Source: Agromyces bauzanensis
GTDB taxonomy: Bacteria > Actinomycetota > Actinomycetes > Actinomycetales > Microbacteriaceae
DNA: 64,000 bases
Assembly: GCF_014645655.1 (NCBI RefSeq)
Contig: NZ_BMMD01000012.1
Location: 1 to 64,000, forward strand
Direction: 5' to 3'
Shown here: positions 1-64,000 of the stretch, piece by piece
How the letters are laid out: each line of letters begins with the position of its first letter
Position numbering within the stretch: the first letter of the stretch is position 1
The notes under the pieces: model-generated
What the model saw: the letters and a program-made list of their open reading frames with translations, nothing else
Databases searched by the model: none
Told to the model about the DNA's origin: nothing
Translations under genes and position numbers: made by a program

Positions 1-83
1 GCGTGATCTGGCGCTGCTGGCAAGACCACACCACCTACAACCCCCAACTCCACGGAGGCGCCATGCAACAAATCGCCGCCTGA
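1..83 (+). CDS. 3' end of a transposase-like gene (enters from left edge)
   Basis: Only the last 26 codons are present. The frame beginning at base 3 ends with TGA at 81-83 and contains RCWQDHTTYNP, a pattern I associate with the C-termini of IS110/IS116-type transposases of actinobacteria. A second IS110 piece lies on the opposite strand just to the right, so the left edge is probably the end of an insertion element or a cluster of element debris. The family call rests on a short motif and memory of the family. Whether the upstream part is intact cannot be seen. Confidence 0.45.
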   Translation, partial: VIWRCWQDHTTYNPQLHGGAMQQIAA

Positions 84-219
84 GGTTGACCTAGGGAATC
101 TCATCTGACCTCCTCGTCATCGAGATGGTGTCAGTTCCGCGTCGGGTTCTGGAGTCCTTCGTGGATCGATACAGATCGAGTGGTCGGGAACGGTTCGATT
201 GCGAGCGCGGCCAACACAC

Positions 220-375
220 TCTCGGTGTCGCATGCGTAGCAGCACGATCCTGTGCAGTGCGGCGTTCGCGTGTCGGTTCCCGCCGCGGGAGAGCCGGTGT
301 CGGGTGCGTTGACCGGACGACGCGGGAATCGGGGCGACACCGGCGAGAGCGGCGAATGTGGCCCGTGTAGTGAGC
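220..375 (-). pseudogene. IS110-family transposase remnant
   Basis: One minus-strand frame reads TFAALAGVAPIPASSG followed by RHRLSRGGNRHANAALHRI and RMRH. This is the well-known signature of the C-terminal (Transposase_20 / IS116-IS110-IS902) domain of IS110 transposases. Upstream there is no RuvC-like DEDD domain. Downstream the expected basic tail is lost in frameshifted sequence, so only about 50 codons remain recognisable. The flanks (84-219 and 376-591) have no other supportable gene. This is a dead fragment in the opposite orientation to the transposase tail at the window edge. Confidence 0.65.
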
Positions 376-591
376 CGTTCGGGGTTTCGTAAGGAGACCC
401 ATCCCTTGCACGCACCATTTGGCACGCTCGGCTCGGGCTCGCCGGAAATCTCCCGCACCCGGCGGGCGATGGTGTCGGGATGCACCTCCGTCGCCGTCGT
501 GCCCCCTCGAGCTGCTCGGGGTGCATCTGCCTGGCCGACTCACGTGCCGGACAGGGAACGGACAGGAACGAAACCGCGAACCCAGGCCGAT

Positions 592-1068
592 TCAGGGCGC
601 CTCGTCATCGAGTGCTCGGCGGAGGGTGTCGTGGAGCGCGTGACGCTCGCTCGGTGCGAGGGCGCTGAAGACGGCGTCGGTGACGTCGTCCATGAGCGTG
701 TCGGCGCGCGCGAGGAGTTCGCGCCCGGCCGGGGTGAGGTCGACCACGGAGCGGCGGCGGTCGTCGGCCGCGCGTCGGCGCGCGACGAGACCGCGCTGCT
801 CGAGTGAGTCGACCACCGCCACGATGACCTGCGGAGCTTTCCAGGCGAGTTCGGCGAGATCCTGCTGCGAGTCGGGCTCGTCGGTGCCGAGGATCGCGAG
901 AGTCAGGTAGTCGCGCCCGTCGATTCCGAGCGGGGCGAGCGCCCGCTCGCCCCGCGCGAGCACCTCGAAGCCGAGGCGGTGCACCGCGAGCGACATGCGC
1001 TGTCGCACGCCTTCCGCGCGGACACGGTGGGCGGGAGCGAGCGATTCGGGCAGCGGCACATCAATCAT
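592..1068 (-). CDS. MarR-family transcriptional regulator
   Basis: A 158-residue winged-helix regulator. The central part (AWKAPQVIVAVVDSLEQRGL then RRRAADDRRRSVVDLTPAG) is the recognition helix plus wing of MarR proteins, and the wing carries the DxRRR motif. I start it at the ATG at 1068, giving MIDVPLPESL; a longer TTG start at 1104 would run through the promoter of the divergent gene. It faces a DHA2 drug exporter across a 57-bp gap containing repeated palindromes. The usual arrangement is a repressor that shuts off the exporter until an aromatic or drug-like ligand binds. Ligand unknown. Confidence 0.85.
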   Translation of the reverse strand: MIDVPLPESLAPAHRVRAEGVRQRMSLAVHRLGFEVLARGERALAPLGIDGRDYLTLAILGTDEPDSQQDLAELAWKAPQVIVAVVDSLEQRGLVARRRAADDRRRSVVDLTPAGRELLARADTLMDDVTDAVFSALAPSERHALHDTLRRALDDEAP

Positions 1069-1139
1069 GCTAGCGAACGATTCAACGATTGCATGATTTG
1101 CCAAACGTCAATATAATTCATGATCGTGAACGATTCACG
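1063..1139. promoter_or_regulatory. Operator cluster between marR and the exporter
   Basis: Three symmetric elements overlap here. AATCATGC (1063-1070) and GCATGATT (1091-1098) form a perfect inverted repeat. The decamer GAACGATTCA occurs twice, at 1075-1084 and 1128-1137, 53 bp (about five helical turns) apart. The second copy sits inside the perfect palindrome CGTGAA-CGA-TTCACG (1125-1139) at the presumed transcription start of the exporter. These are the best candidates for MarR binding and autoregulation. Binding is inferred. Confidence 0.6.
1089..1117 (+). promoter_or_regulatory. Sigma70-type promoter of the DHA2 exporter
   Basis: TTGCAT (1089-1094) and a perfect TATAAT (1112-1117) are separated by 17 bp. 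Transcription should start near 1124-1126. That is downstream of the ATG at 1120 and exactly at the in-frame GTG at 1126, implying a leaderless message. The promoter lies within the operator cluster. Confidence 0.65.
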
Positions 1140-2592
1140 GTCTTCATCAATACGGGACCTCCGGGACTGGCTACTGCTCGTCGCGCTCGCGCTCGCGCAG
1201 TTCCTCGTCGTCCTCGACGTGACGATCGTGAACGTCGCCCTCCCCTCGATCGGCGCCGAGTTGTCGTTCGCTTCCGATGCGATCTCGTGGGTCGTGAACG
1301 CCTACACGCTCGCCTTCGGCGGACTGCTGCTGCTGGGCGGCCGTCTCGCCGACGTCATCGGGCGCCGGGCGATGTTCCTCACCGGCCTCGGGCTGCTCAC
1401 CGCCGCCTCGCTCGGCGGCGGCCTCGCCGACACCGCCGAGTCGCTCGTCGCCGCCCGCGTCGTCCAGGGGCTCGGCGCCGCGCTCATGTCGCCGGCGGCG
1501 CTCGCGCTCGTGCTCACGACGTTTCCCGAGGGTCGCGGTCGCGCGACCGCCCTCGGAGTGTGGACCTCGCTCGGCGCACTGGGCGGGACGGCGGGCGTCG
1601 CCCTCGGCGGCGTGCTGATCGAGCAGCTCGGGTGGCGCTGGGTGTTCTTCGTCAACGTGCCGATCGCCGTGCTCATCGTCCCCTTCGTGCTCGGCCTGGT
1701 GCGCGAGTCTCGCGCACCCGCGGCGCGGGGCTTCGACGCGGCGGGCGCGGTCACCGCGACCGCCGGTGCCACACTGCTCGTCGCGGCCGCGGCGGGTACG
1801 GCCGACGAGGCCTGGATCGCCATCATGTTCGCGATCGCCGGCCTGGTGCTGCTCGGAGTGTTCGTCGCGATCGAGTTGCGATCGCGCGCGCCGCTCGTGC
1901 CCCTCGGGATGCTCGCCGCCCGGCCGACGTGGGTCGGGATTCTCTCCCTCGCGCTCAACGGGGCGGCCTTCGTCGGCATGTTCTTCCTGCTCGCGCAGTC
2001 GCTCCAGGCCGAGCGCGGGATGAGCGCGCTCGAAGCGGGACTCGCGGTCGTCCCGATGGGGCTCGCCGCGATCGGCGGCGCGGTGCTCGCCGGCGCGCTG
2101 GTGCCCCGGATCGGCACCCGACTGACGGCCGCGCTCGGTGCGACGGTGGGGGCCGCCGCCCTCGGAGCGCTGGCGCTCGCCGGCCCGGCGAGCCCGTACT
2201 CGGTCGGCGTGCTCCCCGCGATCGTCGCCTACGGCCTCGCCATCCCGCTCGTGGGCGTACCGAGCCAGATCGCCGCCGTGCACGCCGCACCGCGGGAACG
2301 CGTCGGCACCGCGTCCGGCGCCGCGAACGCGGCGAACCAGCTCGGCGCCGCACTCGGCGTCGCCGCTGCGGCATCCGTGTCGTCATCCTTCGGCTTCGCC
2401 GCGGGGTTCGCCCTCACCGCGGCCTTCGCCGCCGCCGTTCTGCTGCTCGTGCTCGCCGCGGCACCGACCCTCGGGGTGCGATCCCGGCCACAGTCCCCGC
2501 GGGCATCGCGTGTGCGGGCGACCGCCCGGTCCGCGGCGGCCGCGCGTCCCATCCCTGAACCCGCCGTACCCGAGGAAGGAACCCCCCGATGA
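1126..2592 (+). CDS. MFS transporter, DHA2 (14-TM drug:H+ antiporter) family
   Basis: About 488 residues with many hydrophobic segments. The first helix reads FLVVLDVTIVNVALPSI, the motif D1 (LDxTIVNVALP) diagnostic of DHA2/EmrB-QacA exporters. GGRLADVIGRR (motif A) lies between TM2 and TM3, and VVQGLGAALMSPAALALV follows. Start: the perfect TATAAT ends 3 bp before an ATG at 1120, so the transcript should begin at the in-frame GTG at 1126; ATG 1120 is the alternative. There is no ribosome-binding site. It probably expels hydrophobic or cationic toxic compounds across the membrane under control of the divergent MarR. Its stop overlaps the next start (ATGA). Confidence 0.88.
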   Translation: MNDSRSSSIRDLRDWLLLVALALAQFLVVLDVTIVNVALPSIGAELSFASDAISWVVNAYTLAFGGLLLLGGRLADVIGRRAMFLTGLGLLTAASLGGGLADTAESLVAARVVQGLGAALMSPAALALVLTTFPEGRGRATALGVWTSLGALGGTAGVALGGVLIEQLGWRWVFFVNVPIAVLIVPFVLGLVRESRAPAARGFDAAGAVTATAGATLLVAAAAGTADEAWIAIMFAIAGLVLLGVFVAIELRSRAPLVPLGMLAARPTWVGILSLALNGAAFVGMFFLLAQSLQAERGMSALEAGLAVVPMGLAAIGGAVLAGALVPRIGTRLTAALGATVGAAALGALALAGPASPYSVGVLPAIVAYGLAIPLVGVPSQIAAVHAAPRERVGTASGAANAANQLGAALGVAAAASVSSSFGFAAGFALTAAFAAAVLLLVLAAAPTLGVRSRPQSPRASRVRATARSAAAARPIPEPAVPEEGTPR

Positions 2593-3233
2593 CTGCTCAG
2601 ACCCTGACGACCTCCCGTCGCGCACGGATCTCAGGGCGCCTCGCCCAGGGCGGAGTGGCGCTGTTCGTCGTGCTCGTTGCCGTGCTGCATGTGCTCCGAC
2701 CTGACGTCTCGCCCGTCGACGACCCACTGAGCGCCTACGCGGTCGGCCCGCACGGGTGGCTCATGACGGTGGCGTTCCTCGCGAACGCCTTCGCATTCGC
2801 AGCGCTCGCCGCAGGCATGTCGCGCGGCTTCCCCGTCTCGACGGGGCGGCGCCGCACCATCACGGTCCTGCTCGTCGTGGCGAGCGCGGGGATGGCGATC
2901 GCGGCTTTCGCGCCGACCGATGTGCCGGTCGTCTCGCCGCCGACTCCGACGGGTCTGATCCACACGGTCGCCGCCCTCGCCGCGTTCCTCGCCCTGGCCG
3001 CCTCCGGGGCGGTGTCGCTCGGCTCGTTCTGGGGCGCTCCTGGGGCGACGCCGCGTACCGCAGCGGTGGCGCTCGTCACCGGCGCCCTCATCTCGCTCGT
3101 CGTCTTCCTGGGGCTCACCTTCGGTGGGCTGGCGGGCGCCGGGCTCGCGCAGCGCATCCTCACTGCGCTCCTGCTGGCCTGGGTCGCCCTCGCCGGGGGG
3201 CGGCTGGCGATGCGCAGGCCCTCAAGATCGTAA
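2589..3233 (+). CDS. DUF998-family integral membrane protein
   Basis: A 214-residue protein with about six hydrophobic segments. The layout resembles DUF998 (Pfam): first TM, LSAYAVGPHGWLMTVAF loop, then paired helices ending near residue 210. The ATG overlaps the exporter stop and is preceded by GAGGAAGG, so the two genes are translationally coupled and co-transcribed. The molecular function of DUF998 proteins is not established. The pairing suggests an accessory role in the same MarR-controlled stress or drug response. No catalytic motif is visible. Confidence 0.75.
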   Translation: MTAQTLTTSRRARISGRLAQGGVALFVVLVAVLHVLRPDVSPVDDPLSAYAVGPHGWLMTVAFLANAFAFAALAAGMSRGFPVSTGRRRTITVLLVVASAGMAIAAFAPTDVPVVSPPTPTGLIHTVAALAAFLALAASGAVSLGSFWGAPGATPRTAAVALVTGALISLVVFLGLTFGGLAGAGLAQRILTALLLAWVALAGGRLAMRRPSRS

Positions 3234-3477
3234 GCGCCGGATCCTGCGAGGCCCGCAATCACAGGGTCGTCGCGCGAAGAAGGCTCGGATGTCTTCCGCA
3301 TAGAGGTCGGGCGCCTCGATGCTGACTGCACCGTGAGGCCCTGGGCCACAAGACCAACTCAGAAGCCCACCCTCATGGCGTCTGAGGAATGGCCGATAGC
3401 GCGACGACGAGGCGCAGCTCGCGCCTGGCCCGGGTCGCGCGATACCGCGGACCGCGGCGGTGGCCGCTGTGGGCCGC

Positions 3478-3507
3478 TTGTGAACCGGTTCAGTTCTGGG
3501 ATAGATT
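3478..3507 (+). promoter_or_regulatory. Promoter of the GH2-kinase-aldolase-GH3 operon
   Basis: TTGTGA (3478-3483), an 18-bp spacer and TAGATT (3502-3507) form a plausible sigma70 promoter. The LacI-type palindrome at 3481-3492 overlaps the -35 box. The start point (about 3514) coincides with the GTG start of the GH2 gene, implying a leaderless mRNA. In the 244 bp upstream (3234-3477) I see no supportable gene. Confidence 0.55.
3481..3492. promoter_or_regulatory. LacI-type operator TGAACCGGTTCA (site 1)
   Basis: Perfect 12-bp palindrome TGAACCGGTTCA with a central CpG, as expected of LacI-family operators. It overlaps the -35 region of the operon starting at 3514, so a bound repressor would block RNA polymerase. 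Identical copies precede or overlap four other carbohydrate transcription units in this window. Confidence 0.85.
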
Positions 3508-3513
3508 GCCTTG

Positions 3514-5979
3514 GTGCCCCTCCACGATGTCGCGTCGGCCCGCCGTATCCCGCTCCGCGAAGGCTGGGCGCTGGAGCTCGCCCGCAGCGAGGACGCGGTG
3601 TCGGAGGATGTCGCGCAGGCCCTGCCGATTCCAGCCACCGTGCCGGGCACCGTGCACACCGATCTGCTTGCGGCCGGTCTCATCCCGGATCCCTACCTCG
3701 ACGACCGCGAGGATGCCGTCGCCTGGATCGGGCGCGCTGACTGGCGGTATCGGCTCGAGTTCGTGCATGAGCCGCACGACGGCGAGGAGGCGGTGCTCTG
3801 CTTCGACGGGCTGGATACCATCTGCCGCATCGAGCTCGACGGCGTGCTCGTGGCGGAGACGTCGAACATGCACCGGCGCTACCGCTTCCCTGTCGACCTC
3901 CGACCGGGGCGTCACGCGCTCGTCGTGACCTTCTCGTCGGCGCTGCGCCACGCAGTGACCGAGGCCGAGCGGCTGGGCGATCTACCCCGCCAGTATCGGC
4001 ATCCGTACAACTTCATCCGCAAGTCCGCCTCCCATTTCGGATGGGACTGGGGGCCGACCCTCGTCACCGCGGGGATCTGGCGCGACGCGCGCATCGAGCT
4101 CAGCAGTCGTGGCCGAATCGGCGACGTGCGGGTGCTCACCGCGCTGGACGCCGGCGATGGGATCGTGGAGGTCTTCGCCGCGGTGCACGAGCCGCATCCC
4201 GGATCCGAGCTCCGCGTGCGCGCCGGGGACGCCGAGGTCCGCGTGCCGGCGGGGCAGCCGGCGCGACTGCGCGTGGCGAAGCCGCAGCGCTGGTGGCCGC
4301 GCGGCTTCGGCGAGCCGGCGCTGCACGACCTCGCCGTGACGCTCGAGGCGGACGGCGACGTCATCGACTCGTGGGAGTCGCGCATCGGGTTCCGCGACGT
4401 GCGGCTCGACACGTCCGCCGACGAGGAGGGGAGCGCGTTCCGCATCATGGTGAACGACACCCCGATCCCCGTGCGCGGCGTCAACTGGATCCCCGACGAC
4501 TGCTTCCCTCCGCGTGTCACGAGCGAGCGGCTGCGCACGCGGCTCGGGCAGGCGCTCGATGCCGGCGTGAACCTCGTCCGAGTCTGGGGCGGTGGATGCT
4601 ACGAGAGCGACGAGTTCTATCGCCTGTGCGACGAAGCGGGTCTGCTCGTGCAGCAGGACTTCCTCTTCGCGTGCGCCGCCTACCCCGAGTCCGAGCCGCT
4701 GCGCAGCGAGGTCGAGTCGGAAGCGCGCGACAACGTCGCACGGCTCTCCCGGCATCCGAGTCTCGTGCTTTGGAACGGCAACAACGAGAACTTCTGGGGC
4801 GAGCAGGACTGGGGATGGCGCCCCGCGATCGGCGGCCGCCCGTGGGGCGCCGGCTACTACCTCGACATCCTCCCGCGCGTCGTCGCCGCGGTCGACCCGA
4901 CGCGCCCCTATTGGGCCGGCAGCCCCTACTCCGGGACGCCGGAGATCCACCCGAACGACCCCGACCACGGCACGATGCACATCTGGGACGTGTGGAACCG
5001 ACTCGACTATCCCGCGTATCGCGGCCATCGGCCCCGTTTCGCGGCGGAGTTCGGATGGCAGGCTCCGCCGGCGTGGTCCACACTGGAGCGGGCCGTCAGC
5101 AGCCGGCCGCTGGGGCCCGATTCGCCGCTCCTGCGGTCCCATCAGAAGGCGGAGGACGGGCATGCCAAGCTCGCGCGCGCCATCACGGACCATTTCCCGG
5201 CCGCGCACGACGGAGACGACTGGCACTTCGCGGGCCAACTCGTGCAGGCGCGTGCGATCGCGTTCGGGATCGAGCACTTCCGGGCGCTGCGCCCGCGAAA
5301 CTGGGGCACGATCCTGTGGCAGCTCAACGACTGCTGGCCGGTGATCTCGTGGGCCGTCGTCGATGGCGACGGGCGGCTCAAACCCGCGTGGTACGCGTTG
5401 CGCGCCGCCTACGCGACCCGCCTCGTGACGATCCAGCCCGGAGGCTCCGGTCCGGTCGTCCATCTCGTCAACGATGACCCGGTCGACTGGGTCGCCGCGC
5501 TCGAAGTGCGCCGCATCGGTCTCGACGGCGGCGACCGAACGAGCGAGCGCTGGGACGTGACCGTCCCCGCGCTCGGCGCGCTCGCCCTGCCCCTGCCGGC
5601 CACGCTCGCTCACCCGGACGACCCACGCACCGAGGTGCTTGTCGCGACGACGGCGGAAGGGCGCGGCGTCTGGTTCTGGGCGGCGGATGCCGAGCTGGCC
5701 CTCGACCCCGATCCGCTCGAGACCCGGACGCGCCGCGACGGCGGCGATGTCGTGCTCGATATCTCCGCACGATCGGTTGCGCGCGACGTCTGCGTGCTCG
5801 CGGACCGCATCGATCCCGCCGCCGAGGCAGACGCCGGAGTCGTCACGCTGCTGCCCGGTGAACAGATGCAGTTGCGCGTCCGAGGGATTCCGCCCGGACG
5901 CGACACGGAGCTGACACGCCGACCCGTGCTGAGGCACGCGGCAGAGCTCGTCCCCGAACATGCCAGGGAGCTGCGATGA
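3514..5979 (+). CDS. Beta-mannosidase, glycoside hydrolase family 2
   Basis: An 821-residue cytoplasmic enzyme (no signal peptide) with the GH2 layout: N-terminal jelly roll (IPATVPGTVHTDLLAAGLIPDPY), immunoglobulin-like domain, TIM barrel, then C-terminal beta domains. VLWNGNNENFWG holds the acid/base Glu (about E425) and AEFGWQ the nucleophile (about E512). The N-terminal block, GNNE motif and WP/W-rich active site favour beta-mannosidase (EC 3.2.1.25) over beta-galactosidase or glucuronidase, so it should remove non-reducing mannose from imported oligosaccharides. Start: GTG at 3514, next to the predicted transcription start; TTG 3511 is the alternative. First gene of a tightly overlapping operon under LacI site 1. 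Confidence 0.88.
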   Translation: MPLHDVASARRIPLREGWALELARSEDAVSEDVAQALPIPATVPGTVHTDLLAAGLIPDPYLDDREDAVAWIGRADWRYRLEFVHEPHDGEEAVLCFDGLDTICRIELDGVLVAETSNMHRRYRFPVDLRPGRHALVVTFSSALRHAVTEAERLGDLPRQYRHPYNFIRKSASHFGWDWGPTLVTAGIWRDARIELSSRGRIGDVRVLTALDAGDGIVEVFAAVHEPHPGSELRVRAGDAEVRVPAGQPARLRVAKPQRWWPRGFGEPALHDLAVTLEADGDVIDSWESRIGFRDVRLDTSADEEGSAFRIMVNDTPIPVRGVNWIPDDCFPPRVTSERLRTRLGQALDAGVNLVRVWGGGCYESDEFYRLCDEAGLLVQQDFLFACAAYPESEPLRSEVESEARDNVARLSRHPSLVLWNGNNENFWGEQDWGWRPAIGGRPWGAGYYLDILPRVVAAVDPTRPYWAGSPYSGTPEIHPNDPDHGTMHIWDVWNRLDYPAYRGHRPRFAAEFGWQAPPAWSTLERAVSSRPLGPDSPLLRSHQKAEDGHAKLARAITDHFPAAHDGDDWHFAGQLVQARAIAFGIEHFRALRPRNWGTILWQLNDCWPVISWAVVDGDGRLKPAWYALRAAYATRLVTIQPGGSGPVVHLVNDDPVDWVAALEVRRIGLDGGDRTSERWDVTVPALGALALPLPATLAHPDDPRTEVLVATTAEGRGVWFWAADAELALDPDPLETRTRRDGGDVVLDISARSVARDVCVLADRIDPAAEADAGVVTLLPGEQMQLRVRGIPPGRDTELTRRPVLRHAAELVPEHARELR

Positions 5980-6887
5980 CCGCGCCGGCGTCGCCCGGCG
6001 TCGAAGTCCTCGGCATCGGCGAGGCCATGATCCTCGTCACCCCGGCGGAGGCGCAGCCGCTCACCGAGGCGCGGGACTTCCGTCTCGACGTCGGCGGCGC
6101 CGAGTCCAACGTCGCCACTCACCTCGCGCGGGCTGGGATCCGGGCCGCGTGGGCCGGCGCAGTGGGCGCCGACCCCCTCGGTGAACGCGTGCTCGCCACC
6201 CTCCGCCGACGCGGCGTCGACGTCACGCTCGCGGCCGTGGACGACACCGCGCCCACAGGCCTCTATCTGAAGGATCCGGGGCCGGACGGCACGCGCGTCC
6301 ACTACTACCGGAGGTGTTCGGCCGCCTCGCGGCTCGGGCCCGACTTCGCCCTCGGGCTTCCGCTCGGCGAGGTTCCGCTCGTCCATCTCACCGGGATCAC
6401 TTCCGCGCTCTCCCCCTCGTGCGCCGCCCTCGTCGAAGCGGTCATCGGCCGCCGCCGCGCGGTCGGCCTTCCCGTGTCCTTCGACGTCAACCACCGCCCG
6501 GCGCTCTGGGGATCGGACGCCGCGGAGCGTCTTCTCTCGCTCGCCCGTCGCTGCGACCTCGTGTTCGTCGGTCTCGATGAGGGCCAGGCGCTGTGGGATG
6601 TCGCGACCGCCGCCGATCTCGCAGCGCTGATCGGCTCGGAGTCGCGCACCATCGTCGTGAAAGACGGCGCACGCGCGGCGACCTGGTTCCGCTCAGAGGC
6701 GGTTGTCGAGGTCGCACCCGAGCGTGCCGACGTCCACGAGGCGGTCGGCGCGGGGGATGCCTTCGCCGCGGGGTTCATCGCGGGGCTGCTGCGAGGCGGG
6801 TCGCCCGAACGCTGCCTCACCGAGGGCAACACGATGGCCCGGACGGTCCTGGGGACGACCGCCGACTTCGCGGAGGTGATCGCGTGA
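5976..6887 (+). CDS. PfkB-family sugar kinase, probable 2-keto-3-deoxy-gluconate/galactonate kinase
   Basis: A 303-residue ribokinase-family kinase. It has the N-terminal GxGE block (LGIGEAMI), the glycine-rich DVGGAESNVATHLAR and the ATP/catalytic signature AVGAGDAFAAGF with base Asp261. YYRRCSAASRL resembles the substrate loop of KDG kinases (YYR..SA.S). It would phosphorylate a 2-keto-3-deoxy aldonate at O-6 using ATP. It overlaps the mannosidase stop by 4 bp (ATGA) and the aldolase start by 4 bp (GTGA), so kinase and aldolase are made together. Substrate stereochemistry (gluco or galacto) cannot be decided here; the dehydratase at 36948 favours galactonate. Confidence 0.82.
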   Translation: MTAPASPGVEVLGIGEAMILVTPAEAQPLTEARDFRLDVGGAESNVATHLARAGIRAAWAGAVGADPLGERVLATLRRRGVDVTLAAVDDTAPTGLYLKDPGPDGTRVHYYRRCSAASRLGPDFALGLPLGEVPLVHLTGITSALSPSCAALVEAVIGRRRAVGLPVSFDVNHRPALWGSDAAERLLSLARRCDLVFVGLDEGQALWDVATAADLAALIGSESRTIVVKDGARAATWFRSEAVVEVAPERADVHEAVGAGDAFAAGFIAGLLRGGSPERCLTEGNTMARTVLGTTADFAEVIA

Positions 6888-7498
6888 GCTCCGACTGGTT
6901 CGAGCTGCAGCTCGCGGCGAGCCCCGTGCTTGTGATCCTGCGGGGCCTCGGCCCAGCGCGAAGCGTCGAACTGGCCGAGCGCGCCTGGGCGGCGGGAGTG
7001 CCCCTCGTCGAGATCCCGCTGCAGCGACCGGACGACGCTCTGGCGCTGCGGGCGGTTCGCGCGGCCGGCGGGACGCGCCCCGTCGGGGCGGGGACCGTGC
7101 TCGACGTCGGCGACCTCGATGCCGCCGCTGGGGCCGGCGCCGACTTCGCGGTGAGCCCCGGCGTCGACACGGCGGTGCTCGCGGAGGCGGCGGCACGCGG
7201 CATCCCGCTTCTCCCTGGCGTCGCGACCGCCACCGACATCCAGACCTGCCTCACGCACGGGTACCGCTGGCTCAAGGCCTTCCCGGCGGCGCAGCTGGGC
7301 ACGGGATGGTTCGCCGCCATGCGCGGCCCGTTCCCCGACGTGTCGTTCGTCGCGACGGGCGGCGTCACACCCGCCGAAGCCGCCGACTACCTCGCAGCCG
7401 GGGCGCGAGCGGTGGCGCTCGGGTCGGCGTTCGCGGGTGAGGATGCCGTGGCCGGCGTCGCGGCGCTGCTGGCGGGTCCGGCTCAGGGCGCGCGATGA
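6884..7498 (+). CDS. KDPG/KDPGal-type 2-keto-3-deoxy-6-phosphoaldonate aldolase
   Basis: A 204-residue class I aldolase. VEIPLQ carries the general acid/base Glu (E43), GAGTV and SPG line the phosphate/substrate site, and WLKAFPA holds the Schiff-base lysine (K131), at nearly the same positions as in E. coli Eda. It cleaves 2-keto-3-deoxy-6-phosphoaldonate to pyruvate and glyceraldehyde 3-phosphate. Start GTG 6884 overlaps the kinase stop, with GGAGGT six bases upstream. The next gene starts by ATGA overlap. Together with the kinase this completes an Entner-Doudoroff or De Ley-Doudoroff end-route. Confidence 0.88.
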   Translation: MSSDWFELQLAASPVLVILRGLGPARSVELAERAWAAGVPLVEIPLQRPDDALALRAVRAAGGTRPVGAGTVLDVGDLDAAAGAGADFAVSPGVDTAVLAEAAARGIPLLPGVATATDIQTCLTHGYRWLKAFPAAQLGTGWFAAMRGPFPDVSFVATGGVTPAEAADYLAAGARAVALGSAFAGEDAVAGVAALLAGPAQGAR

Positions 7499-9744
7499 AG
7501 GCCGAGCCGGGGGCGATGGAGGTCTTCCGCGACCCGCGCCGGCCTGTGGACGAGCGCGTCGCCGGCCTGCTCGGACGCATGACTCGCGCGGAGAAGGCCG
7601 CTCAGCTGGGTCAGCGTCTTCCCGGCTGGAACATCTGGTCGCGGACGGCGGCCGGACGCCTCCAGGTCGAACCGATGCTCGACGAGGAGGCGGCACGGCG
7701 GGGCGGTATCGGAGCGATCTACGGTCTTCAGCGCGCCGACGCCTGGACGGGCAGCGACTGGAGCGACGGAGTGCGACCGGAGGAGGGGGCGGAGCTCGCG
7801 GCACTCGTGCAGGAGCGAGTGATCGCATCGAGCCGCTTCGGCATCCCGGCGCTCATGGTCGAGGAGGCACCACACGGGCACCAGGCGCTCGGCGGAACTG
7901 TCGTTCCCGTTCCGCTCGCCCTCGGGTCGAGCTGGCGACCCGAGCTCGCCCGCGAAGCCGCTGCTCGGTCGGCATCTGAGCTGCGCGCTCGCGGTGCCCA
8001 CATTGCGCTCGTCTCGGGCCTCGACCTCCTGCGCGACCCGCGCTGGGGCCGCTCCGAGGAGTGCTACAGCGAGAGTCCCTACCTCGCCGCGCAGTTCGTC
8101 GAGGCGACGGTGCGGGGCATCCGCGACGTGCCGGGCGTCGGTGCAGTGCTCAAGCACTTTGCGGCGCAGGGCGCAGGGATCGGTGGGCGCAACGGCTCCG
8201 GCGCTCCCATCGGTCCGCGGGAGCTCGCCGAGATCCATCTGCCACCGGCGCACGCCGGCGTGCGGGCCGGCGCGGTGGGTGTCATGGCCGCCTACAATGA
8301 CATCGACGGCGTGCCGTGCGTGGCTGACCGCGCTCTGCTCACGGACGTGCTGCGCACCCGGTGGGGGTTCGACGGGTTCGTCATGTCGGACATGTTCGCG
8401 ATCGATCGGCTACAGACCTCGGGTGCGACGCCTGCGCAGTCCGCTTCGCTCGCGCTGCGTGCGGGGGTGGACATGAGCCTGTGCGACGAGGCGTTCGAGC
8501 ACCTCGAGGACGCGATCGAGCGGGGACTGATCGACGACACAGACCTCGACCTCGCGTGCGGTCGGGTCCTGGGCGTCAAGGTGCGGCTCGGCCTGCTCGA
8601 TCCGCCGTCTCCCGCCCCCTCGTTCCCGCCTCCTCCCGACGCCGTCTGGGCGCGCGAGCTCGCGGGCGCCGGAGCGGTGCTACTGTCCGATCGGTCGGCA
8701 CTGCCGCTGAAGGCGAATGCGCGGGTAGCGCTCCTCGGACCCCTCGCGAGCGCGCCGGGCGCGCTCCTCGGCGACTACGTCGCACCGCAGGCCGAGGGCG
8801 TCGCGCGCAGCCTGCGCGACGCGTTCGCGCAGCGGTCGCCGGGTCTCGCAGCGGAACCTGGCTGCGACCTCCAGACGCCGCTCGACGGGGGGATCGCCCG
8901 TGCCGTCGCGGCGGCCGCGACGGCGGATGTCGCGGTGCTCGTGCTCGGTGGCACGAGCGAGCGCGGCTACGACGACGACTTCCAGTCCAACGGAGCGGGC
9001 CTCCCCGGTGAGAGCGCGTTCCGCGCGACGAGCGGCGAGGGCTTCGACATGGCCGAGGTGCGGCTGCCCGCCGCGCAGCTCTCCCTCGCGCGCGCCGTCA
9101 CTGCGACCGGCGTGCCGACGGTGGCGATCGTCATCTCGGGGCGTCCGCACGGGCTCGGCGATCTCGTGGACAGCTGTGCCGCCGTGCTGTGGAGCGCGTT
9201 TCCCGGGCCGGCGGGTGCCGACGTGCTCGTCGAGATCGTGTACGGGGAGCGCGAGCCGACGGGAAGGCTCGCGGCGTCCCTGCCCGCCGCGAGCGGCACG
9301 CTGCCCGCGGCGAGCGACGAGCGGATCGAGACGACCTCGCGCTACGTGGACGCCGATGCAGGCGCGCCCCTGCCTCTGGGTGCCGGGCTCGGCTGGACCT
9401 CCTGGGAACTCAGCGAGGCGACCCCCTTCACGGCACACGTCGCGACGGCGACCGACGCCGGGCTGGAGGCGACGCTGCGCAACACGGGAGCCCGCGGCGG
9501 CGTGCAGCTCGTGCAGCTCTACGCACGCGCGGTCGTGCCCGGCCGCACCCCCCGCCGTGCGGTGCTCGCGGGGTTCGCGCGGGTCGCGGCCGCCCCGGGG
9601 GAGGAGGTGCCGGTGCGCGTCGGCGTCGATCCCCTCGCACTGGAGCCGCTCGGCGACCCACGCAGCGGCGTCCTCGAGCTCTGGCTCTCGATGGAGGGCT
9701 CCACGGTGCCGGAATCGCGCGTGCGCGTCGCCGTCAGCGGCTGA
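7495..9744 (+). CDS. Glycoside hydrolase family 3 (beta-glucosidase/xylosidase type)
   Basis: A 749-residue intracellular GH3 enzyme. The (beta/alpha)8 domain carries LRDPRWGRSEECYSESP, LKHFAAQG (substrate-binding KH), and GFVMSDM with the nucleophile Asp (about D299). The alpha/beta sandwich domain (around residues 390-580) follows, then a fibronectin-III-like C-terminal domain. It should release beta-linked glucose or xylose, or related sugars, from non-reducing ends; specificity within GH3 is not readable from sequence alone. Last gene of the LacI site 1 operon, starting by ATGA overlap with the aldolase. It converges with the GH28-like gene, overlapping its end by 11 bp. Confidence 0.88.
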   Translation: MKAEPGAMEVFRDPRRPVDERVAGLLGRMTRAEKAAQLGQRLPGWNIWSRTAAGRLQVEPMLDEEAARRGGIGAIYGLQRADAWTGSDWSDGVRPEEGAELAALVQERVIASSRFGIPALMVEEAPHGHQALGGTVVPVPLALGSSWRPELAREAAARSASELRARGAHIALVSGLDLLRDPRWGRSEECYSESPYLAAQFVEATVRGIRDVPGVGAVLKHFAAQGAGIGGRNGSGAPIGPRELAEIHLPPAHAGVRAGAVGVMAAYNDIDGVPCVADRALLTDVLRTRWGFDGFVMSDMFAIDRLQTSGATPAQSASLALRAGVDMSLCDEAFEHLEDAIERGLIDDTDLDLACGRVLGVKVRLGLLDPPSPAPSFPPPPDAVWARELAGAGAVLLSDRSALPLKANARVALLGPLASAPGALLGDYVAPQAEGVARSLRDAFAQRSPGLAAEPGCDLQTPLDGGIARAVAAAATADVAVLVLGGTSERGYDDDFQSNGAGLPGESAFRATSGEGFDMAEVRLPAAQLSLARAVTATGVPTVAIVISGRPHGLGDLVDSCAAVLWSAFPGPAGADVLVEIVYGEREPTGRLAASLPAASGTLPAASDERIETTSRYVDADAGAPLPLGAGLGWTSWELSEATPFTAHVATATDAGLEATLRNTGARGGVQLVQLYARAVVPGRTPRRAVLAGFARVAAAPGEEVPVRVGVDPLALEPLGDPRSGVLELWLSMEGSTVPESRVRVAVSG

Positions 9745-11077
9745 CGACGGCGGCGAGCCCGGACCGCGCGGCCCCGCCACGCAGTCCTTCGACGCGTAGG
9801 CCCGGGCAGCTCACCGCCTCCACGGCATGGGCGAAGTATGGGGCGGCGCCGGTCCACACGACCTCGCAGTCGCGCAGGGTCGCGTCACCGACGTTCTCCA
9901 GGTAGAAGCCGGAGATCGGATGAGGGTAGAGGTCGGGCCCGCCTGCGAACGGCCGCCGATCGAAGAGGCCCCCGGTCTCTGCCGCCGTGTCCACGAGTTC
10001 GATGCGCACGTTGTCGAGGAGGACCTCCGTGACGTGCCCGGGTCCCACCGCAGACATGTTCACGCCGCTCTCGCCGCGCGCGAGGATGTTCACGAACCGC
10101 ACGTTCCGGATCGAGCCGACCCTGTCGAACCATGGGAACGCGCTGATGTGCAGCGGCTCCCCGCGTCCCCACCACTGTTCGGCGACGAGAGCCGTCTCGA
10201 TCAGGCAGTCCGACACGAGGATGTCCTCGAAGCGACCCTCCTGGCCGAGCTTGAGCGACACGCCGCGATTGCTGCGGCGGATGACGCAGCCGGTCACGAC
10301 CACGTTGCGGATCGCGCCGGTCGCGTCTGCGCCCAGGACGATCGCGCTCGAGGCGCTCTCGAGGATGCAGTCCGAGATGATGACGTCCTCGCACTCCCCC
10401 GAGCCGGCGAACTCGTCGACGGCCTTGAGCGAGATCGCGTCGTCGGGCGTGCGGATGTCGCAGCCGGAGATGCGCACGCCGCGGCACCGGTCGATGTCGA
10501 TCCCGTCGGCGTTGGGCGTCTTCATGTCCGCACGGATGACGAGCCCGGCGATGCGCACGTCCTCGCAGCCCGTGAGCCGCAGCGACCACAGCGCGGCATC
10601 CGCCATGCGGAAGTCGGTGAGCGAGACGTCCGCGCAGTCGAGGAGAAAGACCGTGAAGGGGCGCTCGGGGTGCATGCGGTACATCGGGCCGAGATCCTTG
10701 CGCACGTACGCGTGCGCCGAGCCGTCGAGCGTGCCCGGGCCCGTGATGGCGATGCCCGTCGCTCCTTCCGCCCAGATGAAGGCCCCGCCGTCCGGGAAGT
10801 CGTCGCGGACGACGCCCCCCGACAGTGCGCTCACGGGCCGGCGGGCCGTGATGTCTCCCCAATCCCCGCTGGCCTGGAGCACGGCGCCGTGCTCCAGGTG
10901 GAGTTCGACATGCGAGCGCAACGTGATCGTGCCGCTTCGGAACCGTCGTCCCGCGGGCACCACGACACGACCCCCGCCGCCGGCCGCCGCCGCGTCGACT
11001 GCAGCCTGGATCGCGACGGCGTCGTTCGTCGCGGCATCCCCGACCGCTCCGAAGCGGACGATGTCGAAGTCGGCCAT
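9734..11077 (-). CDS. GH28-like right-handed beta-helix glycosidase
   Basis: A 447-residue protein with the pectate-lyase-3/GH28 pattern: N-terminal FGAVGDAATNDAVAIQAAVDAA and repeated short beta-helix rungs. The GH28 acid motifs are present as NADGIDID (189-196) and PDDAISLK (211-218). The canonical GHG motif is replaced by SSAIVLGADATG and the RIK region reads RGVSLKLG, so this is a divergent member with unverified specificity (polygalacturonase, rhamnogalacturonase or another activity). No signal peptide, so it probably acts on imported oligosaccharides. Last gene of the sugar-importer operon; its ATG is one base from the preceding stop. Confidence 0.72.
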   Translation of the reverse strand: MADFDIVRFGAVGDAATNDAVAIQAAVDAAAAGGGGRVVVPAGRRFRSGTITLRSHVELHLEHGAVLQASGDWGDITARRPVSALSGGVVRDDFPDGGAFIWAEGATGIAITGPGTLDGSAHAYVRKDLGPMYRMHPERPFTVFLLDCADVSLTDFRMADAALWSLRLTGCEDVRIAGLVIRADMKTPNADGIDIDRCRGVRISGCDIRTPDDAISLKAVDEFAGSGECEDVIISDCILESASSAIVLGADATGAIRNVVVTGCVIRRSNRGVSLKLGQEGRFEDILVSDCLIETALVAEQWWGRGEPLHISAFPWFDRVGSIRNVRFVNILARGESGVNMSAVGPGHVTEVLLDNVRIELVDTAAETGGLFDRRPFAGGPDLYPHPISGFYLENVGDATLRDCEVVWTGAAPYFAHAVEAVSCPGLRVEGLRGGAARSGLAAVVSR

Positions 11078-11078
11078 G

Positions 11079-12467
11079 TCAGGTGCGTCCCGGTATCGTG
11101 ACCCACTCCGTGCCGAAGCCGGGGACCGTCACCTCGCGACCGTCGGGCATGACCACCCGCTGTGCATCGGGGCTCGGGTTCGCGATGGCCACCCGCAGGC
11201 CGTCCTCCGCATCGACGGCCAGCACGCCGAGCGGGGCGGGAGCGGAGGCCCTGTGCAGCGGGCGACCGGCGAGCGCCGCCAGGCGGGAGATGGCGGTAGC
11301 GGCGGGAGAGTCCGGTGGAATGTCGCGCGAGAAGTAGCGCAGCGACGCCGGCGCCTCGGGTGCGGCGGATGCGGCGCTTGCCACGACCCAGGTCGCGGCA
11401 AGCGGTGTCGTCCAACGGCGCGGCGCGGGTCCACCGGGCGGCTCGGGGACGTAGCGGTGCGCGTCGTCGAGCCAGTCGCCGGCCACATCGAGGAAGGAGA
11501 CCGGCCCGAGGTGCACAGGCGCGCCGCCCGCCAGCGCACGGGCATGGCGGACGAGGTCGCCGTGCATCGCGGCCGTCTCCAGCACGGAGTCGTCGTCCGC
11601 GGCGTGCACGGCGCCGTTGACGCCCAGCTCCACGGCGGGTGGCCTCTGTGCGGGCGGATGCTCGTTGAGCTCGATGAATCCACCTGCTGGGCGCAGCGAT
11701 GCCGGACTGAGGCATCCGTCGTACACGCCGACAGGGGGCATCCGGCCCACCGGCTCGCCGATCTGGACGCGCTGGCGCCCGATCGGGTGCGGGCGCCCAG
11801 TCGTGTGCTGGCGGCCGGGGGTCCACCGCAGCTGCACGCGATGCTCGAAGCGCTGCTGAGCGCGTGCAAGGAGCGGCACGGGTCCCGTCGTGGTGGTGTA
11901 CGCCTTGTAGGAGGCGTCGGTCCAGTTACGCTGGTCCTCGAGCTCGAGCTCGTCTCCCGTGATCTCGACGTCGAGGCGTCCCCCAGTGGGAGGCTTCGCT
12001 CGCAGCCGCGTGAACGGACTGTGGAACGCGGGTGCGTCCGGATGGCTGCGAGCCCGCGCGACGATCTCGCCGGGAAAGGTGAAGCTGTTGCGCACGCCGC
12101 CGCGTTCGGTCGTCGCCTCCGCGTGCCGGAACGTGCGGTCGTCGAAGAGCAGGCATGGTCCGATCCTGTTGTAGGGGAAGTCGGCGAGGGCGATGCCGAG
12201 CGTCTCCACGGTGAGCACGTTCCCGGCCGCCGTCGCGATCAGGGAGGCGGCCAGCGGGAACGCGGCGTCGGCCGGCTCCGCATCGATGCGGAGCGTGAAG
12301 CCGTCGCGCGTCCGCGTGCGCTCTCGGTGCTGCACGATCATCCGAGCCGTGCGCCAGTGCGGGTCGCGGGCCGCGAAATAGAAACGGCCGAGGACTGGTT
12401 CGCCATCGAAGCGGATGCCGCGGAGCTCGAGTCCGTCCTCGCGGTCCTCCCGTGTGGTGTATCCCAT
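11079..12467 (-). CDS. D-apionate-lactonase-like (ApnL family) protein, short form
   Basis: 462 residues. The N-terminal beta-sandwich (LRGIRFDGEPVLGRFYFAAR; TLGIALADFPYNRIG) and the striking LELEDQRNWTDASYKAY resemble what I recall of D-apionate lactonases. The C-terminal part (FIELNEHPP, AVHAADDDSVLETAA, GGAPVHLGPVSF) also resembles that family. Between about residues 225 and 245 the usual middle of the C-terminal barrel seems missing: family members I recall exceed 600 residues. It may hydrolyse an aldonolactone in the sugar oxidation route. Start ATG 12467 lies 2 bp after the permease stop, within the importer operon. Homology is from memory; activity is inferred. Confidence 0.5.
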   Translation of the reverse strand: MGYTTREDREDGLELRGIRFDGEPVLGRFYFAARDPHWRTARMIVQHRERTRTRDGFTLRIDAEPADAAFPLAASLIATAAGNVLTVETLGIALADFPYNRIGPCLLFDDRTFRHAEATTERGGVRNSFTFPGEIVARARSHPDAPAFHSPFTRLRAKPPTGGRLDVEITGDELELEDQRNWTDASYKAYTTTTGPVPLLARAQQRFEHRVQLRWTPGRQHTTGRPHPIGRQRVQIGEPVGRMPPVGVYDGCLSPASLRPAGGFIELNEHPPAQRPPAVELGVNGAVHAADDDSVLETAAMHGDLVRHARALAGGAPVHLGPVSFLDVAGDWLDDAHRYVPEPPGGPAPRRWTTPLAATWVVASAASAAPEAPASLRYFSRDIPPDSPAATAISRLAALAGRPLHRASAPAPLGVLAVDAEDGLRVAIANPSPDAQRVVMPDGREVTVPGFGTEWVTIPGRT

Positions 12468-12469
12468 CG

Positions 12470-13339
12470 TCAGCCCTTCACGGCTCCCTGGACGAGGGCG
12501 TCCTCGAGTCGCCGGTTGAGGATGAGGTACATCACGAACACCGGGATGATCGAGATGACCGCTCCCGCGGCGACCTGCGCGTAGTTCGTGTTGCCGGTCG
12601 CGCTCACGAGTGTCGGCAACGCGACCTGGATCGTGCGGTTGATCGGTTGCGGTCCGACGATGACGAGGGTGTAGAGGTACTCGTTCCAGTACGAGATGAA
12701 CTGCAGAATGCCGACGGTCGCGATGCCGGGGACGACGAGCGGGATGTAGACGCTGCGGAAGATCCTGAACCTGCTCGCCCCGTCGATCGTCGCGCTCTCC
12801 TCGAGCTCGCTCGGGACGGTGCGCATGAACTGAGTGAGCAGGATCACGGCGAGGGGCTGCGCCGATGCCGACAGATAGAGAATGATGAACTCGCGCGTAC
12901 GGTACATTCCCAGCCCGATCGCGAGCAGGAGTGTCGGCACGAGCGCAGCGAACCCGGGGATCAGGAATCCGAATGCATAGACGCGCTCGACGATGCTGCC
13001 GATCCTGCCCCTCGCGCGGGCGAGGCCGTACGCCGCGGGCAGTGCTACGGCGAGCGTGAGGATGAGGGCGCTGGCGGTGATGTACAGCGAGTTCCAGAGC
13101 GCGGTGCCTGCTTCGAGGTACGTCCAGACGAAGGCGAAGTTCTCCCAGCCGGCGGAGAACGACGGAGTCAACGGCGTGCGGAAGACTTCGAACCGCTCCT
13201 TGAATGCTGAGATGACGATCCAATACAGCGGCAGCAGAAGCGTCACCGCGTACAGTCCGATCGCGATGTAGGCGACCACGAAGCCCCTGCTCGGGCGAGT
13301 CCGGCGTCGGCGCGTGACGGCTTCTGCTTGCGAGCTCAT
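12470..13339 (-). CDS. CUT1 sugar ABC transporter permease (MalG/LacG type)
   Basis: 289 residues with six predicted TM segments and the EAA loop near the C-terminal third (ELEESATIDGASRFRIFRSVYIPLVVP), which contacts the ATPase. FISYWNEYLYTLVIV is typical of MalG-type permeases. Start ATG 13339 (MSSQAEAV) is preceded by AGAGGT six bases upstream; a longer frame exists but would run into the upstream permease gene. It pairs with the MalF-type permease, whose stop is 1 bp away. The operon contains no ATPase, so an MsiK-type shared ATPase encoded elsewhere is likely used. Confidence 0.88.
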   Translation of the reverse strand: MSSQAEAVTRRRRTRPSRGFVVAYIAIGLYAVTLLLPLYWIVISAFKERFEVFRTPLTPSFSAGWENFAFVWTYLEAGTALWNSLYITASALILTLAVALPAAYGLARARGRIGSIVERVYAFGFLIPGFAALVPTLLLAIGLGMYRTREFIILYLSASAQPLAVILLTQFMRTVPSELEESATIDGASRFRIFRSVYIPLVVPGIATVGILQFISYWNEYLYTLVIVGPQPINRTIQVALPTLVSATGNTNYAQVAAGAVISIIPVFVMYLILNRRLEDALVQGAVKG

Positions 13340-13340
13340 A

Positions 13341-14261
13341 TCAGTACCTCTGCCGGAACGCTCGGCGGATGATGAGGAGACCGATGCTCCCCAGGATGAA
13401 CAGAAGGACGCCGATGGCCTGGCTGTATCCAATGGACGGCGCTCCGGTGAACGCGAAGCGATAGACGAGCCACGAGAGTGTCGATGTGGCCTGGCCAGGT
13501 CCGCCAGCGGTCATGACCAGGATGAGCGCGGCAGACCCGAACAGCGTCCACAGGAACTGGAGCATCAGCACGACTCCGAAGAAGTCGATCGAGATCGGGA
13601 ACGCGATGCGCCACATGCGCTGCCAGTGGTTCGCGCCGTCGAGTTCGGCGGCGGCGTAGACGTCGCCGTCGATCGCCGAGAGCCGCGCGGCGAAGAGGAT
13701 CGAATTGAACCCGAGCCCCGACCAGATGCCGACCAGGATGATGCAGAGCATCGCCGTGCTCTCGTTCGCGAGCCAAGCCCTGGTCCATTCCTCGAGTCCG
13801 ACGGCCGTGAGCAGGGAGTTGATGAGTCCGGCCGGCCCGAACACGACGGTGAAGATCGTGCCGAGTTGCGCCACGGAGATGAGGGCGGGGATGAAGAGCA
13901 CGACGCGGAAGAACCGATGGCCGCGGAACTTGAGGCTGAGGAAGTAGCCGAGCATGAAGCCGCCGACGACTTGGATGGGGACGGTCGCCACGAGCTGGAT
14001 CGCAGTGTTCACGATCGCCGTCCCGACTCGCGGGTCGTTGAACATCTCGGCGAAGTTCTCGAAGCCGATGAACTCGGGCGTCGCGATGATGCTCGTCCAG
14101 TCCGTGAAGGAGATGAGGAACATCGCGATCAGCGGACCAATGGTGAAGATCAGGTACCAGAGGAGCGAGGGGATGGTGAAGAACGCCAGCACGCGGTTGC
14201 TCCGGCGGAGCGATCCCGCACGGGGTGGGGCGGTCTTCGGCGCCTTCGTCTCCGTCGACAT
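13341..14261 (-). CDS. CUT1 sugar ABC transporter permease (MalF/LacF type)
   Basis: 306 residues from ATG 14261 (MSTETKAPK). An upstream in-frame GTG at 14282 would add seven residues, and neither start has a strong ribosome-binding site. There are six TM helices, the first being VLAFFTIPSLLWYLIFTIGP. The EAA motif is DVYAAAELDGANHWQRMWRIAFP and the C-terminal region is GYSQAIGVLLFILGSIG. It forms the membrane channel with the MalG-type partner. It lies 98 bp downstream of the binding-protein gene, beyond a strong stem-loop, which may set its lower expression. Confidence 0.88.
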   Translation of the reverse strand: MSTETKAPKTAPPRAGSLRRSNRVLAFFTIPSLLWYLIFTIGPLIAMFLISFTDWTSIIATPEFIGFENFAEMFNDPRVGTAIVNTAIQLVATVPIQVVGGFMLGYFLSLKFRGHRFFRVVLFIPALISVAQLGTIFTVVFGPAGLINSLLTAVGLEEWTRAWLANESTAMLCIILVGIWSGLGFNSILFAARLSAIDGDVYAAAELDGANHWQRMWRIAFPISIDFFGVVLMLQFLWTLFGSAALILVMTAGGPGQATSTLSWLVYRFAFTGAPSIGYSQAIGVLLFILGSIGLLIIRRAFRQRY

Positions 14262-14304
14262 GATGATCGTCTCGGTTGTCACTTCGGACTTTCGTGGTCA
14301 GGAA

Positions 14305-14330
14305 GCGGGTCCGGCGCATGCCGGACCCGC
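14305..14330 (-). terminator. Intercistronic stem-loop after the binding-protein gene
   Basis: A perfect 11-bp stem, GCGGGTCCGGC (14305-14315) and GCCGGACCCGC (14320-14330), with a GCAT loop, lies between the lipoprotein and permease genes. No T-run follows in the transcribed direction, so it is more likely an attenuator or mRNA-stability element than a full terminator. Such elements commonly raise binding-protein expression relative to permeases. Confidence 0.7.
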
Positions 14331-14359
14331 CTCGCGGTGGGAGGAGACTGCGGCCGAGC

Positions 14360-15649
14360 TCAGCCCTGCCAGAGCTGGTCGAGCCGCGCCGCGAACTCCT
14401 CAGCTGTGGCACCCGGTGTGCCGATGAACCACGTGACCTCGGGGGTGATGTCGACGCCGGCCTTGACGTAGAGGTCGTGGATCGTCGCGAGGTCGTTGTT
14501 GTCGGTGATCGTCGCATTCTGCTGGAGAAGCGGATTGCTCCACTCGACGTCGCCGATGACCGCGGCCTGGACCGACGAGATCTGGTTGGACTCGCCCACC
14601 CACGCCTGGAGTTGCTCGGGTGCGTAGAGGAAGTCGATGAACTGCTTGACCAGGCTCAGCTTCGCTTCGTCGTCGGCGGCGTTCTGGGAGAGCATCAGCC
14701 CGTTCCCGCCGATGGGGAAGAGGATCGGCTTGTCGTAGGCTGCGCCGTCGGGAAGCGGCAGTCCCGCGACCGTCGTCGCCGCGGTAACCTCCTCACCGAG
14801 GGCCGTGAAGCCCCATGAGCCGAAGTGCGCGATCGCGACCTTGCCCTCGTCGTAGGCGTTCACGCAGTCGTCGTAGGCGTAGCCTGCCGCGTCCTGGATG
14901 AACACTTCGCCGTCACGCAGATCGCCGAGCAGCTCGATCCCCTTCAGGGCGTCCGGATCGTCGGCGAATCCTCCGTTCGCCATGATGTCGGCGATCCTGT
15001 CGCCCGTGAACAGCTGCGCCCACAGCCAGAACTGGCCGCCGCCGCCCCAGTCCTTGCCTGGAAAGCAGAACGGCTCGATCCCGGCGTCACGCAGGGCCGT
15101 GGCGGCCACGACGAGTTCGTCGACCGTCGTCGGGATGGAGTCGATGCCGGCTTGGGCGAGGAGATCCGTGTTGTACCACACCGGCCAGCTTCCGCTCTGG
15201 TACGGGAACCCGCCGACCTTCCCGTCATAGGTCCACCACGGGTCGACGACACCAGGCAGCAGGATGTCGGAGATTCCCCACTCATCGAGGTAGGGCGTGA
15301 CATCGGCGATGAGACCGTTGTCGAGCCAGGGCTTCACTTCGGGGGTGAAGTTGAGCGTGATCAGATCGGGCATCTGGCCCGCGACCGACGCCGTTTCGAC
15401 CGTCGTCCGGAGATCTTCGAAGGCGACCGTCTCGACGTTGACCTTGATCCCGGTGTCCTCGGTGAAGTCGGCGACAGCGGCCGACAGGAAATCGCCCGTC
15501 GCGTCGCCGACCTGCCAACCGGAGAGAATCGTGATCTGGTCGTCCTCAGACGGCGATCCGCCGGCCGCGCAGCCCGAAAGCGCGCTCGCGGCAACCGCGG
15601 CGGCACCGATCGAGGCGAAGATCCGCCGCTTCGTGGCGATGGGACTCAT
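14360..15649 (-). CDS. Sugar ABC transporter substrate-binding lipoprotein (CUT1)
   Basis: 429 residues. The N-terminus has charged KRR, a hydrophobic stretch and lipobox LSGC, so it should be a membrane-anchored lipoprotein. The body has the SBP_bac_1 fold pattern: ITILSGWQ start, FTEDTGIKVNVE, then PYQSGSWPVWYNTDLL, where aromatic residues usually bind oligosaccharide. AAGGAGCCAAG precedes the ATG. First gene of the importer operon driven by the promoter at 15759-15787 with LacI site 2 just downstream of the start point. The ligand is unknown; the regulon suggests a hemicellulose- or pectin-derived oligosaccharide. Confidence 0.9.
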   Translation of the reverse strand: MSPIATKRRIFASIGAAAVAASALSGCAAGGSPSEDDQITILSGWQVGDATGDFLSAAVADFTEDTGIKVNVETVAFEDLRTTVETASVAGQMPDLITLNFTPEVKPWLDNGLIADVTPYLDEWGISDILLPGVVDPWWTYDGKVGGFPYQSGSWPVWYNTDLLAQAGIDSIPTTVDELVVAATALRDAGIEPFCFPGKDWGGGGQFWLWAQLFTGDRIADIMANGGFADDPDALKGIELLGDLRDGEVFIQDAAGYAYDDCVNAYDEGKVAIAHFGSWGFTALGEEVTAATTVAGLPLPDGAAYDKPILFPIGGNGLMLSQNAADDEAKLSLVKQFIDFLYAPEQLQAWVGESNQISSVQAAVIGDVEWSNPLLQQNATITDNNDLATIHDLYVKAGVDITPEVTWFIGTPGATAEEFAARLDQLWQG

Positions 15650-15741
15650 CTTGGCTCCTTACATCCTTGTATGGGTTGCGAGATCGTCAACCTGCCGGCT
15701 TTGGCTCGAGACGTTCGCAGAGTTGCTGTGGGTACTGGTAC

Positions 15742-15753
15742 TGAACCGGTTCA
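15742..15753. promoter_or_regulatory. LacI-type operator TGAACCGGTTCA (site 2)
   Basis: Perfect palindrome, extended to CTGAACCGGTTCAG at 15741-15754. It lies immediately downstream of the -10 box of the importer promoter, where a repressor would block initiation. A second, one-mismatch site lies 120 bp further upstream, so looping between the two is possible. Confidence 0.87.
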
Positions 15754-15758
15754 GGAGG

Positions 15759-15787
15759 ATTGAATCACCGTCTTGTGGCACTGTCAA
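15759..15787 (-). promoter_or_regulatory. Promoter of the sugar-importer operon
   Basis: On the minus strand a perfect TTGACA (15782-15787) is followed after 17 bp by TTCAAT (15759-15764), and the LacI palindrome follows directly. The transcript would have a leader of roughly 100 nt before the lipoprotein start at 15649. Confidence 0.7.
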
Positions 15788-15815
15788 GACTGCGGGGGTG
15801 AATCAGTCGAGCGGG

Positions 15816-15872
15816 CATCTCGTCTTCGGTCAGCGGCGCGCGCTTCGCGCCGATGCGAATCTGAACCGGTTC
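15816..15872 (-). repeat. 57-bp dispersed repeat, copy A (operator plus leader)
   Basis: Read on the minus strand, this stretch matches 34760-34816 on the plus strand at 54 of 57 positions. It runs from GAACCGGTTCAG through ATTCGCATCGGCGCGAAGC to a terminal GATG. In the other copy that final ATG is the start codon of the GH140-like gene. Here it opens only a 17-codon frame (MPARLIHPRSL...) that ends inside the importer promoter. It looks like a duplicated regulatory cassette. Confidence 0.75.
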
Positions 15873-15873
15873 G
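15862..15873. promoter_or_regulatory. LacI-type operator, one mismatch (site 3)
   Basis: TGAACCGGTTCG, 11 of 12 matches to the regulon palindrome, centred 120 bp upstream of site 2. It belongs to the 57-bp repeat. It may be an auxiliary operator for repression by looping, or a leftover of the duplication. Confidence 0.6.
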
Positions 15874-16100
15874 GCACCACTCCGGTTGTTACGGGCACGG
15901 AGCGGAATCGCGGTGTGCGGTCCGCGTCGAAGTCGGTCAGCATCTCGCGGAGGTGCTCGGCGTAGTATTCGTGCTTCGGAGGGTGGTCTCGCCGCGGCCG
16001 GCTTGGTGGAGCACTCGCGGGGCGGGGGATCGTCTCGCATGATCGGGATCGGCACCGCTCCGGACGGCCTCGAGGACATGGGAGAAAACATCTCGCGTTC
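15874..16100. other. Intergenic stretch without a supportable gene
   Basis: No intact gene is visible. A minus-strand frame at about 15916-15978 reads HEYYAEHLREMLTDF, which looks protein-like, but there is no start, no continuation and no family match I recognise. It could be the decayed end of a gene that once carried the leader found in the 57-bp repeat. Confidence 0.3.
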
Positions 16101-16667
16101 TCATGCCTGGCGCCTCCTCGACCGGTAGTTGCGCACCTTCGATTGGGCGCCGCAGACGTTCATCGAGCACCAGCGGCGCCGCCCTGCCTGGGAGTCGTCG
16201 TAGAAGAGTAGTGAGCAGTCTGGGCCTTCGCATTCGCGGATCCGGTCGATCCGCCCATGCGCGAGCAGTTCGACGGCGTCGCGGGCGATGGTCGAGATCG
16301 CGGCGTCGACGGCACTACCCTGCCAGGCGACCGCCCCCAGGCCGGGTTGTCGCAGGATCGGGGCGAGGTCCGGACGCATCGCCGCGGCGTTGACGGCGCT
16401 GAGCGCGTCGGCCGGAAGCGGCCGTGACGCCATCGCTGCACGGACCAGCTCGTTCACGGCCTCACGCAGACGACGAAGACGATCGAGCTGCCCGTTGGTC
16501 ATGCTGTCCATCGCGCCGGTGGGCAGGACGCCGGCGGCGGCGAGCCAGGCGGTGCCGGACTCCGCGTCAGGGATGCGCTCGATCGGCTCGGCATGCCGCT
16601 TGCCGAGTGTCGCGACCAGGTTCAGGCAGACCCGTGCGCCGTCGAGTCGGAACCGGGAAGCGGACAT
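16101..16667 (-). CDS. CGNR zinc-finger / ABATE-domain transcriptional regulator
   Basis: 188 residues. The N-terminal ABATE domain (FRLDGARVCLNLVATLG) is followed by a C-terminal CGNR zinc finger: CEGPDCSLLFYD, then RRWCSMNVCGAQSKVRNYR with the metal-binding cysteines and the expected basic end. CGNR proteins are putative DNA-binding regulators with poorly known ligands. It is transcribed away from a quinone reductase gene across an 80-bp region with a GGATGAA/TTCATCC inverted repeat, so it probably controls that gene and itself. The CGNR tetrapeptide appears here as CGAQ. Confidence 0.82.
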   Translation of the reverse strand: MSASRFRLDGARVCLNLVATLGKRHAEPIERIPDAESGTAWLAAAGVLPTGAMDSMTNGQLDRLRRLREAVNELVRAAMASRPLPADALSAVNAAAMRPDLAPILRQPGLGAVAWQGSAVDAAISTIARDAVELLAHGRIDRIRECEGPDCSLLFYDDSQAGRRRWCSMNVCGAQSKVRNYRSRRRQA

Positions 16668-16685
16668 GCCATCGAGCCTATCGCA

Positions 16686-16740
16686 TTGACACCGGATGAA
16701 CCGGTAACGCAGACTGTCACTGATTCATCCAGTAACAGGA
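16686..16740. promoter_or_regulatory. Divergent control region of CGNR regulator and quinone reductase
   Basis: TTGACA lies at 16686-16691. The inverted repeat GGATGAA (16694-16700) / TTCATCC (16724-16730) spans 37 bp, and each arm is followed by a GTAAC (ACCGGTAAC and CCAGTAAC). This is the likely regulator target. No convincing -10 can be assigned. The TGAACCGGT within it resembles half of the LacI operator, but the other half is lost. Confidence 0.4.
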
Positions 16741-16747
16741 GGTCGAC

Positions 16748-17728
16748 GTGAATGTTGCACAGCTCAGCGAGTTCGGAGATGCCGAGGTGCTTGATCTCGC
16801 AGAGGCGCCCATGCCGGAGCCCGGACCGGGTCAGCTCTTGCTGCGGCTCGTCGCCGCGTCCGTGAACCGATCCGACATCCTGTTGCGGTCCGGGCGTTAT
16901 AACACGCTTCCTGTGCTCCCGGCGACTCCCGGCATCGAGGGCGCCGGAGTCGTCGCCGCACTCGGGGACGACCTCGACGGGTTCCGGGTCGGCGATCGTG
17001 TGGTCGCGTGGGGGCCCTCCGGGTTCTACGCCGAATATGCCCTCGCCGACGCGACTCGCACCGTCCCGGTCCCGGATCGGGTTCCGCTCACCACGGCGGC
17101 GGCGCTTCCGGTCGCCTGGCTCACCGCCCGCGCAAGCCTTCGCGAGCTCGGCGGACTCCGCGCCGGGCAGAGCGTCCTCATTCACGCCGCTGCAAGTGGC
17201 GTCGGCACCGCGGCGGTCCAGACCGCGAAGACTGATGGCGCGACCGTGATCGCGGTCGTCGGATCCGACGAGAAAGCGGCACTGGCCCGCGAGCTCGGCG
17301 CAGACCACGTGCTGCGACGCGACCGCGATGACCTTGTCGAGCAGACCAAGCGCCTCACCGCCGGCCGCGGTGTCGACCTCGTCCTCGACCTCGTCGGCGG
17401 AGCGGCTTTCCCCGTCAGCCTCCGCCTCGCCGCTGCCGGTGGCCGCGTCGTCGTCGTCGCGAACGTCGCGGGCGAAGCCGGCACGATCGACACCCGGGAC
17501 TTCTACCCCCGCAACATCAGCATCCACGGCTTCCAGTTCACCAACCGCCAGACCCTCGGCTGGGATCCCCGCCCCGATCTCTCGACCCTCCTCGCCGAGA
17601 TCGCGGACGGCGTCTACCGTGTCATCATCGACAACGAGCTCCCGCTCGCCGATGCTGCGCAGGCGCACCGACTCATCGAGGACAACGTGACGCGCGGCAA
17701 GGTCATCCTCGCCATCACCGACGAATAG
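16748..17728 (+). CDS. Zinc-free MDR / NADPH:quinone reductase-like oxidoreductase
   Basis: 326 residues of the medium-chain dehydrogenase/reductase superfamily. The N-terminal GroES-like domain (VNRSDILLRSGRY, PGIEGAGVV) is followed by a Rossmann domain with VLIHAAASGVGTAAVQTAK (AxxGVG NADPH motif). The catalytic-zinc ligands of alcohol dehydrogenases are absent, so it belongs to the quinone oxidoreductase/crotonase-reductase-like branch that reduces quinones or enones. Start GTG 16748 has AGGAGG just upstream. It is divergent from the CGNR regulator, suggesting an inducible detoxification role. Exact substrate unknown. Confidence 0.85.
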   Translation: MNVAQLSEFGDAEVLDLAEAPMPEPGPGQLLLRLVAASVNRSDILLRSGRYNTLPVLPATPGIEGAGVVAALGDDLDGFRVGDRVVAWGPSGFYAEYALADATRTVPVPDRVPLTTAAALPVAWLTARASLRELGGLRAGQSVLIHAAASGVGTAAVQTAKTDGATVIAVVGSDEKAALARELGADHVLRRDRDDLVEQTKRLTAGRGVDLVLDLVGGAAFPVSLRLAAAGGRVVVVANVAGEAGTIDTRDFYPRNISIHGFQFTNRQTLGWDPRPDLSTLLAEIADGVYRVIIDNELPLADAAQAHRLIEDNVTRGKVILAITDE

Positions 17729-17905
17729 CGGTCGGCGCCCTCCATATAGCCGTTTCACTCTGGGGCGCACTCCGTGCCTTCGCGGTCGCATCCGCCCGAT
17801 CGGCCGCCAAGGCCCGTGCTCCAGGTGACCGAGCCCCCTGGGCCACGAGCCGACTGGCCGCCGTCAGCCCGGAGGGGCCGGCGCCGCCGAAGACCGCATC
17901 ATGGA

Positions 17906-18355
17906 TCATGCCCGCACCCTACCGGCCACGAAGTCCGCTGCGCGGTAGGCGTCGCCGCGCTCGCTGCGGCGCACTGCGAGGGCGACGAGGGGCTGCAGCA
18001 GCCGGTCAGAGCCCGCGAGCTGGAGGCGTTTGTGCAGGATCAGCTCGCAGCGGTCCGCGCCGAGGGGGACCAGCCGGCGGCTGCCGAGGGCCGCGGTGCC
18101 GTCGCCGACCCGCCAGGAGAAGGCGGCGCCGGGCTCGACGCCGTGGATCTCGATCTCGCTCACGACGGCGCGGCCGAGGACGACCAGCTCTTCGACCACC
18201 TGCGCGCCCTCGTAGACCGGGCCGGGGCGGTCTTGCTCTATCCGGCGCAGCCCCTCCCGCCAGTGCAGATCGTTGGCGTAGTCGGAGAGCAGCGCCCAGG
18301 CAGCCTCCTGCGAGGCCTCAATGACAGCCCGGCTCGTAGTCTCGATGGCGCCCAT
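17906..18355 (-). CDS. SRPBCC (START-like) family protein
   Basis: 149 residues. The N-terminal IETTSRAVIEASQEAAWALLSDYAND followed by WREGLRRIE is the helix-grip start of SRPBCC/polyketide-cyclase-like proteins, and the C-terminus ends in the long helix that closes the hydrophobic cavity. Such proteins bind small hydrophobic ligands, and no catalytic residues can be assigned. Start ATG 18355 has GGGAG five bases upstream. It is divergent from the MarR gene at 18413 with a 57-bp gap, so MarR is the likely regulator. Confidence 0.75.
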   Translation of the reverse strand: MGAIETTSRAVIEASQEAAWALLSDYANDLHWREGLRRIEQDRPGPVYEGAQVVEELVVLGRAVVSEIEIHGVEPGAAFSWRVGDGTAALGSRRLVPLGADRCELILHKRLQLAGSDRLLQPLVALAVRRSERGDAYRAADFVAGRVRA

Positions 18356-18412
18356 TCCGCTCCCTAGGTAGTTTCCCAAGACACTGTATCTCGGTTGACT
18401 ATTATCGTCGAT

Positions 18413-18952
18413 ATGCAGGATGCTCCGGATTTCGCCGACCACGCCGTCGCGCAATGGCAGCGGCAGCGGCCCGAACTCGATTTCTCGGCCATGGGGCCGC
18501 TCGCCCGCTTCGCCCGCTTGGGGCTGCTCGGGCAGCAGCTCGTAGACGGGATCTTTGCCGCCGAGAGCCTCGACCGCGGCGAATTCGACGTGCTCGCCAC
18601 CCTGCGGCGCAGCGGACCCGACACCGCGGTGACCCCCTCACGCCTCGCCGAGTCGCTGCTTACCACCCGCGGCGGCATGAGCAAGCGGATCGATCGGCTG
18701 GAGGCGCGCACCCTGGTGCGGCGGGCCGGCCTGCCCGGCGACCGGCGCAGCCAGCTCATCTCCCTCACCCCTGACGGCCTCGCCCTCATCGACCGGCTCG
18801 TGGAGCGGCACGCGGCCAACGAGTCGCGGCTGCTCAATGTCCTCAGCCCCGAGGATCTCGCCGGCTTCGACCGCGCCCTGCGCCGTCTGCTCGCCGCGCT
18901 CCCCGAGCTGCTGGACGCGCCGCAGCCCGAGGCCGGGCCCGCTATCCGGTGA
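18413..18952 (+). CDS. MarR-family transcriptional regulator
   Basis: 179 residues. The MarR winged helix is clear: RGEFDVLATLRRSG, LAESLLTTRGGMSKRIDRLEARTLVRR, then DRRSQLISLTPDGLAL in the wing. A TATTAT box at 18400-18405 lies 7 bp before the ATG at 18413, so translation is probably leaderless; an in-frame TTG at 18395 is less likely. It is divergent from the SRPBCC gene and its 3' end overlaps the nitroreductase-like gene tail by 11 bp. Ligand unknown. Confidence 0.85.
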   Translation: MQDAPDFADHAVAQWQRQRPELDFSAMGPLARFARLGLLGQQLVDGIFAAESLDRGEFDVLATLRRSGPDTAVTPSRLAESLLTTRGGMSKRIDRLEARTLVRRAGLPGDRRSQLISLTPDGLALIDRLVERHAANESRLLNVLSPEDLAGFDRALRRLLAALPELLDAPQPEAGPAIR

Positions 18953-20180
18953 CGACGTCGGTGACGGCGCGGCGGGGGCTCGGTCTCGGGGTGCGTGTGG
19001 GGTGGCCGAGGCGGAAGGCGACCAGCGCCTGCTCGGCGGGGATGCCGAGCGCGGCGGTCCAGTCGGCCGTGAGGGCGTCGCGGGAGCCGGTCGCGCGGGC
19101 CCGGTCGATGCGCTCCGTCACCTGGTTCATGTGCTGGAAGCTGAGGCCGAGCTCGGTCGCGTGGAGATGGGCCCGTTCCAGGAGTCGCCCGCCCGCGAAC
19201 TGCAGCACCGGGTCGTAGACGTCGTCGACGACGACGATGCCATAGGCGGCCGCCGTCTTCGTGGCCACGTCCCGCGTGGTGTTCAGCCAGAACCGGTCGC
19301 CGTCCTCGCGGGAGCTCGCGGGGAGGATCTTCGCGAACGCGAGGGTGACCTCATCCAGTCCCTGGCCGTCGAGCGTGAGGCCGTCGCGGTAGCGGTCGAT
19401 GTCGGCCCGGTCGTTGCGGAACCAGGAGAAGCCTTCGGCGGACTGCTCGGCGTCGTCGACGATCGCCTGGGTGGCCCGCACGATGAGCTCACCGATGGCC
19501 GCGCGCGCGGTGGCGCCGGCGATCACGAGGAGCCGGGCCTGCTCGCCGGCACCGGCGAGTGCCTCGAATCCCGCGAGCACGTCGGCATCGACTGGCGTGT
19601 CCGTATAGGGGCCGCGATCGCTGTGCCGTCGGGGGATCGCTGCGGCTCGGGTCCGGTCCTCGACGCTCATTGGCGCGCCCGGCACGAAGGTGACGCGCGC
19701 GACGAGCTCCGGGTCGGCCGCGGCGGGGACCACCGTGACCCCGGTGTCGAGCCCCTGTCTGCGGGCGGCCACGGCCATGTTCTCGACGGCGCAGCCGAGC
19801 CCGGCGTGGTGCTCACGACTGGCTGGATCGGTGACTGGCATCATCCGCATCGGATCGGAGCGCACCTCGACCGTCTCGCCTGCGACGGTGAACTGCCACG
19901 GCTGCGTGTTGTGGGGGCTCGCGGCGAGGACGCCGGCGGCGACGATCGCCTCGACACCGGTCAGCGACTCCCACTGATGCCACAGCTCGTACGGTTCGCC
20001 CTGCCCAGAGCTCCAGACGCCGTTGAGGGCGCCCCGCACGGCCGCCCCGGCGCCACCGGCCGCAATGACGCCGCCCGCGCCGATGCCGATCCAGGCCAGC
20101 AGGCGCCGCCGTGTCAGACCGCCACGGGCGGGCGGCGCAGGCTCCTCGCCCGGGATGGGTGCTGGGGGTTCGCTCATCAT
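18942..20180 (-). CDS. Acg-family nitroreductase-like FMN-binding oxidoreductase with Tat-like signal
   Basis: 412 residues. The N-terminus has TRRRLLAWIGIGAGG followed by a hydrophobic segment, a twin-arginine-like signal or anchor. The body has AASPHNTQPWQFTV, characteristic of Acg/nitroreductase-family proteins (mycobacterial dormancy protein Acg). It also has GCAVENMAVAARRQGL and, near the end, HLHATELGLSFQHMNQVTERI. Acg-like proteins bind flavin but their reaction is uncertain. Start: two consecutive ATGs (20180, 20177), the first overlapping the TetR stop, so the pair is one operon under TetR autoregulation. Confidence 0.75.
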   Translation of the reverse strand: MMSEPPAPIPGEEPAPPARGGLTRRRLLAWIGIGAGGVIAAGGAGAAVRGALNGVWSSGQGEPYELWHQWESLTGVEAIVAAGVLAASPHNTQPWQFTVAGETVEVRSDPMRMMPVTDPASREHHAGLGCAVENMAVAARRQGLDTGVTVVPAAADPELVARVTFVPGAPMSVEDRTRAAAIPRRHSDRGPYTDTPVDADVLAGFEALAGAGEQARLLVIAGATARAAIGELIVRATQAIVDDAEQSAEGFSWFRNDRADIDRYRDGLTLDGQGLDEVTLAFAKILPASSREDGDRFWLNTTRDVATKTAAAYGIVVVDDVYDPVLQFAGGRLLERAHLHATELGLSFQHMNQVTERIDRARATGSRDALTADWTAALGIPAEQALVAFRLGHPTRTPRPSPRRAVTDVVTG

Positions 20181-20842
20181 CGCTCCACGGTCAGGCGGTG
20201 TCGGTTCGGGTGCTCGAGCTGCCGCTCGCCCGCCTCGGTCAGCAGCGCCCGCAGCAGCACGGTGCTTACCGCCCGGGCGCGGACGGGTCCGGCCTCCGGC
20301 TCGACGACGTCGAGGAACGCGGGCGCGGCCTCGCTCGCGATCCATGCGGCGACGACCGCGTCGCGCAGGTCGACGCTCCCGACGGCGTTGTGCAGCAGGC
20401 CGGCCGCGGCGAGCGAAGCCAGGACCGCGCTGTGCGCGGCGGTTTTCACCTCGAAGGCGCTTCGATACACGGCGGCGAGCTCGGGATCCGCGTGCAGCAG
20501 TGCGACCAGCTCACGAGAGAAGAAGGCGTAGCGGGCGCTGACTGCCGGCTGGGCGACGACGCCTGCGAAGAACGCACGCAGAGTCGCCCCCGGGTCATCG
20601 CTCTCGGGGATGGACGGGCCGGACGAGCGGCTCCACTCCTCGAACAGCGCCCGGATCACGGCCCGCTTGTCGGGGAACCAATAGTAGAGGTTGCCCGGGC
20701 TCACCCCGGCCGCCGCCGCGATGTGATTCGTCGACACCGCCGCCGTGCCGCGGGCGTTGAACAGTTCCCGCGCGGCCTCGAGGATCTCCTCTCGCCGGGC
20801 GGCCGTGCGCTGCGGCGTACGGGGACTCGGATCCTTCGACAT
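20177..20842 (-). CDS. TetR/AcrR-family transcriptional regulator
   Basis: 221 residues from ATG 20842 (MSKDPSPRTPQRTAARREEI). The N-terminal helix-turn-helix is STNHIAAAAGVSPGNLYYWFPDKRAVI, whose NLYYWFP form is common in actinobacterial TetR proteins. The ligand domain follows. A perfect -35 and a palindrome sit directly upstream. Its stop overlaps the Acg-like gene. A decayed relative with the same leader layout is found at 39880-40050. It probably represses its own operon until a ligand binds. Confidence 0.87.
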   Translation of the reverse strand: MSKDPSPRTPQRTAARREEILEAARELFNARGTAAVSTNHIAAAAGVSPGNLYYWFPDKRAVIRALFEEWSRSSGPSIPESDDPGATLRAFFAGVVAQPAVSARYAFFSRELVALLHADPELAAVYRSAFEVKTAAHSAVLASLAAAGLLHNAVGSVDLRDAVVAAWIASEAAPAFLDVVEPEAGPVRARAVSTVLLRALLTEAGERQLEHPNRHRLTVER

Positions 20843-20848
20843 AACTGT

Positions 20849-20878
20849 TAGAGTATTTACTCTAGTAGATCGTGTCAA
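20849..20878 (-). promoter_or_regulatory. Promoter and palindromic operator of tetR-acg operon
   Basis: On the minus strand a perfect TTGACA (20873-20878) is followed after 17 bp by TACTCT (20850-20855). The palindrome TAGAGT-ATTT-ACTCTA (20849-20864) covers the -10 and ends 6 bp before the start codon, ideal for TetR autorepression. The stop codon of the upstream mocR gene (20862-20864) lies within it. Confidence 0.72.
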
Positions 20879-22316
20879 GACCCGTGTCGCCGACACGGCC
20901 GAACGCCGGGCGGGCATGCTCCTCTGCGCCGTCGGGCGGACGCTCGAGCGCGTTCTGGAGGATCGCGACCGCACGGTCGAGGGCCTCCGGGTGCGCGGTG
21001 AACGGGATGCGGATGCGGTCGATCGCCCCGCCTTCGATCGCGAACTGCGTGCCGTGGGCGAGGGCGAGACCTTGCCGATGCGCTCGATCGACCAAGGTCC
21101 GCGCGGAGATTCCGTGGACGCGGAGCCAGATCGTCAGCCCGCCGTCCGGGGTCGTGAAGTCCCAGGCGTCGCCGGCTTCGAGCGCGGCGGCGAGGTGGTC
21201 GCGCTGCGTGCGTAGTTGGGTGCGGCGCTGCACGAGAAGTTCGTCGAGGGAGGCGACCAGCGGTCGGGCCGCGAGCTGGGTCAGCGGCGACGGCGTGAAG
21301 AGCCCGGTGAGCGGGTTGCGCTGCAGCCGGCGGATCATCGGGGCGCTCGCCCGGATCCAACCGACGCGGATGCCGCCCCAGACGGTCTTGCTCGTCGTCC
21401 CGAGGGCGACGACCGGGGAGCCGGCGATGCGGGGGATGGGTCGCGGGGGGTCGCGCAGGTCGAGGTCGCGCATGGTCTCGTCGATGACGAGGGTGATGCC
21501 GAGCCGGTCTGCGAGCGTGGCGAGATCGAGGCGCTGCTCTGGCGGCATGAGCGCGCCTGTCGGGTTGTGGAAGTCGGGCACGAGGTAGGCGATCGCACCG
21601 CGGGAGGCCGCGCCGATCGCGGTCAGGTCCCAGCCCTGTTCGGTGACCGGGATCGCGATCGTCCTGGCGCGTCGGGCGCGGATCAGCGCGAGCGCTCCGT
21701 GGTAGCTCGGGTTCTCCACCAGGATCGGCCGCCGGCGGTCGTGGAGCTCCTCGAGAATCAGATGGAGTGCGGCGCGCGCCCCAGTCGTGATGAGGATCTC
21801 GCGTGGTTCGGTGGGCATACCCTCAGCGGTGTAGCGGACCGCGATCGCCGCGCGCAGTTCCGCATCGTGCGTCTCGGTGACACCGTCGCCGACGAGCAGG
21901 GGCGGGAGCGCTGCGGCGGCGAAGCGACCCGCCGCAGTCACCGCGGCATGCGGCGCCGCAGTGACCGCATGCGTGAGGTCGAGCTCGAGCTCGCCGCCGG
22001 GATGGTCGAGCGTCCACGGCGTGATCCGCTCGGTCACGGCGGTCGGGAGCCGCAACTCGCTCCCGCTGCCATGACGGGTCACCATCCATCCGCCGCGGCG
22101 CAGCACTCCGAGGGCGTTGACCAACGTCCCGCGGCTCACCCGCAGCGACTCGGCCAGTGCCCGCTCCGACGGCAGCACAGTGCCCACCCCGAGCCGGCCG
22201 TCGAGCACCGCCGCCCGGACCGATTCCGCGAGCGCGTCGGCGAGGGTCGGCGCTGAGGACCGCCACGCCCCGAGCGCCGCCGCGAGCTCACGCGATCCGA
22301 CTCGACCCGAGACCAT
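20862..22316 (-). CDS. MocR-type regulator (GntR DNA-binding plus PLP aminotransferase-like domain)
   Basis: 484 residues. The N-terminal GntR winged helix (ALAESVRAAVLDGRLGVGTVLPSERALAESLRVSRGTL, residues about 25-75) is fused to a fold-type-I aminotransferase domain: PSYHG, YLVPDFHNPTG, IDETM, and TSKTVWGGIRVGW with the PLP lysine. MocR proteins sense PLP or amino-acid adducts and activate or repress neighbours. It is divergent from a PLP-dependent decarboxylase across a 60-bp gap with a perfect 9-bp inverted repeat touching its start codon. It likely controls that gene; the effector is unknown. Confidence 0.9.
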   Translation of the reverse strand: MVSGRVGSRELAAALGAWRSSAPTLADALAESVRAAVLDGRLGVGTVLPSERALAESLRVSRGTLVNALGVLRRGGWMVTRHGSGSELRLPTAVTERITPWTLDHPGGELELDLTHAVTAAPHAAVTAAGRFAAAALPPLLVGDGVTETHDAELRAAIAVRYTAEGMPTEPREILITTGARAALHLILEELHDRRRPILVENPSYHGALALIRARRARTIAIPVTEQGWDLTAIGAASRGAIAYLVPDFHNPTGALMPPEQRLDLATLADRLGITLVIDETMRDLDLRDPPRPIPRIAGSPVVALGTTSKTVWGGIRVGWIRASAPMIRRLQRNPLTGLFTPSPLTQLAARPLVASLDELLVQRRTQLRTQRDHLAAALEAGDAWDFTTPDGGLTIWLRVHGISARTLVDRAHRQGLALAHGTQFAIEGGAIDRIRIPFTAHPEALDRAVAILQNALERPPDGAEEHARPAFGRVGDTGLDTIY

Positions 22317-22343
22317 TGGTCCACTTTATCCAGGGTGGACCAA
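22316..22343. promoter_or_regulatory. MocR operator (perfect inverted repeat)
   Basis: TTGGTCCAC (22316-22324) and GTGGACCAA (22335-22343) are perfect inverted arms around a 10-bp centre. The site abuts the mocR start codon and lies 33 bp before the decarboxylase start. In front of the latter, TAGCAT (22365-22370) is seven bases from the ATG, suggesting a leaderless transcript. Confidence 0.75.
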
Positions 22344-22376
22344 CTACCGATGCGGTGATCGACGTAGCATCATCGC

Positions 22377-23780
22377 ATGCACCCGCGCCTCGCCGCCGAC
22401 CTCGACCGCCTCCCGAGCCTGCTCGACACCACGGTCGCCGCGGCCGCACGCGGATTGGCCTCGCTCGAGGATCGTCCCGTTGCGGTCGCCGTGCCGATAC
22501 CGGCCCTCGTCCCGGTACCCGAGCACGGCATCGGACTCGGCGGCGCGCTCACCTCCTTCGCCGAGACCTGGGAGGCCGGCCTCTCCGGCAGCGCCGGACC
22601 CCGCTATCTCGGCTTCGTCACCGGCGGCGCGACCCCTGCGTCGGTCGCCGGTGACTGGCTCGCCAGCGCCTACGACCAGAACGTCGCCGCCGGTGGCGAC
22701 TCGCTCGCCCCGGAGCTGCAGCGCCAGACCCTCACCTGGCTCGCTGAGCTGTTCGGCATCGGCACTGCGCATCGCGGCTCCTTCGTCACCGGCGCGACCG
22801 TCTCGAACACCGTCGGCCTCGCGATCGCCCGCGAATGGATCGGCGAGCAGCTCGGCGCCGACGTCTCCCGCGACGGCGTCGCCGCGCTCGGCCCCGTGAC
22901 GGTGCTCTCCGGCACGCCGCATTCGAGCATCCCGAAGGCGATGTCGGTGCTCGGGCTCGGCCGCGACCGGCTGCAGCGGGTTCCGACCCTGCTCGGACGG
23001 GAGGCGGTCGATGTCGTCGCGCTCGAGACGGCCCTCGCCTCCCTGGACGGCAAACCTGCGATCGTCGTCGCGAACGCGGGCACGGTGAACACCGTCGATT
23101 TCGACGACCTTCGCGCGATCGCCGCACTCCGCGAGCGCTACCCCTTCTGGCTGCACGTCGACGGGTCGTTCGGCGCCTTCGCCGCGCTGTCGCCCGAGCA
23201 CGCGCACCTCGTCGACGGCCTCGACCTCGCCGACTCGATCTGTCTCGACCTGCACAAGTGGCTCAACGTGCCCTACGACGCGGCCGTGCAGTTCAGCCGC
23301 CGCCTCGACCTGCAGACGAAAGTGTTCCAGAACACCGCGAGCTACCTCACCGTCGTCGGCGACGACCCCGACCTCATCCACCTCACCCCCGAGAACTCGC
23401 AGCGATTCCGGGCGCTGCCCACCTGGTTCTCCCTGGTCGCCTACGGGCGCGAGGGTCATCGGGAGATCGTCGAGCGTGACATCGCCCTCGCCCGCGCCCT
23501 CGGCGACCGGATCGACGCCGACCAGGCGCTGAGGTTGCTCGCCCCGGTCCGGCTCAATGTCGTCTGCCTCACCCTCGCCCAGAATCCCACTCCTGAGCGC
23601 GTGAACGCTCTCGCCGCCGCAGTCGCCGCGTCCGGCGAGGCGTTCCTCACCGGCACCGTGTATGACGGGACGCCGGGGCTCCGCGCCGCCTTCTGCAACT
23701 GGAGCACGAGCATGGAGGATGTCGAACTGGTCCACGCGGCACTAGCGAAGGCGGCCGAGCTTTGTTCGCCGGTGGACTAG
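22377..23780 (+). CDS. PLP-dependent group II decarboxylase-like protein
   Basis: 467 residues of the pyridoxal-dependent decarboxylase family (aromatic amino acid/glutamate decarboxylase fold). Seen: GFVTGGATPASVAGDWLASAYDQN, SFVTGATVSNTVGLA (cofactor phosphate), HVDGSFGAFAALSPE (Asp over the PLP ring) and LDLHKWLNVPYDAA with the Schiff-base lysine. It probably decarboxylates an amino acid or, like some relatives, catalyses another PLP reaction; the substrate is not readable. ATG 22377 follows a TAGCAT box by seven bases, so it is probably leaderless. Divergent from mocR, its probable regulator. Confidence 0.87.
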   Translation: MHPRLAADLDRLPSLLDTTVAAAARGLASLEDRPVAVAVPIPALVPVPEHGIGLGGALTSFAETWEAGLSGSAGPRYLGFVTGGATPASVAGDWLASAYDQNVAAGGDSLAPELQRQTLTWLAELFGIGTAHRGSFVTGATVSNTVGLAIAREWIGEQLGADVSRDGVAALGPVTVLSGTPHSSIPKAMSVLGLGRDRLQRVPTLLGREAVDVVALETALASLDGKPAIVVANAGTVNTVDFDDLRAIAALRERYPFWLHVDGSFGAFAALSPEHAHLVDGLDLADSICLDLHKWLNVPYDAAVQFSRRLDLQTKVFQNTASYLTVVGDDPDLIHLTPENSQRFRALPTWFSLVAYGREGHREIVERDIALARALGDRIDADQALRLLAPVRLNVVCLTLAQNPTPERVNALAAAVAASGEAFLTGTVYDGTPGLRAAFCNWSTSMEDVELVHAALAKAAELCSPVD

Positions 23781-23909
23781 GGAGCATGCCGAATGCGGCC
23801 GAAGGGCATGCTTGGAGGGATGAGCTGGGAGTCGACGGCCGAGCACCATCGGCTTGCGAGCGAGCTCGTGCGGAAGCGACTCGACAGTATGCATGCGGCG
23901 CGATCCTGC

Positions 23910-24162
23910 TCACTTCGGCAATCCGAGCTCGCGCAGCTGTGCGGTCCGTTCTCCGCCCCTGTCGCCGGTGTTGACGGTACCGACGCGCTCGAGCATGACG
24001 ATCTCTGTCTCGTTGCCTGCTCGGGGGCGGCGCTCGACTCCGGATGAACTCGCCCTGCACCTTCGCAACCCTCAGGTCGTGGTTGTTGGCGGTCGCGACG
24101 CGACAGGGCTGCCAGTTCTCGGCAGCCTGGTCGAGCGCGACGCGGATGTTCGGCGTGGACAT
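23910..24162 (-). pseudogene. Cupin-domain protein with deleted core
   Basis: The N-terminal part from ATG 24162 reads VALDQAAENWQPC, NNHDLRVAKVQGEFIRS, typical of small cupin proteins just before the HSH metal-binding motif. After a frame change the C-terminal part reads ETEIVMLERVGTVNTGD and ends LRELGLPK, again cupin-like. The middle, with the histidines and the GD.FVVPRG region, is absent, so about 40 codons were lost with a frameshift. No other gene is supportable in 23781-24181. Family call is from motif memory. Confidence 0.6.
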
Positions 24163-24181
24163 CGTGGCGTCCCTCGTCCTG

Positions 24182-24829
24182 TCAGCCCCGCGGGCGCCGC
24201 AGCAGGCTCGCGATCGCGTCCCCGACGCGCTCGATCATCTCCTCGGGGGTCGTGCCGAGCGCATGGCAGCGGGCCTCGACCGGCCCGTCGACCCACAGAG
24301 TGACGTAGCCGACCGCAAGCGACCAGAACAGCTGCACCCATGGCTCGGGGTCTGCGTTGGGGAGAGCGCCCTCGCGCTGGGCGGCGACGACGGTCGCGCG
24401 GAGCAGGTCGACGGCCCGGGTGTCCGCGACTTCCGGGTGACGCGCCGGGTCGCCGGCCTCCGGACGGAGCATGACCCGCATGTGGGCGGGGTGGTCAGCG
24501 GCGAATCGCGCGTAGGCGACGAGCATGTCCCGGAGCGCGGCGGTCGCATCCACGGCGACGGAAACCGCGTCGCCGAGGCGCTTGTAGAGCAACGTGTGAC
24601 CCTCGGCGATGATTGCGGCGAACAGGGCCGCCCGGTCAGGGAAGTGGTGGTAGGGAGCCGCTGGCGTCACGCCGGCATCCCGCGCGAGTTGCCGGAGACT
24701 GACGGCCGCGACGCCGCGCTCCGAGATCGTCTTCAGGCTCTCGGCGATCAGCTCGCTCCGCAGCGCGCCGTGGTGATACGGCCGCGCGGAGTTGTCGACC
24801 TCCGCAGTGGCGGCCGCAGTCTCATGCAT
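24182..24829 (-). CDS. TetR-family transcriptional regulator
   Basis: 215 residues from ATG 24829. The N-terminal YHHGALRSELIAESLKTI and helix-turn-helix VSLRQLARDAGVTPAAPYHHFPDRAALF are the typical TetR DNA-binding domain. The ligand domain has WVQLFWSLAVGYVTLWVDG near the C-terminus, as in TetR_C_33-like proteins. It is divergent from an SDR gene with a TTAGA-N5-TCTAA palindrome between them. Likely a repressor of that reductase and of itself. Confidence 0.87.
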   Translation of the reverse strand: MHETAAATAEVDNSARPYHHGALRSELIAESLKTISERGVAAVSLRQLARDAGVTPAAPYHHFPDRAALFAAIIAEGHTLLYKRLGDAVSVAVDATAALRDMLVAYARFAADHPAHMRVMLRPEAGDPARHPEVADTRAVDLLRATVVAAQREGALPNADPEPWVQLFWSLAVGYVTLWVDGPVEARCHALGTTPEEMIERVGDAIASLLRRPRG

Positions 24830-24848
24830 GCTCCCAGCGTAGACCGTC

Positions 24849-24885
24849 TTGCACTCGAACTGAACACCGCTTAGACTGCATCTAA
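24849..24885 (+). promoter_or_regulatory. Promoter of the SDR gene with TetR operator
   Basis: TTGCAC (24849-24854), a 17-bp spacer and TAGACT (24872-24877) drive the plus-strand SDR. The palindrome TTAGA-CTGCA-TCTAA (24871-24885) overlaps the -10, the position expected for TetR repression of both divergent genes. Confidence 0.65.
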
Positions 24886-24913
24886 ACAACGATCAGTTCA
24901 CATGGAGGAGCGC

Positions 24914-25960
24914 ATGTCGAAGGGACCGATTCTTGTCACAGGGGTGACCGGCTTCGTCGGAGGCTATGTGGCCCTCGACTTGCTCGACCAGGGATACGAT
25001 GTGCGCGGGACCGTCCGCAACCCGGATCGCGCGGATGTCGCGCACCTCCGCTCCGCCGCCGACAAGGCCGGAACACGGCTCGAACTGGTTGCCGCGTCGC
25101 TCCTCGACGACGATGGCTGGGATGCCGCGGTGGACGGGGTGACGGCGGTCGAGCACGTCGCCTCGCCCGCCCCGAAGTACCGGCCGATGGACGAGGAGGA
25201 GGTCATCCGTCCAGCCGTCGACGGAACGCGACGCGTCCTCCAGGCAGCCGCGCGCGCCGGCGTGAAGCGCATCGCCCTGACCTCCTCCGTCGACGCGATC
25301 CGTGCCGGTCACAACCTGTCGGACGGGCGGGAGCTCTCCGAAGACGTCTGGTCCGTCGTCGAGCGGGCGGAGCCGTACGCGAAGAGCAAGACCATCGCCG
25401 AGCGCGCCGCCTGGGCTGATGCGGCGTCGCTGGGCATCGACCTGACGGTACTGAACCCGAGCCTCATCCTGGGGCCGGTCCAGACGGCAACAACGAACGT
25501 CTCGGTCGACATCATCCGCCAGCTGCTCACCGGCGAGCTCAGCGGGCTGCCACGCCTCGGCTTCGCGCCGGTCGACGTGCGGGACGTCGCGACAGCCCAC
25601 CGCGTCGTGCTCGAGCGCCCGGAGGCGATCGGCCGCCGCTACGTACTGTCCACCGAAGCGATCTGGCTCGCGGACATCGCCCGAGTGCTCGCGGAGGAGT
25701 ACAACCCGAAGGGATACTCCGTCCCCACCCGCGCGATCCCAGGCTGGATCGTCCGCCTCGGCGCACGCTTCGACCCCACGCTCCGCCTCGCCCTCCCTCT
25801 CCTCAACCAGCCCGCACGGAACTCATCCGCCAGGGCTCGCACCGAACTCGGCTGGACCACGCGTGAGACGCGCACCACGATCCTGGAGACCGCTGAATCG
25901 CTCGTCGCTGCCGGAATCGTGAAGCCGGTCGCGACGTTCATCCCCAGCGTTCCTGGTTGA
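24914..25960 (+). CDS. Extended SDR, dihydroflavonol/cinnamoyl reductase-like aldehyde or ketone reductase
   Basis: 348 residues. ILVTGVTGFVGGYVALDLL is the NAD(P)-binding TGxxGxxG motif. RGTVRNPDR follows beta2, where an Arg favours NADPH. IALTSSVDAI and YAKSKTIAE give the Ser-Tyr-Lys catalytic set. The pattern matches the dihydroflavonol-4-reductase/methylglyoxal-reductase-like group. Start: ATG 24914 with GGAGG five bases upstream; an ATG at 24902 lies within that ribosome-binding region. It is controlled by a divergent TetR. Physiological substrate unknown; a carbonyl-detoxifying role is plausible. Confidence 0.85.
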   Translation: MSKGPILVTGVTGFVGGYVALDLLDQGYDVRGTVRNPDRADVAHLRSAADKAGTRLELVAASLLDDDGWDAAVDGVTAVEHVASPAPKYRPMDEEEVIRPAVDGTRRVLQAAARAGVKRIALTSSVDAIRAGHNLSDGRELSEDVWSVVERAEPYAKSKTIAERAAWADAASLGIDLTVLNPSLILGPVQTATTNVSVDIIRQLLTGELSGLPRLGFAPVDVRDVATAHRVVLERPEAIGRRYVLSTEAIWLADIARVLAEEYNPKGYSVPTRAIPGWIVRLGARFDPTLRLALPLLNQPARNSSARARTELGWTTRETRTTILETAESLVAAGIVKPVATFIPSVPG

Positions 25961-26082
25961 CGACGGCCCACAGTATCCCGGGTCCGTCAATGGGTCGTCG
26001 CTGCCTTCCGCCCCAGCCGGCCGATCGCACATGGTGGGTCAGGCCGCGAGAGGGTAGGACCGGAGGCCATCCTCCGTCTCCC

Positions 26083-26577
26083 GTGTGGAACTCGAATGCC
26101 GGACAGGCGGTGGTTGTCACTCGCGCGAGTGCTGGGATCGGGGCGGCCGCGGCGTGGCGCATCTCGGCGGGCGGAGCGACCGTGATCGCGTTGGGCCGAT
26201 CCCGGGCGCGCACGGCCGCGGTCGCCCCGGACCTGGGAACTGATCCGATCGGGGCCGACTTCCCATGCGAGGATCAGGTCAGGATCGCCGCCGAGACCCT
26301 CCTCGACCGCTATCGGAGAACCGATGTGCTCGCGAACAACGCCGGCGGGATCATTCCTCAACGCGAGATCACCAAGGACGGCCACGAGCTGACCTTCCAG
26401 TCCAACCACTCGCTGGATTCCTACCCACACAACTGCTGCTGCCGCGACTGGTCGAGAATGCCCGCGAGTCCGAGGTGCGGATGATCATGACGTCCAGCCT
26501 CGGCAACCATTGAGCGACGGTGAGGCTCGACGGCCTCGAATGGGAGCGACGTCGCTACGGCACCGGCTGAATCGTGT
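26083..26577 (+). pseudogene. Short-chain dehydrogenase remnant with frameshifts
   Basis: One frame reads GQAVVVTRASAGIGAAAAWRI, VIALGRSRART and DVLANNAGGIIPQREI, the Rossmann start of an SDR, with TRASAGIG replacing TGASxGIG. After a frameshift near 26405 another frame continues LAGFLPTQLLLPRLVENA, then VRMIMTSSLGNH and a stop. VRLDGLEWERRRYG beyond it is the next SDR segment, and no YxxxK motif follows. Multiple frame changes make this a dead gene. 25961-26082 and 26578-26758 hold nothing I can support. Confidence 0.7.
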
Positions 26578-26758
26578 ACATCGCCCTCCACGACATGACG
26601 ATCTCGGTCGGCGACAGTCGCTACGAGGTCATGAAACTGCCTTGGGTCCGGGAAGCCTGTGCGGGAGTCATCCTCGCGCGGAATCCTTTCATCGAACGCG
26701 GGCAGCAGTCATCTACCAGGTTTCTGTGTCCGCCGGTACAACCGATCCTATCTTCCGA

Positions 26759-26788
26759 TTGACTGACCAGTCAGTCATTGTCTATTGT
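26759..26788 (+). promoter_or_regulatory. Promoter and TetR operator of the hydrolase-MDR-tetR operon
   Basis: TTGACT (26759-26764) and TATTGT (26783-26788) are 18 bp apart. The perfect palindrome TGACTGAC-CA-GTCAGTCA (26760-26777) fills the spacer and overlaps the -35, a form I associate with TetR-family operators. The start point falls at the ATG at 26796, implying a leaderless message. The operon's last gene is a TetR regulator, the obvious candidate. Confidence 0.75.
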
Positions 26789-26795
26789 GGGTGGC

Positions 26796-27644
26796 ATGAG
26801 CGACGGGTCGACGAGTCGGACGGACCGGGGTCAGCTGATCCCGACCCGTGCGGGCAACGTGTTCGTGAGTGTCGATGAGGGCGACGATGATCGGCTGACG
26901 CTCGTGTTGCTGCCCTCCGGCGGGCATTCCCGCCACGACTGGGACGCCGTCCGGCCGATACTCGCCGCGCACTCTCGCACGGCCGCGCTCGACTGGCCGG
27001 GGCATGGCGACTCACCGCCACCGGACTCGCACTGGATGGCGGATTCCGACGGCTTCGCGGATGTCGTCGAGGACGTGGTCGATGCGGTGACCGGTGGTCC
27101 GGTCGCGCTGGTCGGCAACTCGGTCGGCGGCTTCGCCGCCGCACGGTTCGCCCTCCGGCACCCCGAGCGCACTCGCGCGCTGATCCTTGTCGACACCGGC
27201 GGATTCATCCCGATCACACTGAAGGTGCGGCTGTTCGACTGGGCGATGGGGCATCCGCGATTCCTGCGCGCGATCTACCCCCGATTCGCCCACTGGTACG
27301 TGCGCGCCGACACCCCGGAGGCGAGGACGGCAGAGCAGACGGCGGTCGCGATCGCGACCAAGCCGGGGGTTTCAGAACTGCTCAGCGTCCTGTGGCGGGG
27401 CTTCTCCGAGCCGTCCGCGAGCCTGCTCGGCGAGGTGGAGCAGATTACCGCGCCGACGCTCGTCGTGTGGGGCGCGCGCGACCCGGTCATCCCGGTCAGC
27501 GCTGGCCGGGAGTTGGCTGCCCGGCTGACGGACGCACACCTGTCGGTCCTCGACACCGGCCACGTCCCGGCGGCGAGCCGGCCCGCCGAGTTCCTCGAAG
27601 CGGTCCTTCCGTTCCTCCTCGGCGTTGCAGAGGCCAGGCGATGA
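26796..27644 (+). CDS. Alpha/beta-hydrolase fold protein
   Basis: 282 residues. LLPSGGHSRHDWDAVRPIL is the oxyanion region, VALVGNSVGGFAAARFAL contains the nucleophile elbow G-N-S-V-G-G, PTLVVWGARDPVIP carries the Asp, and the late VLDTGHVPAAS supplies the catalytic His. No signal peptide. Substrate (ester, lactone, epoxide or haloalkane) cannot be told. It is the first gene of a three-gene operon with an MDR oxidoreductase and a TetR regulator, under a palindromic operator. Start ATG 26796 coincides with the predicted transcription start. Confidence 0.85.
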   Translation: MSDGSTSRTDRGQLIPTRAGNVFVSVDEGDDDRLTLVLLPSGGHSRHDWDAVRPILAAHSRTAALDWPGHGDSPPPDSHWMADSDGFADVVEDVVDAVTGGPVALVGNSVGGFAAARFALRHPERTRALILVDTGGFIPITLKVRLFDWAMGHPRFLRAIYPRFAHWYVRADTPEARTAEQTAVAIATKPGVSELLSVLWRGFSEPSASLLGEVEQITAPTLVVWGARDPVIPVSAGRELAARLTDAHLSVLDTGHVPAASRPAEFLEAVLPFLLGVAEARR

Positions 27645-28582
27645 CCGCGGGGGCGATGCGTGCGGCGGTCGTCGCCGAGCTGGGCGGCGCCCCCGAGGCC
27701 GCAGTCTGGGCATCACCTGATCCCGGTGCCGGCCAGGCCCTGATCCGGGTGAGCGCGGCGGCGCTGAATGCCGTCGATCTGCTCATCTCTGGGGGTCGCC
27801 ACCCGGCCGGGTCACCGCCGCTGCCGCACGTGCCCGGTGTCGAAGGGGTCGGCGTCGTCCTGCGCGCGCCGACGATCGCCGCCGGGACGCGGGTCCGGTT
27901 CCAGGTGCTCGGAGGTTTCGCCCAGGGTTCGCTCGCCGAGCTGATCGCAGTCGACGAGGCCGCGTGCGTCGAGGTCCCCGACGGCATCGACGACGAGACG
28001 GCTGCCGCGGCTGGCGTCGTCGGTGTCAGCGCGCTGGTCGCCCTCCGCGATCGCGCCCTGCTCCAGCCGGGTCAGCGCGTGCTCGTGCTCGGCGCCACCG
28101 GCGCCTTCGGCCGCATGCTCGTCCAGTTCGCCCGGCTGCTCGGGGCGAGCCGGGTCGTCGCCGCCGGCCGTGACCGCGATCGCCTCGAGCCGCTTCTCGC
28201 CATCGGCGCCGACGAGACCCTGACGCTCGACGCGCTCGCGGGCAGTTACGACCTCGTCGTCGATCCGCTCTGGGGGCCGGCCGCCGCTACGGCACTCGGC
28301 GTGCTCGCGCCTGGCGGTACGCTGCTCAACGTTGGCCAGGCCGCGGCGGCGACGAGCGAGCTCGACGCCGGCCTGCTGCGGCACACCGGTGCTCACGTCC
28401 TCGGCTTCAGCGGGACGCGGCTCGCCCCGGATGCCGTCGCGGCGGCGTATCGTGAGATCGCGGCGCATCTCGCAGCGGGGCGGGTCCGGATCGAGTCGGC
28501 CGCCTACCCGCTGTCCGACATCGCGAGCGCCTGGGACGTACAGGCCGGATCGCCCGGCCACAAGGTCATCCTCGTACCGTAG
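27641..28582 (+). CDS. MDR-family quinone oxidoreductase-like protein
   Basis: 313 residues. The GroES-like domain has AALNAVDLLISGGRHP and VPGVEGVGVV. The Rossmann domain has VLVLGATGAFGRMLVQFARLLG, where the usual AxxGVG is GATGAFG. No zinc ligands. The C-terminus LSDIASAWDVQAGSPGHKVILVP is typical of the family. It overlaps the hydrolase stop (ATGA), so expression is coupled. It probably reduces an enone, quinone or similar compound that also induces the TetR system. Confidence 0.83.
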   Translation: MTAGAMRAAVVAELGGAPEAAVWASPDPGAGQALIRVSAAALNAVDLLISGGRHPAGSPPLPHVPGVEGVGVVLRAPTIAAGTRVRFQVLGGFAQGSLAELIAVDEAACVEVPDGIDDETAAAAGVVGVSALVALRDRALLQPGQRVLVLGATGAFGRMLVQFARLLGASRVVAAGRDRDRLEPLLAIGADETLTLDALAGSYDLVVDPLWGPAAATALGVLAPGGTLLNVGQAAAATSELDAGLLRHTGAHVLGFSGTRLAPDAVAAAYREIAAHLAAGRVRIESAAYPLSDIASAWDVQAGSPGHKVILVP

Positions 28583-28601
28583 GGACCCGGAGATCCGCCG
28601 C

Positions 28602-29153
28602 ATGCCAGAGACCACCCACCCCACCCGGCAACTGCTGCTCGACGCCGGCCTTGCCGCCGCCGAGTCCGGAACCCTCGCAGGGACCACGGTCGACGATGTC
28701 GTGCGCGCTGCCGGGGTCTCGAAGGGCACGTTCTACGTGCACTTCACGGACCGCTCCGCCTACCTGGTCGAGCTGCATCGCTCGTTCTACGACGCGCTCG
28801 GTGCCCGGGTGCGCGCGGCGATGACCGACCTGCCGCCCGGCGCGGATCGGCTCAGGCGCGGCACCGAGGTCTACCTCAATGCGTGTCTGAGCGCACGAGG
28901 CGTCAGGGCGATGCTGCTCGACGTCCGCAGTGACCCTGTCGTTGCCGTCCGCATTCGCGAGCACAATGCGCACTACCTCGACCTCGTCGCCGAGGACCTC
29001 GACGCGCTCGCTACGCCGGATCCCGGGTCGGCCGGGCGGCTGTTCGTCGCTGCCGTCCATGAGACGGCGCTCGCCGAGCTCGAGGAGGGCCGTGAGCAGC
29101 CCAGACTCCGGCGGGCGCTCTGGCGCATCGCAAGGATCGCGCCTACCCGATGA
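28602..29153 (+). CDS. TetR-family transcriptional regulator
   Basis: 183 residues. The DNA-binding domain is TTVDDVVRAAGVSKGTFYVHFTDRSAYLVELH, a standard TetR helix-turn-helix with GTFYVHF. The C-terminal ligand domain is short. It lies 19 bp after the MDR gene in the same direction, so it is the third gene of the operon and very likely binds the TGACTGAC palindrome at 26760. The intergenic stretch 29154-29283 holds no recognisable gene. Confidence 0.86.
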   Translation: MPETTHPTRQLLLDAGLAAAESGTLAGTTVDDVVRAAGVSKGTFYVHFTDRSAYLVELHRSFYDALGARVRAAMTDLPPGADRLRRGTEVYLNACLSARGVRAMLLDVRSDPVVAVRIREHNAHYLDLVAEDLDALATPDPGSAGRLFVAAVHETALAELEEGREQPRLRRALWRIARIAPTR

Positions 29154-29283
29154 CGTCGGAGCCGAGCAGGCGGATCACGCCGTCGGCCTCGTGACCGGCA
29201 CGGGCGAGGAGTGCGAGGCGCTGGACGAACGCCGAGCCCGTGGCCGATTTAGTCACCACTGGCGGTCATGGTCGGACTGCGAA

Positions 29284-29301
29284 CATAATTGAACCGGTTC
29301 A
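29284..29301 (+). promoter_or_regulatory. GH36 promoter -10 box and LacI-type operator (site 4)
   Basis: CATAAT (29284-29289) is a good -10 box; no clear -35 is seen upstream. The perfect palindrome TGAACCGGTTCA (29290-29301) begins right after it and covers the start point, the same layout as at the importer promoter. Confidence 0.75.
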
Positions 29302-29357
29302 GCACCCATTGTTCGACTGCGTCGGACTGCGGCGGTCGGCGTACAGGAATGAGAAAG

Positions 29358-31451
29358 ATGAGCGACATCATCGAGTGGGGGAACAGTGCCGTCACCCTGC
29401 GGATCGCCCTGGACGGCGAGGGCCGCGCCGTGATCGTGGGGCTCGACCTCACCGGAACCGCTCCCGACGACATCCCAGCCCGCATCGCCACGACGCCGAG
29501 CGAGGTTCTGGTCGCAGGCGGCCGGCTGCCGACGGCGCAGCGGCACATCGCACTCGGCACGTCGCTCGAGCTGCGCTACGTCAGCCACGAGATCGCCACG
29601 AATCTCGCCGGGTCGACCCTCGAGCTCGTCCAGCGCGCCCGAAGCGGGATTCGCCTCCGCACGACGTTCACGACGTATGGCGAGTTGCCGGTCATCCGGG
29701 TGTTGCAGGAAGTCACCAACGACTCCGAGACACCCGTGACACTCGAGCACCTCTCGAGCCTCACGCTCAATGGCTTCGTGCGGTTCCGCGACGCGGACTG
29801 GCGAGAACGCACTCGCCTTCGCATCCCTCACAACACGTTCTACGCGGAGTTCAACTGGACCGAGCACACGCTTCCATCGCTCGGGATCGTCGACGTCGGA
29901 TTCGCCGAGACCGGCGACCATTCCTCGAAGTCCCGCATCTGCGTCTCCAACGTCGGCTCGCAGTCGACGACGGAGTACCTGCCGATGGGCGCCCTCCAGG
30001 ACCTCGGTCGTGACCGTACGTGGGCGTGGCAGATCGAGGCGAACGGGTCCTGGCAGTGGGAGGTCGGCGACCACCTCGCTGCGATCTATCTGTCGGCCGG
30101 CGGTCCGAACGACCAGGAGCATCACTGGCACCGCGTACTCGCGCCCGGCGAGTCGTTCTCCGCGGCGCCGCTTGCGATGGCATGCACGCCAGGCCGCCTC
30201 GAGGACGCGCTGCAGGCGCTCACACGCTACCGGCGGGTCGTGCGGCGACCGAATGAGGACGACGAACGCCTCCCGATCGTCTTCAACGACTTCATGAACT
30301 CCCTGATGGGCGATCCGACCGAAGAGCGTCTCCTCCCTGTGATCACAGCTGCTGCGGCGGCGGGGAGCGAGTACTTCTGCGTTGACGCCGGGTGGTACGC
30401 CGACGAGGCCGGGTGGTGGGACACCGTCGGCGAGTGGCGGGAGTCGTCGGTTCGCTTCCCCCACGGCTTCGTTCGGATCTTCGATGCGATCCGAGATGCG
30501 GGCATGATCCCGGGACTCTGGCTCGAGCCGGACGTCGTGGGCGTCGAGAGCCCCGTGGCGGCGGAGTTGCCGCCCGAAGTCTTCTTCCAGCGCCACGGCG
30601 CGCGCGTCGACAGCCTAGGTCGGCATCAGCTGGACTTTCGCAATCCCGCTGTCGTCCGGAGACTGGACTGGATCGTGGATCGCCTGATCGGCGACTATGG
30701 GCTTGGCTACCTGAAGTTCGACTACAACATCAACGGTGGCATCGGTACGGACGTCGATGCCGACAGTTCCGGCGACGCCCTCCTGGAGCACCATCGTGCG
30801 TTCCTCAGGTGGATCCGCGCCCTGTTCGAGCGTCATCCCGGGCTCGTGATCGAGGACTGCGCCAGCGGCGGCGCGCGCGTCGACTACGCGACGCTGGCCG
30901 AGTTCTCGATCCTCTCGACGAGTGATCAAGCGGACCACGTCCGCTATGCGACGATCGCGGCGGGCGCGCCGAGCGGCGTGACGCCGGAGCAAGCGGGAGT
31001 CTGGGTATACCCGCAGCCCGAGTTCGGCCGCGAAGAGCTGCGCTTCGCGATCGTGAACGGGATGCTGGCGCGCCCGCAGCTGAGCGGCGGCATGTGGAAG
31101 CTCGACGAGTCCCAGTTGGCCACGGTGGCCGAGGCGATGGCGATCTATCGAAGCTATCGGGACCGCATACCCGAGATGGTCCCGGTGTGGCCTCTCGGCC
31201 TGCCCGGCTGGTATGACGACTGGGTGGTGCAGGGTCTTTCCGGCGACAACGGAATACTGCTGGCGGTGTGGCGGCGAGGCGGCGGGCCCGACACCATCCG
31301 CGTACCGTTGCCGGGATCGGAGCCGGGACCACGTGTCAATGTGCTGTTCCCCACCGACGTGGCGACCGGTCTCGAGTGGGACGACGAAGGGGCGTGCCTC
31401 CTGGTCACGCTACCCGAGCCGCTTGCGGCGCGCCTTATCGGGATCGGATGA
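29358..31451 (+). CDS. Alpha-galactosidase, glycoside hydrolase family 36
   Basis: 697 residues with the GH36 layout: N-terminal beta-supersandwich (FTTYGELPVIRVLQEVTN), TIM barrel from about residue 315, small C-terminal beta domain. GLGYLKFDYN carries the nucleophile Asp (about D455), EDCASGGARVDYATLAEF the substrate-binding Cys/Gly stretch, and STSDQAD the acid/base Asp (about D523). YFCVDAGWY and GLWLEPDVV are further GH36 blocks. No signal peptide. It removes alpha-galactose from imported oligosaccharides. Start: ATG 29358 has AGGA nine bases upstream; ATG 29349 is the alternative. Single gene under LacI site 4, ended by a strong hairpin. Confidence 0.87.
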   Translation: MSDIIEWGNSAVTLRIALDGEGRAVIVGLDLTGTAPDDIPARIATTPSEVLVAGGRLPTAQRHIALGTSLELRYVSHEIATNLAGSTLELVQRARSGIRLRTTFTTYGELPVIRVLQEVTNDSETPVTLEHLSSLTLNGFVRFRDADWRERTRLRIPHNTFYAEFNWTEHTLPSLGIVDVGFAETGDHSSKSRICVSNVGSQSTTEYLPMGALQDLGRDRTWAWQIEANGSWQWEVGDHLAAIYLSAGGPNDQEHHWHRVLAPGESFSAAPLAMACTPGRLEDALQALTRYRRVVRRPNEDDERLPIVFNDFMNSLMGDPTEERLLPVITAAAAAGSEYFCVDAGWYADEAGWWDTVGEWRESSVRFPHGFVRIFDAIRDAGMIPGLWLEPDVVGVESPVAAELPPEVFFQRHGARVDSLGRHQLDFRNPAVVRRLDWIVDRLIGDYGLGYLKFDYNINGGIGTDVDADSSGDALLEHHRAFLRWIRALFERHPGLVIEDCASGGARVDYATLAEFSILSTSDQADHVRYATIAAGAPSGVTPEQAGVWVYPQPEFGREELRFAIVNGMLARPQLSGGMWKLDESQLATVAEAMAIYRSYRDRIPEMVPVWPLGLPGWYDDWVVQGLSGDNGILLAVWRRGGGPDTIRVPLPGSEPGPRVNVLFPTDVATGLEWDDEGACLLVTLPEPLAARLIGIG

Positions 31452-31488
31452 CGCGTCGCCGCTCACGCGGCCGGCGACGAGACTCCGG

Positions 31489-31525
31489 GCACATCGCCCG
31501 TCCCGCGTGCGGACGGGCGATGTGC
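31489..31525. terminator. Bidirectional terminator between GH36 and GH16 genes
   Basis: A perfect 15-bp stem, GCACATCGCCCGTCC (31489-31503) and GGACGGGCGATGTGC (31511-31525), has a 7-base loop. It lies between two convergent genes and can act for both. It lacks a T-tract, as is usual in high-GC actinobacteria. Confidence 0.85.
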
Positions 31526-31542
31526 GCGGACGGGGATCGCCG

Positions 31543-33207
31543 TCAGCCCCCCGGGGCCGGCGAGAGCTCCGCAGCGGTGACCGCGCCGAGCTGGTAGACC
31601 CTGACGTGGTCGACGTCGAACGCTGCGGGGAGCTTGTCCACTTCCTCGCCGTTGTGCCCGCCCCACCGTCCGCCGAACGCGTGGTTCAGCAGCAGCGTGC
31701 CGGGATTGGCGAGCGGTCCGTCCACGCCGCTGCCGGGCAGGCCCCAGCGATACGTCGCGCACGCGAACTTCTCGCCGTCGGCAAAGAAGCAGACGCGGTC
31801 GGGATACCAGGCGGCACCGACCTCGACCCACTCTCCTGCGAGGCCGCGATCGGCGTGCCAGTCGTGATACGTCGTGTCGAACCCGACCTCGTCGCCCGCC
31901 GAGCCGTCGAGCACGTCGCCGAAGTCGAACCATGTGATGGGTCCGCACTCGTTCCCGCACAGGTAGTCGACGAGTCCGACATGGTACTGATTGTCGAACT
32001 GGCCACCGGTCGGGAAGGTCCCGTCGTTGTTGTAGGGACCCTCGTAGAAGTCGATCTCCGGAGGCCAGCCGATGGGGATGGTACCGTCACCGAAGCCGTT
32101 GATCGTCCAGAACGCGGGGAACGTGCCGAGCACCTTGGGCGCACGGACCCGGGCCGTGAGGTAGAGCGGCGCGTCCCACGTCGGGAGGAACTCCTCCTTG
32201 GATCGGATCATCGCCGACTCGTACTGCAGCACGGGCGCATCCTGCCGCGTGTGGGTGGCCCACAGCGAGAGGTAGCCGTCCTGCACGGTGTGGAGCTCCT
32301 GCCCCTCGCTGTTGACGTCGCGGTAGACCTCCTCCTCCTGTGGCAGCTCCCATTCCGGTGCGTTCGGCGCCGGGCGGATGTCGAAGCCGCCGAGCGTGTC
32401 GTGAAAGCCATACGCGGGCGGGTACGCCCGGGAGAAGTCGTAGGTGCCGTCGCCGTTGTCCAGGACGCCGGTGTTCTCCGAGATCTCCTCGATCCTGGTG
32501 TCGTACCAGCCGGCGATCGCGGTCTCGCCTGCGGCCGCGGCTTTCGCGGACTCATCCTTGTACTGGTTGAGGATGGTCGTCGTCCGGCCCGTCTCCCGCT
32601 CGGTGAGCGGCGCGATGTGGTAGCAGCCGGGATCCGAACTCGTCAGCTCCTCCTGCGAGGGCTGGGATGTCGGCTCCCAGAACTGGTACCTCGTACACCA
32701 GTCGTCGCGATCGAGCTCCGACCCGCTGAACTCGTCGGAGAAGACGAGCTCTGCGCCGGAGGGGTGTGCGTCCGCGCCGGTGTTGTCGACCTTCACGAGA
32801 ACCGTCTCGATCACCTGCGGGAGCGTCGTCGAGGAGCTCCAGCCGATCGCGACGAGCGCGCGGTAACCATCCTCGAGCTGCAGGGTGTCGACAGTCGCGG
32901 TGGCGGATGCGCCGTCCGGCGCGACATCCGCGACGGCCAGCTCCTTCCCATGTGAGTAGAGCACGACCTTGCCGAGGTTGGCGCCGGAGAACGCGAACTC
33001 GGTCGTGTCCGACACCGTGGATCGCGGTGCGGGCGACTCGAGCTCGAGGGTGGCCTTCGACGAGTGGGAGCTGCCGAAGGTGAGGGATGCTGCTGAGGCT
33101 GCCGGTGTCGCGAACAGGACGGCTGCGATCCCCGCGCTCAACGCGAGAACAGCCGTACCGATTCGGCGACTGCGTCGGCGCCAGAGGTGAACCGGTTCAG
33201 TTTTCAT
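31543..33207 (-). CDS. Secreted glycoside hydrolase family 16 enzyme
   Basis: 554 residues. The N-terminus (RRRSRRIGTAVLALSAGIAAVLF...ASAAS) is a signal peptide with a double-arginine start. An Ig-like domain (about 45-150) follows, then a GH16 jelly roll. WPPEIDFYEGP matches the GH16 ExDxxE catalytic motif, with nucleophile about E384 and acid/base about E389. It is an endo-acting enzyme outside the cell; specificity (laminarin, xyloglucan, galactan or other) is not readable and the many inserts make it unusual. AGGAAG lies seven bases before ATG 33207. LacI site 5 falls inside codons 3-7. Probably provides oligosaccharides for the importer. Confidence 0.82.
   Translation of the reverse strand: MKTEPVHLWRRRSRRIGTAVLALSAGIAAVLFATPAASAASLTFGSSHSSKATLELESPAPRSTVSDTTEFAFSGANLGKVVLYSHGKELAVADVAPDGASATATVDTLQLEDGYRALVAIGWSSSTTLPQVIETVLVKVDNTGADAHPSGAELVFSDEFSGSELDRDDWCTRYQFWEPTSQPSQEELTSSDPGCYHIAPLTERETGRTTTILNQYKDESAKAAAAGETAIAGWYDTRIEEISENTGVLDNGDGTYDFSRAYPPAYGFHDTLGGFDIRPAPNAPEWELPQEEEVYRDVNSEGQELHTVQDGYLSLWATHTRQDAPVLQYESAMIRSKEEFLPTWDAPLYLTARVRAPKVLGTFPAFWTINGFGDGTIPIGWPPEIDFYEGPYNNDGTFPTGGQFDNQYHVGLVDYLCGNECGPITWFDFGDVLDGSAGDEVGFDTTYHDWHADRGLAGEWVEVGAAWYPDRVCFFADGEKFACATYRWGLPGSGVDGPLANPGTLLLNHAFGGRWGGHNGEEVDKLPAAFDVDHVRVYQLGAVTAAELSPAPGG
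33188..33199. promoter_or_regulatory. LacI-type operator inside the GH16 start region (site 5)
   Basis: Perfect TGAACCGGTTCA covering codons 3-7 (T-E-P-V-H) of the GH16 gene. The palindrome constrains the encoded residues. Repression would work as a roadblock just after initiation, since no upstream copy is visible. Confidence 0.8.
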
Positions 33208-33323
33208 GCGACCTTCCTAGCAGATCCTCCCGCCGGATGTCACGGATCTGCCGAACACGTATGAAACTCGGCATGGCAGACTCGGCCCCGGGTTCGGCGG
33301 CAGGCGCTGACGACTCGCGCCGG

Positions 33324-34721
33324 TCAGACCACGACGCGCTCGAGCTCGGCTACGAGCAGCGCGCCGAACGCGACCGTGTGCTCGATGCGACCGCCGCCCG
33401 CGGCGAGCGTGATCACCCAGCGGAACGCCGTCCTCGTGAAGAGCACGTGCACGTCCACTGCGCCGTCCGCACCGATCGCGTATGAGGCGGCGACCGGCTC
33501 CTCGACCCCGCCGACCGCGCTTCGGCCGGGCGACCAGCGGCCGTGGGCGGCGCGTATGCGATGGACCTCTCCCGCTCGGACGAAGGTGATCGCGACGCCG
33601 CCCTCGCCGGGCGCCAGCGTCATGGACTCGATTCGCGCGGCGTTCGGCATGGCCGTGTAATGACGCCTCGGCACATGGCCGGCGGCGCCCCGCGGGAGCG
33701 GCACGACGAGATCCGGGCGGCCGAACGGTTCGCCCGCGAGTGGCTCGTCCGGAGCGGCATCCAAGCGCCCGAGCAGCGTCGTCCAGATCGCCGTGATCTC
33801 GAGCTCCATGTGAGGCTCGCCCGCCGTCAGAGCCACCACCATGTCCTCTTGGGGCCAGACCAGGATGTACTGGCCCCACGCGCCGTCGGCGCGGTACGCG
33901 CCGTGTCGCGTCCGCCAGAACTGGTAGCCGTAGCCCATCGCCCAGTCTTCGCCGAGGTCGTCGTTGCGGCAGTCGACGTGCCGCGAGGTGGCGGCGTCGA
34001 CCCACGCCGACGGCACGAGCTGCCGACCCTGCCACTCGCCGCGCTGGAGGAGCAGCTGGCCGATGACCGCCATGTCCAGGGGCCGCAGCGACAGCCCCCA
34101 GCCGCCGACGTCGACACCACGTGGGCACTGCTCCCACGTCGGCCGTTCGATGCCGAGGGGCCGGAAGAGCCGCGACTCGAGGTAGTCGGTCAACCGCTGT
34201 CGCGCATGTCGCTGGACGATCGCCGATAGCAGGTAGGTCGCGCCCGAGTTGTACACGAAGCGCGTTCCCGGCTCGAGATCGATCGGCAGCGCGAGGATGG
34301 CGCGCACCCAGTTCGTCTCGCTCCGTCCGAGCGTCCGCCCGAACGGCTCGACCGTGTCGGCCGCGTGCCCGCTCGTCATCGTCAGCAGGTGTTCCACGCG
34401 CAGGTCGCGCAGTCGCGGCTGCGGGTGCTCGGGGACGTCTTCCGGGAGCAGGTCAACGATCCGATCGTCGAGCGCGAACAGTCCCTCGTCGATCGCCAGG
34501 CCCACGGCGAGCGACGTCACGCTCTTGCTCACCGAGAACAGCGTGTGCGGCTCGTCGACGCGGTACGGATGCCACGCCGCCTCCGCGACGACGGCGCCGG
34601 CGCGGACCACGACGACACTGTGGACGCCCCCGATGCGGTCGAGCTCCGACACGAAGTCGCCGATCGCAGCTTCGGGGATCCCGGCCGCGGCGGGCGTGGA
34701 TCGGCTCGGGCGGATCGTCAT
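33324..34721 (-). CDS. Serine hydrolase of the beta-lactamase / class C family
   Basis: 465 residues. HTLFSVSKSVTSLAVG contains the catalytic S63-x-x-K66, FVYNSGATYLL the Tyr157 motif, and TMTSGHAADT is typical of family members. The C-terminal 130 residues form a separate beta-rich domain. No signal peptide, so it is cytoplasmic. In carbohydrate clusters such proteins often act as acetyl-sugar or other esterases, which is a guess here. Start ATG 34721 (MTIRPSRS) has GAGGAG upstream. It is divergent from the GH140-like operon and shares LacI site 6 with it. Confidence 0.82.
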   Translation of the reverse strand: MTIRPSRSTPAAAGIPEAAIGDFVSELDRIGGVHSVVVVRAGAVVAEAAWHPYRVDEPHTLFSVSKSVTSLAVGLAIDEGLFALDDRIVDLLPEDVPEHPQPRLRDLRVEHLLTMTSGHAADTVEPFGRTLGRSETNWVRAILALPIDLEPGTRFVYNSGATYLLSAIVQRHARQRLTDYLESRLFRPLGIERPTWEQCPRGVDVGGWGLSLRPLDMAVIGQLLLQRGEWQGRQLVPSAWVDAATSRHVDCRNDDLGEDWAMGYGYQFWRTRHGAYRADGAWGQYILVWPQEDMVVALTAGEPHMELEITAIWTTLLGRLDAAPDEPLAGEPFGRPDLVVPLPRGAAGHVPRRHYTAMPNAARIESMTLAPGEGGVAITFVRAGEVHRIRAAHGRWSPGRSAVGGVEEPVAASYAIGADGAVDVHVLFTRTAFRWVITLAAGGGRIEHTVAFGALLVAELERVVV

Positions 34722-34758
34722 CGGACTCCTCTCGGATGAGTGTGACGTTAGTGTATCC

Positions 34759-34770
34759 TGAACCGGTTCA
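34759..34770. promoter_or_regulatory. LacI-type operator TGAACCGGTTCA (site 6)
   Basis: Perfect palindrome, extended CTGAACCGGTTCAG at 34758-34771, in the 92-bp gap between the divergent serine hydrolase and GH140-like genes. It can control both, including the LacI gene at the end of the plus-strand operon, giving autoregulation. It is the left end of the 57-bp repeat. Confidence 0.87.
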
Positions 34771-34816
34771 GATTCGCATCGGCGCGAAGCACGCGCCGCT
34801 GACCGAGGACGGGATG
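34760..34816 (+). repeat. 57-bp dispersed repeat, copy B (operator plus leader)
   Basis: It matches 15816-15872 of the opposite strand at 54 of 57 positions. It includes most of the LacI operator and the whole leader up to and including the ATG of the GH140-like gene. The second half (CGCGCCGCTGACCGA) has an inverted-repeat flavour with the preceding CGGCGCGAAGC. Confidence 0.75.
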
Positions 34817-36097
34817 AACCCCTTGTCAATCAACATCACAGCGTCCGGCACCGGAATCGAGCGCGACGGAGCGTTCCTACCGCTGCTGATCGACACGAAC
34901 TGGGCGGCCTTCTCCGACGTGCCCGAGGGCGAGTGGCGCCTGTACCTCCGACTGCGCCGTCGTCAGGGCTTCACCGCGGTGATCGTCACGGTGCTGCCGA
35001 TCGTGCACGACCGCACCGAGGGACGCGAGAGCCGCTACCCCTTCGCCCGGCGCCCGGACGGCACGTTCGACTGGGCGACGCCGGAAGCGGACTATGTCGG
35101 GCATGTCCGGCGGTACGTCGAGATCGCACGCCGCGAGTTCGGTCTCGAGGTCTTCGTCACCGTGCTGTGGAACAACTACCTGCCCGGGACGTGGGGCTCG
35201 CGACTCGAGCCGTACGTCGTGATGCCGGCCGACGTCCGGCGCGCGCACGTCGAGCGAGTCGTCGACGCGCTCGCCGATCTCGAGCCGGTCTTCGTCGTCA
35301 GCGGCGACGACGGCTTCGACTCGGCGGAGGCCAATGACGCCTATCGCGAGACGATCGCGACGATGCGCGAACGCGCTCCGGATGCGCTTGTGACCACCCA
35401 CGGAGCGCCCGCCGCCCAGATCCCGGACGACATCCTCGATCGGCTCGACCTGTACCTCTTCCAGTCCGGGCACAACGTCGCCCAGCAGGCGCTCGCCTGG
35501 GAGACAGCTGAGCGTCTCGCGGCGCGGACGCCGCGCAAGCCCGTCGTCAACGTCGAGCCGCCCTACGAAAGACACGGAATGGTCGGCGGTTCCGGTCGCT
35601 GGAGCAGTTCGGACGTGCGGCGTGCCTCGTGGGCGGGCGTGCTCGCCGGGGCCGGGGCAGGCGTGGGCTATGCCGCGCATGGCGTCTGGATGTGGTCGAC
35701 CGCAGAGGGCAGGTTCCTCTTCGCTCACGGGTCCCAGGAACCGGCGACGTGGGTCGAGGCGATGACGTTTCCCGGCGTGCACGACATCGCGCTGCTCGGA
35801 TACCTCATCCGCACGCACCGGCTCGACCGTACGACGCCGGGGTCGCACCCGCTCGCCGAGATCGATCCGCGCTTCCGTCTCGCGGTCACCGCCGACGACT
35901 CGCTCCTCGCCTTGTACTTCCCGTATGATCGGCCCGTGGAGCTTGCCCGCGACTTCGCGGACTACGTCGTTTCGGCTTGGGACCTCGCCGCCCGGGCGCC
36001 GTTCGTCCCCGAACTCATTCGGGAGGGCAAGGCGACTCACCTCCGCCCGGCAGGCGTCGCGGAGGACGCGCTGATCGTCGCCGAGCGGCGCCGATGA
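34814..36097 (+). CDS. GH140/DUF4038-like (apiosidase-like) TIM-barrel protein
   Basis: 427 residues, no signal peptide. FLPLLIDTNWAAFSDVPEGEWRLYLRLRRRQGFTAVIV is the characteristic start of DUF4038/apiosidase-like proteins (pattern LxDTxWxxF...YLxxRxxxGFT). The barrel continues with LFQSGHN, VVNVEPPYE (a candidate catalytic Glu) and YAAHGVWMW. GH140 members cleave apiose in rhamnogalacturonan II, and many DUF4038 proteins are uncharacterised. The ATG ends the 57-bp repeat, with GAGGACGGG before it. First gene of an operon with SDR, dehydratase and LacI genes, joined by ATGA overlap. Confidence 0.72.
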   Translation: MNPLSINITASGTGIERDGAFLPLLIDTNWAAFSDVPEGEWRLYLRLRRRQGFTAVIVTVLPIVHDRTEGRESRYPFARRPDGTFDWATPEADYVGHVRRYVEIARREFGLEVFVTVLWNNYLPGTWGSRLEPYVVMPADVRRAHVERVVDALADLEPVFVVSGDDGFDSAEANDAYRETIATMRERAPDALVTTHGAPAAQIPDDILDRLDLYLFQSGHNVAQQALAWETAERLAARTPRKPVVNVEPPYERHGMVGGSGRWSSSDVRRASWAGVLAGAGAGVGYAAHGVWMWSTAEGRFLFAHGSQEPATWVEAMTFPGVHDIALLGYLIRTHRLDRTTPGSHPLAEIDPRFRLAVTADDSLLALYFPYDRPVELARDFADYVVSAWDLAARAPFVPELIREGKATHLRPAGVAEDALIVAERRR

Positions 36098-36951
36098 GCT
36101 TGCCGAGGGTGCTCGTGACCGGCGGTGGCGGACTGGTCGGCTCTGCCGTCGTGCGGCGCCTCCTCAACGTCGGCCATCCCGTCACGATGATCTCCCGATC
36201 GAGCCAGACCGCTCCTGAGGGCGTGCGCGTCGTACGCGGTGACATCCGCGATCCGGACGTCGTGACGGCAGCTCTTGCGGACGTGGACGCCGTGGCCCAC
36301 CTCGCAGGGATTCCGAATGCCTGGGACGCGGCACCCGAGCAGGTGTTCGCCAACAACGCGGAGGCCACCTTCACGCTGCTGTGGCGGGCAGCGGAGGCCG
36401 GCGTGCGCCGTTTCGCCGTCGCAGGAAGCGTCAACGCGACGGGACTCATCATGAACCCGCGTCGGCACCTCCCCGACCGCTTTCCCGTCGACGAGCGGAC
36501 GATCGGCGAGATCGCCGACCCGTACTCCCTGAGCAAGCGAGTCGACGAGCTCACCGCGGAGGCTGTCGCGGCCCGGTTCGCGGCGACGATCGTCGTGCTG
36601 CGGCTTCCGCTCGTCGTGCCTCCGGCGGACGCGGAAGGCCTCCTCGCCTACCAGGCCGAGCGGTCGGCGCAGTGCGCCGGCGACGGCTGGGGATGGCTCG
36701 ACTCGCGCGATGCCGCCGAGGCGTTCCGTCTCGCGCTCACCCGGCCCCTCAGCGGATGCCACACGCTGCAGGTCGCCGCGAAGACGGTCTTCAGCACCAC
36801 GCCGACCGAGGAGCTGATCCGCACGTTCGCGCCGGGCGTGCAGAGAGCCACCGCCTATCCCGGTCGCACCGCTCCGATCGATACGACGCTCGCGGAGCGC
36901 ATACTCGGCTTCGTCCCTCGCTACGACGAGCCGGGTCAGGAGGATTCGTGA
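36094..36951 (+). CDS. Extended SDR, NAD-dependent sugar dehydrogenase/epimerase-like
   Basis: 285 residues. VLVTGGGGLVGSAVVRRL is the nucleotide-binding motif, VVRGDIRDPDVV and DAVAHLAGIPNAWD follow, and DPYSLSKRVDE has the catalytic YxxxK (the Ser is in AVAGSVNAT). Extended SDRs of this form include nucleotide-sugar epimerases and uronate/aldose 1-dehydrogenases. Placed between a glycosidase and an aldonate dehydratase, oxidation of the free sugar or uronate to a lactone is the most economical role; this is inference. It overlaps both neighbours (ATGA, GTGA). Confidence 0.72.
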   Translation: MSLPRVLVTGGGGLVGSAVVRRLLNVGHPVTMISRSSQTAPEGVRVVRGDIRDPDVVTAALADVDAVAHLAGIPNAWDAAPEQVFANNAEATFTLLWRAAEAGVRRFAVAGSVNATGLIMNPRRHLPDRFPVDERTIGEIADPYSLSKRVDELTAEAVAARFAATIVVLRLPLVVPPADAEGLLAYQAERSAQCAGDGWGWLDSRDAAEAFRLALTRPLSGCHTLQVAAKTVFSTTPTEELIRTFAPGVQRATAYPGRTAPIDTTLAERILGFVPRYDEPGQEDS

Positions 36952-38096
36952 AGATCAGCTCCGTCGAGACGTTCATCCTGGGAGAGCGGCAGCTCCTCGT
37001 GCGAATCGGCACCGATGCCGGGCTCGCCGGATGGGGCGATGCCACCCTCGAGCATCGCGTCGGCACGGTCGCCGCGGCGATCCGGGAGATGTCCGGACTG
37101 CTGCTCGGGAAGGATCCCCTTCCGGTCACCGATCACTGGAACCGCCTGATGCGCAGCGGGTTCTATCGCGGGGGCGCAGTGCTTTCCTCGGCGGTCGCCG
37201 GGCTCGATCAAGCGCTGTGGGACCTGCGCGGGCGGCACTACGAGGCGCCGATCCACGTGCTCCTCGGCGGCCCCGTCCGCGAACGCGTCCGGCTCTACAC
37301 CCACACGTGGGGTAGCCCGGGGCAGACCGGCAACCCCGAGCGCGCGAGGGAACTCGCCGAGCGCGGCTACACCCTCGTCAAGGCGTCGATCGCAGGGCCG
37401 GTCGACTTCCTCGCCCGCCCGGAGCACGTCGCTCGTTTCGTTGCTGACCTCGAGGCCCTGCGCGAGGCGGTCGGTCCGGGCGCCGACTTCGCGATCGATC
37501 TGCATGGCCGTGTGTCGGTCCCGCATGCGCGCAGGCTCGCCGATGCCGTCGCGCACACCGCGCCCGCGTTCCTGGAAGAGCCCCTTCGGCCGGAGCACTC
37601 GCGACAGCTCGAGCGTGTCACGGCAGCGACCACAGTGCCGATCGCCGTCGGCGAGCGCCTCTTCTCGCGCGAGGAGTTCCTGCCCGTGCTGCAGGCCGGC
37701 ATCGCGATCGCCCAGCCCGACCTCTCGCATGCGGGCGGGATCACGGAGTGCTTCCGCATCGCGACGCTCGCCGAGAGCTTCGACGTGCAGATCGCACCGC
37801 ACTGCCCGCTCGGACCGGTGGCGCTGGCCGCCTGCGTCCAGCTCGACCTCGCCGTGCCGAACTTCTACGCGCAGGAGCACATCATCGACCTCGGGTCCGC
37901 GGCATCCGACGATCTGAGCATCCTCACCGATCCCGGAGTCCTGGTCGCCCGGGACGGTCACATCGAGCGCCCGACGGGCCCCGGCCTGGGCATCGACATC
38001 GACGAGGAGCTCGTGCGGCAGCGCGCCGAAGAGGTCGGCATCCCACACGGCAACCCCGCGTGGGACTACCCTGACGGGAGCTTCGCAGAGTGGTGA
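36948..38096 (+). CDS. Enolase-superfamily sugar-acid dehydratase, D-galactonate dehydratase-like
   Basis: 382 residues of the mandelate racemase/muconate lactonizing group. FAIDLHGRVS gives D184 and H186, FLEEPL gives E210, VGERLFS gives E236, IAPHCPLGP gives H285, and YAQEH gives E310. These six positions agree almost exactly with the metal ligands and catalytic residues I recall for E. coli DgoD (183, 185, 209, 235, 285, 310). It should dehydrate D-galactonate or a similar aldonate to a 2-keto-3-deoxy acid, the substrate of the kinase and aldolase at 5976-7498. Start GTG 36948 overlaps the SDR stop, with AGGAGG upstream. Confidence 0.85.
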   Translation: MKISSVETFILGERQLLVRIGTDAGLAGWGDATLEHRVGTVAAAIREMSGLLLGKDPLPVTDHWNRLMRSGFYRGGAVLSSAVAGLDQALWDLRGRHYEAPIHVLLGGPVRERVRLYTHTWGSPGQTGNPERARELAERGYTLVKASIAGPVDFLARPEHVARFVADLEALREAVGPGADFAIDLHGRVSVPHARRLADAVAHTAPAFLEEPLRPEHSRQLERVTAATTVPIAVGERLFSREEFLPVLQAGIAIAQPDLSHAGGITECFRIATLAESFDVQIAPHCPLGPVALAACVQLDLAVPNFYAQEHIIDLGSAASDDLSILTDPGVLVARDGHIERPTGPGLGIDIDEELVRQRAEEVGIPHGNPAWDYPDGSFAEW

Positions 38097-38117
38097 GGCA
38101 GGGATGAACGGGAAGCG

Positions 38118-39155
38118 ATGAGCAGGGAAGCGGGCCGGCGTCCGGTGCGGATCAGCGACGTGGCCGCGGCGGCGGGCGTCAGCAAGGCGCTCGTCTCCTA
38201 CGCGCTCAACGACCGCCCGGGCGTGAGTGAGTCGACTCGTGCGCACATCGCCGCGGTGGCCCGGAGCATGGGGTGGACGCCGAGCGTTCGCGCGCGTTCG
38301 CTCTCCTCCAACCGCGCGTACGCCATCGGCCTGGTCTTCGAGATCAGCGTCGAAGCGCTCGCGTCAGACGAGTGGGTCATGAGCTTCATGGCGGGGATGC
38401 AGAGCGTGCTCGCCGCGGCGCAGTACGCGCTGGTGACCGAGGTCGTCGCCGACTCGGCCACGGAGATCGCTGCCTACTCCCAGCTCGCACGCGACGGCAG
38501 GATCGACGGCATCGTCCTGATGGACCCGCAGCGCGACGATCGCCGCATGGCGATGCTCGACGACTTGGGCCTCCCGTACGTCAGCCTGGGGCCGACCGCG
38601 AGGCCGACGGACATGCCAGTACTGGTCTACGACGAGGCCCCGGCGATCACCGCGGTGGTCGATCACCTCGTCGGACTCGGGCATCGGCGCATCGCACAGG
38701 TGTGCGGGCCGCAGACGACTCCGTCCGCGTCGCTGCGGCGACGACTGTACCAGCGAGCGCTTGAGGCGCACGGCGTCGACGGCGGATGGTGGATCGAGAG
38801 CGACTACACCGCGCCGGGCGGACGCAACGCGACCACCATGCTGCTCGCCGATCCCGATCCGCCCACAGCCGTCATCTACTCGAACGACATCATGGCCATC
38901 GGCGGAATGAGCGGTGCGATCAACGCCGGGCTCCGCGTTCCCGACGACCTGTCGGTCGTGGGCTGGGACGGGATCACCGTGGCCCAATATCTCCATCCGG
39001 CACTATCGACCGTGAGCCAGCACCCGTACGAGGACGGACGCACAGCGGCGAGCGTGCTGCTCGAGGCCATTGAGGGCCGGAGGTTCCAGCAGACCGTGTC
39101 CACGGCCGACCCGACGTTCGTGCCGAGGGAGTCGAGTGCGCGCGCCCCGAGGTGA
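38118..39155 (+). CDS. LacI-family repressor of the sugar-polymer regulon
   Basis: 345 residues. The N-terminal helix-turn-helix is VRISDVAAAAGVSKALVSYALNDRPGVSESTR, followed by the hinge RARSLSSNRA whose Leu inserts into a central CpG. The periplasmic-binding-like domain has YAIGLVFE, DGIVLMDPQ, VIYSNDIMAIGG and LSVVGWDGI. It lies 21 bp after the dehydratase gene and ends the operon, so it probably represses its own operon through site 6. The only repeated LacI-like operator in the window, TGAACCGGTTCA, is therefore assigned to it. The inducer is unknown; an intermediate or oligosaccharide of the pathway is likely. Confidence 0.88.
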   Translation: MSREAGRRPVRISDVAAAAGVSKALVSYALNDRPGVSESTRAHIAAVARSMGWTPSVRARSLSSNRAYAIGLVFEISVEALASDEWVMSFMAGMQSVLAAAQYALVTEVVADSATEIAAYSQLARDGRIDGIVLMDPQRDDRRMAMLDDLGLPYVSLGPTARPTDMPVLVYDEAPAITAVVDHLVGLGHRRIAQVCGPQTTPSASLRRRLYQRALEAHGVDGGWWIESDYTAPGGRNATTMLLADPDPPTAVIYSNDIMAIGGMSGAINAGLRVPDDLSVVGWDGITVAQYLHPALSTVSQHPYEDGRTAASVLLEAIEGRRFQQTVSTADPTFVPRESSARAPR

Positions 39156-39193
39156 CGCACGGCCTCTCGACGGGACTCGCCCGCAACTTCCGC

Positions 39194-39320
39194 TTCGGTG
39201 CGCAGAAACCTCCATCACGACCGCGAACGAGGCCTGATCGACCCTGCGGTGCAGTTTCTGCAGCGAACGGAAGAACGACCCGCTCTGCAGCTTCGGCGGT
39301 CGCAGTTCGAGATGCCGGCG
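39194..39320 (-). pseudogene. IS256-family transposase fragment
   Basis: One minus-strand frame contains HLELRPPKLQSGSFF, then RRVDQASFAVVMEV. This is the conserved N-terminal third of IS256/mutator transposases (usual form IELxIPKLRxGSFFPS...RRRVDQALFAVVMEAY). The stretch ends after about 42 codons with no DDE motif downstream. It is a short relic in the gene-poor stretch 39156-40108. Confidence 0.6.
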
Positions 39321-39879
39321 GGCGCGCGCCGCGACGACAGCCAGGTGTTGGGGGCCACCTTGGCCCGTCGCGGCGCGCTGAACCGCAGGGGCGTACAGTT
39401 CCCGCACACTCTGACCTCGACCGGACATCAACGGCAACGAACGAAACACGATGTTCATCGTGGCCACGCTCTCATGACGCGATGTGACGTGAGCCGGACA
39501 GAACCCTCCAGCCCGCGGCTTCCTGCCCATGCTGCTCGGTCACGTTCCCCGCGTGCGCGGCAGGAGCTGCGACATCCGCGGCGGTGGAGCGGAGGGATCG
39601 TAGCCGGCGGGCCACCAGCCGAAATCCTCGGCGGTGCCATGCACGCGATCGAAGGAGTCCTGCATAGTGGAAGGCTGGCATCAGAAGTAAGCAGTGCTCA
39701 GAATCTCGCCGAAAGGATGCTGCATGCGCCGGGGATTCGACGTGATCCTGACCTTCGTGGACTCGTGAACCCGAGGGACCCCGGCTACGCCGAGGTGGAG
39801 GGCTCGCCCATCTCGGACACCTCGTACGCGACGTACTACGGGATCGGCGCCGCATTCTTCGGCCTGATCACCATCCTCT
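39321..39879. other. Gene-poor stretch of probable debris
   Basis: No intact gene. A plus-strand frame near 39765-39895 reads SYATYYGIGAAFFGLITIL, a membrane-helix-like sequence that may be the end of a lost membrane protein. A minus-strand frame near 39650 starts MQDSFDRVHGTAEDFGWW and stops after about 41 codons. I cannot assign either. The stretch lies between an IS256 relic and a TetR relic. Confidence 0.35.
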
Positions 39880-40003
39880 CGGTGGTCACCCGGTTGCCCG
39901 CGGCACGGCGGCCGTGCCGCGGGCATTGAAAACCCGTGTGCCGCTTCAAGGATCTGTTCTCGCCGGACGGCCGGCGCGCTGGGATGCGCGGACTCGGGTC
40001 GTT
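39880..40003 (-). pseudogene. TetR regulator 5' remnant, relative of the TetR at 20177
   Basis: From GTG 40003 the minus strand reads VANDPSPRIPARRP, then in a shifted frame EQILEAAH, then in another FNARGTAAV. These match MSKDPSPRTP, EEILEAARELFNARGTAAVS of the intact TetR at 20842 in order and spacing. The recognition helix and the rest are missing. At least two frameshifts are present. The control region upstream (40018-40047) is also conserved. Confidence 0.7.
39896..39924. repeat. Perfect 13-bp stem hairpin
   Basis: GCCCGCGGCACGG (39896-39908) and CCGTGCCGCGGGC (39912-39924) pair perfectly around a CGG loop. One arm is the codons for N-A-R-G-T-A of the TetR remnant, so the hairpin may have formed when the gene was broken. 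It could also serve as a terminator for plus-strand transcription. Confidence 0.6.
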
Positions 40004-40017
40004 CGCCACGGCGGCTT

Positions 40018-40047
40018 GAGTATTCTTACTCCAACAAACTGTGTCAA
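40018..40047 (-). promoter_or_regulatory. Relic promoter and palindrome of the TetR remnant
   Basis: On the minus strand TTGACA (40042-40047) is followed by the palindrome GAGTA-AGAA-TACTC (40018-40031). The intact tetR at 20842 has the same order, TTGACA then GAGTA-AA-TACTC, with a spacer two bases shorter. The site may still bind that TetR. Confidence 0.5.
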
Positions 40048-40065
40048 TGAGTTGTGCGCACGGTT

Positions 40066-40082
40066 GCTATATTGGCAATAGC
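40066..40082. promoter_or_regulatory. Palindromic site upstream of the iclR gene
   Basis: GCTAT-ATTGGCA-ATAGC, with inner TATTG-G-CAATA, ends 26 bp before the ATG at 40109. TATATT (40069-40074) within it could be a -10 box. Possible autoregulatory site; not proven. Confidence 0.4.
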
Positions 40083-40108
40083 TGTTGACGCATAGTCCGG
40101 GAGTGCAC

Positions 40109-40861
40109 ATGGCCGTGGAACGGGTGTCGTCCCTGGACAAGGCGCTGAACGTGCTGCTCACCCTGCGCGACGACGGGACGTCGGCGCACGCCGTCGGCGA
40201 CATCGCCCGGGCAACGAATCTCGACAAGGCGCAGGTGTCGCGCTACCTGCAGACGTTCTCCCGCTACGGACTCGTCGAGCGGCTGCCGGGTCGTCAGGGG
40301 TATCGCCTCGGCTGGGGCATCGTGGCCCTGTCGCAGCAGGCCTTCATGTCGCGCGTGCTCACGATGGTCGGGTCGCATATCCGAGCGCTCTGCCGATCGC
40401 TCGAGGAGTCGGTCTTCTTCTCGGTGCGCGAGGGCGACCATGCGGTCACGCTCACGTCTGCCGAGCCGGAACGACGCCTCTACAGCCGCTCGTGGAACGG
40501 CCGGCCCTTCTCGCTCGTCGGGTCGGGGGTCGGGTACGTGCTGCTCGCCGAGTGCCGGGACGAGGAGTTGCGTCAGATCTGGGAGGCCGACTCCGGGAGC
40601 CACTCCTGGGAGCGGGTGCGATCCGGCGTCGACCAGGCGCGCGAGCAGGGGTTCGTGATCGTGCGCGACGAGTTCTCGGAAGGCATCTCGGCCGCGGCGT
40701 TCCCCCTGCGGTTCGAGCGGAACGGACAGGCGACGCTCGTCGGCGCGCTCTCGGTCTCGGCCCCGAGCGAGCGGTTCGAGCGGCATTGCGACGCGATCGT
40801 GAGCGAGCTGAGGGATGCCGCGGCCCGGCTCCGGACCGCTATCTCGGCCGACCCCACGTGA
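40109..40861 (+). CDS. IclR-family transcriptional regulator
   Basis: 250 residues. The N-terminal winged helix is AVERVSSLDKALNVLLTL ... AVGDIARATNLDKAQVSRYLQTFSRYGLVER, and the C-terminal IclR effector domain includes FSVREGDHAVTL and RDEFSEGISAAAFPLRF. Start ATG 40109 has GGGAG six bases upstream; an in-frame TTG at 40085 is unlikely. It converges on the MFS gene of the osmolyte-type importer operon. IclR proteins commonly govern catabolism of small carbon compounds, so that operon and the amidase genes are candidate targets. Inducer unknown. Confidence 0.87.
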   Translation: MAVERVSSLDKALNVLLTLRDDGTSAHAVGDIARATNLDKAQVSRYLQTFSRYGLVERLPGRQGYRLGWGIVALSQQAFMSRVLTMVGSHIRALCRSLEESVFFSVREGDHAVTLTSAEPERRLYSRSWNGRPFSLVGSGVGYVLLAECRDEELRQIWEADSGSHSWERVRSGVDQAREQGFVIVRDEFSEGISAAAFPLRFERNGQATLVGALSVSAPSERFERHCDAIVSELRDAAARLRTAISADPT

Positions 40862-40870
40862 GGCCACCGG

Positions 40871-42064
40871 TCAACTCGTCGTCGAGCCGAACGCGCGCCA
40901 CGGGTTGACGGTGACGAGCGCGACGAGCACCCCGAGCACGACGAAGAACAGCCCCGCGATCGGCAGGTATTGCCCGGTCGAGTCGATCACCGCGCCAGAG
41001 ATCGTCGAGCCGACGCCCTGCGCGACGAGCTGCGAGCTCGTGACGATGCCGAACACGATGGGCTGCAGCCGTGAGGCGAACGCGCGCGAGGACTCGAAGA
41101 ACACCGCACCCGTGAGCGGCGACATCGCGAAGCCGAGAGCGAGCAGCGCGACGTCGAAGAGCAGGCCGCTGCCGGTCGCGACCGGCAGCACCGCGACCGT
41201 CATCGCGATGAGCACGCCGAACACGAGCCGCCGCCGCCGGATGCCGTCGCGATTCACGACGACCGACGCGATGGTCGAACCCACCGACCAGATCGACACG
41301 GCCAGTGCCTGCAGCTGCGGCACGTCGACGGCATGCAGGATGACCGGCAGCACGAGTCCCGAGACGAACATGATGCACGCGACGGTGATGACATACACGC
41401 CGATACGCGGCTCGGTGAAGACGGATGCCCAAGCCCGGGCGGCCGGGAGTGGAGTCGTGTCGCCGCGGCGCATCGCGGCGGCGAATTCCGCCGCGGGGAA
41501 GGCGACCAGATACCAGGCGAGTCCGATCGCGACGATCGCGGTGAGGATCGCGTAGATGCCGCGCACGCCGACGAGCGGGCTGATGACGATCATGAGCGCG
41601 GGTGCCACGATCCACGAGACCTGCACGAGGCTGACGTCCCAGGAATAGGTGCGCAGCAGCTTGGGGCCGTGCGTGAGCACGGGGTAGGTCGATCGCGCTG
41701 AGATGTGCGTGGCGGGAAAAGCGATGCCGAGCAGGAGCGCTCCCGCCCAGAATGCGACAACCCCGAGCTCGGCGAGGCCGAGCGCGAGCAGCAGGCCGAT
41801 CGTGATCACGCCGCTGACCGCGAGCACGAGGCGATGCGGATGCCGCGTGAGCAGCCACCCGGCGACGAGGCCGCTGATCGCCGATCCGGCTGAGAACAGC
41901 AGGATCGCGGTGCCCGCCGCCGTGAGTCCGAAGGGCTCTCCCTGGATGACGAAGAGCACTGAGAACACGGTGACCGGCAGGCGCACGATTGCCGTCGCGA
42001 CGAGCAGCTGCCGGACCCGTCCGCCCGGGGGGGTTCGGGCGGACGGGGAGGGGGCGTGATTCAT
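40871..42064 (-). CDS. Major facilitator superfamily transporter
   Basis: 397 residues with about 12 hydrophobic segments, in two halves joined by a charged loop (AAMRRGDTTPLPAARAW). The motif A region is degenerate (GWLLTRHPHR). Start ATG 42064 (MNHAPSPS). It lies 45 bp after the binding-protein gene and in the same direction, so it is probably the last gene of the importer operon. Direction and substrate cannot be told; export of a product or uptake of a related compound are both possible. Confidence 0.78.
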   Translation of the reverse strand: MNHAPSPSARTPPGGRVRQLLVATAIVRLPVTVFSVLFVIQGEPFGLTAAGTAILLFSAGSAISGLVAGWLLTRHPHRLVLAVSGVITIGLLLALGLAELGVVAFWAGALLLGIAFPATHISARSTYPVLTHGPKLLRTYSWDVSLVQVSWIVAPALMIVISPLVGVRGIYAILTAIVAIGLAWYLVAFPAAEFAAAMRRGDTTPLPAARAWASVFTEPRIGVYVITVACIMFVSGLVLPVILHAVDVPQLQALAVSIWSVGSTIASVVVNRDGIRRRRLVFGVLIAMTVAVLPVATGSGLLFDVALLALGFAMSPLTGAVFFESSRAFASRLQPIVFGIVTSSQLVAQGVGSTISGAVIDSTGQYLPIAGLFFVVLGVLVALVTVNPWRAFGSTTS

Positions 42065-42109
42065 GGTCGGAGATGCGTGGCCGCGGCGCGGCGCCGCGGC
42101 CACGCGAGC

Positions 42110-43051
42110 TCAGCCGACGAGTCCCTCGCTCTCCAGCCACTCGGCGGCGACGTCCTCCGGCTCCTCGCCGTCGATGTCGACGCGCGCGTTCAGTGAGCGC
42201 ATGACGTCGTCGGTGAGCTTCTCGCTCAGCGCCGTGAGCGCGTCTTCGATCTCGGGGTGCTCATCGAGTGTCGACTGCAGCAGCGTGACCGCCCCGCGGT
42301 ACTCGACGAAGAAGCCCAGGTCATCCTCGAGCACGACGAGCTCCTCGGAGTCGATGCGGGCATCGGTCGTCGAGACCTCTCCGAACGTGCAGGAGTCGCC
42401 GACCTGGGAGAAGATCAGGTTGAAGTCGAGTTCGACGATCTCGTCGTACGGGCTGCCGTATGCGGCTTCGAGGCCGGGCAGACCGTCGTCGCGCCCGATG
42501 AACTCGCTCGCTGCGCAGATCGAGTTCTCGTCTGGGTGCTCGGCGACATACTCGGCTGCGTCCGAGAGTGATTCGACGCCGGACTCGCCGACCCACTCCT
42601 GCGCGGCCGCGACCGCGTAGGAGTTCTCGAAGGGCGCCTGCGCGATCCACGCGACGTCGTTCGTATCGAGGTCTTCCGCTGCCACGACGTCGAACAGCCC
42701 GTCCGGCACGTCCTCGGTCGTATGGCCGAGGTAGTTGACCCAGCCCGTGCCGGTGTAGTCCCAGTAGACGTCGATCTCACCGGAGAGCAGCGCCTCGCGC
42801 ACCGTCGAGCTGCCGGTGATGCCGGTTCGGTCGGTCGTCGTCGCCCCCTCGGCCTCGAGTACGAGCTGGGTGAGCTTGCCGAGGATGATCGACTCGGTGA
42901 ACTCCTTGGAGCCGACGACGATCTCGGCTCCCGAGAGCGCGCCGTCGCCGGAGGGCGATGGCGCGCTCTCGGCGCATCCGGACACGAGCAGCGCGATGCT
43001 GGCGGCGGTGGCCACGGCGAGGTGCCGTGTGCTGAGCGGACGGTATGTCAT
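42110..43051 (-). CDS. Glycine betaine/choline/carnitine-type ABC binding lipoprotein
   Basis: 313 residues. The signal sequence ends in the lipobox LVSGC. IVVGSKEFTESIILGKLTQLVLEAEG and DVYWDYTGTGWVNYLGH are hallmark motifs of OpuAC/ProX-type (type III quaternary-amine) binding proteins, the EFTES and YTGT segments being part of the ligand site. It delivers a quaternary amine or similar compound to the two permeases encoded upstream. Fourth gene of the operon that begins at 45560. The nitrilase-like and CocE-like genes opposite suggest a nutritional rather than purely osmotic role. Confidence 0.85.
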   Translation of the reverse strand: MTYRPLSTRHLAVATAASIALLVSGCAESAPSPSGDGALSGAEIVVGSKEFTESIILGKLTQLVLEAEGATTTDRTGITGSSTVREALLSGEIDVYWDYTGTGWVNYLGHTTEDVPDGLFDVVAAEDLDTNDVAWIAQAPFENSYAVAAAQEWVGESGVESLSDAAEYVAEHPDENSICAASEFIGRDDGLPGLEAAYGSPYDEIVELDFNLIFSQVGDSCTFGEVSTTDARIDSEELVVLEDDLGFFVEYRGAVTLLQSTLDEHPEIEDALTALSEKLTDDVMRSLNARVDIDGEEPEDVAAEWLESEGLVG

Positions 43052-43109
43052 GGGTTCTCTCCTGATTCGTGAGGGGTGCAGGCGACTCGGGGGGTAGAGT
43101 GTTGGCGGA

Positions 43110-43901
43110 TCAGTCCGGGGATGGGGACAGCGCGCGTTGGCCGAGTCCGACGGCGTAGTCGATGGAGAGCGCGACGATCGCCGTGAGGGCGGCGCCGACG
43201 ATCTGCACGACCGGTCGGTTGTTCGCGAGGCCGGCGACGATGATCGTGCCGAGCCCGCCGGCGTTGATGTACGCGCCCAGCGTCGTGCTCGCGACGTTCA
43301 TGATGAGCGCGGTTCGGATGCCGGCGAAGATCGTCGGCGCAGCGAGTGGCAATTCGATGTGCGCGATCCGTTGCCATTCCGTATGTCCCAATCCCTTCGC
43401 CGCCTCGATCGCCGCAGGTGACACTTGCTGCACGCCGGTGACGGTGTTGATGACGATCGGCACGATCGAGCACAGAACGAGACCGACGAGGGCGGCGGTG
43501 AACCCGAGCGTTCCGGTTGCGACGGCGATGAGCACGAGCACTCCGATCGTCGGCAGCACCTGGGCGAGGTTCAGTACGGGCATGACGAGGTCGTGTACGG
43601 TGCGCAGTCGTCGACGCGCGAGCAGCACCCCTATGGGAACACCGATCACGATCACGATGGCGGTCGCGACGACGCTCAGCACAAGGTGGGACACGAGCGT
43701 CTGCACGATCGTGTCGGCATTGAGGCTGCGCTGCTCGATCGAGTCGAGTGGTCGTGACTGCACGAACGTCCAGAGCAGCAGCGCGCCGACCAGGATCGTC
43801 AGGGGCGTGAGCGCCCGGATGAACACGCTCGAGACGCGCGCCCCCCGCACTTCGCGCGCCCCCCGCACTTCGCGCGCCTCGCGCACCGCGAGCGTCGTCA
43901 T
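43110..43901 (-). CDS. Quaternary-amine-type ABC transporter permease (OpuCB/OpuCD type)
   Basis: 263 residues with five to six TM segments. VLPTIGVLVLIAVA, PIVINTVTGVQQVSPAAIEAAKGLGHTEWQRI (EAA-like loop) and LGAYINAGGLGTIIVAGLANNRP are standard for this permease class. The N-terminus contains EVRGAR twice in a row, produced by an 18-bp tandem repeat. Its ATG overlaps the ATPase stop. Functions as the second membrane subunit with the permease at 44916. Confidence 0.87.
   Translation of the reverse strand: MTTLAVREAREVRGAREVRGARVSSVFIRALTPLTILVGALLLWTFVQSRPLDSIEQRSLNADTIVQTLVSHLVLSVVATAIVIVIGVPIGVLLARRRLRTVHDLVMPVLNLAQVLPTIGVLVLIAVATGTLGFTAALVGLVLCSIVPIVINTVTGVQQVSPAAIEAAKGLGHTEWQRIAHIELPLAAPTIFAGIRTALIMNVASTTLGAYINAGGLGTIIVAGLANNRPVVQIVGAALTAIVALSIDYAVGLGQRALSPSPD
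43835..43870. repeat. 18-bp perfect tandem repeat in the permease N-terminus
   Basis: Two perfect copies of CGCGCGCCCCCCGCACTT (43835-43852, 43853-43870), plus a degenerate third to about 43888. Read on the minus strand it gives repeated EVRGAR near the N-terminus. Copy number could vary in frame without breaking the protein. Confidence 0.8.
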
Positions 43902-44896
43902 CGGGCGACCTCCCGTTCGGCGCCCTCGGCCTCGCGCAGTGCGAGGCGCAACCGGTCGAACGAGAGCGTGCCGACCGGTCTGCCTCCGTCCACGGCAGTC
44001 ACGACGACGTGATCCGCGTGCGAGTGCAGCAGTGCGTCGAGTGCCTGGTGCAGCGTCGACGAACCGGCGATGCGTGGGGCGTCGGCCGAGGCGTCGGCGA
44101 AATCGACGAGCGGGACATCCGAGATGCGCCGCAGCTTGAGGCGCTGCAGTGCGGCACCGTCCCCGACGAAGCGCCGCACGAAGTCGCTCGCGGGGCGGGC
44201 GAGCACGGCATCCGGGGTGTCGTACTGTGCGAGCGTGGCGTTCGAGTCGAACACCGCGATGCGGTCGCCCATCTTGACCGCCTCGTCGATATCGTGCGTG
44301 ACGAACAGGATCGTCTTGTGCATCTCGCGCTGCAGTCGGAGCAGTTCGCCCTGCAGTTCGACGCGGGTGATCGGGTCGATCGCGCCGAACGGTTCGTCCA
44401 TGAGCAGCACGTCCGGGTTCGCCGCGAGGGCGCGGGCGACGCCCACGCGCTGCGCCTGACCGCCGGAGAGCTGCGCCGGGTAGCGATCGCCGAAGTCGCT
44501 CATCGGCACCCCGACAAGGTCGAGCAGTTCCGCGACCCGGTCGTGCGTGCGGCGCTTGTCCCAGCCGAGCAGGCGGGGCACGGCCGCGACGTTCTGCGAG
44601 ATCGTGTGGTGCGGGAAGAGCCCGACCTGCTGGATGACGTAGCCGATGCTGCGGCGCAGCGCCGTGGCGTCGACCTTCGAGACATCCTTGCCGTCGAGCG
44701 AGATGCGGCCGGAGCTGGGCTCGATGAGGCGGTTGACCATCTTCATCGTGGTCGTCTTGCCGCATCCCGACGGTCCGACCAGGGTGAGGATGGCGCCGCG
44801 CGGGATGCGGAAGTCGAGCCCGCTGATGGCCGCGCGGCCCGCGCCCGGGTAGGTCTTGGTCACGCCCTCGAAGGCGATCAGGGCATCGTCGATCAT
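43898..44896 (-). CDS. Quaternary-amine-type ABC transporter ATPase with CBS domain (OpuCA/ProV type)
   Basis: 332 residues. Walker A LVGPSGCGKTTTMKM, Q-loop VIQQVGLFPH, signature LSGGQAQRVGVARAL, Walker B VLLMDEPFGAIDP and H-loop VTHDIDEA are all intact. After about residue 240 a single CBS-like segment (SSTLHQALDALLHSHADHVVV) may sense ionic or nucleotide state. Powers uptake through the two flanking permeases. The operon order permease, ATPase, permease, binding protein is typical of this transporter class. Confidence 0.9.
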   Translation of the reverse strand: MIDDALIAFEGVTKTYPGAGRAAISGLDFRIPRGAILTLVGPSGCGKTTTMKMVNRLIEPSSGRISLDGKDVSKVDATALRRSIGYVIQQVGLFPHHTISQNVAAVPRLLGWDKRRTHDRVAELLDLVGVPMSDFGDRYPAQLSGGQAQRVGVARALAANPDVLLMDEPFGAIDPITRVELQGELLRLQREMHKTILFVTHDIDEAVKMGDRIAVFDSNATLAQYDTPDAVLARPASDFVRRFVGDGAALQRLKLRRISDVPLVDFADASADAPRIAGSSTLHQALDALLHSHADHVVVTAVDGGRPVGTLSFDRLRLALREAEGAEREVAR

Positions 44897-44915
44897 GGTG
44901 GGCTCCTTGGAGCGG

Positions 44916-45560
44916 TTACGAGAGGGACTGCGGTACGGTCAGCCGGCGCAGGATGGTGAAGAGCGCCTCGGAGAGGACGCCGACGAGCACGACGCCGAGC
45001 AGGCCCGCGATCACGAGATTCAGGGCGACTGGGGTGCCGACCCGGTAGAGGCCGGTGAAGATGAACTCGCCGTACCCGGGGCCGAGCACCGTATACCCGA
45101 GCGTGGCGATGGCGATGAGCATGAGCGAGGCCACGCGCAGCCCGGCGAGGATGACGGGCCAGGCGAGCGGCACGCGGACGTTCCAGAACTGCTGGGCGGG
45201 AGTGAGGCCGATCCCCTTGGCCGACTCGAGCGCCGCCGGGTCCGTGCCGCGAAGTCCGACCACCGCGTTCCGCAGGATGGGCAGTACGCCGTAGAGGGTG
45301 AGTACGACCAGCACGTTCACGGTGCTCAGGCCGAGGGGACTGATGAGCAGCACGAGCAGCGCGAACGACGGGATCGTGAAGATCACGCTCGCGACCGCGA
45401 GCGTGAGTTCGCGGAAGGCGGGCGCCCGGTACACGAGCATCGCGAGTCCGACCCCGACGATCGTCGCGAGCACGAGGGAGGCGCCCACGATCAGGATGTG
45501 CTGGCCGCCGAGTTCGACGAAGTCGTCGCCGCGCGAGAACAGGAACTCCCAGAACGTCAC
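44916..45560 (-). CDS. Quaternary-amine-type ABC transporter permease
   Basis: 214 residues. It has five to six TM helices and the conserved segments IPSFALLVLLISPLGLS, LPILRNAVVGLRGTDPAALESAKGIGLTPAQQFWNVRVPLAWP (EAA loop) and LGYTVLGPGYGEFIF. Start is GTG 45560 with AGGAGG five bases upstream. First gene of the operon, read away from the nitrilase-like gene across a 164-bp control region. Confidence 0.88.
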   Translation of the reverse strand: MTFWEFLFSRGDDFVELGGQHILIVGASLVLATIVGVGLAMLVYRAPAFRELTLAVASVIFTIPSFALLVLLISPLGLSTVNVLVVLTLYGVLPILRNAVVGLRGTDPAALESAKGIGLTPAQQFWNVRVPLAWPVILAGLRVASLMLIAIATLGYTVLGPGYGEFIFTGLYRVGTPVALNLVIAGLLGVVLVGVLSEALFTILRRLTVPQSLS

Positions 45561-45629
45561 GTACGCCTCCTGTCGGCTTCTCGATTGATTGTGCGCTTAG
45601 TTTCACATAACGCATCGCGTGTTGAGCCT

Positions 45630-45659
45630 GTTGCAACGAACTAGAAACGGAGTTGTAAC
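45630..45659. promoter_or_regulatory. Repeated GTTGCAAC/GTTGTAAC sites in divergent control region
   Basis: GTTGCAAC (45630-45637, a perfect palindrome) and GTTGTAAC (45652-45659) are 22 bp apart between the importer operon and the nitrilase-like gene. Such paired sites suit a dimeric regulator such as the IclR protein at 40109; binding is inferred. Confidence 0.4.
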
Positions 45660-45724
45660 AGCCGGGTCGTAGCGTTCGGTGCCAGAACCGTCGGCCGGTT
45701 CATCGTCGAGACAGGGGAGCGCGC

Positions 45725-46561
45725 ATGGCACGGATCGCGGTGGCGCAGTTCGCCCCGCTGCTCGGAGACGTCGACGCGAATCTCGAACGTGTCACGCACA
45801 TCGCCGCCGAGGCGCGAGCGGGCGGCGCCGGCCTCCTCGTCACGCCCGAGCTCGCCCTGCACGGCTACGACTTGGGAGCGATCAGCCCTGAGACCGCGAT
45901 CGCCGCGACCGACCAGCGGCTTCCGGAACTGACCGCGGGCGGCATCGACGTGCTCCTCGGCTACCACGAGCGCCGCGGTATGCGGTTGCACAACTCGGCG
46001 AGCTATCTCTCCGCGGGCGGCACCGTGCACACCCAGCGCAAGCTCTACCTGCCGAACTACCTCGCCTGGGAAGAGAAGAAGCATTCGAGCGCGGGCCAGG
46101 CGCTGCGCGCATTCGACACCGGCATCGGCCGGGTCGGCGTCGTGATCTGCAATGACGCCTGGCAGCCCATGCTGCCCTGGCTGCTCGCGCAGGACGGGGC
46201 GGAGGTGCTGTTCATGATCGCCGACAGCTCCGCCGACGTCGACGCGGACCAGGTCGACAACGTCCGCTACTGGGGAGACCTGCTCGAGTTCCATGCGCGC
46301 ATGTGCCAGAGCTGGGTCGTGTTCTGCAATCGTGTCGGTGTCGAGTCGGGGGCGACGTTCTGGGGCGGCTCGCGTGTCATCGACCCGCGCGGTGAGACGG
46401 TCGCGGCGGCCGCGCTCTGGCGGGAGGAGCTGCTGCAGGTCGAGATCGACGTCGAGTACGCGCGCAGCGAGCGTCGGCGGCTGCCCCTGCTCGCGGACGC
46501 GCGGCTCGGCCTCCTTCGACGCGAGATCTCGCGGCTCATCGAAGCGGGTGGCGACCTCTGA
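45725..46561 (+). CDS. Nitrilase-superfamily carbon-nitrogen hydrolase
   Basis: 278 residues. All three catalytic residues are visible: E42 in LVTPELALHG, K106 in QRKLYLPNY, and C142 in VGVVICNDAWQP. ND after the Cys and the overall length fit aliphatic amidase/N-carbamoyl- or omega-amidase-like branches rather than true nitrilases. It hydrolyses an amide or carbamoyl bond in the cytoplasm. It is divergent from an amine-type importer and followed by a CocE-like hydrolase, so the three units may take up and degrade one N-containing compound. Confidence 0.85.
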   Translation: MARIAVAQFAPLLGDVDANLERVTHIAAEARAGGAGLLVTPELALHGYDLGAISPETAIAATDQRLPELTAGGIDVLLGYHERRGMRLHNSASYLSAGGTVHTQRKLYLPNYLAWEEKKHSSAGQALRAFDTGIGRVGVVICNDAWQPMLPWLLAQDGAEVLFMIADSSADVDADQVDNVRYWGDLLEFHARMCQSWVVFCNRVGVESGATFWGGSRVIDPRGETVAAAALWREELLQVEIDVEYARSERRRLPLLADARLGLLRREISRLIEAGGDL

Positions 46562-46593
46562 CGCGCCAGCCCCGGCGGATCGCCCCCGCGCCC

Positions 46594-48234
46594 GTGCCGG
46601 ACGATGCGAACGACGTGCGAGTGGCGATGCGCGACGGCACCGAACTCGCGACCGACCTCTACCTCCCGGATCGCGCCGCTCCCGCGCCGGCGATGCTGGT
46701 GCGCATCCCGTATGACAAGGATGGCGAGTCGGCGTTCCTGCCCGAGATCGCGCGCGCCGCGACGGCCCGCGGCTACGCCGCCGTGATGCAGGATGTGCGT
46801 GGCAGGTACCGCTCGGACGGCGCGCCGCTCTTCGGCGTGCACGAGGCGCTCGACGGCTACGACACGATCGAGTGGATCATCGCCCGACCGTGGAGCGACG
46901 GCTCGGTGGTGATGTGGGGCGACTCGTACTTCGGGCTCACGGCGCTCGCCGCCGCATCCACCGGTCACCCCGCGCTGCGCGCGATCGCGCCCCGCGTCAC
47001 GGGAACGCAGCTCGGGCGCGTGCTCGAGGTCGGCGTCGGAGTGACCGACGTCGAGCAGTCGAGCTTCCGCGAGCTCCTCGCCCTGTACTTCGCGACCCAC
47101 GAGACGATCGAGTGGCCGGTCGATTGGTCGGCGCGTCCGCTCGCCGCCGAGTTCGAGCGCTGCTTCGAGGCGATCGGCACGCGCTCGGAGAGCTATGACC
47201 GCGAGGTGCGGTCACCCGGCGGGCTGACCGCGCTCCGACTCGAGGACCTGCTGAGCGCGCCGCCCGTGCCGATCCTGTTCACGGCCGGCTGGTTCGATGC
47301 GTTCGCGGCGTGGTCGTGGCACGACCTCGCCGGACTGCGCTCGCATGCGGGCTGGGCCGAAGGCCTGCGGATGCGACTCGAGGCGATCGACCATCACAAC
47401 GGACGCTTCGCGGAGGCGTTCGGCGGTGCATCCGCCGCGCCGAGTCCCGTCGCGCGCGTGCTCGGGCCGGCGCTCGACTTCTTCGATGATGTGCTCGGCC
47501 GGCCGGGCACCATGCCCACGCCGCGGGTCGCCTTCGAGGTCTGTTATGGCGACTGGGGGAGCGCGACGTCGTGGCCGCCGGAAGCCACGACGCGTCTGAC
47601 GCTGCACGGCGCCGTCGCGGGGAGCTCACGAGCCGGCGCGCTGACGGTGGACTCGCCGGCCGAGCCGGGCGAGCTCAGGTGGTCGACGGACGGGGTCGAC
47701 CCGGTGCCATCGGTCTCATCGGACCCCTATCGGATGCTCACGACGGCGCGCGACCTCGCACGCGACGCGTTGCGCCCGGACGTCGCATCGCTCGACTCCG
47801 CTCCCTTCCCGGAGGGTGTCACGCTGCTCGGCCCGATCGACGTGACGGCGGAGCTCCGCACCGACGCGCATCTCGTGGACCTCTTCGCGAGGTTGCTCGA
47901 CGTCGCGCCGTCGGGCTGGGCATCGCTGATCGCGCGCGGGCAGGTGCGCGTTCGCATGGATGCCGCTCCGCGCAGCGTGCGCATCGATCTGCAGCACGTC
48001 GCCTACCGGGTGCGACCGGGGCACCGGTTGCGCCTGCATCTGGCGAGTGGCGACTTCCCCCAGTTCATGTTCCTCGGCTCCGACGGAACCTCCGGCTGGG
48101 ACGCCGAACGCGGCGAGCCCGCGACCGTGTCACTGCCGACCTGGGGCGAGCACGGACTCCGGCTCACCGTGTCGATCGAGCGGGAGGTTCGTCACTTCCC
48201 GAACCGCAGGAGGAACGGATCGGTGTCGATGTAG
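46594..48234 (+). CDS. CocE/NonD-family (S15-like) acyl hydrolase
   Basis: 546 residues. N-terminal MRDGTELATDLYLPD, RIPYDKDG, QDVRGRYRSDG and MWGDSYFG with nucleophile S111 are signatures of the X-Pro dipeptidyl-peptidase/CocE group. LFTAGWFDAF supplies the Asp region, and the C-terminal jelly-roll (from about 350) ends in HRLRLHLASGDFPQF. It cleaves an ester or amide, exact substrate unknown. I start at GTG 46594, the first good start after the amidase stop; the ribosome-binding site is weak. Its 3' end overlaps the tail of the convergent membrane-protein gene by 43 bp. Confidence 0.83.
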   Translation: MPDDANDVRVAMRDGTELATDLYLPDRAAPAPAMLVRIPYDKDGESAFLPEIARAATARGYAAVMQDVRGRYRSDGAPLFGVHEALDGYDTIEWIIARPWSDGSVVMWGDSYFGLTALAAASTGHPALRAIAPRVTGTQLGRVLEVGVGVTDVEQSSFRELLALYFATHETIEWPVDWSARPLAAEFERCFEAIGTRSESYDREVRSPGGLTALRLEDLLSAPPVPILFTAGWFDAFAAWSWHDLAGLRSHAGWAEGLRMRLEAIDHHNGRFAEAFGGASAAPSPVARVLGPALDFFDDVLGRPGTMPTPRVAFEVCYGDWGSATSWPPEATTRLTLHGAVAGSSRAGALTVDSPAEPGELRWSTDGVDPVPSVSSDPYRMLTTARDLARDALRPDVASLDSAPFPEGVTLLGPIDVTAELRTDAHLVDLFARLLDVAPSGWASLIARGQVRVRMDAAPRSVRIDLQHVAYRVRPGHRLRLHLASGDFPQFMFLGSDGTSGWDAERGEPATVSLPTWGEHGLRLTVSIEREVRHFPNRRRNGSVSM

Positions 48235-48962
48235 TGGTACGCCGCGTTGTCGATGTTGCTGACGTCCGCCACCGGGCCGACGTCGCGTGCGATGAGCATC
48301 AGGCGCCGCCAGGGTTCCCGGGGGCCATCCACGAGTGTGCGCACGATGCGGCCGTCGCGCGCCGTAACGACGAGGTATTCGGGCGAGGGGGGTGGTTGGA
48401 CCGGGGGATCCTCGGCCTCCTTCCACCCGTAGGTCACGAACCGGGCGAGGCTCTTCACCTCGTCCCAGGCGAACCGCGCCGGCCCGCCGTCGCGGGGGAG
48501 ATCGCCCTCGATGTCGGTGACGAGGGTGAGTCCGCGCTCGTCTGCGGCGGCTCGCACGGCGTGCCGGGTGGCCCGCATCACGAGCCGGACCACGGACGCG
48601 CCTTGCAGCAGTGCGATGAGCCCGGAGACGATGGCACCAGCTATCGCAGCGAGATTCGCCCAGAAAGCGACCCCGAGGCCGTCGAAGATCCCCGTGAACC
48701 CGATGCGCCCGAGGTACACCGCCCCGATTCCCGCCGCGATCGCCACCGCCGTGCGCCGGACGATCCGCCCGGCGGCACGCCCGAACGACTCCCGAATCTC
48801 GACTGAGGTCGCTCCGCCGCGAAGCCGATCCTGCCTGGCGGCGTGCCGTCGCCTGCCGCGTTCCTCCTCCTCGGCGTACGCTCGGTTGCTCACAGCCCAT
48901 GCCTCGCTCCACCCCCGCTTGAGCCGATCACTCCCGGTGCTCGATCGTTCCTCGTCCACCAT
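48192..48962 (-). CDS. Uncharacterised membrane protein
   Basis: 256 residues from ATG 48962; a GTG at 49007 would add 15. I recognise no family. The N-terminal 60 residues are very charged (AEEEERGRRRHAARQD). Two TM segments follow (about residues 70-90 and 100-125: AVAIAAGIGAVYLG, ANLAAIAGAIVSGLIALL). The C-terminal half is soluble, with YLVVTARDGRIVRTLVDGP and NIDNAAYHYIDTDPF, resembling small PH-like domains of membrane proteins in style only. It overlaps tail-to-tail with the CocE-like gene. Confidence 0.65.
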   Translation of the reverse strand: MVDEERSSTGSDRLKRGWSEAWAVSNRAYAEEEERGRRRHAARQDRLRGGATSVEIRESFGRAAGRIVRRTAVAIAAGIGAVYLGRIGFTGIFDGLGVAFWANLAAIAGAIVSGLIALLQGASVVRLVMRATRHAVRAAADERGLTLVTDIEGDLPRDGGPARFAWDEVKSLARFVTYGWKEAEDPPVQPPPSPEYLVVTARDGRIVRTLVDGPREPWRRLMLIARDVGPVADVSNIDNAAYHYIDTDPFLLRFGK

Positions 48963-49061
48963 GACGTCGATTGTCTCAGCAGAACGCGGCAACTGAGCGA
49001 TGTTCACATCGAATTCGCTGTCCCTGCAATGCAGGGCAACATCGGCCGATCATGATCACGC

Positions 49062-49781
49062 ATCCGCCAGACCTACAGCGGCCCCGCCTCCCCGTACTGG
49101 GCGAGCAAGGGGCTCATCGGTCTGCTGCTCCCCGAGAGCTCGACCGCGTGAAGCGCGCCGGATCGTACGGGTCGCCGTGCACGGGAGTGACCACTTCGGC
49201 ATCTCGGAGAGCTACGACCCCTTCTACCGCCGGTCGCGGCGCGGTGCCATCGATCGCGTGCGGCTCGACGGCCGTGTCGCTGTGTCCCGGTCCCGGCTCT
49301 CGTGGTCCGATCCACTCGGCGAGCTCTCGGGCGCGCCCGAGCCGGCGGCATCGTGGTCGGCCCGCGGCTCACCATCGCGATCGCAACGCGGGGCGTCGTC
49401 GAGGTGCGCGTCGCTCGCCTCGAGGCGGAGCCGCCAGTGGACGCCTCGCACGGGGAGTCCGGTGAGCTCGTCGACCTCGGCTGGGCGGCGATGCCGCGCG
49501 ATGCCGGCCCGTGGCGCGCGGATGCCGGCGGATGGGCGATCGCGGCCGATATCGAGCCGAAGGATGCTACGGGCGTCGCGCCGACCGTGCGCGTGACGAC
49601 CTCGGCGGGAGAGCTCACGAGGGCTGCGGCCGCTCACCGGGCACGTGACGACCGGCATCCATCGCGCGCGCGGTGCGAACCCGATGGGCGAGCACGTCTC
49701 GGCGGACGGGGCGGAGCTCGATGGCGACGATGTCGTCGTGCGCTGGACCGACGGCAAGGCCGACCGGATCGCGCTCGGATG
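49062..49781 (+). pseudogene. DUF2264-family C-terminal remnant
   Basis: The first frame reads RQTYSGPASPYWASKGLIG, then LLLPESS and a stop, a highly typical segment of DUF2264 proteins. In shifted frames follow RIVRVAVHGSDHF with YDPFYRRS, and near 49350-49620 GPRLTIAIATRGVVEVRVARL. All are in the order expected for the C-terminal half of DUF2264, but with several frame changes and stops. The N-terminal half is absent. DUF2264 proteins often accompany polysaccharide clusters. 48963-49061 and 49782-49862 hold no gene I can support. Confidence 0.65.
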
Positions 49782-49862
49782 ATAAGTGGCGCTTCTTCCA
49801 AATAGGCATGGTGAACCGCCACATGCCCGCTGCCGATGCCTCGGCGGCGGTACGCTCGGTCC

Positions 49863-50157
49863 GTGATCATCCGGGTCTCCGAGGCGCACGTGCACCGTGA
49901 GTCGAGAGACGAGTTCTTGGTGCTTCTCCACGAGCTCGTCGCGACGTTCCCGGACGCCTATGACGGGCTGCTCGGTCACGATGTGCTGATCGATCTCGAG
50001 GATCCGGTTCGCATCCAGTACGTATCCCGATGGCGTGATGAGCGGGCGCTCGCCACGTACGCGGGACCTCGCTGGCGCACGGATCCGGTCACGTTCCCCG
50101 ACGAGGAGCGGTTCCCTGCGGGTCCCGCTGGCACTCAGCCACTTCCGCATCGACTGA
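49863..50157 (+). pseudogene. Antibiotic biosynthesis monooxygenase (ABM) protein, frameshifted near its end
   Basis: From GTG 49863 the frame reads IIRVSEAHVHRESRDEFLVLLHEL, then YVSRWRDERALATYAGPRWRTDPVTFP, a clear ABM-domain protein of about 97 residues. Near 50122 the frame should change: the shifted frame gives PLALSHFRID and a stop at 50155-50157, the usual ending, while the unshifted frame runs on into unrelated sequence. Either a recent one-base indel or a sequencing error. Such small proteins are often heme-degrading or quinol oxygenases, or of unknown role. Confidence 0.6.
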
Positions 50158-50270
50158 CTCGCTTCGATCGGTTCCGCGGCCGGTTCGAGGAGCGGGATCA
50201 GGGCGGTGACTGGCCCGGCCGAGCCAATTCGCGCGTCCGAAACAGGAGCGCCCGCTTCTGGAAACGAGCG

Positions 50271-50392
50271 GGCGCACGCTCGCCATCGTGGGGAGTCTGG
50301 ATCCGGCAAGTCCACGTTGGCGGCTGCGATCAACCGGTTGCCCGCCTCGAACGTGACGATCGAGTCGGGAAGCATCCGCTTCGAGGGATCAC
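50271..50392 (+). pseudogene. Peptide-type ABC ATPase fragment
   Basis: A frame contains GESGSGKSTLAAAINRLPAS, a Walker A motif of the oligopeptide/nickel (DppD/OppD) type, then NVTIESGSIRFEG. The preceding TLAIVG is in a different frame, and no signature or Walker B motif follows. A short relic of about 40 codons. Confidence 0.6.
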
Positions 50393-50394
50393 GG

Positions 50395-50600
50395 GGTCGA
50401 CCTCCGAGGTCGGGCGGTCGCGCTCGTCGCCAAGATCAGCGACGCCGGGGATCGGTGAGCGCGGTGATCGCCGACATCAAGCCCGGACGGTCTCGCTGTG
50501 CTCGAGGCTCCCGAGGATGTCGACATCCTCGTCGACAACGCCTGCCAGTACCGCTTCCTGCCGACGACGATGACGGACTCGGCACTTTCTCGAGTCTCGA
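50395..50600 (+). pseudogene. Short-chain dehydrogenase fragment (plus strand)
   Basis: One frame reads LRGRAVALVAKISDAGD and, after a shift, APEDVDILVDNACQYRFLPTT then MTDSAL. The second part is the SDR segment usually written VDILVNNAGxYxFxPTxxTD, with D and C replacing N and G. The Rossmann start and the YxxxK region are absent. Between 50600 and 50701 nothing is recognisable. Confidence 0.45.
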
Positions 50601-50701
50601 CAGCTGCTCGGACGAGGAGGACGGAGCGCACCCCGCCGCGGCTGCCGCGGTGCGATCCCCCCCGGTCGGCGACGCCGATGAGGAGGGAGAAGGGTCGAGA
50701 C

Positions 50702-50944
50702 TCAAGCATCGGAAGAGCCGTTCACCCGCACCAGTATCCGTCGCTGACGGGCACCGGACGGATCGCCGAGCCAGTCGCCCGTTTCGATATCGAGTTCGAT
50801 GTACGCGCCTTCAAGGTCGTGCAGTGGTGTCCTGCTCGCCCCTCGCACCGTGGCGACGACGTGCGCGCCGTTGTCGCGCTACTGCTTCACGATCGCGAGT
50901 CCCAGGCCCGGAGACGCGCCGATGACGAGGACGTTCGTGTGCAG
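50702..50944 (-). pseudogene. Short-chain dehydrogenase fragment with in-frame TAG (minus strand)
   Basis: The minus frame reads TNVLVIGASPGLGLAIVKQ, an SDR nucleotide-binding motif, then a TAG stop at 50879-50881. It continues in the same frame with RDNGAHVVATVRGASRTPL and HDLEGAYIELDIETGDW before degenerating. The stop sits where a Tyr/Phe is normal. The rest of the enzyme is missing. It lies just downstream of the TetR gene at 50993 and may once have been its partner. Confidence 0.65.
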
Positions 50945-50992
50945 TTCGGCAGTCGTGTTCGTCCGTTGCGGTGCTCTACTCCTCGTGGGAGC

Positions 50993-51568
50993 TCACGCCG
51001 ACGCGCTGGGCCGGGACGCCGCGCCGTAGCGGAGTCCGTCAAGGAGGAGGGCGACCATGCGGTAGGGGCGGGAGGTGTCGGTGCTGTCGGGCGGGGGGAT
51101 GCAGAGGTTGGCGACGGCGCCGAGCAGATCGAGCGGGTCGATGCCGGGGCGGATCGCGCGGACGTGCTCCGCCTCGTCGAGGAGCCGCTGCAGGGTCGGG
51201 CCGATGCGGGTCTCGAAGTGCTCGCGGAGTCCGTTGAAGGCGGGGTCGCCGGAGTAGAGGGCGCCGGCCAGTCCGTGCTTGGTGGCGACGAAGTCGATGT
51301 AGCCGTGCACCCAGCGCTCGAGTGCGGCGTCGGGCGGGTAAGCGGCGGCCAAGTCGTTCGCCGCCTCGGTGAGCGCGTCGATCGCCTTGTGGAAAACGGC
51401 GGAAATGAGGTCGGCACGGGTCGGGAAGTGCCGGTACAGGGTCGCAGTGCCAACGCCGGCGCGCGCGGCGATGGCGCGGACACTGACGTCGACACCGTTC
51501 GTCAAGAACTCCGCCTTGGCCGCAGCCAGGAGCGCGTCGATGTTGCGCTGCGCATCGGCCCGCGGCAC
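50993..51568 (-). CDS. TetR-family transcriptional regulator
   Basis: 191 residues. The helix-turn-helix is VSVRAIAARAGVGTATLYRHFPTRADLISAVF, a very typical TetR DNA-binding domain. The ligand domain resembles the SbtR-like C-terminal group (FEDRIGPTL-like: FETRIGPTLQRLLDEAE). Start GTG 51568 is chosen because AAGGAGG lies five bases upstream; longer readings enter the divergent promoter. It faces an aldo/keto reductase gene across two GGGACA-type palindromes and probably represses it. Confidence 0.87.
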   Translation of the reverse strand: MPRADAQRNIDALLAAAKAEFLTNGVDVSVRAIAARAGVGTATLYRHFPTRADLISAVFHKAIDALTEAANDLAAAYPPDAALERWVHGYIDFVATKHGLAGALYSGDPAFNGLREHFETRIGPTLQRLLDEAEHVRAIRPGIDPLDLLGAVANLCIPPPDSTDTSRPYRMVALLLDGLRYGAASRPSASA

Positions 51569-51587
51569 TGGCACCTCCTTGCCAATC

Positions 51588-51633
51588 GGGACACTGTCCC
51601 ATATAGTCGGGCATCGTAACGGGACAACGTTCC
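51588..51633. promoter_or_regulatory. Paired GGGACA palindromes, TetR operators
   Basis: GGGACA-C-TGTCCC (51588-51600) is perfect. GGGACA-A-CGTTCC (51621-51633) is a degenerate second copy 33 bp away, about three helical turns. Both lie in the 115-bp gap between tetR and the aldo/keto reductase. Confidence 0.7.
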
Positions 51634-51683
51634 GATTCGTCGATCCTACGGTGCGGACCGCCGCGCCACCAAAGGAGCACGCC

Positions 51684-52709
51684 ATGCAGTACCGCACCCT
51701 CGGCCGGACCGGGATCACGGTCAGCCCGTACGCGCTCGGCGCGATGATGTTCGGCCGGGTTGGCAACCCCGACCACGAGGACTCCATCCGCATCATTCAC
51801 AAAGCACTCGACGCCGGCATCAACTTCATCGACACCGCGGACGCATACTCGCACGGCGAGTCCGAGGCGATCGTCGGCAAGGCGATCGCCGGCCGCCGCG
51901 ACGAACTCGTCATCGCCACCAAGTTCGGCCTGCCCATGGGCGAGGACCCGAACGCGCGCGGCGCCTCCCGCCGCTGGATCATGCAGGCCGTCGAGGGCTC
52001 GCTGCGCCGCCTCGGCACTGACTACCTCGACTTGTACCAGCTCCACCTCTCCGACCCGACGACCGACATCGAGGAGACCCTCTCCGCGCTGAGCGACCTC
52101 GTCCGCAGCGGGAAGATCCGCGCCTTCGGTACCTCGAAGCTGCCGGCGACCGAACTCGTCGAGGCGCAGTGGATCGCCGCGCGCCGCGGCCTCGAGCCGG
52201 TGCGCACGGAGCAGCCGCCGTACTCGATCCTCGACCGCGGCATCGAGCTCGACGTGCTGCCGACCGCCGAGCGGTACGGCATGGGCGTCCTCGTGTGGAG
52301 CCCACTGGCGCAGGGCCTGCTCACCGGCCGTGTCCGCAAGGGGCAGCAGACGGATCTGCGCCGCACAGCGATGTTCCAGCACATGCGCGACGAGCGCCGC
52401 CTCGACGCCGTCGAGCGGATCGTCCCGGTCGCCGAGCAGGCCGGCCTGAAGATGACGCACCTCGCCGTCGCCTTCAGCATCGCCCACCCGGGCGTCACCT
52501 CCGCGATCATCGGACCCCGCACGATGGAGCACCTCGACGATCTGCTCGCCGGCCTCGACGTGGTGCTCACCGACGATGTGCTCGACCAGCTCGACGCGAT
52601 CGTGCCGCCCGGCACCGGCATCGGGCACTTCGACATGGCCCACATCCCGCCCGCCGTCCAGAACCCGCGACTTCGCCGACGCGACACTGCCACCCGGCCA
52701 GCCGCCTGA
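51684..52709 (+). CDS. Aldo/keto reductase
   Basis: 341 residues. The catalytic tetrad is visible: D50 and Y55 in FIDTADAYSHG, K80 in VIATKFG, H121 in LYQLHLSDP. The C-terminal nucleotide-binding SAIIGPRTMEHLDDLL also fits. The GxxxSxVGKAI and long loop are typical of the Tas/YajO-like AKR groups. It reduces aldehydes or ketones with NADPH. RBS AAAGGAG precedes ATG 51684. It is controlled by the divergent TetR. Downstream (52710-52850) I see no supportable gene. Confidence 0.9.
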   Translation: MQYRTLGRTGITVSPYALGAMMFGRVGNPDHEDSIRIIHKALDAGINFIDTADAYSHGESEAIVGKAIAGRRDELVIATKFGLPMGEDPNARGASRRWIMQAVEGSLRRLGTDYLDLYQLHLSDPTTDIEETLSALSDLVRSGKIRAFGTSKLPATELVEAQWIAARRGLEPVRTEQPPYSILDRGIELDVLPTAERYGMGVLVWSPLAQGLLTGRVRKGQQTDLRRTAMFQHMRDERRLDAVERIVPVAEQAGLKMTHLAVAFSIAHPGVTSAIIGPRTMEHLDDLLAGLDVVLTDDVLDQLDAIVPPGTGIGHFDMAHIPPAVQNPRLRRRDTATRPAA

Positions 52710-52850
52710 CGCATCCCGGCCCTGACCGCCCTCGAACCGGCGCTGGCGCGGGCCGCGACCACGATCGCCTCGCACGACCCGCTTGCTGCTGTCGAAGGCG
52801 CCGCCGGGGCGCAAGACCGCATGTCGTGTTTGACGCCCCTCAGGTGGGGA

Positions 52851-53309
52851 CTACGCGCGCGTCCGGGGTGCGTTGATGTGGTCGGCGACGTCGCGGGCGA
52901 TGGTGCTGACCCGTTGGAGGAAGTGTGAGATGGTCTCGCGTTGCATGGGGCTCAGCTCTTCTGTGAGGTGGGCGGTCTTTTCGTCCGCTGCCGCGTACAT
53001 CGCGCGGATTTCCATCGTCCGTGCTGTCGCGGTCACTGTGGCCGAGCGCGCGTCGGTGGTCGAGGCAATGCGCTCGATCCAGCCGTCGCGTCTGAGTCTT
53101 CCCAGAATGCCGGTCATCGTGGCGCCGTGGATTCCCGTCCGCGAACACAAGTGCGTGGGCGTGCAGTTCCCCTCCCGGTCGATCACGTCGAGGATGTCGA
53201 GATCGCGGGGTCTGAGGCCGCACGCGTTCGCTACTCGGTCGTTGAGGATTCCCAGCTCGATTCGCAGGTCGAGCACGCGCTGGCGCAGTTCCTCGGCATT
53301 GTCGGTCAT
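52851..53309 (-). CDS. MarR-family transcriptional regulator
   Basis: 152 residues from ATG 53309. ACGLRPRDLDILDVIDREGNC, THLCSRTGIHGATMTGILGRLRRDGWIER and DARSATVTATA form the MarR winged helix. It overlaps the stop of the NAD(P)-binding protein gene (ATGA), so the two form an operon under the inverted repeat at 53971-53994. Probably autoregulated; ligand unknown. Confidence 0.86.
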   Translation of the reverse strand: MTDNAEELRQRVLDLRIELGILNDRVANACGLRPRDLDILDVIDREGNCTPTHLCSRTGIHGATMTGILGRLRRDGWIERIASTTDARSATVTATARTMEIRAMYAAADEKTAHLTEELSPMQRETISHFLQRVSTIARDVADHINAPRTRA

Positions 53310-53953
53310 CGGACCGTGCTCGGGGCGACGGCACGGTAGAAGTGGCCTGTGGTGGCGAGTTCGGCGACTATCGCTGCGGCGAGGTCGGCGCGGGAGGTGT
53401 AGCCGCCGGTCAGGTGGTTCAGGTCGATGCGGTAGTCCGAGATCCCGTCGCTGTCGAAGAGCCGGCCGGGGCGCATGACAGTCCACTCGATGTCGTCACA
53501 GGTGTGCAGGTACTCCTCCATCCGTCGCATGTCCGCGTAGAGCGTGCGACCGACCACGCCGCGCAGGAACGGGAACAGCAGATGGTCAGCGAACCAGTTC
53601 GTCCGCGGGGGAGGGTACGTCAGTCCCGAACTGACCACGATCAGGCGTCGACCGTTGCCCCGGGAACGGAGTGCTTCGACGATGTGGCGCACCCCTTCTG
53701 AATAGATCGTGATCTTGTGACGCGAGTACGCGGTCCCGAGCACGGAGATGACCGCATCCACGCCGTCGACGGCATCCACCACCCCGTCCCCGGACTGCGC
53801 ATCAGCGCGCATAACCCGCGCCGAGTCGTCCTCTGACAGAACATTCCCGCCAGTGCGCCGAGTCACCGCCCGCACACGATGACCCGCCGCCGATGCCTGG
53901 AGGCACACCAGGCGGCCCGTCGGGCCCGTCCCACCGAACACCGCTACGTCCAC
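53306..53953 (-). CDS. NAD(P)H-binding atypical SDR (NmrA/BLVRB-like)
   Basis: 215 residues. VAVFGGTGPTGRLVCLQASAAGHRV is the atypical SDR TGxTGxxG motif. VDAVISVLGTAYS, RRLIVVSSGLTYP and WTVMRPGRLFDS follow the pattern of small NAD(P)-binding proteins such as biliverdin reductase B and NmrA-like redox sensors. No classical YxxxK. Start GTG 53953 has GGGAGG six bases upstream. It is paired with a MarR gene, which suggests redox or electrophile stress. Confidence 0.82.
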   Translation of the reverse strand: MDVAVFGGTGPTGRLVCLQASAAGHRVRAVTRRTGGNVLSEDDSARVMRADAQSGDGVVDAVDGVDAVISVLGTAYSRHKITIYSEGVRHIVEALRSRGNGRRLIVVSSGLTYPPPRTNWFADHLLFPFLRGVVGRTLYADMRRMEEYLHTCDDIEWTVMRPGRLFDSDGISDYRIDLNHLTGGYTSRADLAAAIVAELATTGHFYRAVAPSTVR

Positions 53954-53970
53954 GAACGCCTCCCAGATCG

Positions 53971-53994
53971 GATACTACGGAACTCAAAGTATCT
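53971..53994. promoter_or_regulatory. Inverted repeat upstream of the NAD(P)-binding/MarR operon
   Basis: GATACT (53971-53976) and AGTATC (53989-53994) around a 12-bp centre lie just before the operon start. Likely MarR target; no separate promoter boxes are clear. The stretch 53995-54223 shows no gene. Confidence 0.5.
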
Positions 53995-54223
53995 CATCGG
54001 CTGAGGACCCCGTCTGCGATCGTTGTGAGGCTTCACAGGTTCGAAAGACCCCAATGCTCGGCACCGCCTCCGAGTGGTACCGCGTGCCACACCGCGCGCG
54101 AGCGCGGGACGGCGTCCGACCCCATGGCTCACCGATGGCGAGATCTCGTCGAAGGGTCCACCATCCTGCGTATCTGCACACCCACGCTGCAAAACCGGCC
54201 ATGGTGCTGTTTGCGGCTCTTCC

Positions 54224-54252
54224 TTGATCTTGGTGAGACAGCGCGGTAATGT
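54224..54252 (+). promoter_or_regulatory. Candidate promoter of the liv-type operon
   Basis: TTGATC (54224-54229) and TAATGT (54247-54252) are 17 bp apart, about 100 bp before the LivG start, which leaves a moderate 5' leader. No operator-like palindrome is obvious besides CTGAATCATCCGTCAGATTCAG downstream, whose arms CTGAAT/ATTCAG are inverted. Confidence 0.45.
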
Positions 54253-54355
54253 CGTGACACCTGAATCATCCGTCAGATTCAGCCCTTCCTTCTATGACAG
54301 CAGGAGCGACACACCCCATGCGATCACGATGCCCAGCCCGCACCCGGGCCAACCG

Positions 54356-55116
<761 letters not shown>

Positions 55117-55120
<4 letters not shown>

Positions 55121-55809
55121 TCGAGATCCACGGACTCTCCGCCAACTACGGCGAGGCGCGCGTACTGAACGACGTCTCGCTCGAGGTGCACCAGGGCGAG
55201 GTCGTGACCCTCGTCGGCCGCAACGGCGCCGGCAAGACGACGATGCTGCGCTCGATCATGGGCCTGCATCGCGACCTGAGCGGCAGCATCTCGTTCGACG
55301 GCAAGCCGATCGAGAAGTGGTCGCCCAATGCGCGGGCCCGCGCCGGCATCGGCTGGGTGCCGGACGACCGGGGCATCTACGCGAGCCTCACGGTCGCCGA
55401 GAACCTCACGCTGCCGCCCGTCGTGCACAAGGACGCCTGGTCGATGGAGCAGATCCACGCGACGTTCCCGCGCATGCGGGAGCGCCGGTCGTCGATGGGC
55501 ACGCAGCTCTCGGGCGGCGAGCAGCAGATGCTCGCGATCGCCCGCGTGCTGCGCATGGGCTCGCGGCTCCTGCTGCTCGACGAACCGAGCGAGGGTCTGG
55601 CCCCGGTCATCGTGCAGCGGATCGGCGAGATCATCCGCGAGATCAAAGCGCAGGGAGTCGCGGTGCTGCTCGTCGAGCAGAACGTGAAGTTCGCGTCGAC
55701 GGTCGCAGACCGCCACTACCTCCTCTCGCAAGGCCGCGTCGTCGAGCAACTCAGCAACGACGACTTCAAGGCTCGCGAAGTCGAACTGCTCGAACACCTG
55801 GGCATGTAG
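55117..55809 (+). CDS. livF: Branched-chain amino acid-type ABC transporter ATPase (LivF)
   Basis: 230 residues. Walker A LVGRNGAGKTTMLRSIMGL, GIGWVPDDRGIYASLTVAENL (LivF-specific), signature LSGGEQQMLAIARVL, Walker B LLLLDEPSEGLAP and LLVEQNVKFA are present. It partners LivG. It overlaps livG by 4 bp. An imperfect palindrome GCGGCATCC/GGATGTCGC follows at 55812-55829 before the binding-protein gene. Confidence 0.92.
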
Positions 55810-55924
55810 CCGCGGCATCCGGATGTCGCACACCGAAGCACCGTCCCGTACCGAATCCACAACCTGACCACCGTCCAGTCCCACCCCGGCACCACAACAC
55901 AGCAACGCCTACGAAGGAGTAGCC

Positions 55925-57172
55925 ATGACAACCACGAGAAGCGGCCTCGTCACCGTCACAGGATTTGCAGCCAGCGCGCTGATGCTGGCCGGCTGCGCAG
56001 GAGGCCCCCCGCCGGCCCCCGAGTCCGATCTCAGCAACGACAAGGTCGTCATCGGCCTGCTCAACGACCAGTCGGGCGTCTACAAGGACCTCTCGGGTCC
56101 GAACAGCAAGGTCGCCATCGAGATGGCGATCGAGGACTACCTCGCCGAGTACGGCGACCAGGCGGTCGTGACCGAAGACCAGATCGAGATCGTCATGGCC
56201 GACACCCAGAACAAGCCCGATGTGGCCAACACCCAGGCCCAGCAGATGTACGACCGCTCGAACGCCGACGTCATCCTCGACGTGCCCGCATCGTCGGCCG
56301 CCCTCGCGGTCGCCGAGGTCGCCAACCAGAAGAAGAAGCTCCACATCAACATCAGCGCCGCGACGACGGAACTCACGGGTGCGGCCTGCAACCCGTACAC
56401 CTTCCACTGGGCGTACAACACGCAGATGCTCGCCAAGGGCGCCGCCGGCGTCGTCGAAGACGGCGGCGAGACCTGGAGCCTCGTCTACCCCGACTACGCG
56501 TTCGGTCAGGACATGGTGAAATCCTTCACCGCGGCCGTCGAAGACGCGGGCGGCACCGTCAACGAGGCCATCGCAACGCCGTTCCCGAACGACAACTTCT
56601 CGACGTTCATCACGCGCGCCGCCTCGACCGATCCCGATGTCATCGGCACCATGGCGGCGGGCGGCGACCTGATCAACTTCGTCAAGCAGTTCAACCAGTC
56701 GGGCGTTCGTGACCAGGCGCAGCTCGCGGTGGGACTCATGTTCATCACCGACATCCACTCGCTCGGCGTCGACGAGTTCTCCGGCACCACCTTCACCGAC
56801 GCTTGGTACTGGAACTACGACGAGCAGAACCGCGAGTTCGCCGACCGGTTCCTCGACCTGACCGACACGCGCCCCTCGTTCGCCCACGCTGCGAACTACT
56901 CGGCCGCCTACCAGTACCTCGACGCGATCCAGCGGGCGGGCACGGATGACGCGGACGCGATCATCGAGGAGCTCGAGGGCCTGAAGGTCGACGACGTGTT
57001 CCTACGCAACGGCGAGATCCGCGCGGGCGACCACTCGGTCGTGCATGACTCCTACGTGGCCAAGGTGAAAGATGCCGCCGACGTCGAGGAGGACTGGGAC
57101 TACGAGGAGATCACCGCCACGATCCCCGCCGAGGACGCCTTCCCCGACGTGAACCCGAACTGCTCGATGTAG
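55925..57172 (+). CDS. Branched-chain amino acid-type ABC binding lipoprotein
   Basis: 415 residues. Signal with lipobox LAGC at about residues 21-24. VVIGLLNDQSGVYKDLSGPNSKVAIEMAIEDY is the Peripla_BP_6 start, and LHINISAATTELTG and WSLVYPDYAFGQDM are further conserved parts. The ligand is uncertain: families of this type bind leucine, amides, urea or aromatic acids. A negative, Asp/Asn-rich sequence fits a secreted actinobacterial lipoprotein. GAAGGAG precedes the ATG. Third gene of the operon. Confidence 0.88.
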   Translation: MTTTRSGLVTVTGFAASALMLAGCAGGPPPAPESDLSNDKVVIGLLNDQSGVYKDLSGPNSKVAIEMAIEDYLAEYGDQAVVTEDQIEIVMADTQNKPDVANTQAQQMYDRSNADVILDVPASSAALAVAEVANQKKKLHINISAATTELTGAACNPYTFHWAYNTQMLAKGAAGVVEDGGETWSLVYPDYAFGQDMVKSFTAAVEDAGGTVNEAIATPFPNDNFSTFITRAASTDPDVIGTMAAGGDLINFVKQFNQSGVRDQAQLAVGLMFITDIHSLGVDEFSGTTFTDAWYWNYDEQNREFADRFLDLTDTRPSFAHAANYSAAYQYLDAIQRAGTDDADAIIEELEGLKVDDVFLRNGEIRAGDHSVVHDSYVAKVKDAADVEEDWDYEEITATIPAEDAFPDVNPNCSM

Positions 57173-57190
57173 CCGGTCACTGAGATCCGC

Positions 57191-57217
57191 GGGGTGGGCG
57201 GCTGAGCCGTCCACCCC
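57191..57217 (+). terminator. Stem-loop between binding-protein and livH genes
   Basis: GGGGTGGGCGGC (57191-57202) and GCCGTCCACCCC (57206-57217) pair along 12 positions, one of them G-U, around a TGA loop. No T-run follows. Probably a partial terminator or 3' stabiliser that raises the binding-protein level over the permeases. Confidence 0.7.
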
Positions 57218-57239
57218 ACTCCTCATCGGAAGCGAAATC

Positions 57240-58109
57240 ATGGACGCATTCCTTCAATACACCGTGCAAGGGCTCGCCGCCGGCGGGTTCTACGCCCTCG
57301 CGGCACTCGGCCTCGCCGTGATCTTCGGCGCGCTCGGCGTGGTCAACTTCGCCCACGGGTCGTTCTACATGCTCGGCGCCGTCGCGTCCGCAGTGCTGCT
57401 CGACGTGCTCGGCATCCAGTTCTGGGCGGCCCTCGTGATCGTGCCGATCCTCATGTTCATCTTCGGCATCATCATCGAGCTGCTCCTCGTGCAGTGGCTG
57501 CTGAAGCTCGACATCCTTTACAACTTCCTCCTCACCTTCGGCCTGAGCCTCGTGCTCGTCGACCTCGTGAAGCGGCAGTACGGCGTCTCGGGCTTGCCCT
57601 ACGAACTGCCTGCCGGGCTTGGGGGCCTCCTCCAGATCGGGTCGGTCGAGGTCCCCTCCTACCAGCTGTTCGTCTTCCTGTTCGCGCTGGCCGTTTGCCT
57701 CGTCGTGTGGTTCGTGCTCAGTAAGACGCGTGTCGGCATGATCGTGCGCGCCGCGACCGAGGAGCCCGAGCGCGCCCGAGCGCTCGGCATCAACGTGAGC
57801 GCCTGGGTCACCCCGGTGTTCGGCTTCGGCGTCGCCCTTGCCGGTCTCGCCGGCGTGCTCGCCGCCCCGTTCCGTGCGATCACTGCGACCATGGGCACCA
57901 ACTTCATCATCATCCTGTTCGCGATCGTGGTCATCGGCGGCCTCGGCTCCGTGCTCGGCGCGGTCGTGGCGGGCTTCCTGGTGGGGCTCGTCGAGGCCTA
58001 CGGCCAGGGATACGCCGGCACGTTCTCACAGGTGCTCATCTTCGTGCTGATGGCGGTCGTCATCGCAGTGCGCCCCGCGGGCCTGTTCGGAAGGAAGGAA
58101 GCGGTATGA
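57240..58109 (+). CDS. livH: Branched-chain amino acid-type ABC permease (LivH)
   Basis: 289 residues, about eight TM segments. VQGLAAGGFYALAALGLAVIFGALGVVNFAHGSFYMLGA is the LivH N-terminal signature. MIVRAATEEPERARALGINVSAW (ATPase-contact loop) and FAIVVIGGLGSVLGAVVAGFLVG near the end are conserved. GGAAG lies upstream of the ATG. It overlaps livM by 4 bp. Confidence 0.92.
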   Translation: MDAFLQYTVQGLAAGGFYALAALGLAVIFGALGVVNFAHGSFYMLGAVASAVLLDVLGIQFWAALVIVPILMFIFGIIIELLLVQWLLKLDILYNFLLTFGLSLVLVDLVKRQYGVSGLPYELPAGLGGLLQIGSVEVPSYQLFVFLFALAVCLVVWFVLSKTRVGMIVRAATEEPERARALGINVSAWVTPVFGFGVALAGLAGVLAAPFRAITATMGTNFIIILFAIVVIGGLGSVLGAVVAGFLVGLVEAYGQGYAGTFSQVLIFVLMAVVIAVRPAGLFGRKEAV

Positions 58110-59134
58110 GCACCGACCTCGAAACCCCGCTGCCCACGAAGTTCGACGTCAGCGACTTCGACCCGCGGGCGCGGCGCGCGCGCAGCATCCGCCGACTCCT
58201 GCTCGGCACCATCGCCCTCGTCGCCGTCCTCGGCCTGCCGTGGTGGGTCTACCCGCCCATCGCCGTCGACATCGCAGCGTGGGCGCTGTTCGCGATCTCC
58301 GTCGACCTGCTGCTCGGATTCGTGGGCGCGCTCTCGTTCGGGCACGCCGCCTTCTGGGGCGTGTCGGCCTACTCGGCGGGGCTCATCGCCCAGAACTTCG
58401 GGCTGCCGTTCCCGGTGGCGATCGTCGGCGGGGCGATCGCCGCGATGATCATCGCGGTGCCGATCGGCTACCTTGCGGTCCGCCGCTCGGGCATCTACTT
58501 CGCGATGGTGACGCTCGCGTTCGCACAGATGATCTGGTTCGTCGCGAACCAGTGGAAGGACGTCACCGGAGGCGAGAACGGCCTGCAGGGCGTCCCGAAA
58601 TCGTTCTTCGGCATCGAGCTCATCGAGACCGAAGCGTTCTATTTCTACTACGTCGTCGTGATCCTCATCGTGGCCGGCGCGTGGCTGGCCTGGCGCATCG
58701 TGAACTCCCCGTTCGGGCGGGTGCTCGTCGCGATCCGAGACAACTCGGCACGTACGCGTGCGCTCGGCTACGACGTGGAGAAGTACAAGCTGATCGCGTT
58801 CGTGCTCTCGGCCGGCATCGCCGGCGTCGCGGGCGGCGTGTTCGCGATCAGCCACGGGTTCGTGTCGCTTCAGGAGCTCGACTGGACCACCTCTGGCAAG
58901 GTCGTGCTCATGACCGTGCTGGGCGGCATGGGCACCCTCTGGGGCGGCCCCGTCGGCGCGGCGGTCATCGTGCTGCTCGAAGACCGTCTCGCGACGAGTG
59001 GGTTCGACGGCATCGGCATCATCACGGGTTCGATCTTCATCCTCTGCGTGCTGCTGTTCCGCCGCGGCATCTGGGGCACCGCGAAGAACCTGATCGACCG
59101 CGCGCGGGCCGGGTACGCGAAGCGCAGGAGCTGA
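58106..59134 (+). CDS. livM: Branched-chain amino acid-type ABC permease (LivM)
   Basis: 342 residues. After a 30-residue charged N-terminus there are eight or more TM segments. ISVDLLLGFVGALSFGHAAFWGVSAY is the LivM hallmark, LVAIRDNSARTRALGYDVEKYKL the ATPase-contact loop, and TVLGGMGTLWGGPVGAAV the C-terminal pore region. AAGGAAG precedes the ATG. Last gene of the operon, which therefore encodes all five subunits. Confidence 0.92.
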   Translation: MSTDLETPLPTKFDVSDFDPRARRARSIRRLLLGTIALVAVLGLPWWVYPPIAVDIAAWALFAISVDLLLGFVGALSFGHAAFWGVSAYSAGLIAQNFGLPFPVAIVGGAIAAMIIAVPIGYLAVRRSGIYFAMVTLAFAQMIWFVANQWKDVTGGENGLQGVPKSFFGIELIETEAFYFYYVVVILIVAGAWLAWRIVNSPFGRVLVAIRDNSARTRALGYDVEKYKLIAFVLSAGIAGVAGGVFAISHGFVSLQELDWTTSGKVVLMTVLGGMGTLWGGPVGAAVIVLLEDRLATSGFDGIGIITGSIFILCVLLFRRGIWGTAKNLIDRARAGYAKRRS

Positions 59135-59219
59135 TCGCTCGCGCTGCCGGTCAATCCGCTGCTGTGCCCTCGATCGCGGTGACCGACGCGGTCGCCCGAA
59201 CGGTGTCGAGCACGCCGAT

Positions 59220-59708
59220 ATGCTGTCGTTCCTGCTCGTCGACGGGCCAGTGATCCTCGACGTGCTCGCCGCCGGGCAGACGGCCGCCAGCTCGAGGATG
59301 GCGACGACCTCATCCAATCGAGCCAGCACGAGCCTCGGGTTGGAGCGGGGCACGAAGATCGTGCGGACGATCGATGCGACCGACGAAGTGCCGGTGAGGT
59401 TCACCCCGCTGTCGCCGCCCGAACCCGCGGCAGCCGTTCCGTTCGCGGGGTCGCCGACGATCCTCGTCGACGGGGTCGACGCGTTCCCGTCAGAGGGTTC
59501 GACCGCCGAACTCGCCTGCAGGGTCTACCCGGCCGACGGGCGCCTCGCCGGGACTCCCTCCGTGTCCGATCTCCGCAGGGTCCTCGCCGGGCGGACGCCG
59601 CAGAGCGGTGCGGTCGCCCCACCGTGCGGGCGACCGCCTGCACGTGACCTCCGCGCGGGCTGCGCATCGGCTCGAACTCCCGAAGGGCGCGTTCCACACG
59701 TTCCGTGA
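59220..59708 (+). CDS. Small protein with alkylmercury-lyase-like/thioredoxin-like C-terminal segment, possibly decayed
   Basis: 162 residues in one frame. The part FAGSPTILVDGVDAFPSEG then ACRVYPADGRLAGTPSVSDLRRVL closely resembles the C-terminal half of small actinobacterial thioredoxin-fold proteins often labelled alkylmercury-lyase-like. Their N-terminal redox CPxW-type motif is not visible, and the first 60 and last 40 residues look non-coding. I suspect a relic or a frame disturbed by indels. 59135-59219 and 59709-59884 show no further gene. Confidence 0.35.
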   Translation: MLSFLLVDGPVILDVLAAGQTAASSRMATTSSNRASTSLGLERGTKIVRTIDATDEVPVRFTPLSPPEPAAAVPFAGSPTILVDGVDAFPSEGSTAELACRVYPADGRLAGTPSVSDLRRVLAGRTPQSGAVAPPCGRPPARDLRAGCASARTPEGRVPHVP

Positions 59709-59884
59709 CCCCTCACCTCCCGCGCTCGCCGTTGCCGGCTCATCGGTGCGACGATCCCGAGTCCGCCTTCCTCGATCCCACCACCCGTGCGCTGGACGGA
59801 CTGTGACCTGCATCACCGTCGACATCCCCGCGCGGTGCCTACGGTGGGAGTCCGATCCAGGAGAGTCGAACCTACGGAGGAATC

Positions 59885-60187
59885 ATGAAGGCGATGCTGG
59901 GCGACACGGTCCTGGCCGAAGCGGGTCGCGACGAGCTGATCTCGATCGAGGGCAATTGGTACTTCCCGCCCACGAGCGTGAAGTCCGAGCATCTCGTGCA
60001 CAGCCCGACGCCGTACGCGTGCCCGTGGAAGGGTGCGTGTCAGTATCTCGCGGTGCAGAGCGGCGACGTCGTGCTCGAGGACCGCGCGTGGACCTACCCC
60101 GAGCCGTACCCGGCCGCGATCCGGCGCGTCGGCCGGGACTTCTCCGACTACGTCGCCTTCTGGAAGGAGGTGCGGGTGGTCGACTGA
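59885..60187 (+). CDS. DUF427-family protein
   Basis: 100 residues. LISIEGNWYFPPTSVKSEHLVHSPTPYACPWKGACQYLAV and WTYPEPYPAA...FSDYVAFWKEVRVV are the conserved core of DUF427. Members form a small barrel-like fold with unknown function and appear as single genes across actinobacteria. AGGAGG precedes the ATG. Transcribed as a short unit ahead of the GH15 group. Confidence 0.88.
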   Translation: MKAMLGDTVLAEAGRDELISIEGNWYFPPTSVKSEHLVHSPTPYACPWKGACQYLAVQSGDVVLEDRAWTYPEPYPAAIRRVGRDFSDYVAFWKEVRVVD

Positions 60188-60207
60188 CGGCCCGACAACC
60201 CGACATC

Positions 60208-60414
60208 ATGTCTGATCTCCTGCACTGGTACTCCCGCATCCACGGCCCGCGCGCCTTCCGGATCGCGCAGGCTGCGCGCTCCGGTGAACTCGAACGAGCA
60301 CGGTCGGATGCCTCATCCGTCGCCCGCGAGTCGGCCCCAGCGCCCGGCAGCGGTGCTCCGGCATCCGCTCCGGCCCTCGCACGGGAGGGTGAGACGTGCG
60401 GGCCACGCGGGTGA
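60208..60414 (+). CDS. Small hypothetical protein
   Basis: 68 codons from ATG 60208: MSDLLHWYSRIHGPRAFRIA, then an Ala/Ser/Pro-rich tail. I recognise no family. No good ribosome-binding site. It overlaps the next small gene by 19 bp. The first 25 residues look protein-like; the remainder could be spurious. Confidence 0.35.
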   Translation: MSDLLHWYSRIHGPRAFRIAQAARSGELERARSDASSVARESAPAPGSGAPASAPALAREGETCGPRG

Positions 60415-60593
60415 ACGGCTGCCCCGCGGTCGCCACCACGGTGATCCTCGCGGCGAGCTCGCTGCGGGACCCGGCGGTCGACGGATCGGCGAACGCGATC
60501 GGTGAGACCACGGTGGCGCTCCTGCTGGGAGTTGCGGCAGGATTGCTCGTGGGCCCGCTCCGGATGCGCCGGCAGCGTCCGAGCGAAGCATGA
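60396..60593 (+). CDS. Small membrane protein preceding GH15
   Basis: 65 residues from GTG 60396 with GGGAGG six to seven bases upstream. One or two hydrophobic segments: PAVATTVILAASSL and TVALLLGVAAGLLVGPLRMRRQ, the latter a TM helix with a basic cytoplasmic end. Its stop overlaps the GH15 start (ATGA), so it is translationally coupled to it. No family recognised. Confidence 0.5.
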   Translation: MRATRVNGCPAVATTVILAASSLRDPAVDGSANAIGETTVALLLGVAAGLLVGPLRMRRQRPSEA

Positions 60594-62425
60594 GCACCCT
60601 CGCGATCAGCGACCACGCACTCCTCTCCGATCGGCACTCCGCCGCGGTGGTGACGAGCGACGGCTGCGTGGCCTGGTTGTGCTTTCCCCGATTCGACAGC
60701 GAATCGGTGTTCGCGTCGCTGCTCGACGACGACGGCGGCCACTGGTGGATCCGGCCCGCCGGCGAAGCGGCGGCCGCGGTCTCCCGCGAATACGTCGACG
60801 GCACGATGGTGCTGCGAAGCACCTACCGAACCGCCACCGGGATCTTCGAGATCACGGAGGCGATGGAGGTGGGCGCCGCAGGTGATCCGCACCGGCTCGG
60901 CGAGCATGCGCCGCACACCGTGCTCAGGACGGTCCGCTGCACGAGCGGGCGGGTCGCGTTGGCCATGGACTTCCGGCCACGGCCGGACTACGGGCTCGTC
61001 GTCCCGACGTTCGACGCCGTCGCGGGCGGGGTCGTCGTGCAGGGCGGTCCCGCACGACTCACCCTCTCGACGACGCTGCCGGTGACCGTGTCCGCCACCG
61101 CCGTGACGGCGCGGTTCACCCTCGAGGAGGGGGAGTCGGCGGCCTTCGCGCTGCAGTTCGCGGGCATCGGCACGGCGGTGCCGTCGGTGTACTCCGAGGC
61201 GGCGGTCGAGGCGAGGTTGCCCGCCACGATCGCCGCGTGGCGGGCCTGGTCGGACATCCACCAGGCGTACCACGGACCGTGGGAGGACCTGGTTCGGCAT
61301 TCGGGCCGCGTGCTGGAGGCGCTGAGCTACCAGCCGACGGGCGCCATCGTGGCCGCGGCTACGACGTCGCTCCCCGAGGTCGTGGGCGGCCAGCGGAACT
61401 GGGACTACCGCTACTCCTGGGTGCGCGACGCCAGCTTCACGATGCAGGCGCTCTGGGTCGCGGCATGCCCCGACGAGGCGCACGAGTTCTTCGAGTTCAT
61501 GACGACCGCGGGGGCGACCTCGCTGCCTCAGCGGCACCTGCAGATCATGTTCGGGGTGGGCGGCGAGCACGACCTCACGGAGCGGAGCCTTCCGCACCTG
61601 TCGGGCTGGCGTGGGAGCGCGCCGGTGCGCGTCGGGAACGGCGCGTGGGACCAGCCCCAGCTCGACGTGTACGGCGAACTCCTCGACGCCGCGTTCCTGC
61701 TGCGCGGGCAACTGGACGCGCTGACCCCGTCGACGCGGGGGTTCCTGATCGCGCTCGCCGATGCGGCATCCGACCAGTGGCAGCTCCCCGACAACGGCAT
61801 CTGGGAGATCCGCGGCGAACCGCGTCACTTCCTGTACTCGAAGCTCATGTGCTGGGTCGCACTCGACCGGGCGATCGCGCTCGCCGATCGACTCGATGCG
61901 GCGCACCGGGTGGACGGATGGCGCCGCACCGCGGAGCTGATCCGGGCCGCCATCCTCGAGGAGGGCTGGCACCCCGAGGTCGGGGCGTTCACCCAGTCGT
62001 TCGGCTCGCCCGACCTCGACGCCTCCGCGCTGATGCTCCCGATCGTCGGCTTCCTGCCCGCCGACGACCCGCGCATCCGGGCCACGGTCGACGCGATCAT
62101 CGACGGACTGACCGACGAGCGGAACCTCGTGAGCCGCTACCGCAGCGGATCCGACGTCGACGGGCTGGCCGGGCACGAAGGGAGCTTCCTGCTCTGCACG
62201 TTCTGGCTCGCCCAGGTGCTCGCGCAGGGCGACCGGGTGACCGAGGCCCGCGAGGTGTTCGAGCGGGCGATCGAGCACGTCAACGACGTCGGACTGCTGG
62301 CCGAGGAGGTCGATGCCGAGACGGGCGAGCAGCTCGGCAACTTCCCGCAGGCGTTCAGTCACCTGGGACTCGTCAACGCCGCGTGGGCGATCCAGCTCGC
62401 CGAGGGGCGGGCCGCATCGCGCTGA
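60590..62425 (+). CDS. Glycoside hydrolase family 15 (glucoamylase/trehalase-like)
   Basis: 611 residues. The N-terminal beta domain starts ISDHALLSDRHSAAVVTSDGCVAWLCFPRFDS, typical of bacterial GH15. The (alpha/alpha)6 domain has NWDYRYSWVRDASFTM, IWEIRGEPRHFLYSKLMCWVALDRAI with the acid Glu (E406), and LLAEEVDAETGEQLGNFPQAFSHLGL with the base (E572/573). The Trp-rich WxIRGxPRHF form is the one seen in mycobacterial trehalases as well as glucoamylases, so trehalose or maltooligosaccharides are both candidates. No signal peptide. Coupled to a small membrane protein by ATGA overlap. Confidence 0.88.
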   Translation: MSTLAISDHALLSDRHSAAVVTSDGCVAWLCFPRFDSESVFASLLDDDGGHWWIRPAGEAAAAVSREYVDGTMVLRSTYRTATGIFEITEAMEVGAAGDPHRLGEHAPHTVLRTVRCTSGRVALAMDFRPRPDYGLVVPTFDAVAGGVVVQGGPARLTLSTTLPVTVSATAVTARFTLEEGESAAFALQFAGIGTAVPSVYSEAAVEARLPATIAAWRAWSDIHQAYHGPWEDLVRHSGRVLEALSYQPTGAIVAAATTSLPEVVGGQRNWDYRYSWVRDASFTMQALWVAACPDEAHEFFEFMTTAGATSLPQRHLQIMFGVGGEHDLTERSLPHLSGWRGSAPVRVGNGAWDQPQLDVYGELLDAAFLLRGQLDALTPSTRGFLIALADAASDQWQLPDNGIWEIRGEPRHFLYSKLMCWVALDRAIALADRLDAAHRVDGWRRTAELIRAAILEEGWHPEVGAFTQSFGSPDLDASALMLPIVGFLPADDPRIRATVDAIIDGLTDERNLVSRYRSGSDVDGLAGHEGSFLLCTFWLAQVLAQGDRVTEAREVFERAIEHVNDVGLLAEEVDAETGEQLGNFPQAFSHLGLVNAAWAIQLAEGRAASR

Positions 62426-62536
62426 GTTCTGCGGAACCCCCGTACCGCTCTGCCGCCGCAGCCGCGGCATCCGGTATCGGGGAACCATCGAGTTCCGCCA
62501 TTCCGGCGGGGCACCGACCCGTACGGGACCGGGACC

Positions 62537-63203
62537 ATGACCGAAGAGCGCGATGCCCTGATCCAGGCGGTGCGCGAGTTCGCAGACCTTGAACTCGCGC
62601 CGAACGCCGAGCGCTGGGATGCGGAGAAGCACTTCCCCGTCGACACGCTGCGCCTGGCCGGGCAGTTGGGTCTCGGCGGCGAGTCCGTGCGGGAGGACGT
62701 GGGCGGGTCGGGCCTGTCGAGACTCGACGCGGTCGCGATGTTCGAGGAGCTCGCAAAGGGCGACACGACGATCGCCGCGTACATCTCCATCCACAACATG
62801 GTCGCGTGGATGATCGACACCTATGGCGACGACGCCCAGCGCGAGCGGTGGGTCCCCGGCCTCGCCGCCATGACCGACCTCGGCAGCTACTGCCTCACCG
62901 AACCGGGCGCTGGGTCGGATGCCGCGGCGATCACGACGTCGGCCCGCCGTGACGGTGACGACTACGTGATCAACGGCGTCAAGCAGTTCGTCTCGGGCGC
63001 CGGGTCGTCGGCGGTCCACCTCGTCATGGCACGCACCGGGGAGCCGGGATCCAGGGGGATCAGCGCGATCGTCGTGCCCGACGGGACTCCGGGCCTCGGG
63101 TTCGGGCGGAACGAGGAGAAGATGGGCTGGCACGCTCCTCGAGGGCACCAACGAGATCATGCGGCTGGTCGTCGGGCGGAGCCTTCCGGACGGGGCCGGG
63201 TGA
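62537..63203 (+). pseudogene. Acyl-CoA dehydrogenase with large internal deletion
   Basis: The N-terminal part is a normal acyl-CoA dehydrogenase: LIQAVREFADLELAPNAERW, GGSGLSRLDAVAMFEEL, YCLTEPGAGSDAAAITTSA and INGVKQFVSGAG, up to NEEKMGWHA (about residue 200). Directly after it, in another frame, comes LLEGTNEIMRLVVGRSL and a stop, which is the end of the same family. About 170 codons, including the catalytic base, have been lost with a frameshift near 63135. The unshifted frame runs on to 63268 in nonsense. It lies ahead of etfB, its natural electron acceptor partner. Confidence 0.8.
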
Positions 63204-63324
63204 CCACGAACGCCGGTCGCGCCGTGCGTGACCGACGGCCGTCGACTCGCGATCTAGGTTATGCATGATTAACTAGACGCGGTGAGCGGGGTCGCTCGCC
63301 GGTGAGGGAAAGGACGCGAGCCTG

Positions 63325-64000
63325 ATGAAGATCATCGTCATCGTGAAGGAGGTCCCCGACACCTACGGGGAGCGCAAGCTCGATCTCGAGACGGGACTCG
63401 CGGATCGCGCTGCCAGCGAGCCGGTGCTCGACGAGATCGGCGAGCGCGCCCTCGAGGTGGCGCTCTCCCACGCCGACGCGAACGAGGCCGAGGTGGTCGT
63501 CATGTCGATGGCGCCCGAGCGGGCCGCGGCGACGATCCGCAAGGGACTCGCGATGGGAGCGGCATCCGCCGTCCAGGTCGCCGACCCCGGCCTGGCTGGA
63601 GCCGACCTGGGCCTCACCGCCCGCACGCTCGCCGCCGCGATCCGGAAGACCGGGTTCGACCTCGTCATCACCGGGAACCTCTCGACCGACGGCAGCGGCG
63701 GGGTGCTTCCCGCGATGCTGGCCGAACTGCTCGACGTGCCGAACCTGACCGCGCTGTCGTCGGTCGAGATCGCGGCCGACTCGGTCTCGGGCGGGCGCGA
63801 CAGCGACGACGGCACGATGCGGCTCAGCGCGAAGCTGCCGGCCGTGATCTCCATCACGGAGGCGCTGCCCGACGCGCGGTTCCCCAACTTCAAGGGCATC
63901 ATGGCGGCGAAGAAGAAGCCGTTCGAGACCCTCGCTGCCGCCGATCTCGGCATCGATCCGCAGGATCTCTCCGTCGCCGCGTCGATCATGACCGCGATCG
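63325..64000 (+). CDS. etfB: Electron transfer flavoprotein beta subunit (runs off right edge)
   Basis: The first 225 codons are visible. KIIVIVKEVPDTYGERKLD is the ETF-beta start (xxVxVKxVPD), VLDEIGERALEVALS and VVVMSMAPERAAATIRKGLAMGAASAVQV follow, and DLVITGNLSTDGSGGVLPAMLAELL is the nucleotide-binding region. PNFKGIMAAKKKP matches the late conserved recognition-loop segment. It passes electrons from acyl-CoA dehydrogenases to the quinone pool with EtfA. ATG 63325 is preceded by AAAGGACG. The alpha subunit is expected beyond the window. Confidence 0.92.
   Translation, partial: MKIIVIVKEVPDTYGERKLDLETGLADRAASEPVLDEIGERALEVALSHADANEAEVVVMSMAPERAAATIRKGLAMGAASAVQVADPGLAGADLGLTARTLAAAIRKTGFDLVITGNLSTDGSGGVLPAMLAELLDVPNLTALSSVEIAADSVSGGRDSDDGTMRLSAKLPAVISITEALPDARFPNFKGIMAAKKKPFETLAAADLGIDPQDLSVAASIMTAI

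Follow-up and report, generated by a model that had tools for sequence, protein, structure and literature searches.

Introduction

CcpA and CebR both belong to the LacI family of regulators. In Bacillus subtilis, the palindromic cre sites of CcpA lie in promoters or in open reading frames, and CcpA sites located downstream of the transcript start block elongation, the cases given in the relevant part of PMC3463425 being the xyl, ara and gnt operons, sigL and acsA. GlyR3 of Clostridium thermocellum binds within the coding region of manB, as stated in the part of PMC5483248 that concerns this site. For CebR of Streptomyces, whose motif is TGGGAGCGCTCCCA, the positions listed in the pertinent section of PMC5332605 include +1507 for txtB and -13 for bglC. 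A binding site in an open reading frame, with a demonstrated roadblock of elongation, is also described for C.Kpn2I in the corresponding part of PMC6237814.

In the present study we analyzed a 64,000-nucleotide stretch of Agromyces bauzanensis DNA (the window, below), in which a palindrome occupies the first codons of a gene for a GH16-like glycoside hydrolase. The features treated here are collected in Table 1.

Results

Direct reading of the sequence showed that TGAACCGGTTCA is a perfect 12-bp palindrome. Within the GH16-like gene it covers the last base of codon 3, all of codons 4-6 and the first two bases of codon 7 (+9 to +20, counted from the A of the ATG), and the site lies inside the coding region. 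The remainder of codons 1-3 (33200-33207) is outside the palindrome. The 5' end of the gene reads ATG AAA ACT GAA CCG GTT CAC (M K T E P V H). A first-pass annotation of this DNA had placed a repressor palindrome in codons 3-7, and this placement was correct, because ACT GAA CCG GTT CAC spell it. The same annotation had held that the operator fixes the start codon, and this was not borne out; it is the reading frame and the ribosome-binding site that set the start. That is, the ATG is well placed because it is the first possible start past the preceding stop and has AGGAAGG shortly upstream. By eye, the next in-frame candidate is a TTG at codon 23, within the hydrophobic stretch.

Table 1. Positions in the window of the palindrome, its copies and the neighboring genes.
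Feature	Position	Strand	Basis or remark
Operator copy, 18 nt 5' of GH2 gene start (TTG 3511, or GTG 3514)	3481..3492	.	exact 12-mer
Operator copy, 92 nt 5' of ABC-transporter solute-binding-protein gene (ATG 15649, minus)	15742..15753	.	exact 12-mer
Near copy, one mismatch, 120 bp from the 15742 operator	15862..15873	.	
Operator copy, 56 nt 5' of GH36-like gene ATG 29358	29290..29301	.	exact 12-mer
GH16-like glycoside hydrolase, 554 aa, signal peptide by eye, EIDFYE	31543..33207	minus	open reading frame with ATG at 33207
Putative operator TGAACCGGTTCA within codons 3-7	33188..33199	.	palindrome, repeats in window and genome
Shine-Dalgarno-like AGGAAGG, 4 nt 5' of GH16-like ATG	33212..33218	minus	sequence
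Beta-lactamase-fold gene, same strand as and upstream of GH16-like gene, 116-bp gap	33324..34721	minus	
Operator copy between divergent beta-lactamase-fold and apiosidase-like genes	34759..34770	.	exact 12-mer
Apiosidase-like, NAD-epimerase and galactonate-dehydratase-like genes, overlapping ends (starts chosen by us)	34814..38096	plus	21 nt before LacI gene
LacI-family repressor	38118..39155	plus	PF00356 and Peripla_BP_3; last gene of the run headed by the 34759 operator; starts 21 nt after the galactonate-dehydratase-like gene

Then the copies of the 12-mer were counted in the window, in the genome and in the family. The window has five exact copies (3481, 15742, 29290, 33188 and 34759). When up to two mismatches were allowed, six matches were found against 1.15 expected, and none of 100 shuffles reached six. 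Among the 49 perfect 12-bp palindromes in the window, only TGAACCGGTTCA occurs more than twice. In the whole genome (3,722,120 bases, 93 contigs) there are again five exact copies, all of them in this window and within 31 kb; elsewhere in the 3.72-Mb genome the exact 12-mer gave no match, and a reversed control pattern gave none in the genome. Allowing one mismatch in the genome added 10 further places, namely 15862 and nine on other contigs, against two for the control pattern.

The exact 12-mer was present in 59 of 299 family genomes. By hand count from the table of matches, 68 exact copies fall in the 298 other family genomes (about 0.23 per genome), and some 30 copies of the reversed control pattern fall in the 299 genomes. 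Since five copies within 31 kb stand against about 0.23 per genome in the relatives, the copies form a cluster beyond chance. These results indicate a palindromic motif that is repeated at several genes of one cluster.

The four other exact copies in the window occupy positions typical of operators. The 34759 copy is located 37 nt from the ATG of the beta-lactamase-fold gene (34721, minus) and 43 nt from that of the apiosidase-like gene (34814, plus). Genes were assigned to families with Pfam and NCBIfam. In NCBIfam, galactonate dehydratase was matched above the cut-off (within 36381-38096), and three further matches were below it: KDG-kinase-like (5976), beta-L-arabinopyranosidase-like (29358), and polygalacturonase- or rhamnogalacturonidase-like (9734). 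From the gene set, the putative substrate would be a plant cell-wall glycan containing residues of the galactose, arabinose or apiose type. A 714-aa frame at 11079-13223, which adjoins a GH28 gene and has no Pfam match, weakly resembles D-apionate lactonase in NCBIfam (E 2.8e-26, below the cut-off). Together with the apiosidase-like gene, this frame gives a hint of apiose-containing glycans as the substrate.

Two further features of the spacing of the copies were observed. A 57-bp stretch is shared at 95% identity by 15816-15872 (minus) and 34760-34816 (plus). It consists of the operator and the leader up to the apiosidase-like ATG, and its second copy is inverted and lies 5' of the solute-binding-protein gene; a search of the rest of the genome gave no other match to it longer than about 30 bases. 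The repeat has the appearance of a leader duplication through which the transporter acquired a second operator. Two operators (15742-15753 and 15862-15873) stand 120 bp apart 5' of the ABC transporter genes. In one related genome (G016), two exact copies lie 143 bp apart, and the spaced pairs in the window and in G016 hint at paired sites.

A LacI-family regulator gene is linked to the operators. PF00356 has seven matches in the genome, and the one on this contig is the gene at 38118-39155 (38118 LacI). This gene ends the run headed by the 34759 operator, and autoregulation is therefore implied. The recognition helix of 38118 LacI is VSKALVSYALN.

Relatives of 38118 LacI at E <= 1e-60 were found in 72 of 299 family genomes, its own included. 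We examined the best 29 loci of the 71 other genomes with a LacI match. All 29 had the palindrome, with 0-2 mismatches, no more than 350 bp 5' of the helix-turn-helix codons, where by our arithmetic about 0.006 such matches per locus would be expected at the window-wide rate; the 29 relatives include several of one genus and are not independent. That is, the motif is common to the genes of related regulators among the best 29 loci of 71 genomes. The variants were TAAACCGGTTCA (14 loci), TAAACCGGTTAA (7), TAAACCGGTTTA (7) and TGAACCGGTTCA (1). Because every examined relative has a near copy upstream, 38118 LacI is very probably the regulator of the palindrome sites. The first-pass view of the palindrome as a repressor operator is thus supported as very probable by sequence comparison, the repressor being of the LacI family.

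When the motif is written out over this clade (L064-L092), CTAAACCGGTTHAG, or CTGAACCGGTTCAG in L065, stands 5' of the protein's own gene at 29 of 29 loci. At 12 of the 29 there is also a second, diverged copy, CTAAACCGGTATAG, 18-36 bp further upstream. L065 is the sole examined relative that has VSY in its helix, as in the window, the others having VSF, and it carries exactly CTGAACCGGTTCAG.

These comparisons tie the LacI clade to CTRAACCGGTTHAG, though not exclusively. In some genomes the exact 12-mer is found beside LacI proteins with other helices, for example VSF in L033-L035. A link between VSY and TGAACC as the sole cause of the base change was rejected: L065 fits it, but L033, L034 and L035 have VSF beside exact TGAACCGGTTCA, and the helix residue alone therefore cannot explain the change.

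The surroundings of the exact 12-mer were also inspected in 29 family loci, which represent 29 of the 58 other genomes in which it occurs. A LacI-like gene was within 1.5 kb in nine of the 29, a count that has no background rate and was obtained with a query set to which some of the same genomes had contributed LacI proteins. In these nine loci the site falls beyond the LacI match and stands 5' of it or of a transporter gene; an intragenic placement is therefore unusual. According to a crude frame-based caller, 19 of 29 exact copies in related genomes are inside a called frame, some of them owing to starts set too far upstream (e.g., L030, L033, L035) and others deep in genes, probably by chance. 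L041, from another genome of the family, has the exact 12-mer at 865-876, where it starts with the ATG of an ABC-permease-like gene (ATGAACCGGTTCA...); this is a second case of a copy at the extreme 5' end of a coding region, and a LacI-like gene was not found in this locus. G016 holds four exact copies in all. An orthologous regulon shared with G016 was considered and rejected, as 18 gene models of the window, compared by tblastn with 12 fetched stretches, gave only ABC, GH36 and LacI similarity in those of G016.

Next, we describe the codons at the site. In the codon usage of the window (30 genes, 12,490 codons), ACT accounts for 4.1% of Thr, GAA for 17.7% of Glu, CCG for 55.7% of Pro, GTT for 3.2% of Val and CAC for 73.1% of His. 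The 12-mer is preserved by 2 of the 256 spellings of TEPVH, with a joint probability of 1.3e-4 under window usage. In a comparison of 28 genes, the starts of some of which are unverified, codons 3-6 of the GH16-like gene were the rarest at that position, and within the gene itself the four codons of the site rank 5th among 549 four-codon stretches. The first 20 codons of the gene include further rare ones. Since other 5' codons are also rare, codon rarity supports selection for the site and does not prove it. The rare codons fit an operator that constrains codon choice, and the earlier statement that one stretch serves as both coding and control sequence is supported.

The GH16 label of the first-pass annotation stands in a broad sense. 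The PDB matches of the protein were mostly GH16 beta-1,3-glucanases (best, 2vy0 at E 1.2e-10; 4crq, at 3.2e-9, is among the others). The catalytic motif of GH16 is E-x-D-x-x-E, and the protein has it as EIDFYE, which aligns with EIDIME of 2vy0. The label did not extend to a Pfam family, since the Pfam search of the protein gave none at E <= 0.001, and for this reason we call it a divergent GH16 member. Weak NCBIfam matches included kappa-carrageenase at 1.7e-4, far under its cut-off. The signal peptide and the tolerance of its n-region are readings by eye.

The protein is rare among relatives. None of the 59 other genomes of the genus gave a match at E <= 1e-15. At E <= 0.001, 12 other genomes among 398 family genomes gave matches, the best being 6.3e-8 and most covering 80-100 residues. 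A scan with short peptide patterns, which may miss very near genomes, gave 16 pattern matches and confirmed none of them. A search of 396 genomes at the level of the order (E <= 1e-12) gave the closest homologues found, in three other genomes, all of one genus of another family, at 43-56% over parts. This rarity may reflect horizontal acquisition. TEPVH was not seen in the open frames of these three distant homologues, the N-terminal frames of which differ, and the exact operator was absent from the fetched stretches of their loci; homologues at this distance are too remote to show gain or loss of the site. The missing TEPVH fits a tolerant n-region without proving it.

Finally, the geometry of transcription was considered. 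A strict consensus promoter scan gave no match in any of the five operator regions, including the one 5' of the GH16-like gene. By eye, TTGACA-17-TTCAAT can be read at a distance of five bases upstream of the 15742 operator, and CATAAT immediately upstream of the 29290 operator; neither is relied on here. Should AGGAAGG serve as the ribosome-binding site, the transcript must begin at 33218 or further upstream, and the center of the operator is then at about +25 or further. At this distance a roadblock-type block of early elongation or of promoter escape is somewhat likelier than a block of polymerase binding. Because the scan recognized no promoter, repression at initiation or at promoter escape fits as well, as does a site that assists another operator, such as the one before the upstream gene.

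Discussion

Taken together, we think it likely that the palindrome is a working operator of 38118 LacI for the local glycan genes and that it represses the GH16-like gene at the gene start. On this reading of the DNA, 38118 LacI would control a local set consisting of the GH2, GH36-like, GH16-like and apiosidase-like genes, the ABC transporter and the sugar-acid genes, and the set would serve the use of a plant-type polysaccharide or glycoside. In the absence of inducer, a repressor dimer would sit on codons 3-7 and transcription would be blocked at the very start of the GH16-like gene; an inducing sugar would release the repressor from these codons. The sequence itself shows the site and where it lies, its occurrence at several genes, the rare codons and the tie of the LacI clade to the motif; binding, repression, the dimer, the inducer and the substrate are all points that we infer. 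The least certain element of the explanation is the step that is blocked at the GH16-like gene. Roadblock repression, which the first-pass annotation had taken to follow from the position of the site, is plausible there by analogy with described systems.

The main lac operator has its center near +11, and the repressor bound to it contacts the initiating polymerase. A real operator in codons 3-7 might act in a similar way, blocking initiation or promoter clearance, if the transcript started 10-20 nt before the ATG. The 116-bp gap has room for a promoter near the ATG, and three of the other sites, at 18 to 56 nt from a start codon, occupy the usual promoter-proximal spot. We regard this as quite possible, though short of probable, because a transcribed AGGAAGG puts the operator center at about +25 or further and because the consensus scan gave no promoter match upstream of the gene. 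A role as a helper is rather unlikely in our estimation. In that case the intragenic site would loop with the 34759 operator, 1.57 kb away, or would stop read-through from the beta-lactamase-fold gene, instead of controlling a promoter belonging to the GH16-like gene. The beta-lactamase-fold and GH16-like genes do lie on one strand, 116 bp apart, with the 34759 operator preceding the first of the pair, and a terminator scan of 33150-33400 gave no match. Looping, however, requires a tetramer or a partner. LacI of E. coli has a C-terminal leucine-heptad tail, and the 345-aa repressor of this locus, inspected by eye, is without one.

Two other explanations concern the identity of the site itself. 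The sites might be bound by a different one of the seven LacI-family proteins of the genome, as would be allowed by the related genomes, in which LacI proteins that differ in their recognition helices are found close to the exact 12-mer. That 38118 LacI is the only PF00356 match on the contig and ends an operator-headed run, and that its 29 examined relatives all have a near copy at their own gene, make this very unlikely. Still less credible is an unbound occurrence in coding sequence by chance. Exact copies do turn up at about 0.23 per related genome, many of them in genes far from the start as judged with the crude caller, and the L041 copy sits at an ABC-permease-like ATG with no LacI gene found nearby; against this, the genome has five copies in 31 kb and none elsewhere, and the present one is no more than 20 nt from the start codon of a cluster gene and is written in rare codons. 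An operator of 38118 LacI at the start of the GH16-like gene remains our preferred reading. Tentatively, and with considerable doubt, we extend it as follows: TGAACCGGTTCA in the signal-peptide n-region, which matches its promoter-proximal counterparts exactly, may be maintained by selection both on codon choice and on the unusual acidic, proline-containing TEPVH, and the secreted enzyme might be repressed by an early-elongation roadblock at this point that also halts read-through from the upstream gene.

The GH16-like site offers a compact, testable case of one DNA stretch under coding and regulatory selection. In addition, CTRAACCGGTTHAG is linked here to a LacI clade present in 72 of 299 family genomes, which would allow regulons to be recognized in many relatives.

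Comparing this locus with the known systems, CcpA also has palindromic sites, some of which are within open reading frames according to the relevant part of PMC3463425. CcpA is a global regulator acting with HPr-Ser-P, whereas we describe a probable local repressor with one perfect motif in five copies. GlyR3 resembles the present case in that a LacI-family protein of a glycoside hydrolase cluster has a site in the coding region of a hydrolase; in the part of PMC5483248 that treats these sites, binding at manB is weaker than at celC, whereas the intragenic 12 bp here are identical to the upstream copies. CebR is likewise an actinobacterial sugar repressor with palindromic sites at hydrolase and ABC-transporter genes, but its motif and targets are different, and its secreted-hydrolase sites, among those listed in the pertinent section of PMC5332605, have negative (upstream) positions. 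C.Kpn2I shares with the GH16-like gene a site inside an open reading frame, but it is the controller protein of a restriction-modification system and autoregulates its own gene, as described in the corresponding part of PMC6237814. Since operators in coding regions and the roadblock are already in print, the principle is known, and the GH16-like site is a fresh, clean example of such a placement.
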